A stretch of DNA of 64,000 bases, taken from Epsilonproteobacteria bacterium tcs-49. GTDB lineage: Bacteria > Campylobacterota > Campylobacteria > Campylobacterales > Sulfurovaceae. The stretch lies in NCBI GenBank assembly GCA_002049495.1, contig LLYS01000006.1, positions 62,001-126,000 on the forward strand, written 5' to 3'. Positions 1 through 64,000 of the stretch are shown one piece after another (within the stretch, counting starts at the first letter, position 1; each line of letters begins with the position of its first letter). The translations under genes were made by a program, and so were the position numbers. The notes beneath the pieces are model-generated. The model did no database searches and was not told the origin of the DNA. It saw only the letters and a list, made by a program, of their open reading frames with translations.

Positions 1-859
1 TTTCAAAAGCGTCGATAAAGATCTTTTTACCCGTCTCATTGAGCAGGCAGTAGTTGAGCTTGCTGTCAAAATGCTTGTGTACCTGCAGCTTTTTACGGCC
101 CACGAGGTCAAAGATCGTTTTGTACACGACGACGGGCTTGAACGCTTCGCTCAAATCCAGGCTGAGGCTGAAGCGCCCCTCCTGCGGCGCGTGCAAAAAG
201 CTGATGGTCTGATTTAGATGTGTCGTGTAGAGCTGGGAGATCGTTTTGGTATAAAGCAGGGTGTTGCCAAAGGAGATGAGGGCGTTTATGGGGTTGTCCG
301 GCGGGCGTTTGACGCGCTTGTTCATCACGAAGTCCTCTCGCAGAAAATGGCGGAAACTGTCATAAAACCTGTGCCATATCTGCCCCTCGACAAACAGCAC
401 CTGCTCCAGCGAAAGCTCCCTGTCCAAAAATCTGTCCACCTCCGTTTTGAGCCAGTCAAGCAGGGGTTTGAGGTCGCTTTTGCCGTGGCGGTAGTAGTGA
501 TACAGAGTTTCATGTACATTCGCGGCGATAGCGCGAACGATCGCCTTGGCGATCTCTATGCGTCCGGTGGTGTGGGTATGTGCCTGTTTGATGGTCAGGT
601 CGCCGCTGACGAGGTTTTCTTTTGGGTAGTAGCTGCCCGAGTAGTGGCCGTAGTAGTTGAAGATATGCACAACGATCCCCGCTTTGGAGATAAAATCCAG
701 AAACTTGGTGTTGAAACTCACCTCGTTCATGCAGTACAGCTCCCTGGTGTCCCGGATGGGCAGGTAGAAACGGCCCTTTTTATTGGAAAAGGCTATGGAG
801 TTGTCCTTGCGGGAAAGTTCGCCGGGGGAAAAGATGTAGCGGGTGTGGTTTTTTGCCAT
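1..859 (-). CDS. cas1: CRISPR-associated endonuclease Cas1 (type I-B), 3' end outside window
   Basis: Cas1 is the integrase that, with Cas2, inserts new spacers into a CRISPR array. I translated the minus strand from the ATG at 859-857. The frame is open to the window edge, giving 286 residues without a stop, so the C-terminus and probably cas2 lie to the left. Family features are visible: the metal-ligand Glu in FVEGQIW (about residue 158), the NPINALISFGNTLLYT segment, His in SFLHAP (about 223) and the acidic residue in DLSEAFKP (about 238). These match the Glu-His-Glu/Asp triad of Cas1. The start follows a GGAG ribosome site, 8 bases after the cas4 stop, so the two are co-transcribed. Nothing in the visible part suggests damage, so adaptation may survive even though the interference genes upstream are broken. 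Confidence 0.95.
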   Translation of the reverse strand, partial: MAKNHTRYIFSPGELSRKDNSIAFSNKKGRFYLPIRDTRELYCMNEVSFNTKFLDFISKAGIVVHIFNYYGHYSGSYYPKENLVSGDLTIKQAHTHTTGRIEIAKAIVRAIAANVHETLYHYYRHGKSDLKPLLDWLKTEVDRFLDRELSLEQVLFVEGQIWHRFYDSFRHFLREDFVMNKRVKRPPDNPINALISFGNTLLYTKTISQLYTTHLNQTISFLHAPQEGRFSLSLDLSEAFKPVVVYKTIFDLVGRKKLQVHKHFDSKLNYCLLNETGKKIFIDAFE

Positions 860-867
860 GACGTCTC

Positions 868-1344
868 CTAGATAAAACAGTATTCAAAGTAGGCGCAGCG
901 CTTGCACTTCCTGTCAAAAACGGCTGCAGGCGGAGCAGGGCGGTCGATGAGGCGCTGGATCTCTTCAAGCACATGCAAAAGCTGCGCTTCGTTCTCTTTT
1001 GTGAGTTCCACGTGGTGGACTTTTTTGTTTTGTCTGTTTTTTTCCAGAAACTCTATCTTGCCCTTCTTGTCGATCCCTTTTTGTTTGAGTTTGTAGAGGT
1101 ACAAAAGGACTTGCCACTTCACCGCTTGGGGGTCGGAGTCGCTTTTTTTGACTTCCACCAGATACTCTTTGGTCAATTTGTCTACTTTGACGTTGTCGAT
1201 GGAGATTTCGGCACTTTTGCTGTGCTCGGCGTTGATCTCGTGCAGCACTTTGCCCATGCGCACATCTTCGCTGTTGTCTTCGAGGTTGATGCGGTTGGCG
1301 TGGAGCCAGCACTGGGTGGGGCAGTGGAAGTAGTAGTTGATCAA
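868..1344 (-). CDS. cas4: CRISPR-associated exonuclease Cas4
   Basis: Cas4 is a RecB-type nuclease with an iron-sulfur cluster that trims prespacers and selects PAM-bearing spacers for Cas1-Cas2. The 158-residue frame shows the N-terminal Cys of YYFHCPTQCW, a RecB-like LVEVKKSD motif near residue 63, and the C-terminal Cys cluster CKRCAYFEYC that completes the cluster ligands. The listed start is a TTG. In-frame codons just upstream encode KITGT, which belongs to the usual N-terminal signature of this family (ITGTLINYYFHC), but no ATG, GTG or TTG precedes it. The ribosome must therefore use the TTG or a rare ATA/ATC codon. The normal start may have been lost when the toxin-antitoxin pair was inserted: the GNAT stop lies only 26 bases upstream. 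Confidence 0.9.
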   Translation of the reverse strand: MINYYFHCPTQCWLHANRINLEDNSEDVRMGKVLHEINAEHSKSAEISIDNVKVDKLTKEYLVEVKKSDSDPQAVKWQVLLYLYKLKQKGIDKKGKIEFLEKNRQNKKVHHVELTKENEAQLLHVLEEIQRLIDRPAPPAAVFDRKCKRCAYFEYCFI

Positions 1345-1370
1345 GGTGCCGGTGATTTTTGATGCGGAAG

Positions 1371-1898
1371 CTATGGGAGAGCCTTTCTTATCTCTTTGGC
1401 GGAGAGATACATCATGGTTTGCAAAGGTCTGGTCGGGAGTTCGCCCGACACGGCGGGCAGTACTTCAAAGCCGTATTGCTGGTAAAAGTCTTGGGCCTCT
1501 TTTTTCGCATCCACGACGATACCGATGCAACCCGCTTGCTCTTCTATGAGCAAAGCAAGGTACAGGATATGCCGTAAAAGTGCTTTGCCGACGCCTCTGC
1601 CGTGATAGCGTCTGTCTACGCCGAGCCTGGCCAGGCGCAGGATGGGAAGCGGATACTTTGGCAGGGTGCGAAACTCTTTTTTATCGATATTTTCTATGTT
1701 GAGCGAAGAGACACTGACAGTTGCGTAGCCTATGGGTGCCGACTTGTTGCTGTTTTGTGCGATGTAGGTCGTGCCGATTTTGTGTTTAAATTGATTTTGG
1801 CCGGCAAATTTGATAAAAAAGCGGTCTATCTCTATGTCGCCGCTGGAAAAGCCGCTTCTATCGTCGGTTTTTCGGAGTTTGCGTATCTCAAGACTCAT
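1371..1898 (-). CDS. GNAT-family acetyltransferase, probable TacT/AtaT-like toxin
   Basis: This 175-residue protein has the GNAT fold signature: the acetyl-CoA loop RRYHGRGVGKALL near residues 95-108 and a late FYQQYGFE segment with the Tyr often acting as general acid. Length and layout fit the type II toxins TacT, AtaT and KacT, which acetylate the amino group of aminoacyl-tRNA and stop translation. The gene overlaps the end of the RHH-type gene upstream by 11 bases (1888-1898), the usual antitoxin-then-toxin arrangement. It sits inside the cas operon between cas3 and cas4, on the same strand. Function as a toxin is inferred from family and pairing; an ordinary N-acetyltransferase is less likely given the partner. 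Confidence 0.85.
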   Translation of the reverse strand: MSLEIRKLRKTDDRSGFSSGDIEIDRFFIKFAGQNQFKHKIGTTYIAQNSNKSAPIGYATVSVSSLNIENIDKKEFRTLPKYPLPILRLARLGVDRRYHGRGVGKALLRHILYLALLIEEQAGCIGIVVDAKKEAQDFYQQYGFEVLPAVSGELPTRPLQTMMYLSAKEIRKALP

Positions 1899-2142
1899 TC
1901 ATCAGCTTTTTCAGGGCTTTGGTGGGTGGTTTCTCGGTGGAGACGACGCTATCGAAGGTGTCTTTTGTGATCGTGATAGAAGGCGGTATGATGATATCAT
2001 CAGGCAGCTCCTCATGTACGCTGATATAGTGCAGCAGGGCCTGTTCTAGGATAAAGCCCTTTTTCTGGCCCGATTTTTTAGCAAATGCTTCAAAGCTTGC
2101 CTTTGTCTCTTCGGAGATGTATCCTGAAACCTGTGTACTCAT
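1888..2142 (-). CDS. RHH/DUF1778-type antitoxin
   Basis: An 84-residue protein. Its N-terminal half (TQVSGYISEETKASFEAFA, then a helix around GFILEQALLHYI) fits a ribbon-helix-helix DNA-binding domain. The C-terminal tail is proline- and acid-rich (PDDIIIPPS, then STEKPPTKALKK) and would wrap the toxin. This is the form of TacA-like antitoxins that pair with GNAT toxins. It immediately precedes and overlaps the GNAT gene. A consensus promoter with an inverted repeat over its -10 box lies just upstream, consistent with autorepression by the RHH-toxin complex. The pair is thus a self-contained module within the cas operon. Confidence 0.85.
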   Translation of the reverse strand: MSTQVSGYISEETKASFEAFAKKSGQKKGFILEQALLHYISVHEELPDDIIIPPSITITKDTFDSVVSTEKPPTKALKKLMNES

Positions 2143-2160
2143 AGCCTATCCTTTTTTTCT

Positions 2161-2192
2161 ACTATTTTATAGAAAAATGTAGAGGTTGTCAA
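2161..2192 (-). promoter_or_regulatory. Promoter and candidate operator of the toxin-antitoxin pair
   Basis: Read on the minus strand, a perfect -35 box TTGACA (2192-2187) is followed by 17 bases and a -10 box TAAAAT (2169-2164), 21 bases before the antitoxin ATG. An inverted repeat, TTTTTCTA and TAGAAAAA, flanks the -10 region (about 2151-2177) and would suit RHH binding. The -35 box begins only 2 bases after the cas3 stop codon, so the module carries its own promoter and need not depend on cas transcription. Confidence 0.7.
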
Positions 2193-2194
2193 AA

Positions 2195-4600
2195 TTATAA
2201 AAAGTTTGAATTTTGCAACGCGTTGTAAGCCACTCTATCAAATTTGCCTTCTTTTGTTATAAACTCTTCATAGTTTTGAATAAAATAATACCCGTACATC
2301 TTTTCGCCGGTAAGAGGCCTGTCATGATAGTGCGGCTTCAAAACAGAAAAGGTAAAAAACTGCATGAGCGGGTTTATCCGGGTGCGCTGCACTTTCTTTT
2401 GAGCAAAACCCTCAAAACCCTCTATATTATTCAGTGCGATAAACTCATCCCACACTTTTTGACCGTCGAGCTTCCCATCGGTTAAAAACCTTTCATCCAG
2501 ATCAGCAAATTCTTTAACACCATTATAGATGGATAGGTCAATCTGGAAGGGGAGATACAGCATGAAGTTTTGAGAGCTTATCAGTGTCATGGTTTTTGCG
2601 ATCTCTTTGTAATTGAGCGTTTTTACCAGCTGCGAAAAACGGTCGTAATTGGTAAAAAGCCCGTCTTCAAATCTATTACCCTGGGTTTTGATCCTGTTTA
2701 GTACTTCAGCATAGTAGCGGTCAAACTCTTTGTTTTGCAAAATTTTTCTGTATTTAGTCTGCGTGAGATCAAATTCCAAACGGTTGTCGTCGCGGTAAAT
2801 ATCCTTTGCAGGATCCAGATCAAAAAAGTATACTTTGCCTTCTCTTTTGCAGTTTCTGTTGATCCTGCCCATGAACTGCTCTTCGCTGTCGATGGTGGAG
2901 ATATCTTTAAAGCCGATATCCATATCGATATCAACGCCCGCTTCGATCACCTGAGTAGCTACGATGATAAGGTTTTCATTTTTGCTTTTTTCAATGATGT
3001 ATTGGCGGTACGCTTTATTGTCATCGCCACTGAGTTCATAAACATTGTCAAACTCCTCCTTGATCAGTTCCTAAAACTCCCGGGCGCTTTGTTTTTTGAT
3101 AAATTCAAAAAGGATTTTTTTATCTTTTGGTTGTGCTTTCAATATATCAAAAAGCTTTTCCAGACTTACTTCTTCATCCAGCAGCGAAAAGTCAGGTACC
3201 ACCCTTTTTTTAAAAAGTTCATCTGTAAAAAGACTGTTTCTTTTTTCTTTGCTGATAAGAGAGACAAAATTGCCCTTTTCTTCCAAGAAGTGGTCAAGCT
3301 TGGGCAGTGTGGCGGACATAATGATGATCTTAATATTGAGCAGGCTTGCGTATTTGTCAAAAAACTCCACCATGTACCACCAAAGGTGATTGTTGTAACT
3401 TTGTATCTCATCAAGGATGATTACGCTGTTTGCCAGCTGCCACAACGGAAAGTTATCCTCTTTTGACGTTCCAAACAGAATATTAAACAGGGTTACGTGA
3501 GTGGAAATGATAGCCGGGGAGTGGAAAAAAAGGCGGTTGATATAGGACTTTTTATACTCGGTTTCGCAGTCTTCTTGATTTTTTTCATCTACATCTATGG
3601 GAGTTATGGAGTTGATCATTTCTATGGACAGACTGTCTCCAAAAATCTCATCAAACACGGTTTTCGTCTGCTCTACAAGCGTATTGAAAGGAAAAATATA
3701 AAAAAGCTTGTTCAAATCCCGGTGGGTTTCAAGCAGGCGTAAAGCCAGATTGATCGAGGTGATCGTTTTGCCGCTGCCGGTAGGGGCTTCAAGGTAAAAT
3801 ATATGTTTATCTTTATTTTGGGGTAAAAGCAGGTTTTTTTGTGCCTCTTCAAACATTTCATTGCGCAGTACGTTGATCCCGATGGGGTTTTGAAATTGCG
3901 CTATATGATCTTGAAATTTTTTACTGAGTTCTGTTTTGTCCTCTTGGGAAAATATACCGAAATTTTCTACGGAGAAATTTGCCATATAATCGTTGGTAGC
4001 GTAGTAGTCGCTTGAAACGAGCAGAGAGAAAAGCAGTTTGTTGAGGATATAAAATTCAAAATGTGGAATATTGAATTTGTCTAGATACTGCCAGTAAGAT
4101 TTGGGGTTATTCTCATCTCTTCGGTACAGTTCAAAGCTTGCCAGACGGCCGTGGTGTTTTGCCTGGTGGTAGGAAAAAGCATAAAGTAAGAACTTAAACT
4201 TTTCCTTTGTCCCCCTGTCTTTGATTTTGCCGATAGTTTCTAAGTAGTGATCGATAAACATTTGCGATGAAAGTGAGGAATGGTCACTGCTTTTTGTTTC
4301 CTGCCTGTATACCTTGAAATGGTCATTTTCCATTTTTTTGGCTTGAAAGTGGGGGTTAACCTTCCCCAAATCATGCAAGTAAACGGTATCGATAAACATT
4401 TTTTTCAAAAGTTCACAATTTTTGTTATCAATCGTTTCTATAAGCTTGTCGATGAGCGGTTCTAAGTTTTTGTCATCTATTGTTTTATATAGATATCTTA
4501 AGGTTAAATCAGAGTGTTCAGATAAGGTTTCTGAAGGAGTGTGAGCCAGATATTTTTTATCGATACCAAACTCAGATAAAGGTGTAGTTTTTGCCGTCAT
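2195..4600 (-). pseudogene. cas3: cas3 helicase-nuclease (type I-B), interrupted by an in-frame amber codon
   Basis: Cas3 is the HD nuclease and SF2 helicase that degrades DNA marked by Cascade. From the ATG at 4600 the frame encodes an HD domain (YLHDLGK near residue 53, SYHQAKHHG further on), Walker A APTGSGKT, DEIQ in place of DEAD, and SATLP, and then stops at a TAG at 3073-3071 after 509 residues. The same frame reads on after the TAG without a gap. It encodes RecA lobe 2 with motif V (ATQVIEAGVDID) and motif VI (QFMGRINR), and ends at 2195. A single base change to a sense codon would give a normal 801-residue Cas3. As it stands, the two helicase lobes are on separate polypeptides or the second half is not made. 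No good in-frame start follows the TAG before a GTG at 2950. The start overlaps cas5 by 29 bases. Confidence 0.9.
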
Positions 4601-5375
4601 AAGAGTATGTATCCTTGGGAAAAGTGTCTATTTCATAATTTGTAAATATCATGGGTTTGTATTCATAAAAATGATATTGTTCTTGAAGTGTATAGGGGCT
4701 GATCTCTTGAAAGAAGTAGGGGTTTGGATCCTCTTCTCTTGCCCATCCATCAAGTTTTTCAAAGTTTTTAATAAAAAGCGAGTCTATAAATTGCCCTTTT
4801 GCCTGCTGTAAAGCAATAGCGGTGACCTCCGTGATATGTGCAAAATGATCATTCTTACCAAGATAGGGGATAAAAACAGCTTTTTCATCTATCAGGTAGG
4901 CACGAACTTTTTGAAACGCTTCACTCCCGTCATCAAGGAGCATTATCTGCCAGGAAGGGTTTTCCAGCCATTGTTCACGTACCACCAGGTTGCCTCCCTG
5001 TTCTTGGCTGGCATACCCTACGGAGTTGTTAAAGGTTTGAATCTTTTTACTGAAGTATCCGTTGGGGGCCAGGGGAGTAATAGAGACTTTTACATGTTTT
5101 AGCTTCTCATAAAATTCGGGCATTTGTGCATCAAGGTTATCCAGCTTTGCCTGCCACTGTTTTTTTTCTTTGTTTTTTGTGGCTTTTATCCGGGTTTTGA
5201 TGTGCTGTTTTTGATCGTGCAGCTGCGTATAGCCTCCATATCCGGCTATTGCTCCAAGCAAACCTAAAAGAGCGGGTTTGTGGATATTGTTATAAGTAAA
5301 ATACGCATACGCGTTGACATCGGGCTTTCTAAAGCAGGCTGTTTTGCCGCTGAGTTTGAAACTGATCGCTTCCAT
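4572..5375 (-). CDS. cas5: CRISPR-associated protein Cas5 (type I-B, Cas5h-like)
   Basis: Cas5 is the RAMP subunit that caps the 5' handle of the crRNA in the Cascade complex. The 267-residue frame starts with the typical Cas5 strand pattern (ISFKLSGKTACFRKPD, then KPALLGLLGAIAGYGG), which is the family's N-terminal ferredoxin-like fold with a glycine-rich turn. Its position between cas7 and cas3 is the normal I-B order. The ATG is 3 bases after the cas7 stop and the 3' end overlaps the cas3 start, so translation is probably coupled. A basic insert of about 25 residues (residues 60-85, rich in Lys) may contact RNA. The frame is intact. Confidence 0.9.
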   Translation of the reverse strand: MEAISFKLSGKTACFRKPDVNAYAYFTYNNIHKPALLGLLGAIAGYGGYTQLHDQKQHIKTRIKATKNKEKKQWQAKLDNLDAQMPEFYEKLKHVKVSITPLAPNGYFSKKIQTFNNSVGYASQEQGGNLVVREQWLENPSWQIMLLDDGSEAFQKVRAYLIDEKAVFIPYLGKNDHFAHITEVTAIALQQAKGQFIDSLFIKNFEKLDGWAREEDPNPYFFQEISPYTLQEQYHFYEYKPMIFTNYEIDTFPKDTYSYDGKNYTFI

Positions 5376-5378
5376 GAT

Positions 5379-8164
<2,786 letters not shown>

Positions 8165-8168
<4 letters not shown>

Positions 8169-8905
8169 CCCAAACCTTTCCCCAAACAAAACCCACCACC
8201 AAACGAATTTTTTTCGCCCAAACCGCACGCCATCGCCGTAAACGCCAGCTTCTGGCTTGTCTCATCTTCGTTGGGTACTATTTTAAATTTATTGCCAAAG
8301 AGGCGCACGCCTTTGCCATCTTTGTTGAGGTGGATATTTTGCGGGACTTTGTTTTTCAGCTCCAGCAGCTGGATGAAGTTTTGCTTCTCCTCAAGCTTTT
8401 CGCCGAAAAAGCTTTGGTACTTTTTCGCGGCGTTGTCGTGGAGCTGTTTTTGCAGCTTCATGATATCGCCGTCGCTTTCCAAGGTCCAGTACAGAGGCCG
8501 ATCTTTGTCATCGTTGCCGGAGGTGACGATCGTGGGGGTAGGGGTGTAGAGTTCGGAGATGAAAAACTGCGGCACATGTTTTTTCCGGCTTTGAATGACG
8601 ATGAGATGTGGATTGTTTATATTTTCCCGCAGAGCGGTTTGCAGATAGGTCGCGAGCTTTTCGTCAAAGCAGCGCAGGGTAAACGTCGCCGTCGTGCCTT
8701 GGGCGTAGCTTCCTCCTGGTACCATCTTTTGGGTGTAGAGACCGCCAAAGCTGTAGTGTTTGAAGTCTCGGCTTTTATGCAAAGCAGCAAAGTGCTCATC
8801 CTGGCAGAGACTGTAGTCGATATATTTTGCCAGAGTCTGGGGCATCTGCTTAAAATGCAGGTCGGTTTTTAAAAATACGGTGTTGGTCAGTTCAAAAAGT
8901 TTCAT
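8165..8905 (-). CDS. cas6: CRISPR RNA endoribonuclease Cas6
   Basis: Cas6 cuts the CRISPR transcript within each repeat to release crRNAs. The 246-residue product has the C-terminal glycine-rich loop that defines the family (GLGEKNSFGGGFC near residues 225-240), preceded by a FTAMACGLG strand. An N-terminal ferredoxin-like start (MKLFELTNTVFLK) is visible. I choose the ATG at 8905 because AAGGA lies 7 bases upstream; an in-frame ATG at 8920 has no such site. It is the first gene of the cas operon on this strand, and the 139 bases before it (to the AEC gene stop) presumably hold the operon promoter, though no convincing -35/-10 pair stands out. The frame is intact. Confidence 0.9.
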
Positions 8906-9043
8906 CAGGAATCCTTGCATTGCATCTTATAAAACAGATGCTACCATCTTAAAAATAAAATGATACTTACTGAGTTAAAAAATATTTAATAAAGTGAAAG
9001 TTTTGTAGATAAAATACGCACCCTGTATCTTTGGATAAAAGGA

Positions 9044-9940
9044 TTAAACCAGCAGATAAACCCCCGCGGTTGTCAGCAGGCACAGCAGGGTACCGTAGCC
9101 CACGATCGCGGAGCTTAGACGCGGGTTGAGCCCCGCCATGGAAGCCAGGGCCCCTGCGGTGATCATGGGCCCCATCGCCGCTTCCATCACCGTGACCGCG
9201 TAGAGGGTTTGAGAGGGGTTGAACAGACCCAAAGCAGCGGCGGCGAGCAGGGGAGAGAGTAGCAGTTTCGCCCCCAAAGCCCAGCCAAAAGGCTGCAGCT
9301 GCGATTTTGGCAATCTCAGCCGCAGCTGCAAACCCACCGCGACCAGCGCAAGAGGCACGATCGTATCGGCCAGGCGCGACAGCAGGGCGTGCAGGGGTTG
9401 GGGATACTCCCCCAAAGGCAAGACCAAAGCACACACCAGCGCGACAAAAGGGGGAAACAAAGCGATCTTTTTGGCGATACGAAAGGCGTTAAACCCCTCC
9501 CCATGCCCATACAGCGCAACGATGATACTGCCGTACACCGACAGGGCTAAAAAGCTGCCCATCTGATCATAGACCATGACATAAGCCAGCGCTTCGGTGC
9601 CGAAATAGGCGCTGATGACGGGAATTCCTACAAAAGAGGTGTTGCCCAGCACCCCCGTTAGCAACACCGCACCCGTCGTTGTTCTACTCCAACGAAAGTA
9701 GCGCGAGAGAGTGAAAAGCAGCAGCGCCGAACCGCCCATGGCAACCCAGGGGATCATCGCCGGAAGCAGCAGCTCGCTGCTAAGCTGCAGCTTTGGCACC
9801 TCCAGCAAGATCATCGCGGGCAAAGAGATATAGATGACAAACAGGTTGAGCACTTCGGGGGCGTTTTGGGGAAAGAGGTTGCGTTTTTGCAGGAAATAGC
9901 CCGCAAAAAGCGCAGCAAGGATCAGAAGAAAGTTTGCCAT
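9044..9940 (-). CDS. AEC-family (auxin efflux carrier) transporter
   Basis: A membrane protein of about 298 residues with around ten hydrophobic segments, beginning [20 protein letters not shown]. It carries family-typical segments such as [24 protein letters not shown] and a C-terminal [20 protein letters not shown] carriers export or exchange small organic anions such as malonate or malate; the substrate here cannot be told. The gene follows pyrF by a few bases with AGGTG before the ATG at 9940, so it is probably co-transcribed with pyrF. The GTG at 9946 is a possible alternative start. Confidence 0.88.
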
Positions 9941-9946
9941 AAGCAC

Positions 9947-10645
9947 CTAGGCGGTTTGCATGGAGCTGTCACCGAGAATCTTTTCCACCACCGCTTTGGG
10001 ATTGTCTGCTTTATAAATAGGGCGTCCCACGACGATGATATCCACCTCTTCGCTTTTGGCCACCGCCAGGTCCGCGACCCTGGCTTGATCCCCCGCATCT
10101 TCGCCGAAGGGGCGGATGCCCGGGGTCAGTGTCAGGAAGTTTTCGGAAGTGATGTTTTTGATCGAAGCGCTTTCAAAGGCGCTGCATACCACCCCGTCAA
10201 GCCCCGCGTCAAAGCTGTCCTTGGCAAAGCGGTCCGCTTTTTGGGCGATGTTTTCATTGTAGATATAGCCAAAGCTTTCGTTGTCAAAGGAGGTCAGCGC
10301 CGTTACCGCCAGTACCAGCGGCCGCCGATCCAGGCCACCCAAACGCTGCATCACCGTTTTCATCGCCTTTTCGCCGCTGCTGGCGTGGACGTTGAACATA
10401 TCCACCCCCATCTTCGCGATCTCCTCCGCGGCGTCTGCCATGGTGTTGGGGATGTCGTAGAGTTTCAAATCCAAAAAGATTTTAAATCCCGGATTGATCG
10501 CTTTGAGTTCGTCGATGAGATTGCGTCCGTCACGGATGAAGCTGCGAAAGCCCACTTTCATCCAGATATCAAACTCTCGCAACTCTCTTGCCAGGGCGAG
10601 AGTTTGCTCCATTTCCGGTTTGTCCAAAGCGACGCAAAGTTCCAT
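9947..10645 (-). CDS. pyrF: Orotidine 5'-phosphate decarboxylase
   Basis: PyrF converts OMP to UMP, the last step of pyrimidine synthesis. The 232-residue product shows the catalytic Asp-x-Lys-x-x-Asp in [13 protein letters not shown] near residues 58-65, the substrate segment MKVGFRSF, and the phosphate-binding [16 protein letters not shown] with the terminal Arg in VVGRPIYKA. The ATG at 10645 is preceded by AAAGGACATCCC. A longer in-frame reading to 10708 would run through the divergent promoter region and is rejected. The gene is divergent from the cyclophilin gene. Confidence 0.97.
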
Positions 10646-10689
10646 GGGATGTCCTTTATAGCGGTAATTTGTTTCGTAATTAAGTGTGG

Positions 10690-10695
10690 TATAAT
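10690..10695 (+). promoter_or_regulatory. -10 box of the cyclophilin gene
   Basis: A perfect TATAAT preceded by GTGG lies 37 bases before the ATG at 10733. No good -35 box is seen at the right distance, which is common for sigma-70 promoters in this phylum. Confidence 0.6.
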
Positions 10696-10732
10696 AGCAA
10701 ATAACCAATTAAAAACGATAGAAGGAAAAGAT

Positions 10733-11221
10733 ATGTTTGGAAAAAAATTAAAAGAGTTTGATCTCACCGACGTAGAACAGAATCAATACGCAAAGATTAC
10801 CACGAGCAAGGGAGTAATGACGCTCAAGCTTTACCCCGAAGAGGTGCCCAACACCGTGGCCAACTTCGCGCATCTGGCAAAAGAGGGCTTTTACGACGGT
10901 TTGAAATTCCACCGCGTGATCCCCGGTTTCATGGCACAGGGCGGCTGCCCCAACGGGACGGGCACGGGCGGTCCGGACTGGGCGATCAAGTGTGAAACGG
11001 AAAAAAACACCCACAAACACCAAAAAGGGACGCTTTCCATGGCCCACGCGGGCAAAGATACCGGCGGCAGCCAGTTTTTCATCTGCTTCGTTCCCTGCCC
11101 ACACCTTGACGGCGGACACACCGTATTCGGCGATATCGACGATGCGGACAGTATGATGGTTCTTGATACGATCGAGCAAAACGATACGATCGAAAAGATC
11201 GAAATCCTCAGCGAAAAGTAG
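10733..11221 (+). CDS. Peptidyl-prolyl cis-trans isomerase, cyclophilin type
   Basis: A 162-residue single-domain cyclophilin that speeds proline isomerisation in folding proteins. The active-site signature is complete: [13 protein letters not shown] (catalytic Arg and Phe), [20 protein letters not shown], and HTVFGDI. No signal peptide is present, so it is cytoplasmic. The ATG at 10733 follows GAAGGAAAAGAT. A much longer in-frame reading that begins at 9866 runs antisense through pyrF and is not credible. The next gene, nadE, starts 6 bases after the stop, so the two are likely one transcript. Confidence 0.97.
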
Positions 11222-11226
11222 GCACC

Positions 11227-13107
11227 GTGGAGCACGGATTTTACACGGTGGCGGCGGCGACGACCAAAACGGTCGTGGCCGATTGCGCCCACAACGCCGA
11301 GCAGATATATACCACCCTTGAAAAAACGACCGAACAGGGTACGGTGCTTACCGTTTTCCCCGAGCTGAGTCTGACCGCGTACACTTGTGCCGATCTGTTT
11401 TTACAGCAGCGCCTGCTTGACGATGCCCTGGTGCAGCTGCGAAAGCTGCTTGGAAAGAGCGCTTCGATGCGGCAGGTTTTTATCGTGGGGCTGCCCGTGA
11501 TGCGTCAAAACAGATTATACAACTGTGCGGCGGTATGCCAAAGCGGGGAGCTTCTGGGGATCGTCCCCAAAAGCTACATCCCCAACAACAAAGAGTTTTA
11601 CGAAAAGCGCTGGTTTGAAAGCGGTAAGGGGATACTGCAAGAAAGTATCACGCTTTTTGGCCGCGACGTTCCCTTTGGAACGGGTCTGCTTTTTGGTGAC
11701 GGGGCGGGGCTGCTTTTTGGCGTGGAGCTGTGTGAAGATCTGTGGGCGCTGACGCCGCCCAGTTCCGCCGCGGCGGCTGCGGGGGCGACGCTCATTGCCA
11801 ACTTGAGCAGCTCCAACGAAGTGGTTTCCAAAGCCTCATACCGCAGATCGCTGGTTTCAAGCCAGAGCGCGCGGCTTATGAGCGGCTACATCTACGCTTC
11901 CAGCGGCGTGGGGGAATCCACCACCGATCTGGTTTTCAGCGGGGATTGCATGATCGCGGAAAACGGCGCGATCACGGCGCAGAACCGCCGCTTCGTGGAT
12001 GAGAATCAAGTGGTAATCTCCACTTTGGATCTGCAAAAGATGCAGCAACTCCGACTCCACGAAGGAAGCTATTGTGACGCTGATATAGATAAATATCAAG
12101 TCATCGATCTGCATCCGCTCCCCCAAAGAAAAAGCTTTGAGCGTTTCGTCGATCCCCACCCCTTCGTCCCGCACCAAAAAGCCGATCGCCAGGAGCGGGT
12201 AGAGGAGATTCTTTCCATCCAGAAAGCCGCTTTGGCCAAGCGTTTGAAACATATCGGGACGCAAAGGGTCGTTTTGGGGATTTCGGGCGGATTGGATTCC
12301 ACCCTGGCGCTTTTGATGGTGCATGATTGTTTTCAACAGGAGGGCTTTGACGTTGCCGGGATAGAGTGTATCACTATGCCCGGTTACGGGACCACAAACA
12401 CCACAAAAGGCAATGCGCACCTGCTGTGTGAAAAGCTGGGGATCAAACTCAAAGAGATCGATATCACGCCTTTGTGTCAAGCGCAGTTTGACGCCATCGG
12501 CCACGACCCGAGCGAGCACAGCGTGGTATATGAAAACGTCCAGGCACGCACCCGTACCCAGATACTGATGGATCGGGCCAACAAGATCGGCGGGATCGTT
12601 ATCGGCACCGGAGATTTGAGCGAAATCGCGCTGGGGTGGAGTACCTACAACGGCGATCACATGTCCATGTACGCCATCAACTGCTCCATCCCCAAAACCC
12701 TGATCCGCTACATCATCGAACACTTCGCCGCAGGGGAGCTTGAAAGGGTGTTGCAAGATATTTTGGAAACCCCCGTCAGTCCCGAACTGCTGCCCCACGA
12801 AAACGGTGCTATCACCCAGGAGACCGAAAAGCTGATCGGTCCGTACGAACTGCACGATTTTTTCCTCTACCACTTCGTCAAATACGGTGCGACGCCTGAA
12901 AAGCTGCTCTTTTTGGCGTGCAAAGCTTTTGAGGGTTACGGGGAAGAAGAGATCGAAAAGTGGCTGAAACTCTTTATCAAGCGCTTCTTTACCCAGCAGT
13001 TCAAGCGCAGCGCCATTCCCGACGGCCCAAAGGTGGGTACCATCAGCCTCAGCCCCCGCGGTGATTGGCGCATGCCCAGCGACGCGAGCTTCAAAGGCTG
13101 GCTGTGA
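11227..13107 (+). CDS. nadE: Glutamine-dependent NAD+ synthetase
   Basis: This 626-residue enzyme amidates deamido-NAD using ammonia cut from glutamine. The N-terminal nitrilase-type amidase domain shows the Glu-Lys-Cys triad: PELSLTAYTC near residue 40, a Lys in IVPKSYIPN, and the Cys in GVELCEDLW near residue 170. The C-terminal synthetase domain has the PP-loop VLGISGGLDSTLALL near residues 343-357, followed by GTGDLSEIALGWSTYNGD. The start is a GTG with AGG 5 bases before it. The last bases overlap the lpxB start (GTGA), indicating coupling. Both domains are intact, so this is the two-domain form rather than the short ammonia-dependent one. Confidence 0.96.
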   Translation: MEHGFYTVAAATTKTVVADCAHNAEQIYTTLEKTTEQGTVLTVFPELSLTAYTCADLFLQQRLLDDALVQLRKLLGKSASMRQVFIVGLPVMRQNRLYNCAAVCQSGELLGIVPKSYIPNNKEFYEKRWFESGKGILQESITLFGRDVPFGTGLLFGDGAGLLFGVELCEDLWALTPPSSAAAAAGATLIANLSSSNEVVSKASYRRSLVSSQSARLMSGYIYASSGVGESTTDLVFSGDCMIAENGAITAQNRRFVDENQVVISTLDLQKMQQLRLHEGSYCDADIDKYQVIDLHPLPQRKSFERFVDPHPFVPHQKADRQERVEEILSIQKAALAKRLKHIGTQRVVLGISGGLDSTLALLMVHDCFQQEGFDVAGIECITMPGYGTTNTTKGNAHLLCEKLGIKLKEIDITPLCQAQFDAIGHDPSEHSVVYENVQARTRTQILMDRANKIGGIVIGTGDLSEIALGWSTYNGDHMSMYAINCSIPKTLIRYIIEHFAAGELERVLQDILETPVSPELLPHENGAITQETEKLIGPYELHDFFLYHFVKYGATPEKLLFLACKAFEGYGEEEIEKWLKLFIKRFFTQQFKRSAIPDGPKVGTISLSPRGDWRMPSDASFKGWL

Positions 13108-14132
13108 AGATTCTCGTTTCGGCTTTGGAAGCGTCCTCAAACCTGCACTTAGGCGAGCTTAAAAAGCACCTTGACCCTTCGGTGGAGTTTACGGGGATCT
13201 TTGACGCAAAGCACGGTATGCCCATCTTTGACAACAACTCCCTGGCCGTGATGGGTTTTGTGGACGCCATTAAAAAGGTGCCTTTCTTTCTGGGGTTGCA
13301 AAAAAAGCTTCTAGAAGCGGCAAAGGATGTGGACAAGGTGCTGCTTATGGACAGTTCGGGGTTCAACCTGCCGTTGGCAAAAAAGCTGAAAAAGCGCTAT
13401 CCCGAGCTGGAGATCATTTACTACATCATGCCCCAGGCGTGGGCGTGGCGGCGCTACCGTATGAAAGCGATCGAGAAATACTGCGACCGGCTTTGTTCCA
13501 TTTTGCCCTTTGAGTGCGGCTATTACAGCGACAAATGCAGCTACGTAGGCCACCCGATACTCGATGAGATCACGGAGTTTAAAAGCGATTACGAAAGCAG
13601 CGGCACCGTCGTTTTCATGCCCGGAAGCCGCCGCAGGGAGATAGAAAACCTGATGCCCGTTTTCAAGCAGGTGCGGCAACAACTGCCCGAAAAAAGGGCG
13701 GTACTCGTCGTCCCCGAGTTTTTGCAAGGCAGCGATATCTACGGCGATACAAGCGGTTTTGAAATATGTTCCGACGCCCACGGGGTCCTTCGCGAAGCCG
13801 AACACGCCTTTATCTGCAGCGGGACGGCCACCTTTGAAGCGGCGATTATCGGTACCCCTTTTACCCTGGCCTATATCATCAATAAACTCGATTACAAGAT
13901 CGCGCGAACTCTGGCCCATATCGAGTATGCGGGCTTGGCCAATATACTTTTAAACCGTTTTGATGGTACAATATTACATAGCGAGTTTTTTCAAGAGGAG
14001 GTCACGGCAAAAAACCTGTTGGCAGATTATAGGCAAACCCGGAAGCAGAAATTCGCTGCACAAAGCGAAAAACTGCGAAACTATCTGGGACACGGCAGCA
14101 GTGAGACGGTAGCGCGCCTCGTCACGCAATAG
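13104..14132 (+). CDS. lpxB: Lipid-A-disaccharide synthase
   Basis: LpxB joins UDP-diacylglucosamine and lipid X to make the lipid A disaccharide, a peripheral membrane step of outer-membrane synthesis. The 342-residue product starts KILVSALEASSNLHLGELKK and has the family segments PQAWAWRRYR, FECGYY, YVGHPILDE, FMPGSRRREI and a CSGTATFEAAI stretch near residue 235 typical of this glycosyltransferase. I take the GTG at 13104, overlapping the nadE stop by 4 bases, since the protein family begins there; the upstream in-frame ATG lies inside nadE. The presence of lpxB confirms a Gram-negative envelope. Confidence 0.95.
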   Translation: MKILVSALEASSNLHLGELKKHLDPSVEFTGIFDAKHGMPIFDNNSLAVMGFVDAIKKVPFFLGLQKKLLEAAKDVDKVLLMDSSGFNLPLAKKLKKRYPELEIIYYIMPQAWAWRRYRMKAIEKYCDRLCSILPFECGYYSDKCSYVGHPILDEITEFKSDYESSGTVVFMPGSRRREIENLMPVFKQVRQQLPEKRAVLVVPEFLQGSDIYGDTSGFEICSDAHGVLREAEHAFICSGTATFEAAIIGTPFTLAYIINKLDYKIARTLAHIEYAGLANILLNRFDGTILHSEFFQEEVTAKNLLADYRQTRKQKFAAQSEKLRNYLGHGSSETVARLVTQ

Positions 14133-14145
14133 TAAAGGAGAACAG

Positions 14146-14673
14146 GTGCACCTTTTAAAAGAGATGACTATTTTATATGTAGAGGATGATGCCGACGTGC
14201 TACAAGCACTGGCCGCATCTTTACAGCGCTGGAGCAAAAAGCTTTTTACCGCCGCTGACGGTCGTGAGGGGTGGGAACTGTACCGCCGGCACCAAGGGGA
14301 GATCGATCTGGTTTTGACCGATATCAAAATGCCCGTGATGGACGGCATCGCACTGATCAAAGCGATCCGCAAGGAAGATGAAGAGATCCCCGTCTTGATC
14401 ACTTCCGCCCACGGAGAGAGCCACTATCTCTACGAAGCGATAGAGGAGGGGGTTAACGGTTATCTGCTGAAACCGCTGAGTATCAAAAGGTTGAAAAGAG
14501 TATTGCAAAGTGTCTCGAAATCCCTGTGTTACGATACTTTACGGCATGATTATTTGAATCTACTGCGCAAAGGGGTGGAGAAAACGGATACGCCGACACT
14601 GCTTGTAGAGGATGCGCGCCAGCCCCGAAGCGCTGCGTCTTGCCGGCGTATCGGAAGTGGCGGAGCTGGATAA
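14146..14673 (+). CDS. Response regulator receiver protein with frameshifted C-terminal tail
   Basis: Residues 1-120 form a CheY-like receiver: TILYVEDDADV with the acidic pair, phospho-acceptor Asp in DLVLTDIKMPVMDG near residue 60, conserved Thr/Ser in VLITSAHGES, and Lys in GYLLKPLS. After about residue 155 the frame becomes unnatural (ARQPRSAASCRRIGSGG). The sequence that makes sense there lies in another frame (14612-14782). The original protein probably ended in a short PAS-like or helical domain of about 210 residues in total. The GTG start follows AAAGGAG. It is directly followed by a sensor kinase, its likely partner. The receiver itself is complete, so signalling may persist. Confidence 0.8.
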   Translation: MHLLKEMTILYVEDDADVLQALAASLQRWSKKLFTAADGREGWELYRRHQGEIDLVLTDIKMPVMDGIALIKAIRKEDEEIPVLITSAHGESHYLYEAIEEGVNGYLLKPLSIKRLKRVLQSVSKSLCYDTLRHDYLNLLRKGVEKTDTPTLLVEDARQPRSAASCRRIGSGGAG

Positions 14674-14782
14674 AAAAGAGATAGAAACGTGCGTTAAGCA
14701 AGGGTGCAAAGAGCTTTTCGGATACTTTGTTGCTTATGAAAAACTCAACGCGGGAGCTGTTTTGCTACATATAAAAGAGTGA
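14612..14782 (+). pseudogene. Out-of-frame C-terminal remnant of the response regulator
   Basis: A 56-residue reading in a different frame from the response regulator encodes natural-looking sequence (SPEALRLAGVSEVAELD, then CVKQGCKELFGYFVAYEKL) ending in a TGA that overlaps the kinase start. Joined to LLVED of the regulator it resembles the opening of a PAS domain (LLVEDGxxxxASPEALRLAG). A small insertion or deletion near 14605-14650 would reunite them. A TAG in this frame just before 14612 shows the break lies close to that point. Confidence 0.6.
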
Positions 14783-17319
14783 CTATGTACGGTATTTTAC
14801 GAACGAAAAAACATAAAGCGATCGCACTGATCTCCGCGGTTCTCGTCGCTACGGCGGGGGTGAAACTCTATGAGGTTTTGCAATTTCATATCGATTCCAG
14901 GAAGGCCAAAGAGAACTTAACTTTCAATACGGCCCACAACCTTTTGGAAAAAAACACGCAAGAAACCGTCAAGTTTTTGCGATCCCGGCTGCACCACTTG
15001 ACCCTGAACCCGAAATCACAAGAGGCGTTTAAAACCGATAACAAAGAGCTGCTTTTAGAGATAGAAAAGCGCCGTTTCGCCCTGATGCGCAAAGAAAATC
15101 CGGGATTGATGAAGATGCATTATTATAAACCGGGGCTGGTGTCCTATCTGCGTATCCACGATCCCAAGCGCAACGGCGACGATCTTTCCCGTATCAAGCA
15201 AACGGCGAGGGAAGCGGAGGATCAGAAGCGCTTTAGCTTCGGTATCGACCCCGGGACGGACACGGACGGCAGGATTTTGCTGCGGGCGGCGGCACCGATC
15301 TTCGACAATGATACGGGCCGCTACCTCGGCGTGTTGGAACTGGGGTTTGATCTGCGCAGCGTTGTGGAGGAAACCAACCGTTTTCTAAACAAAACCCATA
15401 TGAATCAAAACGCTGTAAAATCGTTGATATTAGTTAATAAAAGCTACCTTTTGGAAGGGGTGCGGTCTACGGCGCAATACAAGGGGTTTTATCTACTGGA
15501 AGAAAACCCGCTTTTTCAAACGGTACTGCAAAAGCTCAACACAGGGGAGCGAGCACTTTTTCACAAGCTTCACGTCGATATCGGTGAAAAACACTATACG
15601 ATAGGGTTTAACAGGGATTTTGTGGGCGGCGATGCGGTGATGCTGATGACGGTGATGGATATTACCGCTACGGCGAAGCAGATGCATAAAACCATCCTGA
15701 CAAGCGTGACCAAAGTGTTTTTGGAGTTGATTTTGCTGATCATCGTAATCAACTGGATCTTTAAAGCCTTCAGCAAAACCCTGATACAGATGCATTCGCG
15801 AGTGGACTCCATCCTCAACGCCGAAAAGGACGTCGTATTCGTAACGCGCGGCGGTAAAATGTTGACCGGGGTGAATAAAGCGTTTTTGGATTTTTTCGGC
15901 TATCCCGATTTAAAAAGCTTTACCAAAGAGTATGATTGCGTATGTGATCTGTTTATTCAGGAAGATGGGTATCTGCAGCCGGAAATAGAGGGGAAAAACT
16001 GGGCAACATACGTGATGGAGCACCCGGAGCAGACCCACATGGCCAAGATAGCCAGGCAGGAGCGGGAGTACACGCTGAAAGTGTATGTACAGCCGCTGAA
16101 CAGCGGTTTGATGACAAGTTCGGAAGAGATGGTGGTCAGTCTGGTCGATATCACCGAAGAGTTGGAAGATCAGCGCCGTATCGAAGAGTTGATGAAGCAG
16201 CTTGAAGCCTCTTTGGAGAGCTTTAAAGCCCTGGCAAACTCCACGATGGAGGCGGTTTTGATCTTTGAGGACAACATCTGTATCGAAGTCAACACCGTCG
16301 GCAGCGAACTTTTTGGGTACAAGCGCGAAGAGCTTCTTGGGATGCACCGCTTCAAGCTGATCGCAGAGGAATCATTGGAGGTGCTTAAAAAGGGGTTGCG
16401 CATCGATGACAGCAAACCCTATGAAGTGATGCTCAAGCGCAAAGACGGCAGCACCTTCCCCGCGCTGGTCCGTGGCAAGAATACGACGTACCAGGGGAAA
16501 AAGGTGCGCATCTCCTCCGCTATTGATATCTCCGAGCAGAAACGGCAGGCACGGGAGCTTGAAAAGCTCAACAAGCACCTGCGGGAGGAGGTTGACGCGC
16601 AGGTTAAATTGATCACGCAAAAAGATAAACTGCTGCAAGAGCAGGCCAAACTGGCCGCTATGGGGGAGATGATCGGTTCTATCGCCCATCAGTGGCGCCA
16701 GCCGCTCAATGCGCTCAATATCGGGATAGAACTGCTTGAAGATGACTATGAGGACGGGTTGATCGATGAAGCTTACCTGGAGCAATATATTGAGAAAAAC
16801 ACCCGCCTGATACGCTACATGAGCCAGACGATCGATGATTTTAGAAACTTTTTCAAAACCGACAAGGTAAAATCCAACTTCCATATGAAAGAGTTGCTTG
16901 AAAACCTGCTTGCGCTGCAATCGGCCCAGTTTCAAAGCCACGGGATCGAAGTCAAGATCGCAGGGGAGGATTTTGCCGTATACGGGTATAAAAGCGAGCT
17001 GCAGCAAGTGCTGTTAAATATCATCAACAACGCCAAGGACGCCGTACTGCGTGATAACCGTACCCCTTCGCAGATTACGATTGTTATGGATGCGGCCCAC
17101 AGAACGGTGCATATCGACGATAACGGCGGAGGGATCGAAGAGGAGCTGCTTGATCGTATCTTTGAACCCTACTTTACCACGAAAGAGGAGGGCAAAGGTA
17201 CGGGCATCGGCCTATATATGGCGCGCACGATTATCGTTGAGCATATGCACGGGGCGTTGAGTGCGCAAAACTACAAAGACGGGGCGCGTTTTAGCATACG
17301 GCTGCCCGAAAGTCCGTAA
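14779..17319 (+). CDS. Membrane sensor histidine kinase with two PAS domains
   Basis: An 846-residue kinase. Domains in order: TM segment about 13-34; periplasmic region of about 275 residues of Cache-like type; TM segment about 313-330; PAS-like region about 337-450; second PAS (STMEAVLIFEDN to SSAIDISEQ) about 482-590; coiled coil; HisKA with GSIAHQWRQPLNALNI (phospho-His about 637); and ATPase domain with NNAKDAV (N box), DDNGGGI and GKGTGIGLYMA (G boxes). The AHQWRQPL motif is typical of kinases in this phylum. The start GTG overlaps the end of the upstream regulator remnant, so the two were an operon. The ligand is unknown; location between lpxB and pstS does not tie it to phosphate. Confidence 0.92.
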   Translation: MTMYGILRTKKHKAIALISAVLVATAGVKLYEVLQFHIDSRKAKENLTFNTAHNLLEKNTQETVKFLRSRLHHLTLNPKSQEAFKTDNKELLLEIEKRRFALMRKENPGLMKMHYYKPGLVSYLRIHDPKRNGDDLSRIKQTAREAEDQKRFSFGIDPGTDTDGRILLRAAAPIFDNDTGRYLGVLELGFDLRSVVEETNRFLNKTHMNQNAVKSLILVNKSYLLEGVRSTAQYKGFYLLEENPLFQTVLQKLNTGERALFHKLHVDIGEKHYTIGFNRDFVGGDAVMLMTVMDITATAKQMHKTILTSVTKVFLELILLIIVINWIFKAFSKTLIQMHSRVDSILNAEKDVVFVTRGGKMLTGVNKAFLDFFGYPDLKSFTKEYDCVCDLFIQEDGYLQPEIEGKNWATYVMEHPEQTHMAKIARQEREYTLKVYVQPLNSGLMTSSEEMVVSLVDITEELEDQRRIEELMKQLEASLESFKALANSTMEAVLIFEDNICIEVNTVGSELFGYKREELLGMHRFKLIAEESLEVLKKGLRIDDSKPYEVMLKRKDGSTFPALVRGKNTTYQGKKVRISSAIDISEQKRQARELEKLNKHLREEVDAQVKLITQKDKLLQEQAKLAAMGEMIGSIAHQWRQPLNALNIGIELLEDDYEDGLIDEAYLEQYIEKNTRLIRYMSQTIDDFRNFFKTDKVKSNFHMKELLENLLALQSAQFQSHGIEVKIAGEDFAVYGYKSELQQVLLNIINNAKDAVLRDNRTPSQITIVMDAAHRTVHIDDNGGGIEEELLDRIFEPYFTTKEEGKGTGIGLYMARTIIVEHMHGALSAQNYKDGARFSIRLPESP

Positions 17320-17369
17320 TCTCCCCGGGAGTTAGGAAAGTGGCATATTGTCACTTTCATTTCCGCAAA

Positions 17370-17413
17370 GTAACATCCGCTGTAACCGTAATGTAACAAA
17401 TCTCTTTTATAAT
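17370..17413 (+). promoter_or_regulatory. PHO box and -10 element of the pst operon
   Basis: Three tandem 11-bp units, GTAACATCCGC (17370-17380), TGTAACCGTAA (17381-17391) and TGTAACAAATC (17392-17402), reproduce the TGTAAC direct-repeat pattern bound by PhoB dimers. A perfect TATAAT follows at 17408-17413, so the boxes replace the -35 region as in Pho-activated promoters. The pstS ATG is 31 bases further on. A PhoB-like regulator is encoded in the same cluster. Confidence 0.85.
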
Positions 17414-17444
17414 TTGCGTATCTTAAAAATTAGGGAGATGTCAC

Positions 17445-18464
17445 ATGATTAAAAAGATAGGTTTGGCTGCAATCGCTGCTGCCGCATTAGTTTCCAGTTC
17501 TTACGCGAGAGATCAGATTAGAATCGTCGGTTCTTCTACTGTATACCCATTTTCCAGTAAAGTTGCCGAGTATGTAGGTAAAACGACGGGTTATCCTACT
17601 CCTGTTGTCGAATCAACGGGTTCAGGCGGCGGTTTGAAGCTTTTCTGTGCCGGAAACGGTATGGATACTCCGGATATCACGAACGCTTCAAGAAGAATGA
17701 AAGCCAAAGAGTTCACCATGTGCGAGAAAAACGGGGTTACCGATATCACCGAAGCGATGATCGGTATGGACGGGATCGCACTTGCGCAAAACAAAAACAA
17801 TGCACCTTTTAACGTCACGAAAAAGCAGTTGATGCTTGCCGTTACCAAGCTTGTTCCGGACGGAAAAGGCGGCCTTATCGAAAACCCTTACAAAAAATGG
17901 AGCGATGTTGATTCCGCACTTCCAAACAGAGATATCGTTATCTACGGACCTCCTACAAGTAGCGGTACAAGAGACGCTTTTGAAGATATGATCATTAAAA
18001 GTATCACGAAAAAGCATAAAGATTACGTCAACAACGGTCAAAAGAAATACCATGAGATCAGAGAAGACGGGGCATACGTACCAAGCGGGGAAAACGACAA
18101 CCTTATCGTTCAAAAACTCAACAAAAACCCCGAAGCGTTCGGAATCTTCGGTTACAGCTTTCTTGAAGAGAACGGTGACAAGGTTCAGGGTGCGAAGATC
18201 AACGGTGTAGCGCCCACACCCAAAACGATCGCAAGCGGAGACTATCCCGTATCAAGAAGCCTTTTCTTCTACATCAAAAACAGCCACGCGGACAAAGTAC
18301 CCGCAATGGATAAATATGTGGAAACGTTCATGAGCAAATCCATGATCGGTCAAAGAGGAAAACTGAAATCTATCGGTTTGATCCCTCTTGGAAAAGCAGA
18401 GTACGAAAACATTGCAAAAGCCGTTGCAAAAAGAGAAAAACTTACTCTTGACGACCTTAAATAA
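17445..18464 (+). CDS. pstS: Phosphate ABC transporter, periplasmic phosphate-binding protein
   Basis: PstS captures phosphate in the periplasm for the PstCAB importer. The 339-residue product has a clear signal peptide (MIKKIGLAAIAAAALVSSSYA). It shows the phosphate-binding landmarks: RIVGSSTVYPFS near residues 26-37, STGSGGGLKLFC, and GPPTSSGTRDAFED. AGGGAG precedes the ATG. Four genes of the transporter follow in order, and the promoter upstream has PHO-box repeats. A stable hairpin after the stop may keep pstS mRNA more abundant than the downstream genes. Confidence 0.97.
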   Translation: MIKKIGLAAIAAAALVSSSYARDQIRIVGSSTVYPFSSKVAEYVGKTTGYPTPVVESTGSGGGLKLFCAGNGMDTPDITNASRRMKAKEFTMCEKNGVTDITEAMIGMDGIALAQNKNNAPFNVTKKQLMLAVTKLVPDGKGGLIENPYKKWSDVDSALPNRDIVIYGPPTSSGTRDAFEDMIIKSITKKHKDYVNNGQKKYHEIREDGAYVPSGENDNLIVQKLNKNPEAFGIFGYSFLEENGDKVQGAKINGVAPTPKTIASGDYPVSRSLFFYIKNSHADKVPAMDKYVETFMSKSMIGQRGKLKSIGLIPLGKAEYENIAKAVAKREKLTLDDLK

Positions 18465-18475
18465 TCATTTTCAAA

Positions 18476-18494
18476 GCGGGGATCTCCTCCCCGC
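18476..18494 (+). other. Intercistronic hairpin between pstS and pstC
   Basis: A perfect 7-bp stem GCGGGGA/TCCCCGC with a 5-base loop lies 12 bases after the pstS stop and 31 before the pstC start. No U-run follows, so it is more likely an mRNA-stabilising or processing element than a terminator. Such elements often raise the level of binding-protein mRNA relative to the permease genes. Confidence 0.55.
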
Positions 18495-18524
18495 GAAAAG
18501 CAATATTCTACTTAGGGGTGATTT

Positions 18525-19706
18525 TTGACAACATTTATATCTTTCTTGCTACTTGCTCTTGTAGCCTTTTTTTCAGCTAAGAAAAGAGCGGCAAATCTAC
18601 AACAAAACGGTTTACATCTCGTTTCCCAGGACCATCAATACGGTTGGAGCAGTTTCATCGTCGCCGAAGGGGTCGCGCTGGCTATCTTTTCGCTGCTGGC
18701 TATCTTTACCGGGCTGGGATCGCAAACGGTTGTTTTGCTTGCTGTTTTAGCAGGAGCGTTGGCTCTTATTTTATCTGTGAAAAAGATCGAATCCAACTAC
18801 AATGCCCGCTATTTTAAAGAGGGTGTGATCAGCAAACTGCTGCTTTCGGCTTCGATCGTGTCGGTTGTTACTACCATGGGAATTCTTGTTTCGGTACTGT
18901 TTGAAGCGATCCAGTTTTTCCAGATGGAAAGTTTCTGGTACTTCCTTTTCGGTACCGAGTGGAACGCCGATGCGAGGGATCCGGAGTTTGGTGCGGTACC
19001 GCTTTTTGCCGGTACCTTGATGATCACGTTGATCGCACTGTTGATCGCCGTGCCCCTGGGGCTGCTTTCCGCGATCTTTACTTCCGAATACGCCTCCAAG
19101 TCGATCAAGCACAAGATCAAACCCTTTCTGGAGATTCTGGCGGGGATTCCTACGGTCGTTTACGGCTTTTTTGCCGCTATTACCATCGCGCCTTTTATCG
19201 TCAACATCGCCGATTCGATCGGCCTGGAAGCCTCCTTTAACAGTGCGCTGGCTTCGGGGGTGGTGATGGGGGTTATGATCATCCCCATCATCTCCTCGCT
19301 CAGTGATGACGTCATCAACGCGATTCCCAACTCCATGCGTGAAGGGGGCTTGGGACTTGGCTTGACCAAAGCAGAGGTGATCAAATCGATCGTTCTGCCC
19401 GCGGCCTTGCCGGGGATCATCTCCGCGGTACTGCTTGGTTTTTCCCGTGCAGTGGGGGAGACGATGATCGTTGTGATGGCGGCGGGACTGCGTCCCAATC
19501 TTACGGCCAATCCGCTGGAGGATATGACCACCGTAACGGTACGTATCGTCGACGCGCTGACGGGGGATCAGGAGTTTGACTCCCCCGAAACCCTTTCGGC
19601 GTTCGCCCTTGGCTTGGTACTTTTCGTGGTTACGCTGCTTGTCAATGCGTACTCGTCGCGAATCATCAAAAAATTCAAGAAAAAATATGAAATCAATAAT
19701 CTGTAA
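18525..19706 (+). CDS. pstC: Phosphate ABC transporter permease PstC
   Basis: PstC is one of two inner-membrane permeases of the phosphate importer. The 393-residue product has an N-terminal extra pair of hydrophobic segments (residues 1-80). The usual binding-protein-dependent permease core follows, with LLIAVPLGLLSAIFTSEYA, ILAGIPTVVYGF and the EAA loop (GLGLTKAEVIKSIVLPAALPG). The start is TTG with AGGGG 8 bases upstream. It is somewhat longer than E. coli PstC because of the N-terminal segment. It is followed after 27 bases by pstA. Confidence 0.95.
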   Translation: MTTFISFLLLALVAFFSAKKRAANLQQNGLHLVSQDHQYGWSSFIVAEGVALAIFSLLAIFTGLGSQTVVLLAVLAGALALILSVKKIESNYNARYFKEGVISKLLLSASIVSVVTTMGILVSVLFEAIQFFQMESFWYFLFGTEWNADARDPEFGAVPLFAGTLMITLIALLIAVPLGLLSAIFTSEYASKSIKHKIKPFLEILAGIPTVVYGFFAAITIAPFIVNIADSIGLEASFNSALASGVVMGVMIIPIISSLSDDVINAIPNSMREGGLGLGLTKAEVIKSIVLPAALPGIISAVLLGFSRAVGETMIVVMAAGLRPNLTANPLEDMTTVTVRIVDALTGDQEFDSPETLSAFALGLVLFVVTLLVNAYSSRIIKKFKKKYEINNL

Positions 19707-19733
19707 GCAGTTGGATCAAGGGAGTTTTACATA

Positions 19734-20900
19734 ATGAGACCAAGTAATTTAAATAAACGGCACAGGCAAGCCTCGGTTTTGAAATTCGCCTCGATGTTTG
19801 CGATCCTCTTTTCGGTGGCATTTTTACTCTTTTTCCTTAGCGATATGCTTCTCAAAGGCTACCCTGCGTTCCAGCAGGCGCAGGTGAAAGTGACGATGCA
19901 CTACACCGAAGAAAGCAGGGAAAATCCCTCCTGGGCGCTCAGTGACGAAGATTACGAAACGTTGATTGAAAACAGAATCCTGACGGAGTTTTGGGACGTG
20001 AATTTTGTCAACCGCTTTAAAGCCAACCCCGACCTTATGGGCTCAAGCGAGCAGATGTGGGTACTTGCCAGCTCCAACGTCGACCAGTATCTCAAAGGGC
20101 ACCACAACACGCTTCCCGATGAAGTGAAGCCGATCGTGGATCGCTTGCGCGAAGAGGGGAGAATTGAGCTGATGTTCAATGAAGCTTTTTTCACTACGGG
20201 GGATTCAAAAACCCCGGAAAACGCGGGGCTTTTCTCCGCTTTGATCGGGTCGGTGTTGACGCTGTTTGTTACCATGGCTTTTTCTCTGCCCATCGGGATT
20301 ATGAGTGCGATCTATCTTGAAGAGTTCGCTCCAAAGAACAAGTTTATCGATTTTATCGAGATGAATATCAACAATCTGGCGGCGATCCCCTCGATCCTCT
20401 ATGGTCTGCTGGGGCTGGCGATCTTTATCAACACCTTCGGTATGCCCAGATCCTCCGCGCTTGTCGGGGGGATGACCCTGGGGCTTATGACGCTGCCCAT
20501 TATCATCGTCAGCTCCAAAGCAGCGCTCAAATCCGTCCCCGCTTCGATCCGCCACGCGGGTCTTGGGGTCGGGTTGACCAAGTGGCAGGTGATCAAAGAC
20601 CACGTACTGCCCGTAGCGATGCCCGGGATTTTGACCGGGGCGATCATCGGGCTGGCACAGGCTATCGGGGAGACGGCACCGCTTATTATGGTGGGGATGA
20701 TCGCTTTTATCCCCGACGCTCCCACTAGCGTTACCCAGGCCGCTACCGTGCTGCCCGCGCAGATCTTTACCTGGGCGGGGATGCCCGAGGGCGGCTACAT
20801 AGAGAAAACCGCGGCGGGTATTTTGGTCCTGCTTACGGTGATGATTTCGATGAACGGCATCGCGATCTATCTAAGAAATAAATTTCAAACACGATGGTAA
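19734..20900 (+). CDS. pstA: Phosphate ABC transporter permease PstA
   Basis: The 388-residue second permease. A single TM segment (residues 22-45) is followed by about 100 hydrophilic residues (45-145), then the permease core with SLPIGIMSAIYLEEFAP, LAAIPSILYGLLG, and the EAA loop GLGVGLTKWQVIKDHVLP near residues 283-300. E. coli PstA is about 296 residues and lacks such a long first periplasmic region, so the protein carries an insert. GGGAG precedes the ATG. It pairs with PstC to form the channel. Confidence 0.95.
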   Translation: MRPSNLNKRHRQASVLKFASMFAILFSVAFLLFFLSDMLLKGYPAFQQAQVKVTMHYTEESRENPSWALSDEDYETLIENRILTEFWDVNFVNRFKANPDLMGSSEQMWVLASSNVDQYLKGHHNTLPDEVKPIVDRLREEGRIELMFNEAFFTTGDSKTPENAGLFSALIGSVLTLFVTMAFSLPIGIMSAIYLEEFAPKNKFIDFIEMNINNLAAIPSILYGLLGLAIFINTFGMPRSSALVGGMTLGLMTLPIIIVSSKAALKSVPASIRHAGLGVGLTKWQVIKDHVLPVAMPGILTGAIIGLAQAIGETAPLIMVGMIAFIPDAPTSVTQAATVLPAQIFTWAGMPEGGYIEKTAAGILVLLTVMISMNGIAIYLRNKFQTRW

Positions 20901-20934
20901 GATTAGAACACTTTAATAATAGGGAGCAATGTAT

Positions 20935-21690
20935 ATGGAAAATATAGTATCGGTTGAAAACTTGAATCTCTGGTACGGGGATAATCAAGCGCTGAAAAAT
21001 ATCAATATCAATATGTATAAACACAAAATCACCGCGCTTATCGGACCTTCCGGTTGTGGGAAATCTACCTTTTTGCGGGTGATTAATCGCATGAACGACC
21101 TGATTGACTCGGTGCATATCGAAGGCAAGGTCAAAGTAGACAACGAAGATATCTACGCCAAGGGCGTGGACGTGGTTTCGGTGCGTAAAAAGGTGGGGAT
21201 GGTGTTTCAAAAACCAAACCCCTTTCCCAAAAGCATCTTTGAGAATATCGCCTACGCCCCCAGAGTACACGGGATGGTTTCAAAAAAAGAGGAGGAAGAT
21301 CTCGTGGAGCGCGCGCTAAAAGGTGCCGGCTTGTGGGATGAAGTCAAAGACTCCCTGCACGAACCCGGTACCAGCCTCAGCGGCGGGCAGCAGCAGCGTC
21401 TGTGCATCGCCAGGGCGATCGCGGTCAAGCCCGAAGTGATCTTAATGGATGAACCCACCAGTGCGCTGGACCCCATCAGTACCGAAAAGATCGAAGCTTT
21501 GATGCTTGAGCTTAAGAAAAACTACAGCATCATCACCGTTACGCACAATATGCAGCAAGCGTCCAGGATCGCCGATTATACGGCCTTTTTCCACTTGGGT
21601 GATCTCGTAGAGTATGACGAAACGGAATCGATTTTTCTTAATCCCAAAGAGAAACGGACGGAAGATTACATCACAGGAAGGTTTGGATAA
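20935..21690 (+). CDS. pstB: Phosphate ABC transporter ATP-binding protein
   Basis: PstB powers phosphate import. The 251-residue ATPase has Walker [14 protein letters not shown]-loop [10 protein letters not shown], signature [15 protein letters not shown], Walker [13 protein letters not shown] and H-loop TVTHNMQQ, all intact. The ATG at 20935 has GGGAG 8 bases upstream; the one at 20929 is too close to it. The stop overlaps the phoU start by one base (TAATG), so phoU is translationally coupled. Confidence 0.97.
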
Positions 21691-22355
21691 TGTTAAAAAA
21701 TTACAGAAGAAAACTCGACGATATCGAAAACAACCTTTTGCGGATGGTGGATATTATCCTGACCGCAAACAGCGGAATGCTAAACGCCACCAAGGAGAAA
21801 GATTACGACTTTTTCGGCAGTTGCGAAAAGCAGCTTAAAGTGATCGAGGATTTGGCGTTTAAAGTGGACAATACCATCGTAACGACGCTGGCGCTGTTTT
21901 CTCCGGAAGCGAAGGACCTGCGGGAGTTGGTGGCGATCTTAAAGATCACCAACGAACTTTCCCGTGCCAGATCCAACGTCAAAAACTACGCGCTGGATAT
22001 GAAAAAATATTTTGCCGAAGGGTTGTTTGACGAAAGAACGATCAACAATATCATTTTGCTGCAGGAAAGTTCCATCAAGTCTTTCCGCGCCGTGGTGGAG
22101 ATGATCAAATCCGACGATGAGAATGAATCGGAAAAGCTTTACAACTCCATCCTCGTCGAGGAGGACAAAGCCGATGAACTCTATCTGATGATCGAACAGG
22201 AGGTGCTTGCGACGGTGTGTGATAACAGCAAGATCTCCGTGGATAAGATGAATTCGCTCAAAGCGATCCGCAAGCTTGAGAAGGTCACGGACCGTGCCGT
22301 GGGCGTAGCCGATCTGATCATGTTCGCACAAACGGGCGGCGAAATCACGCACTAA
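21690..22355 (+). CDS. phoU: Phosphate transport system regulator PhoU
   Basis: PhoU links the state of the Pst transporter to the PhoR kinase and keeps the regulon off when phosphate is plentiful. The 221-residue all-helical product has two repeats, with metal-site segments near EKQLKVIEDLAFKVDN and VEEDKADELYLMIEQEV. Length is normal. It starts within the pstB stop codon and is followed after 39 bases by the PhoB-like gene. Confidence 0.93.
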   Translation: MLKNYRRKLDDIENNLLRMVDIILTANSGMLNATKEKDYDFFGSCEKQLKVIEDLAFKVDNTIVTTLALFSPEAKDLRELVAILKITNELSRARSNVKNYALDMKKYFAEGLFDERTINNIILLQESSIKSFRAVVEMIKSDDENESEKLYNSILVEEDKADELYLMIEQEVLATVCDNSKISVDKMNSLKAIRKLEKVTDRAVGVADLIMFAQTGGEITH

Positions 22356-22394
22356 TTATGCTACAATTAAATATCACTATATAGAGGGAAGAGT

Positions 22395-23075
22395 TTGGAA
22401 CATAACGGATTGAATACGATCTTGATTGTCGAGGATGAAGAGGATATCTTGGAATTGATCGAATTCACTTTGCAAAAAGAGGGCTACGATACGGTAGGGC
22501 TGACCGATACCAAGCTCGTCGAAAAACTGCTTGAGGAGGAGGATGTGGATCTGATTTTGATGGATCGCAACCTTCCCAGCGTCGACGGTGCGGATTTTAT
22601 CAACTCCCTCCGGGAGCGCGGTTTGAACCAGCCCGTGATCTACGTAACGGCCAAAGACGCCGAAGGCGACGTCCTGGAGGGCTTTGAAAAAGGCGGGGAC
22701 GACTATATCACCAAACCCTTCAGCCTGCAAGAACTCATCGCCCGAGTGAAAGCGGTTTTAAAACGTACGAAAAAAGAGCTCAAGGTGCTCAAAGTCGCCG
22801 ATATTATCTACAAAAGCGCGTCAAAAGAGTTTTTTATCGATGAGGAAAAGATCCGCCTGACCCATTTAGAGCACGATCTTTTGCTGGAGTTTATGAAAAA
22901 CCAGGGGATGCTGCTGACTCGGGAGTATCTGCTTGAAAACGTATGGAAAGATTCTTTGGACAAGCAGCTCAAAACCGTCAACGTGGCGATCAAGCGCTTA
23001 AAAGAGAAGATCGATCCACAGGGTGAAAAGCGCTATATTCGATCCGTTCGGGGCGAGGGATACATTTTTTGTTAA
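22395..23075 (+). CDS. phoB: PhoB-like OmpR-family response regulator
   Basis: A 226-residue two-domain regulator. The receiver has TILIVEDEEDI, phospho-acceptor Asp in DLILMDRNLPSVDG near residue 56, and Lys in DYITKPFSLQEL. The C-terminal winged helix shows IRLTHLEHDLLLEF, LTREYLLENVW, and the wing RYIRSVRGEGYIF. The start is a TTG with GAGGGAAGAG upstream; a TACAAT-like -10 lies about 30 bases before it, so it may also have its own promoter. Its place after phoU and the PHO boxes nearby support the PhoB assignment. It overlaps the kinase gene. Confidence 0.9.
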   Translation: MEHNGLNTILIVEDEEDILELIEFTLQKEGYDTVGLTDTKLVEKLLEEEDVDLILMDRNLPSVDGADFINSLRERGLNQPVIYVTAKDAEGDVLEGFEKGGDDYITKPFSLQELIARVKAVLKRTKKELKVLKVADIIYKSASKEFFIDEEKIRLTHLEHDLLLEFMKNQGMLLTREYLLENVWKDSLDKQLKTVNVAIKRLKEKIDPQGEKRYIRSVRGEGYIFC

Positions 23076-24445
23076 AAACCGATCAACTCTTTCTCCGCAA
23101 TTTCCTGTTGATCTTGCTGCTCGTTCTTTTGGCTTCGGGCACCGCAACCTACGTCTGGTTCAAAAACATCTACCTTGCCCAGATCAAAACCAACCTTTCG
23201 CAAAATATCGATTCCGTTTCTTTGGTACTGCCAAACCTGGAATCCGTCGACGATTTTGTACAGGAGTATAGGAAAAAAACGGGGCTCCGTATCACCTTTA
23301 TCGCCCTTGACGGCCGGGTTCTCGCCGAAAGCCACGAAGATAAAACCCTCATGGAAAACCACCTCCACCGCGATGAGATCAGGCAGTTGAAAACGGCGAA
23401 GATGGGCCACTCCATCCGCTACTCCAAAACCCTGGGCAAGGAGTATCTCTATGTCGTCAAACAGATAGAGACGGAGGAAAAAGAGAGGGTGTATCTGCGT
23501 ATGGCCGATGATATCGAAAAGATCCGTGAAGGGTTTTTCAGCCTCTCCATGCAGATTATCGTCATCTTTGTGCTTTCTTTTATCATCGCCGTGGCGCTGG
23601 CGCTCAATATCAACAAAAGGTTAAAAAAGGAGACGGAAAATATCCTGGAGATTTTGCATATGCTTCTGGATAAAAAGAACTTTGAAATCGAGCGGATGGG
23701 GGAGCTGTATGAGTTTAACAAGATTACCCAACTGCTCGAGATCGTGGGCAGTAAGCTCAAACACCGAGAAAACCTCAAATCCAAGCAAAACGCCAAGCTC
23801 AAATTGGCCAACCGCCAAAAGGATGAGATCATCTCCGCGCTGAGTCACGAGTTTAAAAACCCAATCGCCGTGATAACGGGGTATTGCGAAAGCATGATCG
23901 GGCAGCAGATGGACCAAAGCATCGCCGATAAGTTTTTGAAAAAGATTGAAAACAACGCCCACAAGATGAGTGCGATTATCGACAAGCTGCGCCTTGCCAT
24001 CTCCCTGGAAGACGGGAGAAAAAACCTCAATTTCGAGCATTGCGATCTTCGTGGGCTGTGTGAAGAGTTAGCACAGGATATCAAGCAAAGTTACAAGGGG
24101 CGTGAAATCCACATCGAAGGGGAGGGGGTCTTTATCGAAGCCGATCCGGTACTCTTTGGCGTGGCCTTGACAAATCTGATGGAAAACGCGCTCAAATACT
24201 CCGAAAACGATGTGGAGGTCGTGGTACGCAAAGATTACGTCAAGGTGGTGGACCACGGGATCGGGATGGAGAAAAAGGAGCTTGAAAAGATTACCGACAA
24301 ATTCTACCGCGTCAGCACCAACCGCTGGAACAACTCCCTGGGGCTTGGGCTGAACATCGTCGATAACATCGTCCGCCTTCACGGGTTTACCCTGCAGATT
24401 ATGAGTCAAAAAAATATCGGCTCCACCTTCAAAATCACCTTTTAA
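23069..24445 (+). CDS. phoR: PhoR-like sensor histidine kinase
   Basis: A 458-residue membrane kinase. Two TM segments (residues 7-27 and about 155-177) flank a 125-residue extracytoplasmic domain. HisKA follows with ISALSHEFKNPIAVITGY (phospho-His about 259), then the ATPase domain with NLMENALKYSEN, VDHGIGM and NNSLGLGLNIVDN. The TTG start overlaps phoB by 7 bases. Role as the phosphate sensor is inferred from context: it lies between phoU-phoB and pit. Unlike E. coli PhoR it has a sizeable periplasmic domain and no obvious PAS domain. Confidence 0.88.
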   Translation: MLKTDQLFLRNFLLILLLVLLASGTATYVWFKNIYLAQIKTNLSQNIDSVSLVLPNLESVDDFVQEYRKKTGLRITFIALDGRVLAESHEDKTLMENHLHRDEIRQLKTAKMGHSIRYSKTLGKEYLYVVKQIETEEKERVYLRMADDIEKIREGFFSLSMQIIVIFVLSFIIAVALALNINKRLKKETENILEILHMLLDKKNFEIERMGELYEFNKITQLLEIVGSKLKHRENLKSKQNAKLKLANRQKDEIISALSHEFKNPIAVITGYCESMIGQQMDQSIADKFLKKIENNAHKMSAIIDKLRLAISLEDGRKNLNFEHCDLRGLCEELAQDIKQSYKGREIHIEGEGVFIEADPVLFGVALTNLMENALKYSENDVEVVVRKDYVKVVDHGIGMEKKELEKITDKFYRVSTNRWNNSLGLGLNIVDNIVRLHGFTLQIMSQKNIGSTFKITF

Positions 24446-24451
24446 CCCCCT

Positions 24452-24485
24452 TCGTAATCGCAATGTAATAAAGTTTTGCTATGAT
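24452..24485 (+). promoter_or_regulatory. PHO-box-like repeats before pit
   Basis: Two adjacent 11-bp units, TCGTAATCGCA (24452-24462) and ATGTAATAAAG (24463-24473), are followed by TATGAT (24480-24485), the same geometry as before pstS. Further TTACA units 11 and 10 bases apart occur near 24612-24637 on the opposite strand. This suggests Pho control of the pit gene. Confidence 0.55.
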
Positions 24486-24671
24486 GTTGCGATCAAATTG
24501 AAAAAAATTTGAAAATTTGTCCTGCGAAAAGTAGTAATATTTTATAGAGAACCCCCACAAAAACGCAATTTTCCCCATATCTTTGCTTAAGAAAGCTTTA
24601 ACGAATACTCATTACAATACCGTTATAAATTATTACAGGGTGTAATCAAAAACCCTTCAAAGAGGCTTGTA

Positions 24672-26255
24672 ATGGATATGAAAACCGTTGGCAAAGTAAA
24701 TAAGTACACGGAAAAATCCCAGACGGGATTTGCCCGTGCGTCTTTGGCACTGCTGTTCGTATTTGCCGTTTTTATGTGGAGTTATCTGACTCTGGGTGAC
24801 GTGGCGAATAATACATTTTTAATTATCGGTGCGGTATTTGGCGCTTATATGGCGATCAACATCGGGGCAAACGATGTGGCAAACAACGTCGGGCCGGCCG
24901 TGGGCTCAAAAGCTTTGACGCTTTTTTGGGCGATCGTTATCGCCGCCGTTTTTGAAGCGATGGGTGCGATTATCGCCGGCGGGGATGTCGTGGGAACGAT
25001 CAAAAAGGGGATTATCGATCCCGCGTTGATCGGTGATCCCGAAATCTTTATCTGGGCTATGACCGCCGCGCTGCTCGCTGCCGCACTGTGGCTCAATTTC
25101 GCCACATCGGTGGGGGCTCCCGTATCGACGACGCACTCCATCGTCGGCGGGGTGATGGGCGCGGGTATCGCCGCAGCCGGTTTTGCCATCGTCTCCTGGG
25201 GTACGATGGGCGCAATCGCGGCCAGTTGGGTCATCTCTCCCGTTTTGGGGGGCATGATCGCCGCGGGCTTTCTCTTTTTCATCAAAAAAACCATCGTGTA
25301 TCAAGAAGATATGGTCGAGGGTGCGAAAAAAGTAGTTCCACTGCTTATCGCAGCCATGAGTTGGGCTTTTGCGACCTATCTTATGGTCAAAGGGATCAAG
25401 AAAGTTATCAAGGTCGATTTTCTCATGGCGTTGGTATTGGGCTTTGTCATCGCAGCGGCGATCTATTTTTTTGTCAAACCCATGATCGAAAAGGCGGCAC
25501 GGAAGCTTAAAAACGACCGCGATAACGTCAATACGCTTTTTACGATCCCGCTTATCTTTGCCGCGGCTCTTTTGAGTTTTGCCCACGGGGCCAACGACGT
25601 GGCAAACGCTATCGGTCCCTTGGCTGCGATCAACGATGCGATCATGGGCGGTGCTATCGCCGATAAGGTGCAGATCCCCTTTTGGGTTTTAGCCGTCGGG
25701 GCGTTCGGTATCTCGGTGGGACTCGCGCTCTACGGTCCGAGGCTGATCAAAACCGTCGGCAGCGAAATTACCGAACTGGATCAGATGCGAGCCTACTCCA
25801 TCGCCATGGCGGCGGCGATCACCGTGATCATCGCTTCGCAGTTGGGACTTCCCGTCAGCTCCACCCACATCGCCGTCGGCGGGGTTTTTGGAGTAGGGTT
25901 CTTGCGCGAGTGGCTCAACTCCAGCGAATCCAACTGGATAAAAGAGACCAAAGAGAATTTCAAGCGCCACAAAAAGGAGCATGCGGAGTATGAGGATGAG
26001 TTGAAAGCTTTGGTGGATCTGGAGAGTAAGCAGAAGGAAAACTACGAGCGTATCGTAGAGTTGTATCGCCTTATCGAAGAGAAAGAGGAGATTTTAAAAT
26101 CCGAGAAAAAGGATTTCAAAGCGGCCAAAAAGGTGCAATACGTCAAACGCCACACCGTCAAAAAGATCGTATACGCCTGGATCATCACCGTTCCCGCGGC
26201 TGCACTGATCAGTTCGGGGATCTTTTTCATGATCAAGGGGATCATGGCGGGTTAA
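24672..26255 (+). CDS. pit: Inorganic phosphate transporter, PiT family
   Basis: A 527-residue membrane carrier that takes up phosphate (often as a metal-phosphate complex) with protons or sodium. The two inverted PHO4 repeats are clear: NIGANDVANNVGPAVGSKAL near residue 60 and AHGANDVANAIGPLAA near residue 306. Both GANDVAN motifs are intact, and PVSTTHSIVGGVMGAG and PVSSTHIAVGGVFGVG are also present. Residues about 420-490 form a charged, coiled-coil-prone cytoplasmic segment before a last TM helix. It is transcribed in the same direction as the pst-pho genes, behind its own PHO-like box. Confidence 0.95.
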   Translation: MDMKTVGKVNKYTEKSQTGFARASLALLFVFAVFMWSYLTLGDVANNTFLIIGAVFGAYMAINIGANDVANNVGPAVGSKALTLFWAIVIAAVFEAMGAIIAGGDVVGTIKKGIIDPALIGDPEIFIWAMTAALLAAALWLNFATSVGAPVSTTHSIVGGVMGAGIAAAGFAIVSWGTMGAIAASWVISPVLGGMIAAGFLFFIKKTIVYQEDMVEGAKKVVPLLIAAMSWAFATYLMVKGIKKVIKVDFLMALVLGFVIAAAIYFFVKPMIEKAARKLKNDRDNVNTLFTIPLIFAAALLSFAHGANDVANAIGPLAAINDAIMGGAIADKVQIPFWVLAVGAFGISVGLALYGPRLIKTVGSEITELDQMRAYSIAMAAAITVIIASQLGLPVSSTHIAVGGVFGVGFLREWLNSSESNWIKETKENFKRHKKEHAEYEDELKALVDLESKQKENYERIVELYRLIEEKEEILKSEKKDFKAAKKVQYVKRHTVKKIVYAWIITVPAAALISSGIFFMIKGIMAG

Positions 26256-26337
26256 ATTGCTCCGCAGCAGGGCTTTCGCCTTGCGGGCGCCGTGGACCAC
26301 GTCGCTTAATTGCGTTTATATTTAATAATATGATATA

Positions 26338-26595
26338 CTATTTTTTCTTCTTTTTTGAAAATCCGGAGTTTTTGGATTTTTTATTAAGATCAAGATCGCC
26401 GATCACCTCTTTGTAATCGATCCCCTCCTGCTGCATCTTGGCAAAGCAGGCGGCGATAACCGCTATGGTGTTGGGGACTTCCTCTTTCTTCTTGTAGGAT
26501 TGCACATTTTTTTCGCTCACTTTGATCAAACTGGTGAATTTGGGAATAGTCGTTTCCGCATCCAGCAACAGTTTTTTAAACTCGATAAATGTCAT
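26338..26595 (-). CDS. Small HTH-like hypothetical protein with polylysine tail
   Basis: An 85-residue basic protein. Residues 1-60 are helical with a pattern like a phage-type helix-turn-helix (FTSLIKVSEKNVQSYKKK, then VPNTIAVIAACFAKM), similar to plasmid/Xre-type DNA-binding proteins. The end is six lysines followed by the stop. A GGGGT site precedes the ATG. I do not recognise a named family. It stands alone between pit (convergent) and tetR. Confidence 0.65.
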   Translation of the reverse strand: MTFIEFKKLLLDAETTIPKFTSLIKVSEKNVQSYKKKEEVPNTIAVIAACFAKMQQEGIDYKEVIGDLDLNKKSKNSGFSKKKKK

Positions 26596-26670
26596 TGTAA
26601 CCCCGATTGAGAAATTTATTACGTAATTATATAGATAGAACAGTAAAAGTTTGATTACATTTTGTAATAA

Positions 26671-27282
26671 TCATGGGGAATTGTCGTTTTTTACACTCTC
26701 CCAGAAAAACTCCGTATGCTTTTCAAACATCGATGCCGTGACGTTGGTGGATTTCTTATCGGTTTTTTGCAGCACTATCTGCATCTGGTAAAAAAACAGC
26801 GGGGAGAGAAACTCGTTTGCCAAAAGCAGGGGATCGCCGGATTTGATAATCCCGTTTTGCATAAAAAGAAAAAATATTTGAGAAAGCTTTTTAAGATTGT
26901 GCTGGTAAAAGTGCTCGTTGAAACTGTTGCGCACGCTCTCGTTTTGAAACAGTTCAATCATCATGATTTTAAAAATCTTTTCATTTTTGCCGTCGAAACT
27001 GATCAGTTTAAAAACGGTCACGAACTCCGTGAGAAAAAGTTTGTTTTTTTCCAGGATAGACTCTTCATCATATTTCTCATACAACTCATTGAGCGCATTG
27101 GCACCGATATCTTGAATGATACGGTTAAAGATATCCTCCTTGTTTTTAAAGTGGTTATACAGCGCTCCTTGCTTGATACCTACCTCCGCGGCGATCTTTC
27201 GCACCGTCGTTCCCTTATATCCCAGCTCCGAGAAGAGGGCGATAGCGGATTTTAAAATTTTTTCCTTTGTAGAAAGGGCCAT
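26671..27282 (-). CDS. TetR-family transcriptional regulator
   Basis: A 203-residue repressor. The N-terminal helix-turn-helix is typical (KEKILKSAIALFSELGYKG, then VRKIAAEVGIKQGALYNHF), and the helical ligand domain follows. AGGAG lies 5 bases before the ATG. Upstream is an array of four palindromic operators with exact 43-bp spacing, the nearest lying directly upstream of the -10 box, so it almost certainly represses itself. No efflux pump, enzyme or divergent gene adjoins it, so its other targets are unknown. Confidence 0.93.
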   Translation of the reverse strand: MALSTKEKILKSAIALFSELGYKGTTVRKIAAEVGIKQGALYNHFKNKEDIFNRIIQDIGANALNELYEKYDEESILEKNKLFLTEFVTVFKLISFDGKNEKIFKIMMIELFQNESVRNSFNEHFYQHNLKKLSQIFFLFMQNGIIKSGDPLLLANEFLSPLFFYQMQIVLQKTDKKSTNVTASMFEKHTEFFWESVKNDNSP

Positions 27283-27312
27283 GGAAACTCCTAAAACAGA
27301 TACTTCTCACGT

Positions 27313-27462
27313 ATTATAGTGAACAATCGTTCATATGTCAACAAAGAGCCGCATGGAGAAGGTGAACAACTGTTCATACGGCAACAGGAGGGAGCGTTTT
27401 GAATATGAACAACCGTTCATAAGCCGGATAGGTATACTCGCCACTAAGTGAACAATCGTTCA
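27313..27462 (-). promoter_or_regulatory. tetR promoter and four-operator array with 43-bp period
   Basis: Four near-identical palindromes TGAAC-N4-GTTCA lie at 27320-27333, 27363-27376, 27406-27419 and 27449-27462. Each start is exactly 43 bases from the last, about four helical turns, so all face one side of the DNA. The centres read AATC, AACT, AACC and AATC. On the minus strand a TATAAT (27318-27313) sits next to the first operator, which therefore covers the spacer/-35 zone of the tetR promoter. The 29-base spacers begin alike (TATG, TACG, TAAG), hinting at tandem duplication. Confidence 0.85.
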
Positions 27463-27666
27463 TCTTTAAAGCATCTATATTTAGGGTTTTTGAGAGTTAC
27501 TAAATACTATGGTATAGAGTGGAAAAACGCTACGTTTAACGGCTTTTCCCGGTTTGAGCGCGCCGTTTTGCCCGTATCAGTGATCAGAAGATGTCCAGGG
27601 GGAGAAAAATCCCGTATAGTTTGAAAAAAAGAGTCGGGGTAAAAGGGATAAATATAAAAATTTCGA
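27463..27666. other. Gene-free stretch between operator array and kdsB terminator
   Basis: About 200 bases with no credible coding frame on either strand and no recognised RNA. It may be the remains of a gene once controlled by the TetR operators, but I see no homology to support this. Confidence 0.4.
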
Positions 27667-27694
27667 GTAACTCATATTAAAAAATATGAGTTAC
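27667..27694 (-). terminator. Rho-independent terminator of kdsB
   Basis: A perfect 12-bp inverted repeat GTAACTCATATT/AATATGAGTTAC with a 4-base loop lies 11 bases past the kdsB stop. On the minus strand it is followed by TCGAAATTTTTAT, a moderate U-rich tract. It separates kdsB transcription from tetR. Confidence 0.8.
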
Positions 27695-27705
27695 GGAAGA
27701 AGGGG

Positions 27706-28425
27706 TTATTTGCTGAAGTAGGCTTTTGCTTTTTCTAAATCTTCGGGGGTGTCGATGCCGAAGCTTTCCGTCGCGACACCGGTCATCGCTACTTTATAGC
27801 CGTGGTAAATCGCCCGCAGCTGCTCCAGTTTTTCGATATCCTCCAAAGGAGCTTCGGGTAAAGCGCAGAAACGCTCCAAGCTTTTTTTGGTATATCCGTA
27901 CAGACCCAGGTGGCCTTTAAACTCATCGTAGCGACCGTCCCGGGGATAGGGCAGCAGACTTCTGGAAAAGTAGACGGCGTGTTCTCCGGCGTTGAGGATC
28001 ACTTTGACCAGGTTGGGATCCTTTGCCTGTTCCGCCGAGATCTTTTTGTAGGCGCTGTTGAGCATAATTTCGCTGTCGTGGCGGTGCCGCCGGGTCAACT
28101 CCAGGACCTGCGCGACCACCTCCTTTTCGATAAAGGGTTCGTCGCCCTGGACGTTGACGATCACCTCCTCATCGCGCAGCCCCAGCTTTGCAGCCGCTTC
28201 ATTGATGCGGTCGGTACCGCTTTTGTGGTTTGCCGAAGTCAAAACCGCTTCAAAATCGTACTCTTTCGCTAGGGCGACCACTTCGGGAGAGTCCGTAGCG
28301 ATAGCGACGCTATCAAGCTCCTTGACCTGCATAGCGGTGCGTACTACCATGGGGATGCCGTCAATAGGTGCCAAGACCTTTCGGGGAAAGCGCGAGGAAT
28401 CGATGCGCGCGGGTATTATAATCAT
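27706..28425 (-). CDS. kdsB: 3-deoxy-manno-octulosonate cytidylyltransferase
   Basis: KdsB activates KDO as CMP-KDO for lipopolysaccharide core synthesis. The 239-residue product shows the CTP-binding start IIPARIDSSRFPRKVLAPIDG, NVQGDEPFIE near residue 92, and FSRSLLPYPRD and the C-terminal GIDTPEDLEKA. AAGG precedes the ATG by 8 bases. Length is normal. A hairpin terminator follows. Confidence 0.97.
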   Translation of the reverse strand: MIIIPARIDSSRFPRKVLAPIDGIPMVVRTAMQVKELDSVAIATDSPEVVALAKEYDFEAVLTSANHKSGTDRINEAAAKLGLRDEEVIVNVQGDEPFIEKEVVAQVLELTRRHRHDSEIMLNSAYKKISAEQAKDPNLVKVILNAGEHAVYFSRSLLPYPRDGRYDEFKGHLGLYGYTKKSLERFCALPEAPLEDIEKLEQLRAIYHGYKVAMTGVATESFGIDTPEDLEKAKAYFSK

Positions 28426-28546
28426 CTGTGTTACCTTTTGTATGCAAGATCATATTATCTCTTATCAAAGTTTTCTCGGGCTTGAGATTTAATTTACTCT
28501 TACATTTTTGTATGATATTCTATCAAAAAACCCAAGGAGTTCCTCT

Positions 28547-31500
28547 ATGGAAAGCAATCTGGATCTTATTTGCGGCGACATTTTGCGGCAAAGCGATTTT
28601 GAAGTGGATGAAACCATACAGAAGAAATTAACAAAGCAAAAGGTCGTCATCGAGATCAACGACGCCCCCGGGATAAAACTCTATTCCAAAGATAAGATCA
28701 TTTTGTCAGAGATCGTACCGACGATCCACTCGTTCGGATTTTTAATCGATCACGAAATCTCCTATACCGTAGATGAGATCTGCATTATCAAGATCAACCT
28801 CATCGTCGACAATGTGGATCTTTTGCTCAAACACAGTAAAAATATCAGCGATATTCTCTTTGCCCGTCTGGATTCCTCCCTGCGCTACGATTGTTCTTTA
28901 TTTTTCCTTACCTATAAAAACAACTTTTCAAAACGGGAGTTTGAACTGTTTGACGCGTTGGTGGAGTACCAAAATCAACTTTTCGCCAGCTTTAACCGTG
29001 CGGCGATCGTAAACGTTTTGACCCTCTATCCCAAAACGGCGAAGTGTGCGCTGAATCTGTTCAAGGCCAAGTTCGATCCCGCCAAAGGTAAAAACCGCGC
29101 GACCGACATCAAAAAGCGCCAGGATGCGTTTATCGAAAGTTTGAAAGATATCAGCGGGATCAACGACGATAAGATCGCCAAAACCCTCTATGAGATTTTG
29201 GACAATATGGTACGGACCAACTACTATATGCACAAATCCACCCTGGCGTTCAAAGTCAACGTCGCAGGGTTTAAAAATCTGCTTCGCGGTACCCAGCCCA
29301 ATATCGAAACCTTCGTCCACAGCCGCGATATCAGCGGGACGCACAACAGAACGGGCAAAATTTGCCGCGGCGGACTTCGCTGGAGCGACCGCCCCGATGA
29401 TTTCAGGGATGAAGTCAAATCGCTCATGACAGCCCAGGAGGGGAAAAACGCGGTGATCATCCCCAACGGCTCCAAAGGCGGCTTTGTCATCCACCGCGAA
29501 AATGTGGACAGGGAGAGTTTTCAAAGCTTTTACGAAGAGTATATCAACGCATTGCTTGACGTGGTCGATACCAAGGAGGACGATGCAGTGATCCGCGACG
29601 AGCGCATCGTAGCGTACGACGGAGAGGATTCCTATTTCGTCGTTGCCGCGGACAAGGGTACTTCGGCCATGAGCGACGTGGCCAACGCCATCTCCGTCAA
29701 TCGCGGTTTCTGGTTGGGTGATGCCTTTGCCAGCGGCGGCAGCCACGGTTACCATCACAAGCGGCTGGGGATTACCGCCAAGGGTGCTATCAAATCCACC
29801 GCGCGCTTTTTTATCGAAAAGGGGGTCAATTTTTACGAAGAACCCATCACCGTCGTGGGGATCGGCTCCATGAACGGCGACGTCTTCGGCAACGGGATGA
29901 TCGAAAGCGACAAGTTCAAACTCTTAGGCGCCATCAGCCACAAAGAGATCTTTATCGATCCCGATCCCGACCCCCGGGTCTCTTACGAGGAGCGCAAGCG
30001 GCTGTTTGAATCCAAAAACGGAGCCTGGAATCAGTATGAAAAGCTATCGGAGGGGGGTGCGGTATACCGCAGGGATCAGCGCAATATCGATCCCACGCCC
30101 CAGATCAGGGAACTGCTCAAGATCAAAACCAAAACCATCGATGCGGATGAGTTGGCCAAAAAGCTGCTGAGTCTGAAAGTGGATATGTTTTACAACGGCG
30201 GCGTGGGGACCTACGTCAAAAGCTCCAACGAAACCAACATCGAAGTTGGGGATAAGGAAAACGAGTACGTACGGATCGATGCCAATGAGGTCAAATCCTA
30301 CTGTGTCTGCGAGGGGGGAAATCTGGGCTTTACCCAGGAAGCGAGGGTGGAGTACGCCAAAAGAGGCGGCAAGATCAACCTGGACAGCGTAGACAACTCC
30401 GCGGGGGTCGATACCAGCGACCATGAGGTCAATTTCAAAATTCTGCTGAGCATTCTGGAGAAAAAAAGCCTCGTATCCAACAAATACGAAGTACTCGAAG
30501 AGTTGACGCCCCACGTGGTCAATACGGTGTTGTGGACCAACTACTTCCAATCGCTCTCCATCTCGCTGGACGAGGAGCGCTCCAAAACTTCCCCCAAACG
30601 TTTTGAGCGTACCCTGGACGTTTTGGCAAACAACCTGGACTTTTTCAACAAAAAAAGCTTCGCCCTGGAGGAGTTTGAGGCCCACAACGATAAGATCATC
30701 CGCCCCATGCTTTCGATTTTGACGCTGTATTCCAAGATCTTTATCAAAAACCAGCTGTTGGCTTCGGAGATGATCGATGATAAGGATTTTGAAGTCTACC
30801 TTTACAAATACTTCCCCAAAACCTTTATCGTCTCCTTTGAAGATCAGATCAAACACCATCCGCTCAAAAAGCAGATCATCGCCACGATCATCGCAAACAA
30901 GATCATCAATTTTCACGGGGCGACGTTTATCCACGATTTTGAAAAGCTGGGCGCGCAGAAGTTTTTGCTCAAGATCAAATCCTATCTGATCATGAACGAC
31001 CTCTTCAGTACCAACGACGTCCGCTACGAAATCTACAGAAACGATTTCGCCGTTACGACGCAAAAGCAGTATAAACTGCTTATCGAGATCGAAGATGCGA
31101 TCGCGTACGGGCTCAATACGATGCTGACCATGAACCCCGACGATATCAATTTCGAATCGATCCTTGCGCATAAAGACAACCTCAACAAGGTCCTTGACGG
31201 TATCATGCGATCCAGGGTCAACGCCGTTAAGGACAACGACGCGATCAACGACTTTTTCTCCAAAGTCAACTACCTCAAACTCGTGACCGATATCCTCATC
31301 ATCGAGCATAGTACCGAACATACCTTCCTTGAGGTGGCGGAGCTGTTCTTCTATCTCGTGGATAAGCTCAAAATCAACCTGCTGGTCCAAAAGGTCAAAG
31401 ACGCGCCGCTGAAAGATGAGCAGGAGAAAACGATCCAGGACCAGCTTGATTGCATCATCCGCAACTGGCTGGAGGATATGATGCGCAAACTGCTCAACTT

Positions 31501-31666
31501 CCGGCGCAGCAGCGAAACGGTGGAAGAAAGCGTCAACAGCTACCTGAGTGAAACCTCTTTCGATAACGATTATTACAACAGCTGTATGAAGCAGGATATG
31601 AAGCTCAAGCAGCTTTCTATCTTGGTGAACTACCTGAGTTTGAACACCCACTATAAAGGAAAATAG
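28547..31666 (+). CDS. NAD-specific glutamate dehydrogenase, large type
   Basis: A 1039-residue member of the large bacterial NAD-GDH family, which deaminates glutamate to 2-oxoglutarate and ammonia. The catalytic core includes RGGLRWSDRPDDFRDEVKSL near residue 270, IPNGSKGGFV, and the NAD-domain segments VVGIGSMNGDVFGNGM and CEGGNLGFTQEARVEYA. The N-terminal 200 and C-terminal 350 residues are the regulatory extensions usual in this group. AAGGAG lies 7 bases before the ATG at 28547; an upstream in-frame ATG at 28508 has no such site. It is shorter than the roughly 1600-residue form of other proteobacteria, as is common in Campylobacterota. The next gene starts directly after the stop. Confidence 0.9.
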   Translation: MESNLDLICGDILRQSDFEVDETIQKKLTKQKVVIEINDAPGIKLYSKDKIILSEIVPTIHSFGFLIDHEISYTVDEICIIKINLIVDNVDLLLKHSKNISDILFARLDSSLRYDCSLFFLTYKNNFSKREFELFDALVEYQNQLFASFNRAAIVNVLTLYPKTAKCALNLFKAKFDPAKGKNRATDIKKRQDAFIESLKDISGINDDKIAKTLYEILDNMVRTNYYMHKSTLAFKVNVAGFKNLLRGTQPNIETFVHSRDISGTHNRTGKICRGGLRWSDRPDDFRDEVKSLMTAQEGKNAVIIPNGSKGGFVIHRENVDRESFQSFYEEYINALLDVVDTKEDDAVIRDERIVAYDGEDSYFVVAADKGTSAMSDVANAISVNRGFWLGDAFASGGSHGYHHKRLGITAKGAIKSTARFFIEKGVNFYEEPITVVGIGSMNGDVFGNGMIESDKFKLLGAISHKEIFIDPDPDPRVSYEERKRLFESKNGAWNQYEKLSEGGAVYRRDQRNIDPTPQIRELLKIKTKTIDADELAKKLLSLKVDMFYNGGVGTYVKSSNETNIEVGDKENEYVRIDANEVKSYCVCEGGNLGFTQEARVEYAKRGGKINLDSVDNSAGVDTSDHEVNFKILLSILEKKSLVSNKYEVLEELTPHVVNTVLWTNYFQSLSISLDEERSKTSPKRFERTLDVLANNLDFFNKKSFALEEFEAHNDKIIRPMLSILTLYSKIFIKNQLLASEMIDDKDFEVYLYKYFPKTFIVSFEDQIKHHPLKKQIIATIIANKIINFHGATFIHDFEKLGAQKFLLKIKSYLIMNDLFSTNDVRYEIYRNDFAVTTQKQYKLLIEIEDAIAYGLNTMLTMNPDDINFESILAHKDNLNKVLDGIMRSRVNAVKDNDAINDFFSKVNYLKLVTDILIIEHSTEHTFLEVAELFFYLVDKLKINLLVQKVKDAPLKDEQEKTIQDQLDCIIRNWLEDMMRKLLNFRRSSETVEESVNSYLSETSFDNDYYNSCMKQDMKLKQLSILVNYLSLNTHYKGK

Positions 31667-33904
31667 ATGCTGGAACTCCTGCGCCAACTGTGGTTTGCGC
31701 TTAACTCCGCAAACTCGACAAAAAGTCTCAGCGCGGCGATCGTGATCGGTTTCATCGTGGGCTTGACCCCTACGATGGAGCCGCACAATCTTATCTTACT
31801 GGTTATCGTACTGCTTTTTAACGTGCACGTGGGACTTTTTCTACTTGGCGCGGCACTGTTTTCCCTGGCGGGGTTTTTCCTTGATCCGCTGTTTAAACTC
31901 CTGGGAAAGGGGATTTTGACGGCGGAGCCCCTTGTACCGCTGTGGACCTGGCTGTATAATCTGCCCTATATGCGCTTGAGCGATTTTAACAATACGATCC
32001 TTATGGGATCGCTTGTTACGGCGCTGGTTTTGGCACTTCCGCTCTATTTCGCTTCGCAGAAACTGTTCCTCTCCTACCGGCAGGCGGTAATGGCGCGCTT
32101 TTCCGCGCTTCCAATCCTGGGCCGCTTTTTTTACAATGAGACCAAACGGACCAAAAAGGGCTCGGTGATCCGTTACAGCGGTTTGATCGTTCTTAGCAGT
32201 TTGCTGGTACTCTCCATCAGCGCGACGGTTCTGTTTTTTGATCCATTGGTCAAAGCTTTTCTTACAGAAGCGCTGGAAAAAAGCAGCGGCAAAAAGGTAA
32301 AGATCGAAACGTTTAAAAGCGGTTTTTTTCAAGGAAGTGCCCAGATAACGGGCTTTTCCATGATTGATAGGGAGGAAAGCGCCCAACTGTTCTCCTTTGA
32401 TCGGTTAAATATCGATCTCAATACGCCCCAGCTGTTTCAAAAGCGCTACATTATTGAAGATCTCAGTATCGAAGGGATAAACTTCGATAAAAAGCTGCTT
32501 GCGAAGATCGCGTCGGCGGAGGGGGAGGTTGACGCGCAGACAGAAGAAAAACAAAAAGCGGCACCATCTGCGGGGGGGATAAAGCTGCCAAGCGTCAAAG
32601 AGGTGCTTTCTCGCGAAGAGTTGCGCTCCGTGCAGCGGGCGAGGGAGATAGAAAAGGAGCTTCAAACCCTGCAAAAAGAGTATGGGACTTTGCGCCAAAA
32701 GCTGGATCCTGAAGGGGTGGAGCAGTTGCAGCAAGAGGTAAGCGCCTTTCAAAAGAGATTAAAAAATATGAATGATCCCGCGCAGGTTTTAGCCGCGAAG
32801 TCGGAGTTTGAAAAACTGCAAAAGCGTATCGATGCATATCAAAACAGCTATAAAAACCTCTATACAAAGCTGCGGACGCGATTTGACTCCCTGTCGCAAA
32901 AGCTTGAAGGGCTCGACAAGCTCGCCGCACAGGATTTGAAGCGATTGGAGGAGAAATACACCTCCGCCGAGGGGCTTTTCTCCGTGGCATCGCTTTTTAC
33001 GGGGGGAGAAAACAAAAAATACCTGCAAAAAGCGTATGCTTTGTATACGGCTATCAAACCCTATATGCAAAGCGCGCCCGATCCCAAGGACCAAACCCGT
33101 GAAAAAAGCTACTACCGTGACCGCGGCGAGTATATCCTTTACGAGGACCGTTCACGCTATCCGCGCATCCATATCGAACAGGCCAAAGCGGATGCGACCT
33201 ATGACGCGATGCCTTTTGACGCGATCTTGACCAACTACTCCACCAACCAGCACAAAACGGGCAAACCGGCGCTGCTGATCGCTACGGCGCAGGGGGAGCG
33301 GGTCCAGGGCGTCGAGCTCAAAGTGATGAACAACCAGCTGCTGCAAAAACCCCGTGCCGATTTGAACCTCAAAGTGGACAAATACCGTTTCAACGACGAA
33401 AACGAGCGTGCAATAGGGATGAAGCAAGGAGCGGTCGATCTCCAGCTGGAGGGGAGTATGCTCTTTCAAAGCGACAGTGTGCGCATAAGCGGATACTGCA
33501 ACGTCGAGGATGCGAACCTTTATGCCGCAAACTCTCCGCAGCTGCACCGGGCGCTGCAGGGGATCAAAAGTTTTGATATGCGCATAAACGGCCGCATCGA
33601 CGGAAAAAAGAGCGAACTCTCCATCAGCAGCGATATGAGCAAAAAGTTAAGCAATCTATTGGCCCAATCGGTCTCGGGGCAAACGGCGCAGTTCCGTCAA
33701 AAGCTGCAAGCCGGTATCCGGGAGAAAATGGATATGAAGGGGTTAAAGAAGGAGAAGGGGCAAACGCAGACGCTGCTGCAAACCCTCGGGGCGAAGCAGG
33801 ATTCGCTGCAGGGGCTCTCTTCGCAATTGACCCGCAGCTTTACCAAAGCGCAACCCTCCGGCGGCGGGGAGGAGGTAAAGGGGATACTCAAGGGGTTGTT
33901 TTAA
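31667..33904 (+). CDS. Fused TIGR03546/TIGR03545-like membrane protein (DUF2062-like plus AsmA-like)
   Basis: A 745-residue protein. Residues 1-150 hold several TM segments with the DUF2062-type start LSAAIVIGFIVGLTPTMEPHN, then LLGAALFSLAGFFLDPLF. After another TM helix (about 170-195) comes a long hydrophilic part with coiled coils (residues 310-430) and repeats of the AsmA/TIGR03545 kind (KKVKIETFKSGFFQGSAQI, then YDAMPFDAILTNYS). In many bacteria these are two adjacent genes, TIGR03546 and TIGR03545; here they appear as one frame. The function is unknown; an envelope or lipid-related role is suggested by AsmA similarity. It follows gdh with no gap. Confidence 0.75.
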   Translation: MLELLRQLWFALNSANSTKSLSAAIVIGFIVGLTPTMEPHNLILLVIVLLFNVHVGLFLLGAALFSLAGFFLDPLFKLLGKGILTAEPLVPLWTWLYNLPYMRLSDFNNTILMGSLVTALVLALPLYFASQKLFLSYRQAVMARFSALPILGRFFYNETKRTKKGSVIRYSGLIVLSSLLVLSISATVLFFDPLVKAFLTEALEKSSGKKVKIETFKSGFFQGSAQITGFSMIDREESAQLFSFDRLNIDLNTPQLFQKRYIIEDLSIEGINFDKKLLAKIASAEGEVDAQTEEKQKAAPSAGGIKLPSVKEVLSREELRSVQRAREIEKELQTLQKEYGTLRQKLDPEGVEQLQQEVSAFQKRLKNMNDPAQVLAAKSEFEKLQKRIDAYQNSYKNLYTKLRTRFDSLSQKLEGLDKLAAQDLKRLEEKYTSAEGLFSVASLFTGGENKKYLQKAYALYTAIKPYMQSAPDPKDQTREKSYYRDRGEYILYEDRSRYPRIHIEQAKADATYDAMPFDAILTNYSTNQHKTGKPALLIATAQGERVQGVELKVMNNQLLQKPRADLNLKVDKYRFNDENERAIGMKQGAVDLQLEGSMLFQSDSVRISGYCNVEDANLYAANSPQLHRALQGIKSFDMRINGRIDGKKSELSISSDMSKKLSNLLAQSVSGQTAQFRQKLQAGIREKMDMKGLKKEKGQTQTLLQTLGAKQDSLQGLSSQLTRSFTKAQPSGGGEEVKGILKGLF

Positions 33905-33914
33905 CCCCCCCCCG

Positions 33915-34282
33915 TTACCCCTTCGCGTCAAGGAGCATCCCCTCGGCGTCGGCACCCCTTTGCGCCAGTTTCATCGCTTCTTCGGAGGGAAATTGCCGCA
34001 GTACCTTCTGGGTGGAGGGGTCGATGACGCTGACGTAGTAGGTGGCGCTTTGCTCGTGGAAACCGAAGCGCAGCTTTGTGTGCGCGGCGAGTTCGCTGTC
34101 GTTGAGCTTATCGACAAGTTCTTTCGTCTGGGGTTCGGTAAGCGTTTTATCGCTGTTGTCTGTTTTTTGCGGGATCGAAGAGCGCCGCCAGGTTGCGTTT
34201 TGACCTCTTCACGGGCGCTGTTTAGCGGCTGCTTGGGCTGCGCCGACGGCTCCTGTCCCTGCGTTGTAATCATATTCACCAT
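33915..34282 (-). pseudogene. flaG: flaG-like flagellar protein gene with two frameshifts
   Basis: On the minus strand the C-terminal part reads KLRFGFHEQSATYYVSVID, then VLRQFPSEEAMKLAQRG and GMLLDAKG before TAA. This matches FlaG of Campylobacter, which affects flagellar filament length. The upstream part (MITTQGQEPSAQPK...) is in another frame, and a short middle piece (RNLAALFDPAK) is in the third. Removing one A from the A4 run at 34201-34198 and one from the A6 run at 34168-34163 would join all three into a protein of about 120 residues. A GGAGGAG ribosome site precedes the start. Either the gene is dead or both homopolymers are miscalled. Confidence 0.75.
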
Positions 34283-34411
34283 CTCCTCCTTGATCCGGTT
34301 ACATTATAAACTTTTATAATTATTGCAAAAAGATGTGATAAAAATGTAAAAAACGGTAAAAAGTTTTGAAAAATCATTTTCACTGTTTCCATATTATACG
34401 CTTTGCCGCGA

Positions 34412-35077
34412 TCATTTGATCATATAACCCACCCTGACCCTGGAAGCGATGGCGGCTTTGGGCAATTTCTTTCGCAGCCTGTAGATCAGTTCGCGCAAAG
34501 CGACCCCTTTGTCCTCCTGGGTATTCCACAGCTGCATGGTCAACTGCTCTTTTGAAAGGTGCGATCCCTTGTGGTGCAGCAGCAGTTCCAGACAGTGCAG
34601 CTCCCGTTTGGTCAAGTCGATTTCGCCGCGGTTTTCATAAACCCGTCTGCTTCGCAGGTCGTATCTGTAGGGGCCAAACAGGATATGTTCCTGTCCGCTC
34701 TGTTCTCCCTTGCGCGGATTTTGAAGCGTTTGCAAAACCGCTTCCAGGTCACCTCTGGCGATGGGTTTGATCAAAAACCCCTCGGGATCGACAAAGGAGG
34801 CGTTTTCCATCGTATACTCGTCACTGAAGGAGCTGGTAAAGATGATCTTGGTCCTTTTGCTGCGCTGCCGCAGGGTATGGGCGGCGCGTATCCCATCTAT
34901 GGGACCTTTGAGTTCGAGATCCATAAATACCGCATCGATATTTCGCTCCCTTTCAAGGTAGCCGAACAGATCCTGGGCACAGCTGCACGTAAAAACCACC
35001 TCATATCCCAGTTCACGGAAGGTTTGTTTCAAAAACAGCGCCGTTACTCCCTCTTTTTGCGCTATGATAAGTTTCAC
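34412..35077 (-). CDS. OmpR-family response regulator, orphan
   Basis: A 221-residue regulator. The receiver has the phospho-acceptor Asp in DAVFMDLELKGPIDG near residue 51, TSSF in the switch position, and Lys in GFLIKPI. The DNA-binding winged helix shows IDLTKRELHCLELLLHH, LSKEQLTMQLW, and the end ASRVRVGYMIK. The receiver start IIAQKEGVTALF lacks the usual paired acidic residues, so metal binding may be weak. The start is GTG with AAAAGGA upstream. No kinase adjoins it. Confidence 0.88.
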   Translation of the reverse strand: MKLIIAQKEGVTALFLKQTFRELGYEVVFTCSCAQDLFGYLERERNIDAVFMDLELKGPIDGIRAAHTLRQRSKRTKIIFTSSFSDEYTMENASFVDPEGFLIKPIARGDLEAVLQTLQNPRKGEQSGQEHILFGPYRYDLRSRRVYENRGEIDLTKRELHCLELLLHHKGSHLSKEQLTMQLWNTQEDKGVALRELIYRLRKKLPKAAIASRVRVGYMIK

Positions 35078-35198
35078 GCGAGTCCTTTTTTCTCTTTGAC
35101 GTAACTATATCCAAACAAAGTCTCACCGTGGTCTCTGTGCATTTTATTTATAAGGTGTAATGTGGTATCTTCTGGTCAAAATCGATAAAGGAGTTACG

Positions 35199-35393
35199 AT
35201 GACCGTATGTGAATGTATGGACGTGGAGTTTGAAGAGATCAAAAAAGCCGTGGCTAAGGCGGGGGACGACCTGGAAGCGGTGCAGGAGGAAACGGAAGCG
35301 GGAACGGTGTGCGAATGCTGTTTGGAAAGTGATTGCGACAAGGTGGATCTTCCCCTTCCCGACGCGATCAAAAAAGCAAAAGAGCAGGGCTAG
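35199..35393 (+). CDS. BFD-like [2Fe-2S]-binding protein
   Basis: A 64-residue protein resembling bacterioferritin-associated ferredoxin and the BFD domain of NifU and NirB. It has a Cys pair at the start (TVCECMDVEFEEIKKAV) and a second pair later (GTVCECC), with the linker AGDDLEAVQEETEAG between them. This is the C-x-C ... C-x-x-C plan, although here the second pair reads CECC. AAAGGAG precedes the ATG at 35199. It probably carries an iron-sulfur cluster for electron transfer or iron handling. The helicase gene follows 9 bases after its stop. Confidence 0.75.
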   Translation: MTVCECMDVEFEEIKKAVAKAGDDLEAVQEETEAGTVCECCLESDCDKVDLPLPDAIKKAKEQG

Positions 35394-35402
35394 GCGGTCG
35401 TT

Positions 35403-37379
35403 TTGGCCAAAAAACCGAATAAGGAGCGGTATACGCAAAGGTTACTCGGGCTTTTAGAAAAGGAGCGAGAGGCGCAGATGCGCCAGTACCGCGACGAGAT
35501 GCGGCGCATGCACCCAAAGGAGCGTGAAGCCGCGGGAAAAGCGGTTTTAGGAATGAGCGCTTCAAAAGCCGGGAGGAAGTTCCACTACCATCTGGTGCGT
35601 TTTTCCCGTGACAAGGCGATGCAGCGCAGTAAAATAGCGGTGGGCGACTTGATCCTCGTTTCAAAAAAGGACCCCCTGCGCTCGGATCTGAGCGGTACGG
35701 TGGTCAAAAGGGGGAAGCGCTTTATCGAAGCCGCTTTTGAAAACCCGCTGCCCAAATGGGCGTTTAAAAGCGCGTTGAGGCTGGATCTGTATATGAACGA
35801 TATCCCCTATAAGCGGATGAGAGAGTTCCTGCAGCGCTTTGAAGCCCTGGAGGGGAAGGATTTTTTAAAAGCACTGCTGACGGGACGTCGCAAACAGCAG
35901 CCTGCGACTTATGAGGCGTTTACCCCCTTTGATAGCCGTTTGAACGAGTCCCAAAAGCAAGCCGTGGGAAAAGTTCTGGGTAGCCGCGATCTGTTTTTGA
36001 TCCACGGCCCTCCGGGAACGGGAAAAACCAGTACGCTGTGTGAAGCGGCGAGGCAGTGTGCCGCGCGGGGCGAACAGGTGCTGATTACCGCCGATTCAAA
36101 CATCGCTGCGGATACGATTTTGGAAAAACTGGTGGATTCCGGGGTGCGCAGCTGCATCAGGGTGGGGCACCCCGCGCGCATACTGGAGCATTTGGAACAC
36201 CACTCCCTCGCCGCGCTTTTTGAGCGCCACGACCGGCAGGAAACCTTGCGTTCGCTGCAAGAGGAGTGCAACGGGCGTTTGGAACAAAGGAATGCGTATA
36301 TCAAACCCACGCCCGGAAGGAAGCGGGGGATGAGTGAAAACCGCATCAAAACCCTGGCGGCCAAAAACGCTTCGCAGCGGGGGGTCGATGCCGCGACGAT
36401 GCGCTCCATGGCCCGGTGGCTTGCGTATAACGAAAAGGTCGATACCCTGATGAATAAAATCCGCGACCTTGAAAATATGATACTAAATAATATCATTGAT
36501 TCTATGGATGTTGTCGTCACCACAAACTCTATGGCGGCTTCGGATTTGCTGGAGGACCGCACCTTTGACGTGGCGTTGATAGATGAGGGTTCGCAGCAGA
36601 TAGAACCCTCGACCTTAATCCCTTTGCAAAAAGCAAAGCGCTGGATTATGGCGGGGGATCATATGCAGCTGCCTCCGACGGTTGTAAGCCGGGAAGCTTC
36701 AGCCCTGGAAAAGACGCTGTTTGAGCGCTTTATGCATGAAAGCAGCGATAACGCCGTGATGCTGCAAACCCAGTACCGCATGAATGATACGCTTTTGGAG
36801 TTTATCAAAAGGGAGTTTTACGGAAACAGGCTCCGCAGCGATCCGGGCGTAGCGGCGATTACGCCAAGGCAGTTGTGCGCAAAACTCGACTGGGAGATCA
36901 TCACGGTGATCGATACCTCCGGAAGTGAAGAGCAAAAAAGCGGCAATGAACACTCCTACCGCAATGAAAGGGAAGCGGACGCTGTTTTGCACCGGGTAAA
37001 GCAGATGGTAGATGCGGGGGTAGATGCCGAAGCGATCGGGGTGATCACGTTTTATCAGGGGCAGGTCAAGATGCTGGATAAAATTTTTCAAAAGCACGGT
37101 TTGTCCGTGGAGGTCAACAGCGTAGACGGTTTTCAGGGCAGAGAAAAAGAGATCATCGTTCTTTCGACGGTGCGCAGCAACGAAAAAGGAAAGATAGGGT
37201 TTTTAAAAGATTATCGCCGCTTAAACGTGGCGATCAGCCGTGCAAAGCGCAAACTGGTCGTCGCCGGGGCACTGCAAACCCTTCAGAACGATCCGCTTTA
37301 CGGAAGATGGATAGCGGCACTCAAAGGATCGAAAAATTGCGTCATCAAGCCCCCTCCCGGGGAGGGAGCAGAGGGTTAA
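35403..37379 (+). CDS. SF1 helicase, IGHMBP2/UPF1-like
   Basis: A 658-residue AAA_11/AAA_12-type superfamily 1 helicase. It shows Walker A IHGPPGTGKTSTLCEA near residue 200, motif II ALIDEGSQQIEPST, motif III MAGDHMQLPPTVVS, motif IV-like QTQYRMN, motif V SVDGFQGREKEIIVLS and motif VI NVAISRAKRKLVV. The N-terminal 170 residues include a basic coiled segment and a beta-barrel-like region. The start is TTG with AGGCGG 5 bases upstream. The substrate (DNA or RNA) is not clear. Its 3' end overlaps the convergent H1-like gene by 3 bases. Confidence 0.9.
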   Translation: MAKKPNKERYTQRLLGLLEKEREAQMRQYRDEMRRMHPKEREAAGKAVLGMSASKAGRKFHYHLVRFSRDKAMQRSKIAVGDLILVSKKDPLRSDLSGTVVKRGKRFIEAAFENPLPKWAFKSALRLDLYMNDIPYKRMREFLQRFEALEGKDFLKALLTGRRKQQPATYEAFTPFDSRLNESQKQAVGKVLGSRDLFLIHGPPGTGKTSTLCEAARQCAARGEQVLITADSNIAADTILEKLVDSGVRSCIRVGHPARILEHLEHHSLAALFERHDRQETLRSLQEECNGRLEQRNAYIKPTPGRKRGMSENRIKTLAAKNASQRGVDAATMRSMARWLAYNEKVDTLMNKIRDLENMILNNIIDSMDVVVTTNSMAASDLLEDRTFDVALIDEGSQQIEPSTLIPLQKAKRWIMAGDHMQLPPTVVSREASALEKTLFERFMHESSDNAVMLQTQYRMNDTLLEFIKREFYGNRLRSDPGVAAITPRQLCAKLDWEIITVIDTSGSEEQKSGNEHSYRNEREADAVLHRVKQMVDAGVDAEAIGVITFYQGQVKMLDKIFQKHGLSVEVNSVDGFQGREKEIIVLSTVRSNEKGKIGFLKDYRRLNVAISRAKRKLVVAGALQTLQNDPLYGRWIAALKGSKNCVIKPPPGEGAEG

Positions 37380-37564
37380 GCGGCTTTTTTCGCCGCTTTT
37401 CTGGCTACCTTTTTGGCCTTGGAAACTTTGGCTACCTTCTTCTTGTTGAGCTTCTTCGCTACCTTCTTTGCAACTTTTTTCGCTTTGCTTTTTTTATTGG
37501 CGACTCTTTTCGCGGCTTTTTTCGCGATCGCATCCACTTTGCTCTTTTTAAGTTTCTTTGCCAT
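37376..37564 (-). CDS. Histone H1-like Lys/Ala-rich protein
   Basis: A 62-residue protein made almost wholly of Lys, Ala and Val (MAKKLKKSKVDAIAKKAAKR, ending ARKAAKKAA). It resembles the C-terminal tail of eukaryotic H1 and bacterial H1-like nucleoid proteins, and would bind DNA or RNA through charge. The AAAGGAT ribosome site 5 bases before the ATG supports a true gene. Its stop overlaps the helicase stop. On its strand the sequence past the stop has a CCCTCCCC/GGGAGGG hairpin that could end transcription. Confidence 0.65.
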   Translation of the reverse strand: MAKKLKKSKVDAIAKKAAKRVANKKSKAKKVAKKVAKKLNKKKVAKVSKAKKVARKAAKKAA

Positions 37565-37786
37565 AGGCTATCCTTTGAAAATATAAATACCACCGCTTTC
37601 TTAAAAAGAAGAAAATAGTAATATTTTATGACTATTTTACATATTTAGTTCGGCTTTGTCAATAAAGTATCCTTTTTGCAGGAGTGAAACTTGGGTAGAA
37701 TATGGTAAAATCTTTACTAATTCAACAGCGCAAACGCTTTTTTCCCAAAATTTACAAAAGGGCGCAACGCTGATCCGGGAGGGCTG

Positions 37787-40450
37787 ATGTCACTGCAGGC
37801 AAAATTGACACTGTTAACGACGCTTATACTATCGGTTACGCTTATTTTCAGCAGTGTTATCTACCTGGAAAATCTTGACACCCTTTTTAAAGAGCAAACC
37901 CGTGCCAACCTTGAACATGACCGGGAGAAGGTGGCAAACCATTTTTCCGGCTTGAAGCGGCAGCTAAGCGACGTGACCGCACGGGCGGCGGAGGATATCC
38001 AGATCAAAGCGCCGCTGTATCTGCTTTCGCGCTATCAAACGGCCGCCGGGACGTTTGAGCATGAGAAGCGGAAAATGCAGGAGTATCTGCAGCGCTGGTT
38101 CCACCCCCGATTGGATACGGCTATCGCCGTTTTTGATACGCAGCGGCGGCTGGTAGCCATCGCACGCAAAGACAATGCCCGATTAAACGGTTATGTTTCC
38201 TTGGACAAAGAGGGCGACAGAGGCTTTGTGGATCCCCGGGGCCGATGGGTGGGGGAAAACGATCTTGCAACCCTTTCGACACTGGAAACCGCAGCGATGG
38301 AGAGGGTCAAAGGCGTGTATGAAAAGGGAGTATACAAGCTCATCAAAACCCAAAAGGTGATCTCCAACGATCAAAAAGCGGGGTATATACAGCTGTGTTA
38401 CTACTTCGGTCCCGCGCAGATGGAGAAGCTCAATCGCGACCTGATCTATCGGGGGTACTTCCAGATCGCAAAGAACCGCTATATCCTGCCTGAGGGCTAC
38501 GGTGATAAACTTCTGGCCCAGGGCAAAAGTGAAGATTTCGCTTTGAACCGTATGGCGGTGGAACGCCCCTTTGAAAAAGGGCAGCTGTCTTTGCACCTGC
38601 TTGTGGATAAACGGATGATCCGGCAGCAGCGAAGCGATACGATTATCAAGCTCATAAGCGTATGGGTTTTGACCATTTTGGCGGTTTACGGTATCTCCTG
38701 GCTCTTTAGCCGTCGCTTTTTCACCACCCCCATAGCCCAGCTGCGAAGTGCGATCAAATCGATCAAACAGCACCGCTACGAAGAGATCACGGTGCAAAGC
38801 AACGATGAGTTGGGAAAGATCATCAAAGAGTTCAACACCCTCTTTACCCAGCTTTCAAAAAACTACGCCTCTTTGGAGAGTTATAAGCAGGCGATGGATG
38901 CGGGAAGTATCGTTAGCAAAAGCGACCGCAGCGGCAAGATCACGTACGTCAATGAAAAGTTTTGTCAAGTCAGCGGCTACAGCAAGGAGGAGCTGCTGGG
39001 CAAACCGCACAACATTATCCGCCACCCCGACATGCCCGCGGAAGCGTTTCGTAAAATGTGGGAAACCATAGAGGGGAAGAGGATTTGGAAGGGGATCGTT
39101 AAAAACAGGCGTAAAGACGGCAGTTACTACTGGATCGATTCGGTCATCTGTCCCATCTTGAATGAAAACGGCGAGATAGAGGAGTATATCGCCGTTCGCA
39201 GGGATATTACCGAATTGGTGGATAAGCGCCAGGAGTTGCAAAACATTGTGGATTATGATCAGCTTACCGATCTGGGGACGCGCCATAAACTGCATAACGA
39301 TTTGGAAAAAAGCAAGCAGGGATGCCTGGCCGTTATCAATCTAGACCGCTTCAGACAGATCAACGATCTTTACGGTCACAGCTTCGGAGACAGGGTTATC
39401 CGTGCCGTAGCCAAGCAGATGCAAGCGGCGGTACACGGGGATTACAACCTCTACCGCCTCCAGGGCGACGAGTTTGTGGTAACCGCGCCGTGGCGCTTGA
39501 AAGGGGAGTTTGTCCAAAAGATCGAACAGCTTATCAACGCGCTGGAAAACTATGGATTTACCTTTGACAAGGAGGAGGTTTCCATTACCGTAAGTGCCGG
39601 GATCAGCTTCGAACTTCCCCACTCGCAACTCTTGACCGCGGATATGGCGCTGCGTATCGCTAAAAAACAGGGGAGATCCTATATCGTTTACAGCAGTGAA
39701 AACAGCCTCAACAGCGTTTATGAAAACAATATCAAGTGGACGAAGAAGCTCAAAGCCGCCATCGCCGAAGATCGTATCGTACCCTTTTTCCAACCCATCG
39801 TAAACAATGAAACCATGGCGTATGAAAAGTATGAGTGTCTGGTACGGATGCTCGATGAGGAGCAGGGCAAAGTGGTCTCACCGTTTTTCTTCCTCGATAT
39901 CGCCAAAAAGACCAAGCAGTACAGCCAGCTGACCAGGATCATGGCGCGCAAAAGTTTTGAAACTTTCCGCAATCGAAGCGAGCAGTTTTCCCTCAACGTG
40001 ACCGTCGAAGATATCGTCAACGACGAGATCCGAAACTACCTCTACGCTTTGCTTCAGGAGTACTCCATCGGAGAGCGGGTTGTGTTTGAGATCGTCGAAA
40101 GCGAATCGATCGATAATTACGAACAGGTGATAAGCTTTATCGAAACGGTCAAGGCGCAGGGCTGCAAAATCGCCATCGACGATTTCGGAACGGGGTACTC
40201 AAACTTCGAGTATCTGTTGCGCCTCAAAGCCGATCTGATTAAGATCGACGGTTCCTTGATCAAGCACCTTGACAGCAGCCGCGAAGCCCAGATCGTCGTG
40301 GGGGTTATCGTGGATTTTGCCAAACAGATGGGGATCCAGATCGTCGCGGAATTTGTGGAAAATGAGCAGATTTTGGAAAAACTCAAAGCGATGGGGATCG
40401 AGTATTCCCAGGGGTATCACTTCAGCGCGCCTCTGCAAACGCTGAAGTAG
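37787..40450 (+). CDS. PAS-GGDEF-EAL membrane receptor, probable c-di-GMP phosphodiesterase
   Basis: An 887-residue signalling protein. TM segments near 6-26 and 286-308 flank a Cache-like periplasmic domain of about 260 residues. HAMP follows, then a PAS domain of Aer type (KITYVNEKFCQVSGYS, NIIRHPDMP), then GGDEF and EAL domains. The GGDEF motif is QGDEF (RLQGDEF), which lacks the first Gly and is probably inactive as a cyclase. The EAL domain has ECL in the signature, but keeps LNVTVED, FEIVESES, IDDFGTGYSNFEYL, LIKID and VAEFVEN, so phosphodiesterase activity is likely. The PAS with IIRHPDMP often senses redox or energy state. Confidence 0.9.
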   Translation: MSLQAKLTLLTTLILSVTLIFSSVIYLENLDTLFKEQTRANLEHDREKVANHFSGLKRQLSDVTARAAEDIQIKAPLYLLSRYQTAAGTFEHEKRKMQEYLQRWFHPRLDTAIAVFDTQRRLVAIARKDNARLNGYVSLDKEGDRGFVDPRGRWVGENDLATLSTLETAAMERVKGVYEKGVYKLIKTQKVISNDQKAGYIQLCYYFGPAQMEKLNRDLIYRGYFQIAKNRYILPEGYGDKLLAQGKSEDFALNRMAVERPFEKGQLSLHLLVDKRMIRQQRSDTIIKLISVWVLTILAVYGISWLFSRRFFTTPIAQLRSAIKSIKQHRYEEITVQSNDELGKIIKEFNTLFTQLSKNYASLESYKQAMDAGSIVSKSDRSGKITYVNEKFCQVSGYSKEELLGKPHNIIRHPDMPAEAFRKMWETIEGKRIWKGIVKNRRKDGSYYWIDSVICPILNENGEIEEYIAVRRDITELVDKRQELQNIVDYDQLTDLGTRHKLHNDLEKSKQGCLAVINLDRFRQINDLYGHSFGDRVIRAVAKQMQAAVHGDYNLYRLQGDEFVVTAPWRLKGEFVQKIEQLINALENYGFTFDKEEVSITVSAGISFELPHSQLLTADMALRIAKKQGRSYIVYSSENSLNSVYENNIKWTKKLKAAIAEDRIVPFFQPIVNNETMAYEKYECLVRMLDEEQGKVVSPFFFLDIAKKTKQYSQLTRIMARKSFETFRNRSEQFSLNVTVEDIVNDEIRNYLYALLQEYSIGERVVFEIVESESIDNYEQVISFIETVKAQGCKIAIDDFGTGYSNFEYLLRLKADLIKIDGSLIKHLDSSREAQIVVGVIVDFAKQMGIQIVAEFVENEQILEKLKAMGIEYSQGYHFSAPLQTLK

Positions 40451-40456
40451 GGGGCT

Positions 40457-40954
40457 TTAGCTGTAGGCTCCGATGTAGATCGATTTGCCAAAGTGCATCA
40501 CTTGATCGCAATCTTTGAAATCCTTTTTCGTGGCGCGAAAGAGCGTCATCCCCTCCTGTGCCCACTGGATCACTTCTCTTAACTTTTTGGAGGGCTTTAC
40601 AAATTGCCATCGCCCGATGGTGACTACCTGGCTGGCGAAATCTTCCCTGTTTTTCTTAAAGGTCATGTGGGAGATCAGTCCATGCTTTGAAAGGGTGCGC
40701 AGGCGGATCATCCCTTTGAGGTTGGTGCATCTGCCGTAGGCTTCAAGCAGCTTTTCCGCGGCGTTTCGCACCTTTTTATGATCATGCCCGGTACGGGTTT
40801 GCAAAACAGTTTTGCGGATCACCATCACCCCGTCGATCTCTTCGTGGATCCCCATGGAGCGCAGGTTTTCATCGGTGGTACCGTATTTGATATGCAGTTC
40901 GCGCAGTAAGACGCAATCGGGCATCAATTCGATCATGATCCATCTTTCTTTCAT
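40457..40954 (-). CDS. Hypothetical protein
   Basis: A 165-residue soluble basic protein with no recognised domain. It contains RTGHDHKKVRNAAEKLLEAY, then SKHGLISHMTFKKNREDFAS and ends GKSIYIGAYS. The start may be the ATG at 40954 or the one at 40936; neither has a strong ribosome site. The helical, basic middle could bind nucleic acid, but this is only a guess. It is convergent with the c-di-GMP receptor and divergent from sbcD. Confidence 0.6.
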   Translation of the reverse strand: MKERWIMIELMPDCVLLRELHIKYGTTDENLRSMGIHEEIDGVMVIRKTVLQTRTGHDHKKVRNAAEKLLEAYGRCTNLKGMIRLRTLSKHGLISHMTFKKNREDFASQVVTIGRWQFVKPSKKLREVIQWAQEGMTLFRATKKDFKDCDQVMHFGKSIYIGAYS

Positions 40955-41068
40955 TTTTTGTGTACTCGTTTGATTATAGCATAAAAATATTTCCCCTTTA
41001 TGTCAAAACCCGTATCTTTACAGTTTCAGCCCAATTTGATTACAATACAGGGAAAAAACGGAGCGCAT

Positions 41069-42259
41069 TTGAAGCTACTGCACACTTCCGATTGGCATCT
41101 GGGACAAAACTTTATGGGACAAAGCAGGCAAAGCGAGCATGAAGCTTTTTTGACCTGGCTGCTTGAGCGTATAGAGGAGAAACGGGTCGAGGTTTTGCTC
41201 GTCGCCGGCGACATCTTCGATACGGGTACGCCGCCAAATTACGCTTTGGAGATCTATTACAACTTTTTAAAGCGCTTAGCTTCGATCGAAACGCTGCAAA
41301 CGGCGATCATCACCGCGGGAAACCACGACTCCGTAGCTACGCTCAAAGCCCCCAAGCAGCTTTTGCAAGCGTTGAACGTCCACGTCATCGCAAGCGGGGA
41401 TGAGAGCGAAGAGGAGGTGATTCCCGTCTATAAAGATGACAGGTTGCAAGCGGTGGTCTGCGCCGTCCCCTTTTTGCGCGATAGCGTCATCCGCCAATCC
41501 GCAAGCGCGCAGACGAGCAGCGACAAAGAAAAGCTGGCCAACGAGGGGATCAAGGCTTATTATGAAAACACCTATGAAAAGGCCCGCAAGCTCAAAGGCG
41601 AAGCGGAGGTACCCATCATCGCCACGGGGCATTTGACCACAGTAGGTAGCCGCACCAGCGAAAGCGAGCGTGATATCTACATCGGCGGGACGCTTGATAT
41701 CGGCGGGGATTATCTGGCGGAGATGTTCGACTACGTCGCTTTGGGGCATCTGCACATCAATCAGAAGGTCAAAAGCGAGCGGGTGCGCTACAGCGGTTCT
41801 CCCATACCGCTGAGTTTCAGCGAAGCCAACAATACCCAAAAGGTCAATCTCGTCACCTTTGAAAAAGGGGGTATGGACGTAGAGCTGCTGGAGGTGCCCA
41901 AAACCCGAGACCTGATCATACTCAAAGGCGATGCCGAAACGGTGCAGGGCGAGCTGGAAAAGATAGTGGATACAACGGCGTGGATAGAGGTGCACTTAGA
42001 TGACGATAATCCGATGCAGGCCAACACCGAGATACGCGAAAAAGCTGCCGAGTCGGGGGTGACACTGCTGGCGGTAAAGGTGCAAAAAAGCCAAAAACAG
42101 CTGCGTGCCAGGGAGCTCAAAGCGATCAGCCTGGAGGAACTGAGCATCTCCCAGGTTTTTGACAAGCGTTTGGAACAGGAAGCCTTAGAGGATAAGCGGT
42201 TGGAAAGAAAGCTCAAAGAAAACTTTGCCGCCGTGGTTGAGAGGGTGCAGAACCGATGA
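41069..42259 (+). CDS. sbcD: Exonuclease SbcCD, nuclease subunit SbcD
   Basis: SbcD is the Mre11-type nuclease that with SbcC cuts hairpins and blocked DNA ends. The 396-residue product from the TTG at 41069 starts LLHTSDWHLGQNF and contains the metallophosphatase motifs LLVAGDIFDTG, ITAGNHDSV, ATGHLT and VALGHLHINQ. I prefer this start to the ATG at 41000 because the first phosphoesterase motif lies directly after it and CGGAG precedes it. The stop overlaps the sbcC start (ATGA). Confidence 0.93.
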   Translation: MKLLHTSDWHLGQNFMGQSRQSEHEAFLTWLLERIEEKRVEVLLVAGDIFDTGTPPNYALEIYYNFLKRLASIETLQTAIITAGNHDSVATLKAPKQLLQALNVHVIASGDESEEEVIPVYKDDRLQAVVCAVPFLRDSVIRQSASAQTSSDKEKLANEGIKAYYENTYEKARKLKGEAEVPIIATGHLTTVGSRTSESERDIYIGGTLDIGGDYLAEMFDYVALGHLHINQKVKSERVRYSGSPIPLSFSEANNTQKVNLVTFEKGGMDVELLEVPKTRDLIILKGDAETVQGELEKIVDTTAWIEVHLDDDNPMQANTEIREKAAESGVTLLAVKVQKSQKQLRARELKAISLEELSISQVFDKRLEQEALEDKRLERKLKENFAAVVERVQNR

Positions 42260-45200
42260 AGATACGTAAACTCAGAGCACTCAATATCAATTCGCTCAAA
42301 GGCGAAACAGAGATCGATTTTGAAACCTTTTTAGAAGGGGCATCGCTGTTTGCCATCACCGGACCCACGGGAGCGGGCAAGAGTACGATCCTCGATATCA
42401 TCACCTGCGCGCTGTACGGCAGAACGCCGAGACTGAGCAATCCCAACGACTTGATGAGCCGCCACAGCGGCGAGTGTTTTTGCGAAGTGGAGTTTGCTAT
42501 CAATGAGAGGGTATATCGCTGCTCCTGGAGCCAGAAGCGCGCGTATAAAAAGGCTGATGGCAACTTCCAAACGGCGAAGATGGAGCTGGCGGAGGTACAA
42601 AGCGGGAAAGTGTTGGAATCCAAGCTGCGTGAAGTCCCCAAAAAGGTCCAGGAGCTTTCGGGGCTGGATTTTGAGCGCTTTACCCAGTCGATGATGCTGG
42701 CACAGGGCTCCTTCGACGCCTTTTTTAAAGCCAAAGAAAATGACCGTTCCAGCCTGCTGGAGCGCATAACGGGTACGCAGGTGTATAAGCAGATTTCGCA
42801 GGAGGTGTATGAAACCTACGCCCAGAAAAAGCGCGAGATCGAGCTGGAGGAAAACGCCCTGGGGGCGATCGAGCTGCTGGAAAAGGAGCAACGGGAGCAA
42901 AAATCACAAACCCTGAGCGAATACGGCAAGCGAAAGCGACAGCTGGATGCGCGGGAGGGGGAGCTTAAAAAGATCGCCGCGTGGCAGCAGGGGCTGCAAA
43001 CGCTGGAGCGCGACAGCGCGGCGCAAAAGATCGAGTATGAAAAAGCGCGTACGCAGATGGAGCAAAACGGTGCGCTGTTTAACAGGCTCGAACTGGCAAA
43101 AAAAGCCGGACGGGCGCAAGAGATCTACCGGGAGAGGGAGCTTTTGCGTCAAACTATCGCCGAAGACGCGCGGCAGCTGGGGCAACTGGAGCGTCAAAGC
43201 AGCGAGTGCGCGCGGGAGATAGGGACAAAGCAGCACGAAGCAGACGCCGCGCAAAAAGCGCTGGCGGAAGAAAAAAGCGGCTACGAAGCGCAAACGGCCA
43301 AGCTCAAGCGGCTGCGCGAGCTGCGCACACAGATCGAGAGTATCCGCTCCAGACAGCACCGGCTGGAGCAAAAGTGCGCCCAAAGCACAGAGGAAGCGGC
43401 GCGTCTGCTGGAGCTATCAGGCGGGGCGGAGCAAGCCGGGATAGAGCAGCGCTACGAGAAGCTCAGCGAAGAGATCGCGCAGCTGACTACGAGCGCGCAG
43501 GAGTTGGAGCAAGAGTGCGAAAAGCTTGAAAGCCGGGGGGATTCCGAGCGCAGGGAGGAGAGTCTGCGAACACGGCTGCACGAGAGTGAAAAGCTGCTCG
43601 AAGCGGTACAAAACTACGAGCAAAACAGCCAAACCCTGCACACCCGTAAGCAGGAAAAAAAGCGCCTGGAGGAGTCGGTAGAACAGGGAAGCCGCGAAAA
43701 CGCGGAGAAAGCCAAGCTGGTAGCGCAGATGCAAAAAAGTCTGGAACTTTTGCAAGACAAGCGGGAGCATGAATTGCTTATTAAAAAATATGAAAGCGAT
43801 AGAGCCAGATTGCGGCAGGGGCAGGAGTGTTTCCTGTGCGGCGCGAAGGAGCACCCCTACATCGACCACGGGCTCAATACCGACCCCGAGGGGACGCAGG
43901 AGCAGATACAGCGGCAGGAGCGGCAGCTGCAGGAGGAAAACGCCCGACTGCGCCAAAGCGAGATAGAGCTGGGGGCCAACCGCTCGCGCCATGACAGCGT
44001 AACCGAGCAGCTCGCAACGCTGGAGCTAGAGCAGCAGAGGATAGAACAGATCTTTGCCCAAAACGGCTTTACCTATGAAAAGCAAGCGCGGGAGCGGCTG
44101 GAGGCGCAGAAAAGGGAGGCAGAAACCCGTCTTGGGGAGATGATCGCTTCGCGAAAGCAGCAACGGCACCTGCAGGAGCAAAGAAAGAGGGTAGAGCAAA
44201 ACCGTAACGAAAAGATCCGCCTGCAGATACGGGTGCAGAGTCTTCTGGAGGGGCTCAAAGAGGCGACAAAAGAGCGCAAAGAGGCGGCAAAGGAGGCTGA
44301 AGCGCTGCAAGAGCAGGGCAAAGCGGTGCTGGACGTGGCGGACCCGGACACCTTTGAGCAAAACCTCATCCGCCGCTATGAAACGGTGCAGCAGCGAGCA
44401 AACGCTGCGCAAAACCGGCTGGCACAGCTGCGCTCGACGCAAGAAGCGCTCCAGACGCAGATAAAGCAGCTGCGAACCAAGCAAGAAAGCGACGAGGCGA
44501 AGCGAAAAGCCGTAAACGAAGAGTTCGCCCAAGCGCTGCGGGAGCAGGGCTTTGCCGATGAGGAGGAGTTTGCGGCCGCACTTTTGGACCCGGGTGAGTA
44601 TGAGGAGTTGGCAAAGCGGTGCGAGCAGCTGCAGCGCGACTACGAGCGCATCCAAACCCTGCAAAAGGAAACGGCGCGCAAACTCAAAGAGCAGCAGGCC
44701 CTCAAGCTAAGCGATAAAAGCCTACAGGAGGTGACACGGGAGCTTGCCGCGCTGCAAGAGGAGATAGACACGCTGCAAAAACGGATCGGCAGCGTGGAAA
44801 AGGAGCTGGAGATCGATGCGGCCAACCGCCGAAAACATGCGCAAAAGATCGAGCATATCGAGCGTAAAAAGGAGGCGTTTGCGGTGTGGGTCAAACTCAA
44901 CGAGATGGTCGGCTCCTCCAGCGGCGACAAATTCGCCAAATTCGCCCAGGGGATTACGCTCGATCAATTGATCTATCTGGCAAATAGGCACCTGCGCATC
45001 CTCAGCCCCCGCTATGAGCTCCAAAGGGCAGAAGACGCGAACAAGCAGCTCGAGATCGAGATTATCGACGGGTTCCAGGGGGACGCGGTGCGTCCGGTCA
45101 GTACGCTCTCCGGCGGCGAGAGCTTTATCGTCAGCCTCTCTTTGGCGCTGGGGCTTTCCAATCTGGCAAGCCAAAAGATCGCCATCGATTCGCTGTTTTT

Positions 45201-45390
45201 GGACGAGGGATTCGGCACGCTGGACGGGCAGAGCCTGGAGCTGGCACTCAATGCGCTGAACAGGCTGCAAGACAGCGGCAAGATGGTGGGCGTGATTTCG
45301 CACGTCGAAGCGCTCAAAGAGCGGATACCGCTGCAGATAAAGGTGGTGCCTAAGGGTGATGGGACAAGCAGGGTGGAGATGAGTGAGTAG
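42256..45390 (+). CDS. sbcC: Exonuclease SbcCD, ATPase subunit SbcC
   Basis: A 1044-residue SMC/Rad50-type ATPase. Walker A GPTGAGKSTILD is near residue 36. Two long coiled-coil arms surround a zinc-hook centre with ECFLCGAKEHPY near residue 525 (the CxxC that joins two molecules; usually CPxC). The C-terminal lobe has the signature LSGGESFIVSLSLALGLS and Walker B LFLDEGFGTLDG. It forms the DNA-end-processing complex with the overlapping sbcD product. Length and domain plan are normal. Confidence 0.96.
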   Translation: MKIRKLRALNINSLKGETEIDFETFLEGASLFAITGPTGAGKSTILDIITCALYGRTPRLSNPNDLMSRHSGECFCEVEFAINERVYRCSWSQKRAYKKADGNFQTAKMELAEVQSGKVLESKLREVPKKVQELSGLDFERFTQSMMLAQGSFDAFFKAKENDRSSLLERITGTQVYKQISQEVYETYAQKKREIELEENALGAIELLEKEQREQKSQTLSEYGKRKRQLDAREGELKKIAAWQQGLQTLERDSAAQKIEYEKARTQMEQNGALFNRLELAKKAGRAQEIYRERELLRQTIAEDARQLGQLERQSSECAREIGTKQHEADAAQKALAEEKSGYEAQTAKLKRLRELRTQIESIRSRQHRLEQKCAQSTEEAARLLELSGGAEQAGIEQRYEKLSEEIAQLTTSAQELEQECEKLESRGDSERREESLRTRLHESEKLLEAVQNYEQNSQTLHTRKQEKKRLEESVEQGSRENAEKAKLVAQMQKSLELLQDKREHELLIKKYESDRARLRQGQECFLCGAKEHPYIDHGLNTDPEGTQEQIQRQERQLQEENARLRQSEIELGANRSRHDSVTEQLATLELEQQRIEQIFAQNGFTYEKQARERLEAQKREAETRLGEMIASRKQQRHLQEQRKRVEQNRNEKIRLQIRVQSLLEGLKEATKERKEAAKEAEALQEQGKAVLDVADPDTFEQNLIRRYETVQQRANAAQNRLAQLRSTQEALQTQIKQLRTKQESDEAKRKAVNEEFAQALREQGFADEEEFAAALLDPGEYEELAKRCEQLQRDYERIQTLQKETARKLKEQQALKLSDKSLQEVTRELAALQEEIDTLQKRIGSVEKELEIDAANRRKHAQKIEHIERKKEAFAVWVKLNEMVGSSSGDKFAKFAQGITLDQLIYLANRHLRILSPRYELQRAEDANKQLEIEIIDGFQGDAVRPVSTLSGGESFIVSLSLALGLSNLASQKIAIDSLFLDEGFGTLDGQSLELALNALNRLQDSGKMVGVISHVEALKERIPLQIKVVPKGDGTSRVEMSE

Positions 45391-45525
45391 GGTGCAGTAT
45401 GCGTACATCGGTAAGCTCTCTTACGTGTTTAAACCCCTTTGTCACCATTTTGCGCTAAAATAAGAGCAACAATAAAGATAAAGGGAGCACAGGCAGATGT
45501 CCGTGGCGCATAGGTAGCTGATCAA

Positions 45526-47820
45526 ATGAAACGTTTTTTACTTCTGTTTCTACTCCTTCTTTCTCCCAATCTTTGTGCGAATGATCGCCCCGGAAACACG
45601 GCCACCATCGGCTTGCCCGCATTTTGGGACAAGGAGCGGACGCGAAAGCAGTGGGAGCCTTTGGTACAGTATTTGACAAAAGCCACGGGTACCGCGTTTG
45701 AGCTGAAGGTCGGTGGTTTAGACGAGCTGGAACAAGCCGTCGCGCAAAAACAGATCGATTTTATCTTCATCAACCCCTCTATCTATGTTCTTTACACCTA
45801 TCGCTATGGATTGTCTTCTCCTTTGGCAACGGTGATCAACCGTATCGGCGATCAACGTGTGCGTCAATTTGCGGGGGTGGTTTTCACCTCTGCTGACAAC
45901 AGTGCCATAGACTCTTTGCGTGATTTAAAGGGGAAAAAGATAGCCGCAGTTTCTCCGCAGTCCCTTGCTGCGTATCAGATGCAGCGGTATGAGTTGTTGC
46001 AATTGGGGATCAAACTGCCTGAGGATGCGCAGATGCAGTTTACGGGTCTCCCGCTGCCGCAGGTGGTAAAAAGGGTACTATCCGGCGGTGCGGATGCGGG
46101 CTTTATGAGAGCGGGGGTTTTGGAAAAGATGCAGGCCAATGGGCAGCTGCCGCAAGATAGGGTAAAGATACTGGGGAGTTTAAACTCCCCCAACTTTCCC
46201 GTGGAGGTCAGTACCAGACTCTATCCCGAATGGCCCTTTGCGGCCCTTCAAGGCGTTTCCGATGAGTTGACGCGAAAGGTTTCCAATGCTTTACTCTCTC
46301 TGCCTTGGGACGGGGAGGTGGCTAAGAATCTACAGATTGTCGGCTTTAACGTTCCCGGAGACTACCGGGTCGTCGATCAGCTTCTTCAGGAGTTGCGGTT
46401 GCCGCCGTTTGACAAGCAGAGCGTGACGCTTGAGGATTTTTGGCAGACGTGGCAGTATCTTATCGTAGCGGGGTTGCTGCTGTTTTCACTGTTTTTGCTG
46501 GTTCTGCTGCTGGCGCTCAAAAGAAATTACAAAAAGCTGCTGCTTTCACAAAACCGGATCCATCATTTGGCCTATTACGACAGCTTGTCAGGGGTGCAAA
46601 ACCGTGTGAGCTTACTTGAGGATCTTGCCAGGTTAAAAGATAGCGAGGCGGATGCAACCGTTGTCTTGCTCAATCTGGATAGGTTTAAAAGTATAAACAG
46701 TGCAAGGGGCAGCCGGTTTTGCGATCATCTGCTGCAATTGATCGCAAAACATTTGATCTCACTTTTTGATTCCGATGCCACGATCTACCGTGTAGGGGCG
46801 GACGAGTTTGCGCTCATAGGGCAGGCAGCGGATAGAAGATGGTGTGATAAGCTTGCTACGTTGACGCATCTGTCACTGGAGCATGAGGGCGAGATGCTGC
46901 ACCTGTCTTTTAGCTTGGGCGTTAGTGATTTTCCCCTGCAAAAAGATGATTCTGCGGAAGCGGTACTCAAACGGGTGACGATCGCCCTGGCAGAAGCAAA
47001 AAGCAAAGGCGGCGCGCAGAAGATAAACTATCTCCAAACCATGGGGGAGCTGGTAAAACACGACTTCGAGATAGAGCGGGAGTTGCCCGAGGCGATACGA
47101 AACGATGAGTTGCAGCTTTATCTGCAGCCGCAGTTTGACAAGGAAAACATCCTCGTCTCGGCGGAGGTTCTGGTTCGGTGGCAGCATCCACGAAAGGGCG
47201 TCATCAGTCCGGGCGCCTTTATCCCCGTTGCGGAGCGTTCAAATCTTATAGTGGATATGGGAAGATGGGTATTAAAACGCAGTTTTGAGATGGTAGCAAA
47301 GTCCAAGGAGCAGGGCAAAGAGGTCGCTTTGTCTATCAACATCAGCGCAAAACACTTCAGACAGATCGATTTTGTGTCTCAAGTGGTGTCTCTATTGGAA
47401 AAAACGGGAGTGCAGGGCGATTTGATAACGCTCGAGGTGACTGAGAGCCTGTTTATAGACGATATTGAAGATATCATTTCAAAGATGCAGCAGCTTAGTC
47501 TACACGGCATCAAGTTTTCCATCGATGATTTCGGGACCGGGTACTCCTCGCTTAGCTATCTCAAGAAGCTGCCTATCCATGAGATAAAGATCGACAAAAC
47601 CTTTGTACAGGGTGCAACGACAAATGCAGATGATGCGGCGTTGGTGGAGATGATTATCGCCGTAGCGCATAAACTGCAGCTTCAGGTGGTCGCCGAAGGG
47701 GTGGAAACACAGGAGCAGGCGGATTTTCTCAACGCAAAAACGCAACTGCTCCACCAGGGCTTTTTATTCGGGCGACCAAAGCCGGCACAGGAGTGGTTGC
47801 AAAAGTGGGGAAGCCGATGA
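45526..47820 (+). CDS. PhnD-like sensor with GGDEF and EAL domains
   Basis: A 764-residue protein. A signal peptide (residues 1-18) leads into a periplasmic PhnD-type binding domain (TIGLPAFWDKERTRKQWEPL, DFIFINPSIY, DLKGKKIAAVSPQS) to about residue 285. A TM helix (about 307-330) is followed by GGDEF and EAL domains. The GGDEF site reads GADEF. The EAL signature is EVL, but SINISAKHF, LEVTES, IDDFGTGYSS, EIKID and VVAEGVET are kept, so it is probably a phosphodiesterase. The sensor domain suggests control by an oxyanion or other small periplasmic ligand; PhnD-like domains bind phosphonates or phosphite. Confidence 0.9.
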   Translation: MKRFLLLFLLLLSPNLCANDRPGNTATIGLPAFWDKERTRKQWEPLVQYLTKATGTAFELKVGGLDELEQAVAQKQIDFIFINPSIYVLYTYRYGLSSPLATVINRIGDQRVRQFAGVVFTSADNSAIDSLRDLKGKKIAAVSPQSLAAYQMQRYELLQLGIKLPEDAQMQFTGLPLPQVVKRVLSGGADAGFMRAGVLEKMQANGQLPQDRVKILGSLNSPNFPVEVSTRLYPEWPFAALQGVSDELTRKVSNALLSLPWDGEVAKNLQIVGFNVPGDYRVVDQLLQELRLPPFDKQSVTLEDFWQTWQYLIVAGLLLFSLFLLVLLLALKRNYKKLLLSQNRIHHLAYYDSLSGVQNRVSLLEDLARLKDSEADATVVLLNLDRFKSINSARGSRFCDHLLQLIAKHLISLFDSDATIYRVGADEFALIGQAADRRWCDKLATLTHLSLEHEGEMLHLSFSLGVSDFPLQKDDSAEAVLKRVTIALAEAKSKGGAQKINYLQTMGELVKHDFEIERELPEAIRNDELQLYLQPQFDKENILVSAEVLVRWQHPRKGVISPGAFIPVAERSNLIVDMGRWVLKRSFEMVAKSKEQGKEVALSINISAKHFRQIDFVSQVVSLLEKTGVQGDLITLEVTESLFIDDIEDIISKMQQLSLHGIKFSIDDFGTGYSSLSYLKKLPIHEIKIDKTFVQGATTNADDAALVEMIIAVAHKLQLQVVAEGVETQEQADFLNAKTQLLHQGFLFGRPKPAQEWLQKWGSR

Positions 47821-47907
47821 AAGCGAAGAGCAGTAAAATCTTCATGTTGGTTAACATAATATAAATTCTCTTGAAAATATATTCTCCGCACTCCGGCGCT
47901 TTGCACC

Positions 47908-48399
47908 TTAGCGGATCTTCTCCAGTCGGCGTAAGACTCCCTCTAGGCTTTGCGCCACGACGATATGGGCAAACATGAGGTTGTGCGTCAAACCGAAATC
48001 CTCTATCATCATTCCCCCCTTATCGCTGGTACTGTTTGGCTCAAGGTCCAACATCGCTACCGTTTTTTCTTTTAAAGAGCGCGTATCGGCGCTGTGTCCA
48101 TAGACGGGTTTGCCAAGACCTGCGGCAAAGCCCACCTCCCATACGGTGCCGCTGTCGGGTTCGGGGCCTCTGAAGGGATTTAAATTGGCGATGACAAGAT
48201 CGCAGCGTCGGATCATGGCCACATTGGCCTCACGTATCATGCCGGCCAGCTTTTCGGGGGTCTCGCCGCTGAGCTCGTTATCCAGGGGGAACAAACCTTC
48301 GTAACCGTATCTGCGGCAGATCCCTTTGAGCCGTTCGCCCTGCTCCTTCGCATCGGGCAAAAACACGTCCGGTCCCGCCAGATAGATCGTTTTTCTCAT
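47908..48399 (-). CDS. Nucleoside 2-deoxyribosyltransferase family protein
   Basis: A 163-residue protein with the family's N-terminal YLAGPDVFLPDA, the nucleotide-contact DLVIANLNPFRG, and SGTVWEVGFAAGLGKPV, where the Glu is the usual catalytic nucleophile. Members swap bases between deoxyribonucleosides or hydrolyse nucleotides in salvage. AAAGGAGAGGCG precedes the ATG. It is adjacent to a two-component pair on the same strand but need not be linked in function. Confidence 0.88.
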   Translation of the reverse strand: MRKTIYLAGPDVFLPDAKEQGERLKGICRRYGYEGLFPLDNELSGETPEKLAGMIREANVAMIRRCDLVIANLNPFRGPEPDSGTVWEVGFAAGLGKPVYGHSADTRSLKEKTVAMLDLEPNSTSDKGGMMIEDFGLTHNLMFAHIVVAQSLEGVLRRLEKIR

Positions 48400-48409
48400 C
48401 GCCTCTCCT

Positions 48410-49345
48410 TTACAATACTAACCGGGCTTTGGGCAGATGGAGACTAAAAAGCGCCCCTTCGGCGCTGTTGGACGCTTTGATCCTGCCCTTACAGTGATCC
48501 TCCATGATCAGTTTACTCATGTAGAGTCCAAGCCCCGTTCCATCCTTACCCTTTTTGGTTGAAAAGTAGGGATCAAAGATATAATTTAGATGTCGCTCCC
48601 CTATTCCTCCCCCGTTGTCTTCAACCGATAGTACGACTTCCTGCCGCGACTCCTGTAGCGCTACCGTGATCTTTTTCTCTTCGATATTGCGCTCTTCCAG
48701 GATCTCCTCGGCATTTTTCAGCAGGTTTAAAAGCACCTGTTTGATTTCATTTGCGAAGGTCAAGATGACCGGATCCGCATCAAACCGCTTGATCAAAGTG
48801 ATTTTTTTAGCGGCAAATAGCGGTTTGACGATGTCGAGGGTGTCGTCGAGGATCTCTTGCAAACGAACCTCCTCCTCCTGTTTATCGGTTTTGAAAAAGT
48901 TTCTGAAATCGTTGATCGTTTGCGATAAGTGTTTGGCGTATTTGTTGATGAGATCGACCTCCCTAAGCAGCGCCTTCTTATTCTCCTGTTCCATCAGCAG
49001 CTGCAGCTGGATATTGTTTGCCGTTGCGGAGATAGCTGAAAGGGGTTGGCGCCACTGATGGGCAATCATATTAAGCATCTGCCCCATCTGCACCAGTCGT
49101 GAATGCTGTATCGTCTGTTTTGTATAGAGCAGATTTTGTTCGCGCTCTTTTTCTATGGAGCGCTGTAGCTGCAGGTGAAGCCGTTTGAGATAGATTTTTC
49201 TATAAGCGATCAGCAGCAAAACGATAAAGACCCCCAGTACGATCTCAAGGAGAAGCGTTTGCGATCCGCTTAGAAAAAGAACTCCTTCGTGGGCGTAAAG
49301 CGGTCCGCAGAAAAGGAGAGGAAAAACGCTGACGGTACGGATCAT
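48410..49345 (-). CDS. Sensor histidine kinase
   Basis: A 311-residue kinase with an N-terminal signal-like segment, a very short exposed loop and one TM helix (about 29-50), then a coiled coil. HisKA follows with LNMIAHQWRQPLSAISA (phospho-His about 96), then the ATPase domain with LLKNAEEILEE, VEDNGGGIGERH and GKDGTGLGLYMSKLI. It has no visible sensor domain, so it may respond through a partner. Its start overlaps the stop of the response regulator gene by 4 bases, which makes a pair. Confidence 0.9.
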   Translation of the reverse strand: MIRTVSVFPLLFCGPLYAHEGVLFLSGSQTLLLEIVLGVFIVLLLIAYRKIYLKRLHLQLQRSIEKEREQNLLYTKQTIQHSRLVQMGQMLNMIAHQWRQPLSAISATANNIQLQLLMEQENKKALLREVDLINKYAKHLSQTINDFRNFFKTDKQEEEVRLQEILDDTLDIVKPLFAAKKITLIKRFDADPVILTFANEIKQVLLNLLKNAEEILEERNIEEKKITVALQESRQEVVLSVEDNGGGIGERHLNYIFDPYFSTKKGKDGTGLGLYMSKLIMEDHCKGRIKASNSAEGALFSLHLPKARLVL

Positions 49346-50052
49346 GAGGGGCTAAACCTCAGCCGGTACCCCTGCCCGTAAACCGATTCGATAAGCTCAT
49401 TGCCCGTTTTGATCCGAAACCGCGAGATCAGGTTTCGGATACGCTTCGCGCTAAAATCCATTTCGCTGTAGATTTCAAAATCGATCTCCTCTACACTGCA
49501 TATCCGCCCTTTTGAGGAGATCAGATACTCCAAAAGACGTATCTCGTTGGCACTGAGGTGAACCATTTCGCGGTTTTTGAATAAGATGGACCGCTGCGTA
49601 TCCCAGCTGTAATCCTCACTCAAACGGATCAGGTTATCGTCATGGTTCCTGCCGGCGTGAAGGTTCCTTTGGATCTGATCGGCCAACTGCTCCAGGGAGA
49701 AAGGTTTGATGATATAGCCGTTAATACCGCTGTTGAGGCAATCTAAAAGGTATTCGGAGTTATCATACGCGGTTATCATGATTACGGCGGTGGCAGGGTC
49801 GTACGCTTTGACTTTTTTTGCCAGGGTTATGCCGTCGAGTCTGGGCATATTGATATCACTGAAGATAAGATCGTAGGTGGAACTGTAAATATACTCCAAA
49901 CCTTCCGCCCCGTCTTTTGCAACGGTGATATCGTTGAAAAAGTTTTGTAAAAGTTTCAGGGTCTGTTCCCGTGAGTCTTTATTGTCCTCGAGGAAAAGAA
50001 CCTTTTGCGAGCGGGTCTGCTCAATGAGCTCTTTTAAAAAAACAGCGTTCAT
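49342..50052 (-). CDS. OmpR-family response regulator
   Basis: A 236-residue regulator. The receiver has VLFLEDNKDS, phospho-acceptor Asp in DLIFSDINMPRLDG near residue 66, and Lys in GYIIKPFS. The winged helix includes VHLSANEIRLLEYLIS, the recognition segment SAKRIRNLISRFRIK, and ends VYGQGYRL. It is co-transcribed with the kinase downstream. It is divergent from the adhesin-secretion operon, whose upstream region holds tandem repeats of the kind OmpR-family proteins bind, so it may control that operon. Confidence 0.9.
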   Translation of the reverse strand: MNAVFLKELIEQTRSQKVLFLEDNKDSREQTLKLLQNFFNDITVAKDGAEGLEYIYSSTYDLIFSDINMPRLDGITLAKKVKAYDPATAVIMITAYDNSEYLLDCLNSGINGYIIKPFSLEQLADQIQRNLHAGRNHDDNLIRLSEDYSWDTQRSILFKNREMVHLSANEIRLLEYLISSKGRICSVEEIDFEIYSEMDFSAKRIRNLISRFRIKTGNELIESVYGQGYRLRFSPS

Positions 50053-50278
50053 TGTTTATCCTTACTTCTACCGTCATCGTATTGTATTCTATCTTTATAA
50101 ATATTTAAATGAAATCATTTATAGAATAATAGAGGAAAATTGTCTTAAAAGTATATCAAATAATAATAATAATTTTTCTTTAATTATTAAACTGATTCTT
50201 ACAAAATATGCTTTTTTTACTTAATTTGAAAAGTTTAAAGCATTTTTATCTTTTCCCGTATAGCTCCTTGAGCACCTG

Positions 50279-50378
50279 TATGAGACCGTTATGAGACATT
50301 GTGGGAGATTTTTATAAGACTTTGTATGGATACACTTTGTTGCTGAGATTATAAAACAGTAAAAGTAATTTTTATAAT
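50279..50378 (+). promoter_or_regulatory. Tandem direct repeats and -10 box before the adhesin-secretion operon
   Basis: The 362-bp divergent gap (50053-50414) is very A+T rich. Repeats of TATGAGAC or variants start at 50279, 50290, about 50302 (GTGGGAGA), 50313 (TATAAGAC) and 50325 (TATGGATA), roughly every 11-12 bp. This is the spacing of OmpR/PhoB-type sites. A TATAAT at 50373-50378 lies 36 bases before the ATG at 50415. The regulator encoded divergently is an obvious candidate to bind here. Confidence 0.6.
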
Positions 50379-50414
50379 AGGAAGTTATTTTTATGGGAAA
50401 AGGGGTTTATAGGG

Positions 50415-52670
50415 ATGTTACGATTTTTTATTGCGGGGGTGCTGTTATCGGGTGTTCTCGCGGCCGAAGAGGAGACACGACAAAAGGACGTGCGAGACGG
50501 TGTGCGTATCGTCGTAGCCGCTTTTGAACGCAAAACGGATGCGATCAAAGCCGTCGATAGGCTGGATAAGCGCTTGAAAAGCTCCGCCGGGGAAGGTGTT
50601 GTGGTCAAACTGGAACAGGGAAAGCGCAAGCGACTGCTTGTGGAGAATATTCCTTCAAAAGAGGCGGCATCCCGACTTCTGGAGGAGATAAAAGCCGTTT
50701 ATGACAGTGCCTATATAGCCAAACTGCCCCGCAGAACCCCTTTGACTTTGCGTATTCCCGTGGAGAAGGAGTTTGATGAAACCATCGGCCACAAAGAGAT
50801 TTTGCAGGCGCAGTCGCGACAGTACGTCGATACCGTAGCGTTCAAACCCGATTACTCCCTTTGGGATATGGCAGTGGATGTCGTGACCAAAGACCCTGAT
50901 GTGGAGTATCGCCGCTACGAGTACCAGGCTACCGCGGAAGATATCACTATGGCGCAGGCGGAGTTTCGCCCCACCCTTGATGTCCGCGGGGAGATCGGGC
51001 GTTATAACAATGAAACAGACACGACCAAGGAGATATACACCGGTCGGGAAGCCAGCGTTGTTTTGCGCCAAAACCTCTTTAACGGTTTTGGCAGCCAAGC
51101 CCGGGAAGCGCGCGAAATAGCCCGGGCAAAAGCAGCGTTTTACAAATATAAAGAGGTGGCCCAGGATAAGCTTTACCGGGCGATCGAAGCCTATGTGACT
51201 TTGCTGAAATACAGCGAAGTACTCGAAATTGCCAAAAATAACGTTATCGTGCATGAACAGACCCTGCAAAAGATCCAAAACAAGTATGAAGAGGGCTTTA
51301 GTACCCTCAGTCAGGTAGAGCGGGTAAAAGGAAGGCTTGCGCTGGCAAAATCAAACTATATCTCCGAAACCAATAACTATTATGATGCCAAATACAACCT
51401 GCACCGTGCCATCGGCAAACTGGTCGATGCCAAAGATATCACCCTCCCCCGCTTTGACGCAAAGCTGCCGGATACACTGGATGCGGCGATGAAAACGGCT
51501 ATGGAGAACAACCCCTCCGTTGTCGTTGCCCGCTACAATATCCGCTCCGCAAGACAGGCCCATAAATATGCGCAAAAGGAGTTTTACCCTACCCTGGACG
51601 TGGAAGCGGCACAAAGCTGGTATGACAACCGTGACGGTATTACCGGAGACGAAAGAGAATCAAGTGTGCGCTTGATTATGGAGTGGAACCTTTATAACGG
51701 CAATGCCGATGAAGCGGCAAAGCATAAAGAGATGAACAATATTTTAAAAGAGCAGCACCTGAAAAACGCCCTCAAGCGTGAAACCCTCGAGGGGCTGGAG
51801 CTTTCCTGGTCCGCGTATAAGCTTGTTGCAAAGCAGCTGGAGGAGCAAAAACGCTACCGGGATTTGACCGAGCGAACCCTACTGGCGTATGAAGAGGAGT
51901 TTGAACTGGGCAGACGCACCCTGCTGGATCTGTTGGATGCGCAGGATGAGTTGAACAATATCAAGATTCAGGTGTTGTACTCCCGTTACAATCTGCTTTT
52001 TGCCAAATATCGGGTCTTGGACGCTATGGGCTTGCTGCTTGAACACTTCGGTATCAATTTTGAGCAAAACTATATCCGTGAACCCTACCCCGAAACCGAA
52101 CCCGACTACGATCTGGATACCCGGCGAAACTCTATGGATCAGTGTGATAATGCGGATTACCTGCAGGGGGGAGAAAACGGCTGCGCGACGGACAACAGGG
52201 TCACCCTCGTCGAGGTAGAGTATGAATCGGTAACAACCGAAGAGAACAAACTCAGTGCTCAGGAAGTCGAAACGCTCTGGGGTGCGGACGTTCCCCCTGA
52301 AAGTACGCCTGAACAAACGGTCGGGGAAGTGTATGAGTTCCAGCTGCACTTTGCCCTGGATTCCGCACAGCTCAACGCGCAGGCATACAGGGATATCCAA
52401 GCCTTTTACGAGCACCTTCAAAATAGCGGTAATATCTATAAAAAGATCGAAATTGCCGGACATACCGATTATCTGGGCAACGCTTCGTACAACCAAAAGC
52501 TTTCCCAGCGGCGTGCCAAAGCCGTTTACGACCGGCTTATAGAGCTGGGCGCAGACCCCGAGCTTCTAGAGTACAGGGGGTACGGCGAAGCCAAACCCGT
52601 CGCGGATAACGCTACCCCCGACGGGCGGGCAAAAAACCGGCGCATCGAAGCGGTGCTGTATAAACGATAG
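50415..52670 (+). CDS. SPOR-TolC-OmpA fusion, type I secretion outer-membrane protein
   Basis: A 751-residue outer-membrane protein. A signal peptide (1-17) is followed by a SPOR-like domain (about 28-100: VRIVVAAFERKTDAIKAVDR, then KRLLVENIPSKEAASRLLEE). The two TolC/OEP repeats follow (about 150-560; typical AIEAYVTLLKYSEVLEIA and ALKRETLEGLELSWSAYK), then an acidic linker. The C-terminal OmpA peptidoglycan-binding domain (about 635-751) contains IEIAGHTDYLGNASYNQKLS and RRAKAVYDRL. It would form the outer-membrane channel that exports and holds the giant adhesin at 59352, anchored to the cell wall by the OmpA part. TolC-OmpA fusions occur with such systems; the added SPOR-like part is less usual. 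Confidence 0.88.
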   Translation: MLRFFIAGVLLSGVLAAEEETRQKDVRDGVRIVVAAFERKTDAIKAVDRLDKRLKSSAGEGVVVKLEQGKRKRLLVENIPSKEAASRLLEEIKAVYDSAYIAKLPRRTPLTLRIPVEKEFDETIGHKEILQAQSRQYVDTVAFKPDYSLWDMAVDVVTKDPDVEYRRYEYQATAEDITMAQAEFRPTLDVRGEIGRYNNETDTTKEIYTGREASVVLRQNLFNGFGSQAREAREIARAKAAFYKYKEVAQDKLYRAIEAYVTLLKYSEVLEIAKNNVIVHEQTLQKIQNKYEEGFSTLSQVERVKGRLALAKSNYISETNNYYDAKYNLHRAIGKLVDAKDITLPRFDAKLPDTLDAAMKTAMENNPSVVVARYNIRSARQAHKYAQKEFYPTLDVEAAQSWYDNRDGITGDERESSVRLIMEWNLYNGNADEAAKHKEMNNILKEQHLKNALKRETLEGLELSWSAYKLVAKQLEEQKRYRDLTERTLLAYEEEFELGRRTLLDLLDAQDELNNIKIQVLYSRYNLLFAKYRVLDAMGLLLEHFGINFEQNYIREPYPETEPDYDLDTRRNSMDQCDNADYLQGGENGCATDNRVTLVEVEYESVTTEENKLSAQEVETLWGADVPPESTPEQTVGEVYEFQLHFALDSAQLNAQAYRDIQAFYEHLQNSGNIYKKIEIAGHTDYLGNASYNQKLSQRRAKAVYDRLIELGADPELLEYRGYGEAKPVADNATPDGRAKNRRIEAVLYKR

Positions 52671-52723
52671 GGATACGGCATCATACAGCAAATTAAAAAC
52701 GGCACAAAAAAAGGCAAAAACAG

Positions 52724-53341
52724 ATGAGACGGGTTGTATTTATAGCGGCTGTTTTGATTGTCAGCGCCCTTGCACAGGAGTTGTACAACCAGCAGCTGCT
52801 ACAAAAGATCGACAAGAAGTACGGGCAGTATGCAAAAAAACGCTTCGAGCTGCTGATAGAAACGATGGAGGGGTTGCGGGACAAGCCCGAAATGCAAAAA
52901 CTGCAAAAGATCAATGCGTTTTTCAACGAATCGCAGTACGAGACGGATAAAAAGATTTATAAACAGAAAGATTACTGGGCTACGCCTTTTGAGTTTTTGG
53001 GCAACGACAAAGGTGACAGCGAAGATTTTGTTTTTGCTAAATACTTTACCCTCAAAGAGTTGGGAGTCAACCCCCGAAAACTTTTTTTTACCTACGTCAA
53101 ATCCAAAAAGTTAAAAGCGGCGTATATGGTACTGGTGTATTACAAAAGCAAAAAATCGATGCCCTATATTTTGGACTCACTGAATTTTAAAGTGCTTCCG
53201 GCAAACAAGCGGGCGGATCTGGTACCGGTATACAGTTTTAACGCCGCTTCCATAGACAAAGGCGGCAAAAGTGCCGGAGCGGCGCAGCAGAGTTTGAAAT
53301 TCAAAACATTATTACAAGCAGTGAAGAAGGAGAGATTATGA
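52724..53341 (+). CDS. lapG: LapG-like transglutaminase-type protease homologue, catalytic Cys and His replaced
   Basis: A 205-residue periplasmic protein of the BTLCP/LapG family, with a signal peptide (1-17). LapG normally cuts LapA-type adhesins from the cell surface. The fold motifs are clear: KDYWATPFEFLG, GDSEDFVFAKYFTLKELG, FFTYVKS, AAYMVLVYY, ILDSL and ADLVPVYSFN. In active LapG these read GDCEDY, AHMVL and LDNL. Here the Cys is Ser99 (AGC, 53018-53020) and the His is Tyr134 (TAT, 53123-53125); only Asp151 of the triad remains. The acidic calcium ligands next to residue 99 are kept. The protein should fold and bind its partners but not cleave. It overlaps lapD by 4 bases. Confidence 0.9.
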   Translation: MRRVVFIAAVLIVSALAQELYNQQLLQKIDKKYGQYAKKRFELLIETMEGLRDKPEMQKLQKINAFFNESQYETDKKIYKQKDYWATPFEFLGNDKGDSEDFVFAKYFTLKELGVNPRKLFFTYVKSKKLKAAYMVLVYYKSKKSMPYILDSLNFKVLPANKRADLVPVYSFNAASIDKGGKSAGAAQQSLKFKTLLQAVKKERL

Positions 53342-55257
53342 GCTTATACAAACAGATTGCGGGGATGATGACCCTGTTTATCGTTATCGTTATGGGATCG
53401 GTATTGTGGGTGAACTTCAGCTCAAGCAAGGAGTTCATACAAAAGCAGCTGTTCAACAACTCCATCGATACGGCCAACTCCCTGGGGTTGACCATACAAA
53501 ATTCCGGGACCATCGAGGATACGGCGACGATCGACGCCATGATCTCGGCGGTTTTTGACAACGGTTTTTATGATAAAATCCTGCTTGTCGATACCGATAA
53601 CAACCCCATCGTCAGTAAAAGTCTCGATGAAGCGAAAACCAAAGCCCCCCGCTGGTTCGTCGAACTTGTGGATATCTCGTTCCTTCCCGCCAAGGCCGAA
53701 ATCATGAACGGCTGGAGTATGTACGGCAAGCTCTACGTGCGTAGCGACAAAACCCACGCATACGACAAGATGTGGGAAAGTTTCCTTTCTCTGCTCAAAC
53801 TCTTCTCCCTTATCACCGCGGTTTTACTGGTGACGCTGTACCTGTTTTTGCGTTTTCTGCTCCGTCCTCTGGCACAGTTGAATAAACAAGCCCGGGCCGT
53901 AGACAACAATGAGTTTATGATCGTTGAAAGCACGCCTTCGACCACCGAGTTTAAAAACGTGGTCAACTCCATGAACAAGGTGGTGCGAAAGCTTGAAACG
54001 ATCTTTAACAAAGAGGCACAAACCCTGCGGAAATATCATGAGTTACTCTATAAAGATCCCGATACGAAGTTGGGAAACCGCAACTACTTCAATATGCAGC
54101 TAAAATCCTTTATCCGTTCCCGGGGGGAACTCTCCATAGGGACGGTATGGATGATGGAGTTTGACCATTACGATCTCTTGAAAAAGAATGTAGGATTCCA
54201 AAAGGTTTCGACTCTCGTAGAAAGCCTTGTCGAAACCGTTGAACAGATATTTAAGGATTACGATGACAGGTTGCTGTGCAGAATCAACAGCGGTACCTTT
54301 ATGCTGATTCTTCCCGGCAGTGATCTTGAAGCGTTGGAAGACAGTGCCGAAAAACTTTATACGGACTTTCAGAAAAAAGCCCTTGAAATCGGTGTGGGAA
54401 AAGAAAACGGTATGCACTTTGCCGTAGCCCTTACCCCCTACTCGCACAACAGTACCATCCGCGATATTTTGACAAAGAGCGACTTCGCCCTGGCCCACGC
54501 CCATAACCAAACTCAGATAAAAATCTATGCCAACCAGGAGGAGTCCCGCCGAAAGCCGTTGACGAAGGAGGAGTGGGTACAGACTCTGGAAAATACCTTT
54601 GAACACGATACGTTGCAGTTACAGCCAAATCCCGTTACGGAGCTTGACGGGTCGGTACATATGCAGGAGTTTACCCCCGTCGTCATCGGCCTTGAAGGTG
54701 AAGAGCACATCCCCGGAGAGTACAGACCCGTTATCAAAAGTCTGGGCTGGATCAAGCGTTTCCAACAGTACCTGATCCGAAAGCTTTTAGACCGCAGCGA
54801 TGCGGGCAGCTCCATCGTGGCTTTAAATGCGGAGTTACTGGAGGATCGCGGCTTTATCAAATGGATTAAAGAAACCCTGCCCCGCCATCCGGACAAGCGG
54901 CTGTATTTTGAGTTTTCCGCCCAGGCCGCCAGCCTCAATGCCGTCCATATCAAAGATTTTAACAATCTGCTTTTAGATACGGTACACGGCATCGGTTTGG
55001 ACGGGTTTTCCCTAGAAAGCAGTGACCTGGAGTATCTCAAACAGATCCAACCCTCCTATATCAAGATTGAGCGGGATTATCTTCTGGGCGAGCAGGAGGG
55101 ATCGGAACTTACGGTAAATACCCTGCGCAATATCACCTCCAGTATCGGAACGCGGATAATCGTGAAAAATATTTGCGACGGCGGGGATCTGGAGCGGTTA
55201 AAAGAGTTTGGAATAACCCTCTATCAAAGCGGTACCAACGAGCAATGTCGCATTTAA
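53338..55257 (+). CDS. lapD: LapD-like c-di-GMP receptor (HAMP-GGDEF-EAL, degenerate)
   Basis: A 639-residue inner-membrane receptor. TM1 (about 6-26), a periplasmic LapD_MoxY-type domain with AEIMNGWSMYGKLYV, TM2 (about 150-175), HAMP, and degenerate GGDEF (RINSGTF) and EAL domains. The EAL signature and the DDFGTG motif are absent (LDGFSLESSDLEYL), as expected of a c-di-GMP binding protein rather than an enzyme. Trp126 in NGWSM corresponds to the Trp125 that LapD uses to hold LapG. At high c-di-GMP LapD sequesters LapG; here its partner looks inactive. The end overlaps the ABC exporter gene. Confidence 0.9.
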   Translation: MSLYKQIAGMMTLFIVIVMGSVLWVNFSSSKEFIQKQLFNNSIDTANSLGLTIQNSGTIEDTATIDAMISAVFDNGFYDKILLVDTDNNPIVSKSLDEAKTKAPRWFVELVDISFLPAKAEIMNGWSMYGKLYVRSDKTHAYDKMWESFLSLLKLFSLITAVLLVTLYLFLRFLLRPLAQLNKQARAVDNNEFMIVESTPSTTEFKNVVNSMNKVVRKLETIFNKEAQTLRKYHELLYKDPDTKLGNRNYFNMQLKSFIRSRGELSIGTVWMMEFDHYDLLKKNVGFQKVSTLVESLVETVEQIFKDYDDRLLCRINSGTFMLILPGSDLEALEDSAEKLYTDFQKKALEIGVGKENGMHFAVALTPYSHNSTIRDILTKSDFALAHAHNQTQIKIYANQEESRRKPLTKEEWVQTLENTFEHDTLQLQPNPVTELDGSVHMQEFTPVVIGLEGEEHIPGEYRPVIKSLGWIKRFQQYLIRKLLDRSDAGSSIVALNAELLEDRGFIKWIKETLPRHPDKRLYFEFSAQAASLNAVHIKDFNNLLLDTVHGIGLDGFSLESSDLEYLKQIQPSYIKIERDYLLGEQEGSELTVNTLRNITSSIGTRIIVKNICDGGDLERLKEFGITLYQSGTNEQCRI

Positions 55258-57386
55258 CGCTTTCGGATTCTTTGCTTGAGTCCCTGCTTCTGTTTGCCAA
55301 GCTTTACCATAAACCGGTAAGCAAGCAGGCACTTTTGGACGGTTTGCCGGTGCAGCAGCGCTCCGGCGTGGATCTGCTGTCCGTTTCACAGGGGGAAACC
55401 CTGTTTGAATATATAGCGCGAAAAGCGGGCTTTAAATCCAAACTGTATGAAAAAGGGTTTCAAAAATTAAACGCTTTGCACCTACCCTGTATCCTGATCC
55501 TTCAAGACGGGAACAGCTGCATCCTCGAAGAGCTCGACCCCCAAAAGCAAGAAGCCAAAATCATTTTGCCCGAACTTCCCGATACGCAGGAACTCGTTAC
55601 CTATGATAAGCTTGAAAAACTTTACTCGGGCAAACTTTTTTTGCTGAAAAAAAGCTACCGCTTCAAAGGGGTGCATTCGGAGCTGCTGAAGGAGCGGTTC
55701 GACCACTGGTTGTGGGATACTTTGAAAAAAAACAGATCGATCTACAAAGATGTCGTTCTTACTTCCATCTTGATCAACCTGTTTGTTTTGGCCAGTCCGC
55801 TGTTTGTAATGAACGTCTATGACAGGGTCGTTCCCAATTTTGCCGTGGAGTCTTTGTGGGCACTGAGTATCGGCGTAGTGATTATTTTCGTCCTCGATGC
55901 GGTGTTGAAATTTCTGCGCACCTACTTTCTGGAAACCGCCGCGAAAAAAACGGATGTGATCATCTCCTCGAGTCTGTTTGAAAAGATCATGGGAACGAAA
56001 CTTTCGCACAGGCCCGGATCGGTGGGTTCTTTCGCCCACACGATCAAAGATTTCGACCTGATCAAAAACTTTTTATCCGCTTCGACGGTAGCTGTTTTGG
56101 TGGATCTTCCCTTTGTCGTGATCTTTTTAAGCGTCATCACTTATCTTAGCGGAGTGGTGGTTTTGATTCCGCTGGCGGTGATCGCCGCCGTTATAACCTT
56201 TGCCCTGATCATAAAAAAACCGCTGCACGGCAGTATCGAAGAGGCTAATGAATCCATAGCGCAAAAAAACGGTATTTTGATCGAAAGTTTAAACGCCCTT
56301 GAAACGATCAAGAGTCTCGGAGTTTCGGGGCATGCCCGCTGGAAATGGGAGGAAGCTACCGGAGATATCGCGCATAAAGGCTTAAAAACAAAGATGCTCT
56401 CCGCTTCCGTAACCAGTTTTACTTCCTTTATGATGCAGCTGAATACGGTTTTGATTATCATCGTAGGCGTATATCAAATCCATGACGCCAAATTAAGCTT
56501 GGGGGGATTGATCGCTGCGGTGATCCTCTCATCCAGAGCGATCGCTCCCATGGGACAGCTCGCTTCGCTGATCTCCTCCTTTGAACAGACAAAGCACGCC
56601 TTTTCCATGCTGGACAACATCTTTGATCTGCCCGACGAGCGGCCGCCCCAAAAGGATTTGATCCATAAGAACGATTTTAGCGGAGCCCTGGAGTGCAAGG
56701 ATCTGCATTTTTCCTATGATGAGGAGAAAACGATTTTAAACGGAGTCTCTCTATCGGTACGACCCGGTGAGAAGATAGCGATTTTGGGCAAGATGGGCTC
56801 GGGAAAATCTACGCTGTTGAAACTGATCATGAAGCTTTTTGAAGCTCCCAAGGGGGAGCTGCTGCTTGATGGGGTGGATATCAAACAGATCGAACCCGCC
56901 GACATACGTACTAATATTTCCTACATCTCCCAGGAAGCGATGCTGTTTAACGGCACCTTGAAAGAAAACATCCTTTACAAATCCCCCTATGCCGGTGACA
57001 AAGCACTTATCAACGCCCTGCGGGTTTCACAGCTGCTTGATTTCGTCAACTCGCACCCCAAGGGGATGGATATGGTTATCGGCGAACGGGGAGATACCCT
57101 TTCGGGAGGACAGCGTAAAGCGGTCTCTATCGCCCGCTCCTTGGTGGGAGATTTTTCTTTGCTGCTTATGGATGAACCTACGGATAATATGGATATACAG
57201 ACCGAAAACGCTTTAAAGCGGCAGCTTGGAAGTTTGCTTGAGGACAAAACCCTGCTGCTGGTAACCCATAAAACCTCCATGCTCGATCTGGTAGATCGCG
57301 TTATCGTTATGGACCGCGGGCGTATCGTTCTGGATGGTCCCAAGCGGGAAGTACTGGAAAAGCTGGGAGGCGGCGATGGCAGATAA
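55245..57386 (+). CDS. Type I secretion ABC exporter, LapB/LssB-like
   Basis: A 713-residue exporter. The N-terminal 130 residues are a C39-like domain (SLLLFAKLYHKPVSKQALLD) with no catalytic Cys-His pair, as in adhesin exporters. The membrane domain (about 150-440) follows, then the ATPase with Walker A LGKMGSGKSTLLK near residue 513, signature LSGGQRKAVSIARSL, Walker B LLLMDEPTDNMD and H-loop LVTHKT. I choose the ATG at 55245, inside the end of lapD, because the family starts there. It pairs with the HlyD protein that follows and the TolC fusion upstream. Confidence 0.93.
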   Translation: MSHLTLSDSLLESLLLFAKLYHKPVSKQALLDGLPVQQRSGVDLLSVSQGETLFEYIARKAGFKSKLYEKGFQKLNALHLPCILILQDGNSCILEELDPQKQEAKIILPELPDTQELVTYDKLEKLYSGKLFLLKKSYRFKGVHSELLKERFDHWLWDTLKKNRSIYKDVVLTSILINLFVLASPLFVMNVYDRVVPNFAVESLWALSIGVVIIFVLDAVLKFLRTYFLETAAKKTDVIISSSLFEKIMGTKLSHRPGSVGSFAHTIKDFDLIKNFLSASTVAVLVDLPFVVIFLSVITYLSGVVVLIPLAVIAAVITFALIIKKPLHGSIEEANESIAQKNGILIESLNALETIKSLGVSGHARWKWEEATGDIAHKGLKTKMLSASVTSFTSFMMQLNTVLIIIVGVYQIHDAKLSLGGLIAAVILSSRAIAPMGQLASLISSFEQTKHAFSMLDNIFDLPDERPPQKDLIHKNDFSGALECKDLHFSYDEEKTILNGVSLSVRPGEKIAILGKMGSGKSTLLKLIMKLFEAPKGELLLDGVDIKQIEPADIRTNISYISQEAMLFNGTLKENILYKSPYAGDKALINALRVSQLLDFVNSHPKGMDMVIGERGDTLSGGQRKAVSIARSLVGDFSLLLMDEPTDNMDIQTENALKRQLGSLLEDKTLLLVTHKTSMLDLVDRVIVMDRGRIVLDGPKREVLEKLGGGDGR

Positions 57387-58689
57387 AAAAGAGTTTGAAA
57401 TGTTCAGCTCCCTGGCCCAGGCGCATCTGGAACAGCTTCCTGCAAAAAGCCGTTTGTTTCTCTACTCGCTGCTTGTTCTGACGCTGCTTTTCCTGCTTTG
57501 GGCCTCTTTTGCTACGGTGGAGCAGCTGCTTCGGGGTACGGGCAAAGTGGTCGCTTCGGGGCAGAACAAGGTGGTGCAAAATCTCGAAGGGGGGATCGTC
57601 TCAAGTATCCTTGTCAAAGAGGGGCAGCGGGTGCACAAAGGCGAAACGATCCTGCAGATACGCAACCAGCAGTTTGTCAGCGAACTGGAAAAAAACAATT
57701 TGCAAATTTATGAGCTGATGGCAAAAAAACGTCGGCTGCAAGCGGAGTCTTCGGGCAAGACGTTTACCTATACCCCAACGGCCAATACCCTGCTGAACGG
57801 TTTTTTGCAAAAAGAATATGAACTCCACCGAAGCAACCGGAACAATCAGGAGAATAAAAAGCGTATCTTACAGGAGAAACTGACCCAGCGTAAAGAGGAA
57901 AAATCGGAACTGTATTCGCGCATCAACAACCTGCAGATCAAATATGACCTTATCCTTGAGGAGATGAACGCTATGCGACCGCTGGTGCAAAAGGGATTGA
58001 TCTCCAAGATGGAAGCGCTGAAGCTCAAACGGGAAGTGACGACTTTTAAAGATGAGCTTGAATCGGCAAAACTGCGTCTGCCGATTCTTGAGTCTTCTAT
58101 CAAAGAGGCACGGCAGAATCTGCAGGATCTGCACAACGAGTTTGAAACCAAAGCCAGGGAGGAGTATGTCAAAATCAGCGGAGAACTGGACCGTTTGAAA
58201 AAGAGCAATGCCGCCTATAGCGACCAGGTCAGCCGTACCAAGGTCACGGCTCCCGTCGGCGGCACCGTCAAGCAGCTTTTTGTCAACACCATCGGCGGTG
58301 TTATCAAACCGGGAATGGATCTGGTTGAAATCGTACCCGATAACAGTGAATTGATCGTCGAAGCCAAGATTAAACCCGCCGATATCGCCTTTATCCACCC
58401 GGGACAAAAGGCGACGATCAAACTGACGGCGTACGATTTTTCCATCTACGGGGCGCTCAAGGGAGAGGTGGAAACGATTTTGCCCGATGCGATCACCGAT
58501 AAAAAAGATGAAGTATATTATCTGGTATATATCAAAACGGATGATACGGCCCAACTGCAAGACAGAAAACTCAAGATCATCCCGGGAATGGTTGCCAACG
58601 TGGATATCATCAGCGGGGAGCGGACCATCATGGAGTATCTGCTCAAACCGATCGTTAAAACCAGATACTACTCTTTTACGGAGCGATAA
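57376..58689 (+). CDS. HlyD-family membrane fusion protein (LapC-like)
   Basis: A 437-residue periplasmic adaptor. One TM helix (about 30-50), a lipoyl-like segment (VVASGQNKVVQNLEGGIVSS), a long coiled coil (about 95-270), the second lipoyl half (VTAPVGGTVKQLFVNTIGGV) and a beta-barrel with C-terminal IIPGMVANVDIISGERTIM, typical of the HlyD/PrtE type. GGGAGG lies 6 bases before the ATG at 57376; the gene overlaps the exporter gene by 11 bases. It bridges the ABC exporter to the TolC-OmpA channel. Confidence 0.94.
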   Translation: MADKKEFEMFSSLAQAHLEQLPAKSRLFLYSLLVLTLLFLLWASFATVEQLLRGTGKVVASGQNKVVQNLEGGIVSSILVKEGQRVHKGETILQIRNQQFVSELEKNNLQIYELMAKKRRLQAESSGKTFTYTPTANTLLNGFLQKEYELHRSNRNNQENKKRILQEKLTQRKEEKSELYSRINNLQIKYDLILEEMNAMRPLVQKGLISKMEALKLKREVTTFKDELESAKLRLPILESSIKEARQNLQDLHNEFETKAREEYVKISGELDRLKKSNAAYSDQVSRTKVTAPVGGTVKQLFVNTIGGVIKPGMDLVEIVPDNSELIVEAKIKPADIAFIHPGQKATIKLTAYDFSIYGALKGEVETILPDAITDKKDEVYYLVYIKTDDTAQLQDRKLKIIPGMVANVDIISGERTIMEYLLKPIVKTRYYSFTER

Positions 58690-59265
58690 ATGGGACTCTA
58701 TCTCGCTACGCTGGACCCCGTACTTATCAAGCGCTGGAGGGATATCCTTCACGGCTATAACCCTTGCGTTCTTTATAAAGAGGAGGAGTTAAAAAGCCTC
58801 GGTGCCGATACGGGGATGGTGATCCTGTCCATAGATGATTATCCCGATTATACCGCCCGCTTTCAGCGCTGTATCGTATTGTGCAGCGAACCGAGGCTAC
58901 GCGAAGGTAAGCGTCTGCTCGCCGCCGGAGTCAAAGCGTACGGCAACGCGTACCTCTCTTCGGAAAACTTGAAATCAGCGGTGGAAACGGTCCGATCGGG
59001 CAATATTTGGATCTATCCGGATTTGATGCACTACCTTATCGGGGGGATCGGCGAGACCGTCGAGGTTGAAGACGGTGCGGTACAAAAGCTTTCAAAAAAG
59101 CAGCTGGAGGTGGCTAGGCTGTTGAGCCGAGGGCTTGGCAACAGGGAGATAGCCCGGCAGATGGGTATCACCGAGCGAACGGTTAAATCACATCTGACCT
59201 CTATCTATGAAAAAACCGGGACGAGAGATCGTGTTTCGCTGGCTTTGCTGATGAAAAGGTTTTAA
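58690..59265 (+). CDS. LuxR-family regulator with degenerate receiver domain
   Basis: A 191-residue protein. Residues 1-115 follow a receiver-like pattern (GMVILSIDDYPDYTARF, then GVKAYGNAYLSSENLKSAV), without the full set of acidic phosphorylation residues. The C-terminal LuxR helix-turn-helix is clear (LSKKQLEVARLLSRGLGNRE, then MGITERTVKSHLTSIYEK). The ATG directly follows the HlyD stop with GGAG 6 bases upstream. It probably controls the adhesin gene that begins 86 bases further on, independently of phosphorylation. This kind of regulator often accompanies surface adhesins. Confidence 0.87.
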   Translation: MGLYLATLDPVLIKRWRDILHGYNPCVLYKEEELKSLGADTGMVILSIDDYPDYTARFQRCIVLCSEPRLREGKRLLAAGVKAYGNAYLSSENLKSAVETVRSGNIWIYPDLMHYLIGGIGETVEVEDGAVQKLSKKQLEVARLLSRGLGNREIARQMGITERTVKSHLTSIYEKTGTRDRVSLALLMKRF

Positions 59266-59351
59266 ATTCATACCTTCGTACACTATGCAAAGGTTTTACA
59301 TTGGTATATCATATTTTATAAGATGAAAAAACTCCACATAAAGGATAATGG

Positions 59352-62300
59352 ATGGCAGTTGGAACGGTAGCGATAAAATCGGGTACATACTACGCGGTGG
59401 ATGAACAGGGAAATCTTCGCGAACTTCAAGACGGCGATACGGTCAACGAGGGTGAACGGGTCGTTCCCGCCCAGGGACAAAACGGTGGGGAGCTTGAGGT
59501 CGTTTTGGACAACGGCGAAGTGATCCAGGTGGGCAATGCGGGCATCACCCTTGATCAAACCGTCATCAACGCCAATGCGGCGGACCCCGCCGATACCGCC
59601 CTGCCCCAGGATGCGGCGGAAACGGTAGTGCAAGACGTCGCCGAGCAGGAGCTCAATGCCTTTTTGCAAAACCCGGCGCAGGGGGAAACGGCTCTGGATC
59701 AGGTACTGGCAAACAATAATGAAGATACGCTCGCGGCCGCCGCCAATGCCGGACAAAATACGGGAGATACCCAGCAGCAAGAGCAGCAGGAGCAAGAACA
59801 GGAACTGCTTAACGATACTACCAAAGCCCGCGTTCTGTACCGCAACGCCGAAGAAACCAATATCGAAGCTCCCCTGAGAGAGCCGGTTACCGTCAACTAT
59901 AATATCGATACAAATCTGCTTGGGGGCGAAACGGATACGGTTGCCCCGGTGGAGGAAGGCACCTTTATCACCGTACGTCTGTTCGCTTTGGACGAAAATG
60001 GCGACCGGGTTTCGGCCAACAGCGTCGTAGAGGGCGAACCCGCCGCCTATATCGCTCTGGCTTTTGATCAAAACGGCAATCGCGTGGAGGTGAACGAAAC
60101 GGTCAAAATCACCTTCGGTTCCGCTTCGGACAGTGCCGAAGGCGGAAGCGTAGATTATGTTTCGGAGCCCCTGAGCGTGACGGTGGGCGAAGCTTTCAGC
60201 ACCGATACCGTCGACGATTATCTCTCCGACGACGGCGAATCTTTTTCCGTACAGATCGTTTCCGGCTCGGCGAGCAACAAGGGCGGTTACGATTCGGTCA
60301 CGACCGATACCTCGCCCGTACGAACCATGATCACCGACGATACGGGTACGCCCAATATACCCGGCGACGGGGAGGAAAACGATCATGAAACGGTAACGGT
60401 CAAACTCGTGGCTTTAGATGAAAACGGTGATCCCATTCTTGACGGCAACGGGGAGTATACCTTTGCCAACGGCGTAGGCGAGGGAAAGGACGCCAACTAT
60501 ATGGCCCTGGCTTTTTCTTCGGATGCAGCGGAGTTCAAACCCTCCACCGTACTTGCGGCGCAGGAGGGTACGGTCGTTTTACAATTTAGCGACAATGAGG
60601 CTCACGGCGCCCCTTCGCAAAATGCGCTCAACGGCGACGAGGATTACCAAAATACCCAGCTGACGGTCAATATCGGGGAGGTCGTCGCCGTAGCGGCGTA
60701 TGACGATTATCTTAAAGAGGGGGATGAAACCTACGACGTTTCCATCGTCGACGGCAGCTACGATAACGCCGGAGGGGGCTATGAAAACGTTACCATCGAC
60801 GGTTCCGCGGTTACGACGACCATCAGCGACGCCGCGGCGGACGAACCCGACGGCACAACGGGGGCCGAGGATACGGTTTACGTGCGCCTGGGCAACGATG
60901 TAACGGTGCAGGAGGGAGATAACGTTTTCCTTACCCACAGAGTCGATCTCGTGGATAAAAACGGCGACGCGGTAGAGTTGGCAAACGGAGAAACGCTTAC
61001 TATCAAGCTGGACTATACCGATCTTGCCGGCATCAGCGGCGTGGATAACCCCGCCGATTTCGCTGCCGCGCTGCGAAAGACCCTGACTATCACCGGTGAC
61101 GGATCGGATAGCTATACCTTCAGTAACGAGGTCAAAGCCGACTCCATCGACGAAGGCAACGAAGCCTATGCGGTGCGTATAACCGATATCGTCTCCCACA
61201 GCGGCTATTTTGAAAATATGCAGATCGATACGGCCAACAACGGCGCTACCGCGACGATCCAGGAAAATATCGATCCCCAGGAGGATACGGCCAGCGTGTT
61301 TGAGGGTGACGGAGCGATCACGACGACCAGCCAGGGCAATACCAACCTGCTCGACAACGATGCCGAAACAGGGGAAAATCCGCGTATCACCGGCTTTGAT
61401 TACACGGATGAAAGCGGTCAATCCCGGCACGCCGATACCACGGGGGGCAGTGCCACGGCGGATACGCGGTACGGTTCGCTGACGATCAACAGCGACGGAA
61501 CGTGGAGCTACACCCCCGATGCGCAGGAGGATCACAGCGGAGGAAATCTGCTCGATGCGATCAACGTCACTATAGAAGATGACAACGGCAACTCCGTAGA
61601 TACGGATTTTACGATTACGGTCAAAGATACCAAGCCCACCGCGACCCCGTTAAACGGATCGGTTGACGAAGATGACCTGGGTACGGGCAGCGACGGTGTC
61701 AAGGAACCTTTGAGCGTGACAAAAACCCTGGGGATATCCAGATCCCAGGATGATATCAGCGATACGGTCTTTACTGCCGATACGATCACCGCGCTGCAAA
61801 ACGAAAACCTCACCTCCGGCGGCAACGCCCTGGTCTATAGCTTAGACGCTACCAAACATACCCTCACCGCAAAGGCCGGCGGAGATACGGTCTTTAGCGT
61901 TACGATCAACGATCCCGCCGATACCGACGGACAGAACCAAACCTACACCTTTACCCTGGCAGCAAGCATAGAACACCCGAATGCCTCCGGCCAAAACGGA
62001 TATGACCTGCCCTTTTTCTTTGACGTCAAAGACAGCGATTCGACCCTGAAGGATTCAAGTTTTACCGTCAGCGTGATCGACGATATTCCCCGGGCCTTTG
62101 ACGACACCTCCGTCACCGTCGCGGAAGGCGGTGTGAATGCGACGATTTCGCACAATCTGCTGGATAACGATACGCCGGGGGCGGATCAAACCACCGAGAT
62201 CAGCTCCTTCGCGTTTGAGGGCACCCGATATACCGTTGCTTCGGGCGGTTCGAAAGAGGTAACGGGCAGCAGCGGTACGCTCAAAGTGTATGCTGACGGT

Positions 62301-64000
62301 ACATGGGAATTCACCTCCGCCCAAAGCGTGGATAACAGTGCCGGCGCGGTACAAACAAGCTTTGATTATACGATCACCGATCGTGACGGCGACTCTTCGG
62401 TCGCTACGCAGCCCATCGTTATCACCGACGGGGCCGATCCGACCATCGACCCGGTAGATCAAAGCGTGGATGAGAGCGATCTGGGTACGGGCAGCACCCT
62501 GGTACCGGTCAGCGTCGGCGAAACCCTGGACGTGGTCCAAGGCAGCGACGATATCGCCGATACGAAATTTAAAGCGAACCAAAGCGATCTTGAAGCACTG
62601 GGTCTGCGTTCAGGCGGGACCGAGCTGGTGTACAGCATCAGCGATCACGACATTATTGCCAAAAAAGGCAGCGGCGGCGCGGAAGTGTTCCGCATCGCTA
62701 TTACCGATCCCGATTCCGTAAACGCCGCGTATGAGTTCACCCTCTCTTTGCCCCTTGACCATACGCAGCCGGCCAATGACACCAGCTGGGATCTTCCCTT
62801 TGACGTTTATACCGTTGACAGCGACGGCGACAGCGCCGCAGGAGCGTTTAGCGTCACCGTCAACGATTCCGTCCCCGAAGCCGACGATGGCTCCGTAAGC
62901 GTCAAAGAGGACGCTTACGAGACGATCAGATTGACCCGGGACGCCTTTGAGGACGGGAAGATCACTTTGAACAATACCCAAGACGGAGATCAAACGGTGG
63001 CGAAAAACGGTACCGTCGATATCTACGACGCCGACGGGGACGATATAGTGGGCAGTTTGAAAAACAACGGCGACGGCACGGTCACTTTTACGCCTACGGG
63101 TGATTACAGCGGCGATACGAGCGGCTTTAGCTACAGCGTCACCGACGAAGACGGCGACAGCGCCGCCGCGACGGTAAATATCAGCGTCGTTCCCGCTTCA
63201 GACAGACCCTCCGTCGAAAACGGGGGCGGTCAAACCATCGAAGATACCGCCGTGGCTATCAACCTCAAAGCGCCGCAAGTCAGCGACGATACCGATAAAA
63301 ACGGCGCTACCTCCCAGGACGCTCCCGAACTGCTCGGGCTGATACGCCTGGACAATATGGCAAGCGGCGTGCGCATCCTTGACGGCAGCGACAACCCCTT
63401 ATGGACAAGCGGCGGCAAAGGGAGCGATCTGTATATCCTGCTTAGCGACGGTGAACATACCCAGGATGCCATAGACGGGTTTAGCGGCGATAGCAACCAC
63501 CTGAGTATGACCACCGCGCAGTTTGAGGCACTCAAGGTCGATCCCGTGGCCCAGTCGCACAAGGATATCGATATCAAGATGCACGTTACCGAGTATGAAG
63601 TGGACGACAGCGGTTATATGCTCGACAACAGTGAAGTGTCCGGCAACAACGGTTCTACGCGCAACAAAACGTTCCACGTGGAGGTTGAAGCGGTTACCGA
63701 TGATATCTCTTTGGCCTTTGACGATAGCAGCGACGGCACCATCTCCACAACTGATAGCGCGAACGATACCTTTACCCACGACACCCTCACCGAAGGTGCC
63801 GATAGGATCGATCTGACCTCCCTGCTCTCCGCAGTCGCCGGGGGTTCGGGGGATGTCGGCGACGCTTCGGAGCGGCGATGGTACGATCTGGAAGGCTTGC
63901 CCAAGGGAAGCACCGTCACCTTGGGAACAAACAGCGCCTTGGTCGATAGCAGCGGTACGGTTACCCTGCCCTTTTCAGACCGCAGCGACGCGGACCCCTC
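59352..64000 (+). CDS. Giant LapA-type repeat adhesin, N-terminal part (runs off window)
   Basis: The frame from the ATG at 59352 (AAGGA 7 bases upstream) stays open to the window edge, 1549 codons. The N-terminus (MAVGTVAIKSGTYYAVDEQG) matches the LapA retention-module start. A di-alanine stretch TLAAAANAG at residues 126-134 resembles a LapG cleavage region, followed by a Gln-rich segment (about 138-150). Residues about 190-620 are Calx-beta-like repeats. After about 640 a composite repeat of roughly 270 residues alternates a cadherin-like module (LLDND at about 660 and 935) with a VDEDDLGTGS-type module (771 and 1039). The acidic, Thr/Ser/Asp-rich composition suits calcium-binding adhesins exported by type I secretion. 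The C-terminal RTX and secretion signal lie outside the window. Confidence 0.92.
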   Translation, partial: MAVGTVAIKSGTYYAVDEQGNLRELQDGDTVNEGERVVPAQGQNGGELEVVLDNGEVIQVGNAGITLDQTVINANAADPADTALPQDAAETVVQDVAEQELNAFLQNPAQGETALDQVLANNNEDTLAAAANAGQNTGDTQQQEQQEQEQELLNDTTKARVLYRNAEETNIEAPLREPVTVNYNIDTNLLGGETDTVAPVEEGTFITVRLFALDENGDRVSANSVVEGEPAAYIALAFDQNGNRVEVNETVKITFGSASDSAEGGSVDYVSEPLSVTVGEAFSTDTVDDYLSDDGESFSVQIVSGSASNKGGYDSVTTDTSPVRTMITDDTGTPNIPGDGEENDHETVTVKLVALDENGDPILDGNGEYTFANGVGEGKDANYMALAFSSDAAEFKPSTVLAAQEGTVVLQFSDNEAHGAPSQNALNGDEDYQNTQLTVNIGEVVAVAAYDDYLKEGDETYDVSIVDGSYDNAGGGYENVTIDGSAVTTTISDAAADEPDGTTGAEDTVYVRLGNDVTVQEGDNVFLTHRVDLVDKNGDAVELANGETLTIKLDYTDLAGISGVDNPADFAAALRKTLTITGDGSDSYTFSNEVKADSIDEGNEAYAVRITDIVSHSGYFENMQIDTANNGATATIQENIDPQEDTASVFEGDGAITTTSQGNTNLLDNDAETGENPRITGFDYTDESGQSRHADTTGGSATADTRYGSLTINSDGTWSYTPDAQEDHSGGNLLDAINVTIEDDNGNSVDTDFTITVKDTKPTATPLNGSVDEDDLGTGSDGVKEPLSVTKTLGISRSQDDISDTVFTADTITALQNENLTSGGNALVYSLDATKHTLTAKAGGDTVFSVTINDPADTDGQNQTYTFTLAASIEHPNASGQNGYDLPFFFDVKDSDSTLKDSSFTVSVIDDIPRAFDDTSVTVAEGGVNATISHNLLDNDTPGADQTTEISSFAFEGTRYTVASGGSKEVTGSSGTLKVYADGTWEFTSAQSVDNSAGAVQTSFDYTITDRDGDSSVATQPIVITDGADPTIDPVDQSVDESDLGTGSTLVPVSVGETLDVVQGSDDIADTKFKANQSDLEALGLRSGGTELVYSISDHDIIAKKGSGGAEVFRIAITDPDSVNAAYEFTLSLPLDHTQPANDTSWDLPFDVYTVDSDGDSAAGAFSVTVNDSVPEADDGSVSVKEDAYETIRLTRDAFEDGKITLNNTQDGDQTVAKNGTVDIYDADGDDIVGSLKNNGDGTVTFTPTGDYSGDTSGFSYSVTDEDGDSAAATVNISVVPASDRPSVENGGGQTIEDTAVAINLKAPQVSDDTDKNGATSQDAPELLGLIRLDNMASGVRILDGSDNPLWTSGGKGSDLYILLSDGEHTQDAIDGFSGDSNHLSMTTAQFEALKVDPVAQSHKDIDIKMHVTEYEVDDSGYMLDNSEVSGNNGSTRNKTFHVEVEAVTDDISLAFDDSSDGTISTTDSANDTFTHDTLTEGADRIDLTSLLSAVAGGSGDVGDASERRWYDLEGLPKGSTVTLGTNSALVDSSGTVTLPFSDRSDADP

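Follow-up and report, generated by a model that had tools for sequence, protein, structure and literature searches.

SlmA prevents Z-ring assembly through its binding to FtsZ, and the fork traps Tus and RTP arrest replication forks in a polar manner at paired, opposed Ter sites. Other proteins are also tied to particular regions of the bacterial chromosome. The sites of SlmA, which acts in nucleoid occlusion in Enterobacteria, are mainly coding and absent from Ter, and the terminus organiser MatP has 23 matS sites spread over Ter (PMC3116907, part of the text). RefZ, involved in septum placement in Bacillus, has five sites, at the chromosome arms and near oriC (PMC6657595, part of the text). 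The literature consulted on dif and chromosome-position proteins also includes the accessible parts of PMC5241119, PMC3228812, and PMC6682613. Within this coverage, which leaves aside most subscription papers and preprints, we came across neither a dif-linked TetR nor an operator array like the one described here.

The window, i.e. the whole 64-kb stretch of DNA analysed, encodes a TetR-family DNA-binding protein of 203 aa (tetR, 26671..27282, minus strand), orthologue of a dif-linked TetR in other Campylobacterota. Four exact TGAAC-N4-GTTCA palindromes lie between the start of tetR and the 3′ end of kdsB (27706-28425, minus strand). Operator 1 (TGAACAATCGTTCA, 27320..27333) is the closest to tetR and is followed on the plus strand by operator 2 (TGAACAACTGTTCA, 27363..27376), operator 3 (TGAACAACCGTTCA, 27406..27419), and operator 4 (TGAACAATCGTTCA, 27449..27462), the most distant one. 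Thus, the four palindromes and the exact 43-bp steps between their starts (27320, 27363, 27406, and 27449), as described in an earlier note on this DNA, were all verified on the sequence. They fall within 143 bp, against 1.85 matches expected in the whole 64-kb window when up to one mismatch is allowed. The genome-wide search that the same note had proposed retrieved six exact TGAACN4GTTCA sites in 2.22 Mb, four of them being the array, and the reversed control pattern had two matches in this genome. The operator consensus built from orthologues (WKAACRNNYGTTMW) gave seven matches, again with the array accounting for four.

The tetR promoter (TTGACA-17-TATAAT, 27313..27341, minus strand) matches 12/12 consensus bases and carries operator 1 in its 17-bp spacer, so self-repression is the plain expectation for this sigma-70 promoter, and we infer that tetR represses itself through operator 1. 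A palindromic operator overlapping the own promoter is a trait of the TetR/AcrR family, and the predicted operator 1 provides it here. The lack of an adjacent target gene, as first suggested, holds for other genes and not for tetR itself, whose perfect promoter overlaps operator 1. The similarity proposed among the spacers was confirmed between spacers 1 and 2 (15/29 identical positions, shuffle frequency 0.004), while spacers 2 and 3 (7/29) and 1 and 3 (9/29) were at chance level. A tandem duplication is weakly supported for that one spacer pair, and we set it aside as the origin of the array because the likeness is found in one pair alone.

A small RNA or antisense unit past operator 4 was also considered and dropped: no Rfam family reached the threshold in 24000-30000, and past operator 4 there was no plus-strand promoter among those listed by the scan, which gave no excess over shuffles. 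Just beyond the kdsB stop codon, an inverted repeat (TAACTCATAT...ATATGAGTTA, 27669-27695) can be seen by eye and is perhaps a terminator that shields the array from transcription of kdsB. On the other side, tetR is followed by an 85-aa ORF of the same orientation (26338-26595, minus), without Pfam or NCBIfam match, that may be co-transcribed with it.

At the protein level, the product belongs to the TetR/AcrR family according to its TetR_N domain (61 bits, cut-off 24), which is its only Pfam match. The AlphaFold2 model (pLDDT 92.2) presents the all-helical TetR fold and matches solved structures with Z of 17 to 20, the closest being ordinary repressors (FadR, MtrR, and EthR). SlmA is not among the structure matches listed, which is no evidence either way. 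Among the NCBIfam TetR matches listed, the protein stays under the cut-off of each model, including those for SlmA (NF007015, 32.8 vs. 120 bits), RefZ (NF037937, 43.4 vs. 180 bits), and efflux repressors (NF051852, 64.4 vs. 280 bits; NF007949, 51.5 vs. 271 bits). Conservation spans the full protein (59% mean column identity), and K92, E110, R118, P151, H189, and W194 are among the invariant residues beyond the helix-turn-helix. Sulfurovum- and Nitratifractor-like TetR proteins (loci L008-L017, L022, L027, and L087) end in a short C-terminal tail, mostly ...TLF or ...LF, that is missing from the window TetR and from those of Sulfurimonas; its sequence is possibly a docking motif.

To describe the array in relatives, we used the best 80 of 190 related stretches from a protein search of a genome collection, two of them from one assembly (L031 and L053). 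Nearly all belong to Campylobacterota, with 30 to 56% identity to the window TetR, and the TetR tree groups by family. Each 14-mer within 290 bp upstream of tetR was scored, 18 points being the full score. Four sites were found in 58 of these best 80 loci, three in 17, five in two, two in one (L048, whose upstream sequence is cut off), and none in two (L084 and L086). Hence the array length, whose comparison had been recommended, is three to five sites in 77/80 loci, and this retention across orthologues supports the view that there are more operators than self-repression needs. Full-score sites numbered 271 in the 290-bp upstream zones of the 80 orthologues vs. 0 in 539,368 bp of flanks. The half-sites of the orthologue arrays vary (TGAAC, TTAAC, AGAAC) and the AAC-R-NN-Y-GTT core is constant. 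The neighbours of tetR differ by lineage, and no other gene is constant on either side. A local regulon was rejected because there is neither a constant neighbour gene nor a motif excess in the own genome.

Two loci stand apart. L084, a Sulfurimonas orthologue, lacks the array and has no dif in 4 kb on either side, both missing together. L086 (around 85-197), a diverged TetR relative (31% identity) from a Sulfurovum assembly, has no array and carries a dif-like site about 112 bp upstream of the start. In the class as a whole, a match at E 1e-20 or better was found in 71/397 genomes, with one copy per genome. The other 326/397, including eight listed genomes of the window's family, have no match at that threshold, so the gene is dispensable or replaceable.

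The spacing of the operators follows a strict rule. Among the best 80 of 190 loci, and excluding a weak fifth site in L026, the 219 successive spacings form three classes with means of 21.92, 32.03, and 42.79 bp (n = 12, 173, and 34) and none between, which correspond to two, three, and four helical turns. On the TetR tree, the class changed at least six, at least six, and at least four times at the three gaps, numbered from tetR. Repeated length changes by whole turns, without intermediates, are evidence for a selected same-face arrangement that is independent of the exact 43 bp in the window. Differing spacing in close relatives had been named as an observation that would speak against the phasing; it does occur, but by whole turns, and so it favours the phasing. 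Thus, with all 219 spacings at whole turns, comparison of these sequences strongly supports that the operators are arranged on one DNA face under selection. A rule that admits whole turns only, despite changing spacer lengths and sequences, offers a natural experiment on how repressor dimers assemble on the same face.

The main point, absent from the first interpretation, is the link to dif: the array and tetR belong to the replication terminus and are linked to dif or difH. The distance from tetR to dnaA was 0.461 to 0.498 of the genome length –most lengths being rounded values– in 22/22 single-contig genomes, placing tetR opposite dnaA. dnaA was sought in 28 genomes, and the six two-contig ones were omitted from the 22, including G204, where the value would be near 0.30. 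The search patterns were built from the dif of two relatives and the difH of others (PMC2731167 and PMC3325230, in part), and a second dif pattern was applied to 49 genomes. Wherever tetR and the site shared a contig, dif or difH was on the array side of tetR (60/60 genomes). These 60 are the measurable ones among 71 tetR genomes: dif was on another contig in three (G037, G307, and G387) and no dif was recognised in eight (G139, G204, G234, G285, G313, G365, G388, and G396).

For XerCD-type genomes (n = 50), the median distance between tetR and dif was 748 bp; it did not exceed 2.1 kb in 41 genomes and was larger in the other nine, with a maximum of 80 kb. Besides the window's own, eight of the 60 genomes have dif 3.7 to 80 kb from tetR. 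The XerH-type genomes had difH 175 to 268 bp from tetR in 10/10 cases. The relative orientation of dif was conserved in 48/50 XerCD-type and 9/10 XerH-type genomes. At the locus level, a recognised dif within 2.2 kb was not found in 11/59 loci having sufficient upstream sequence. Moreover, the dif positions published for Sulfurimonas denitrificans, Sulfurovum NBC37-1, and Nitratiruptor SB155-2 (accessible part of PMC2731167) match those in G328, G264, and G036, which we infer to be these genomes.

The window genome is an exception among the linked genomes. Its dif (27 bp, reverse complement TTCAAGAGAATTTATATTATGTTAACC, 47849..47875, minus strand), the single match in the genome to a reference dif taken from the available part of PMC2731167, is 20.6 kb from tetR and inverted relative to the relatives. 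Thus, tight adjacency is not needed in this genome. The assembly consists of 17 contigs, and its tetR-dnaA distance is not among the 22 measured; GC skew gave no clear sign change in the window. About 2.5 kb from dif, two adjacent genes (41000-45390, plus strand) look sbcD- and sbcC-like by eye from their translations.

Outside the array, the window's genome (G000) holds three motif sites vs. five for an N5 control, in which the half-sites are one base farther apart. Four further genomes of the family hold about three or four each vs. 2, 8, 6, and 9 for the control. The motif is thus rare outside the array in the window's family, and in G000 it is not in excess of the control. The motif is more frequent in Sulfurimonas-type genomes: 22 vs. 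9 N5 sites in G288 and 23 vs. 11 in G328. Sampling half of the genome, outside the terminus region, gave 18.75 motif sites per Mb vs. 5.54 for 79 control spacings in G116, and 8.75 vs. 1.98 per Mb in G288. The terminus third held none (G116) and one (G288), and the control spacings were not depleted there. Other palindromes can equal the operator frequency (WKCAA-type palindromes in G116: five in ter and 14 elsewhere), so the enrichment rests on the spacing control.

Pooling G328, G288, G116, and G129, which were picked for having listed sites, 5/88 sites fell in the array-centred chromosome third, a third defined after the gap was seen (binomial p 4e-10); part of these sites may be shared by descent, as 12 related ORF pairs, within or between genomes, occur among the 56 site-holding ORFs. 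The largest site-free gap surrounds the array in G328, G288, and G116 (552, 812, and 857 kb), and in G129 a gap extends from 656 to 1522 kb. Counted by hand, the terminus third held 0/7 sites in G145, 1/11 in G057, 1/2 in G036, 2/4 in G225, 1/3 in G221, and 0/3 in G058. Sites were also counted, although not all of them listed, in G264, G333, G360, G252, G319, and G343.

Most of the sites examined in Sulfurimonas-type genomes were coding (38/46, the 46 including one from G058), and 8/46 were intergenic vs. 4/16 for the N5 control (G288 and G328 have 20 N5 sites, of which 16 were used). On these proportions a promoter regulon was rejected for Sulfurimonas-type genomes. The genes holding the sites mostly differ from genome to genome. 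Three of the 11 N5 sites of G328 (L169, L171, and L176) are the same site with a 153-aa ORF repeated at three places, probably an insertion sequence.

On balance, we favour, with a confidence slightly above even, a reading in which a conserved TetR encoded at the terminus uses the array both to regulate its own gene and as an anchor, and would act as a chromosome-position factor at dif. TetR dimers would occupy the operators on one DNA face. The dimer on operator 1 would block RNA polymerase at the tetR promoter and keep TetR scarce, and the remaining dimers would raise occupancy and build a stable nucleoprotein patch beside dif. The main job of TetR would be a positional one rather than control of a distant operon: it would mark or organise the terminus, or couple the place on the chromosome with division or dimer resolution. 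Sulfurimonas-type TetR probably has, like SlmA, additional binding sites scattered elsewhere on the chromosome, whereas that of the window's family is apparently confined to the array. We favour a positional role because the association of dif, the array, and tetR is retained under two Xer systems and other neighbours change; including all its variants, it is somewhat the more probable selected function when set against control of a gene set. The ordinary ligand-binding repressor fold and sequence, and the 326/397 class genomes without a match at E 1e-20, are points against it, as are the distant dif of the window's own and eight further genomes and the 11/59 loci without a recognised dif nearby. 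If it is right, this regulator possibly marks a chromosome position rather than controlling an ordinary gene set. The dif linkage in both XerH and XerCD systems makes a terminus function directly testable at low cost.

The fold also suits an ordinary repressor with autoregulation, originally in charge of a local xerH-difH-array-tetR module, that senses a ligand or signal and controls xerH and itself. Hydrogenimonas and Nitratiruptor-type loci carry a divergent tyrosine recombinase (PF18644 and PF00589) beyond difH, taken to be XerH from its domains; there difH separates the array from the divergently oriented xerH. In the window, the tetR promoter is within the array. XerCD lineages would then have lost xerH and kept a tetR remnant in place by inheritance. 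However, the dif linkage persists without a xerH neighbour while other neighbours turn over, and up to five operators are still phased by whole turns after the supposed loss, so we regard this origin as rather unlikely. The same XerH loci bear on a second possibility, in which the array would form an accessory nucleoprotein complex assisting Xer recombination, of the ArgR/PepA at cer type, and would control its directionality or topology at dif. The array is always on one side of dif, whose orientation is conserved, and in 9/12 XerH loci the outermost operator and the difH centre are separated by 62 to 67 bp. The other three, at 72, 87, and 103 bp, show that difH is not strictly phased, and we do not claim phasing of difH with the array. 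Together with the XerCD genomes, where the distance runs from about 0.2 to 80 kb, and the window, with 20.6 kb, this makes an accessory complex distinctly improbable.

The terminus position and the rows of up to five operators would also fit a replication or transcription roadblock, where dimers firmly bound next to dif would stop forks, or insulate dif, much as RTP or Tus do. Yet the sites are symmetric and form a single cluster, without the opposed pairs of Ter sites that characterise the known traps, and we consider a roadblock very unlikely. Finally, dif has been described as favouring DNA mobility (PMC2731167, in the part available), and tetR with its array could be a passenger of integration there, the relic of an Xer-using mobile element. 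That reading is already disfavoured and hardly credible, as the TetR tree follows families, each genome has one copy, the array is conserved, and every relative in the plasmid and phage collections is below 60% identity (the best ones listed, 25 to 41%).

Compared with the described systems, TetR proteins dedicated to chromosome position are known already, and we found none encoded at dif with an operator array phased by whole turns. The XerH/difH and XerS/difSL modules are similar in having a gene linked to dif, and in the XerH lineages the array and tetR adjoin difH. As far as the accessible parts of PMC2731167 and PMC5357621 describe them, those modules hold the recombinase only, with no mention of a TetR gene or operator array; here, unlike in them, the linkage of tetR and array also persists in XerCD lineages. 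Accessory sites of the cer/psi type keep a fixed short distance, and in XerCD genomes the distance here ranges from 0.2 to 80 kb; the distance between array and difH is near constant only in XerH lineages. Autoregulated TetR repressors of the AcrR, MtrR, QacR, and FadR types share the fold and the overlap with the own promoter, but they differ in what surrounds them: here there is no retained efflux or metabolic operon, three to five operators are phased by whole turns, and the position is conserved. No efflux operon was found beside tetR, no neighbour cluster is constant, and none of the five distinct types of neighbour examined with Pfam is an efflux gene.

Like RefZ, the protein is a TetR-family member with few near-palindromic sites at a conserved chromosome position; unlike RefZ, its sites form one clustered, phased array at the terminus. 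It shares the association with the terminus with MatP/matS, but has one cluster, and its protein is TetR_N only in Pfam. The likeness to SlmA lies in the family and, for Sulfurimonas-type relatives, in a scattered, mostly coding motif missing around the terminus. The differences are the motif (GTGAGTACTCAC for SlmA), the dif region, which is free of SlmA sites and here holds the gene and a phased array, and the window's family, which has no scattered sites and thus gives no ground for extending the SlmA-like part to the window. From these comparisons of sequence and position, we can only tentatively propose, as a minority reading, that the dif-encoded TetR might be the Campylobacterota counterpart of SlmA or RefZ, coupling division or segregation to the terminus. 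Position would be read through the same-face array at dif and, in Sulfurimonas-type genomes, also through sites in coding regions, some tens of them, that stay clear of a zone of ~550 to 870 kb surrounding the terminus. Such a counterpart would add another case of the TetR fold being recruited for this task, its gene lying in the region that it marks. SlmA, SeqA, and MatP were presented as the first macrodomain-specific DNA-binding proteins, with more expected (PMC3116907, part of the text), and the array with its TetR is a concrete candidate for one in Campylobacterota.

Follow-up and report, generated by a model that had tools for sequence, protein, structure and literature searches.

Replacement of both the catalytic cysteine and histidine in a conserved LapG homologue of a Lap-type adhesin operon

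Introduction

The Lap system is the standard model for the control of biofilm release by c-di-GMP. Proteolysis is regarded as its output and is carried out by LapG, which normally cuts a giant adhesin off the cell surface. Cleavage takes place between the alanines of the motif [T/A/P]AAG, downstream of a docking helix (PMC13090378), and the binding of LapG is, independently of cutting, one of the two inputs that switch the receptor LapD (PMC5231407). The LapD interface of P. fluorescens LapG has been shown to include A169, Y176, V205 and Y206 (PMC4359373). The catalytic residues were addressed in HvyA, a BTLCP protein from Caulobacter, whose C192S variant is stably made yet does not complement, while H226Y was obtained from a screen for loss of function (PMC4241560). 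The C317A variant of DvhG is inactive as well (PMC13090378).

DvhG and DvhD of Desulfovibrio vulgaris form a variant Lap system, in which the retention domain contacts the protease (PMC13090378). A catalytically incomplete peptidase fold is also found within type I secretion itself, namely, in the C39-peptidase-like domain of HlyB-type ABC transporters, which is thought to bind the substrate.

The window analysed here is a stretch of 64,000 nucleotides from Epsilonproteobacteria bacterium tcs-49 (Sulfurovaceae; contig LLYS01000006.1, positions 62,001 to 126,000). It encodes a LapG homologue that resembles LapG of P. fluorescens and Legionella in its fold, its calcium ligands, its LapD-contact residues, its signal peptide and its operon with LapD and type I secretion. 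Unlike in these enzymes, the catalytic Cys and His are replaced and the linked adhesin is devoid of [T/A/P]AAG. The locus shares with the LapD-LapG switch a receptor built of LapD_MoxY_N, GGDEF and EAL domains, the docking residue Trp126 and the adjoining position of lapG and lapD; it differs in the equivalent of R450, which is Val, and in its output, which judged from the sequence cannot be LapG proteolysis. DvhG, in contrast, has an intact triad and cuts, and DvhD is an HD-GYP receptor. The C39-peptidase-like domain belongs to an unrelated family and is a cytoplasmic part of a transporter, while the LapG homologue is periplasmic. A full-text search of the open-licence literature yielded no description of a natural LapG pseudoprotease.

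Results

The LapG homologue, in the following called Ser/Tyr-LapG after its residues at the two replaced positions, was found among the following genes:

50415..52670, + strand, TolC-type outer-membrane channel with a fused OmpA domain, in the role of LapE (PF02321, PF00691)
52724..53341, + strand, Ser/Tyr-LapG, very probably a LapG pseudoprotease, 205 aa (PF06035, NCBIfam LapG, alignment to 120 LapGs, codons, AF2 model)
53338..55257, + strand, LapD-type receptor with LapD_MoxY_N, GGDEF and EAL (Pfam, NCBIfam LapD 2e-91, alignments to 3pjw and 4u64, LapD column counts)
55173..57386, + strand, type I secretion ABC transporter, in the role of LapB (PF00005, PF00664); the true start probably lies downstream of the listed TTG
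57334..58689, + strand, HlyD-type membrane fusion protein, in the role of LapC (PF13437)
58690..59265, + strand, LuxR-type regulator (PF00196), at the same position in the Ser/Tyr-LapG operons L188, L190, L223 and L225
59352..63998, + strand, giant retention-module adhesin that continues past the window end (NF033682 retention_LapA 1.3e-5, head comparison)

The start of lapD overlaps the stop of the Ser/Tyr-LapG gene by 4 bases. The OmpA domain is located C-terminally on the TolC-type channel (50415-52670); in the Arcobacteraceae operons described below, a separate OmpA-like gene adjoins the adhesin.

Ser/Tyr-LapG is a LapG of the BTLCP family by descent, with homology in both sequence and fold. 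It matched PF06035 with 7e-12 and 45.8 bits against a Pfam cut-off of 27. The match to NCBIfam CystProtLapG (NF045674) had an E-value of 2e-47, but with 161 bits it is under the cut-off of 320. The protein has a signal peptide and is secreted. Its AF2 model (pLDDT 92) had P. fluorescens LapG (4u65_E) as top PDB match in Foldseek with a TM of 0.75-0.85, the best matches being LapG structures; the model rests on 42 sequences, and AF2 is nearly blind to two point changes.

The original prediction placed Ser99 and Tyr134 at the positions of the nucleophile and the base, with Asp151 kept. This was borne out by the codons (AGC for Ser99, TAT for Tyr134 and GAC for Asp151) and by an alignment with the solved LapGs 4fgo and 4u65 as well as 120 other LapGs, in which residues 99, 134 and 151 fall into the columns of the catalytic Cys, His and Asp. 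These columns hold Cys in 118, His in all 120 and Asp in 117 of the 120 other sequences, and the Cys-His-Asp triad is incomplete in Ser/Tyr-LapG (S99, Y134, D151). Among 35 near-invariant columns, each conserved in at least 93% of the sequences, it differs at five, namely C99S, I104F, H134Y, N152S and W193F, which include both catalytic residues. The fold and the calcium ligands had likewise been predicted to be retained, and in agreement with this most of the near-invariant columns are unchanged and D98 and E100, flanking the nucleophile position, are kept. Since Cys and His changes like those that inactivate HvyA and DvhG are both present, it is very unlikely that Ser/Tyr-LapG is a working protease.

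The pattern GDSED[YF] was searched in 397 genomes of the class. The stretch GDSEDFVFAKY, identical to that of the window, was detected in two genomes of another family and two more copies came from a search of that family, which is taken to be Arcobacteraceae as its LapGs cluster with named Arcobacter loci. A single-protein scan of the genome contigs returned no relatives. The four Arcobacteraceae copies are:

L188, 16678-17310
L190, 3415-4041
L223, 3622-4254
L225, 3475-4095

In all four, Ser stands in the Cys column and Tyr in the His column, Ile104 and Trp193 are both replaced by Phe, and the Asp is kept; Ser99, Tyr134 and Asp151 are thereby conserved in five out of five copies. GDSEDFVFAKYF and SYMVL are identical between the window protein and the four others, and the 14-residue active-site stretch is identical across the two families. 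The gene order TolC-LapG-LapD-ABC-HlyD-LuxR is common to all five operons. In a tree calculated without the five changed columns, the five proteins form one clade (bootstrap 99, SH-aLRT 90), and the Ser/Tyr replacement is thus shared by common descent. As both replacements are carried by four other genomes, a sequencing or assembly error is ruled out and the change is not a private mutation of the window genome.

The adhesin of the window operon has 2906 aa in full and is the sole retention-module head found in the window genome. Its head contains no [T/A/P]AAG, and EDTLAAAANAGQ stands at the expected place. In the heads from the Arcobacteraceae operons the sequence is ETNLVVENNND or one near it. 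Altogether, [T/A/P]AAG occurs in none of the five adhesins of Ser/Tyr-LapG operons versus 22 of 31 other retention-module heads, and in about 10 of 11 heads near an intact LapG versus none of four near Ser/Tyr-LapG, in tallies counted by hand on heads that come from two lineages and lack phylogenetic independence. The remaining nine of the 31 other heads are devoid of the motif as well, and its loss is not unique to Ser/Tyr-LapG operons. The window head has AAAANAG, which is near a di-alanine site and leaves room for cleavage by a lax protease. From the sequence evidence on protein and adhesin together we infer that Ser/Tyr-LapG cannot cut the adhesin and that the adhesin would not be released by LapG proteolysis.

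Apart from the cut site, the retention module of the Arcobacteraceae heads L233, L235, L234 and L246 appears to begin with a duplicated beta unit. G024 and G451 encode adhesin heads (L175, L160, L163) in which several retention-like units occur in tandem and the LapG cut motif is absent; the LapG of these genomes is intact but divergent.

Ser/Tyr-LapG could in principle have gained a new catalytic activity with Ser99 as nucleophile, for which the conservation of Ser99, Tyr134 and Asp151 in all five copies might speak. However, the His was not replaced by another base, HvyA loses its function upon the corresponding changes to Ser and Tyr (PMC4241560) and the linked adhesins have lost the cut site. 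A new activity is therefore regarded as extremely improbable.

A second LapG was sought in the window genome, which comprises 2.22 Mb in 17 contigs and is 99.9% complete, with PF06035 and a 42-sequence profile at E ≤ 5. Neither search returned one, and Ser/Tyr-LapG is the sole LapG detected in this genome. Control of the adhesin by another LapG encoded elsewhere, as initially suggested, is thus not supported here, and the same applies to the suggested role as a decoy. As a decoy on LapD or on the adhesin, Ser/Tyr-LapG would either protect the adhesin from an active LapG encoded elsewhere or free that enzyme. This is unlikely in the window genome because it contains no active LapG to compete with; moreover, the operon's own adhesin has no cut motif and needs no protection. 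A decoy may apply to the Arcobacteraceae, where all four genomes with Ser/Tyr-LapG also encode GDCED-type LapGs at other loci, and the independent Cys-to-Ser LapGs L091 and L096 are found in genomes with an intact LapG, too. As an explanation of the Ser/Tyr form as a whole, the decoy is considered unlikely.

The window LapD showed a LapD_MoxY_N domain (PF16448, 2e-34) in addition to GGDEF and EAL. It had been described as an intact partner that keeps its docking Trp126, and for the periplasmic dock this proved correct, Trp126 being kept and Trp being present in 78 of 78 other LapDs. On the side of Ser/Tyr-LapG, A133, Y140, V169 and Y170 are all identical to the corresponding residues A169, Y176, V205 and Y206 of P. 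fluorescens LapG. Concerning c-di-GMP binding, the receptor is not clearly intact: the EAL Arg equivalent to R450 of P. fluorescens LapD, which lies centrally in the c-di-GMP site, is Val, and control by c-di-GMP may have been lost with this Arg. It is likewise missing in 45 of the 78 other LapDs and was kept in the two Arcobacteraceae LapDs that were checked (G353, G618). Its loss was considered as a sign of parallel decay and this was dropped, as the loss is common in LapDs beside intact LapGs. Since LapG binding is in itself an input to LapD, a non-cutting LapG could still signal.

Many Sulfurimonas LapDs beside intact LapGs (e.g. L060, L074 and L079) have neither the R450-equivalent Arg nor the first Glu of EAL; going by these residues, their binding of c-di-GMP is doubtful.

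The LapD contacts bear on a further explanation, according to which Ser/Tyr-LapG would be a chaperone for the secretion of the retention module or its loading into the TolC-type channel, with LapD as a minor partner, comparable to the C39-like domain of type I ABC transporters and its binding of substrate without cleavage. The location in an operon with a whole type I system would suit this role, and a precedent is given by type I ABC transporters with a peptidase-like domain that has no catalytic His (PMC6959600). In addition, the Arcobacteraceae adhesins share a conserved putative docking helix, but their scissile residues are not conserved. For a pure secretion chaperone, however, the retained LapD-contact residues and Trp126 would be superfluous, and this role is judged as rather unlikely.

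Selection on Ser/Tyr-LapG was assessed among the four Arcobacteraceae copies, which gave dN/dS values of 0.07-0.15 at dS of 0.6-1.4. A decaying or private mutation is thereby ruled out for the Arcobacteraceae. Between the window and these copies synonymous sites are saturated, so the ratio covers the Arcobacteraceae copies alone and none is given for the window branch. Protein identities between the window and the Arcobacteraceae amount to 52-53% for Ser/Tyr-LapG and 32-33% for LapD. Intact operons were compared in 1830 pairs, and a LapD identity of 0.30-0.36 went with a LapG identity of 0.46 ± 0.04. Measured against LapD, the conservation of Ser/Tyr-LapG is thus at the high end of the range for intact pairs. 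As its identity of 52-53% compares with approx. 46% in intact pairs at equal LapD identity, Ser/Tyr-LapG is not decaying faster, and its rate of evolution does not exceed that of active LapG. These values place Ser/Tyr-LapG under purifying selection, for the window lineage on the basis of the Arcobacteraceae copies and of sequence conservation.

These data are difficult to reconcile with a functionless leftover of a switch to constitutive retention that is being lost. That both catalytic residues and the cut site are lost and that the EAL of the window LapD is degenerate would be expected of such a remnant. Against it stand the low dN/dS in the Arcobacteraceae, the same replaced residues and the identical active-site stretch in two families, the high conservation relative to LapD and the intact reading frame with its overlap with lapD. 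A leftover is hence deemed quite unlikely.

Discussion

Taken together, Ser/Tyr-LapG is with high confidence a conserved LapG pseudoprotease. How it acts is a matter of lesser certainty. We infer that it works by binding, and there is about an even chance that it is a pseudoprotease in a variant Lap system without proteolytic release which acts by binding in the periplasm. The original prediction had proposed that a dead LapG could serve as a scaffold and make the retention of the adhesin constitutive. This part agrees with the conserved Ser/Tyr form, the purifying selection, the retained LapD-binding residues and the adhesins without cleavage motif.

As a possible mechanism, Ser/Tyr-LapG would dock on LapD via the old Trp pocket and contact the retention segment of the adhesin via its old substrate groove, and would in this way link the anchored adhesin to LapD in the periplasm. 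An adaptor between retention segment and LapD is favoured over a secretion chaperone, although its own probability reaches an even one at best. More specifically, Ser/Tyr-LapG might connect the anchored adhesin to LapD as an adaptor that does not cut, with permanent retention and with a LapG-LapD pair that senses or mechanically supports the adhesin; this is put forward tentatively, as a proposal somewhat short of even odds. It might clamp or chaperone the retention module without cutting it, or be a periplasmic ligand through which LapD reports the status of the adhesin.

A selected non-cutting LapG beside adhesins without the usual cut site would uncouple what LapG does by binding from what it does as a protease. 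The Ser/Tyr-LapG system would predict adhesion to surfaces that is not followed by the usual release.

Cys-to-Ser LapGs that retain the His are encoded at L091:764-1381 and L096:9980-10597, each with its own LapD, and both genomes also encode an intact LapG. TAAG is replaced by TEAG in the adhesin head adjoining L091. Another Cys-to-Ser LapG (L181:1204-1884, G422) lies in tandem beside an intact LapG, and a similar tandem pair is found in G593 (C1:765952). The G422 copy has lost the conserved R163/D165 region and sits on a long branch; it may be decaying. A single origin of all Cys-to-Ser LapGs was rejected, as L091 and L096 cluster with the intact L075, and the copy of G422 with intact Arcobacteraceae LapGs. 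According to this grouping, Cys-to-Ser LapGs retaining the His had at least two further independent origins.

Within the window's own family, two proteins of approx. 530 aa (L044:268-1860 and L045:1417-2949) have a C-terminal BTLCP-like domain with GDNEDF or GDREDF and no His, which by its sequence represents a second type of degenerate BTLCP domain. In Pseudoalteromonas (L110 and L114 and the second copies L140 and L141), Gly occupies the triad Asp column, giving LGN rather than LDN, and the genomes concerned also encode a second LapG that bears the Asp.
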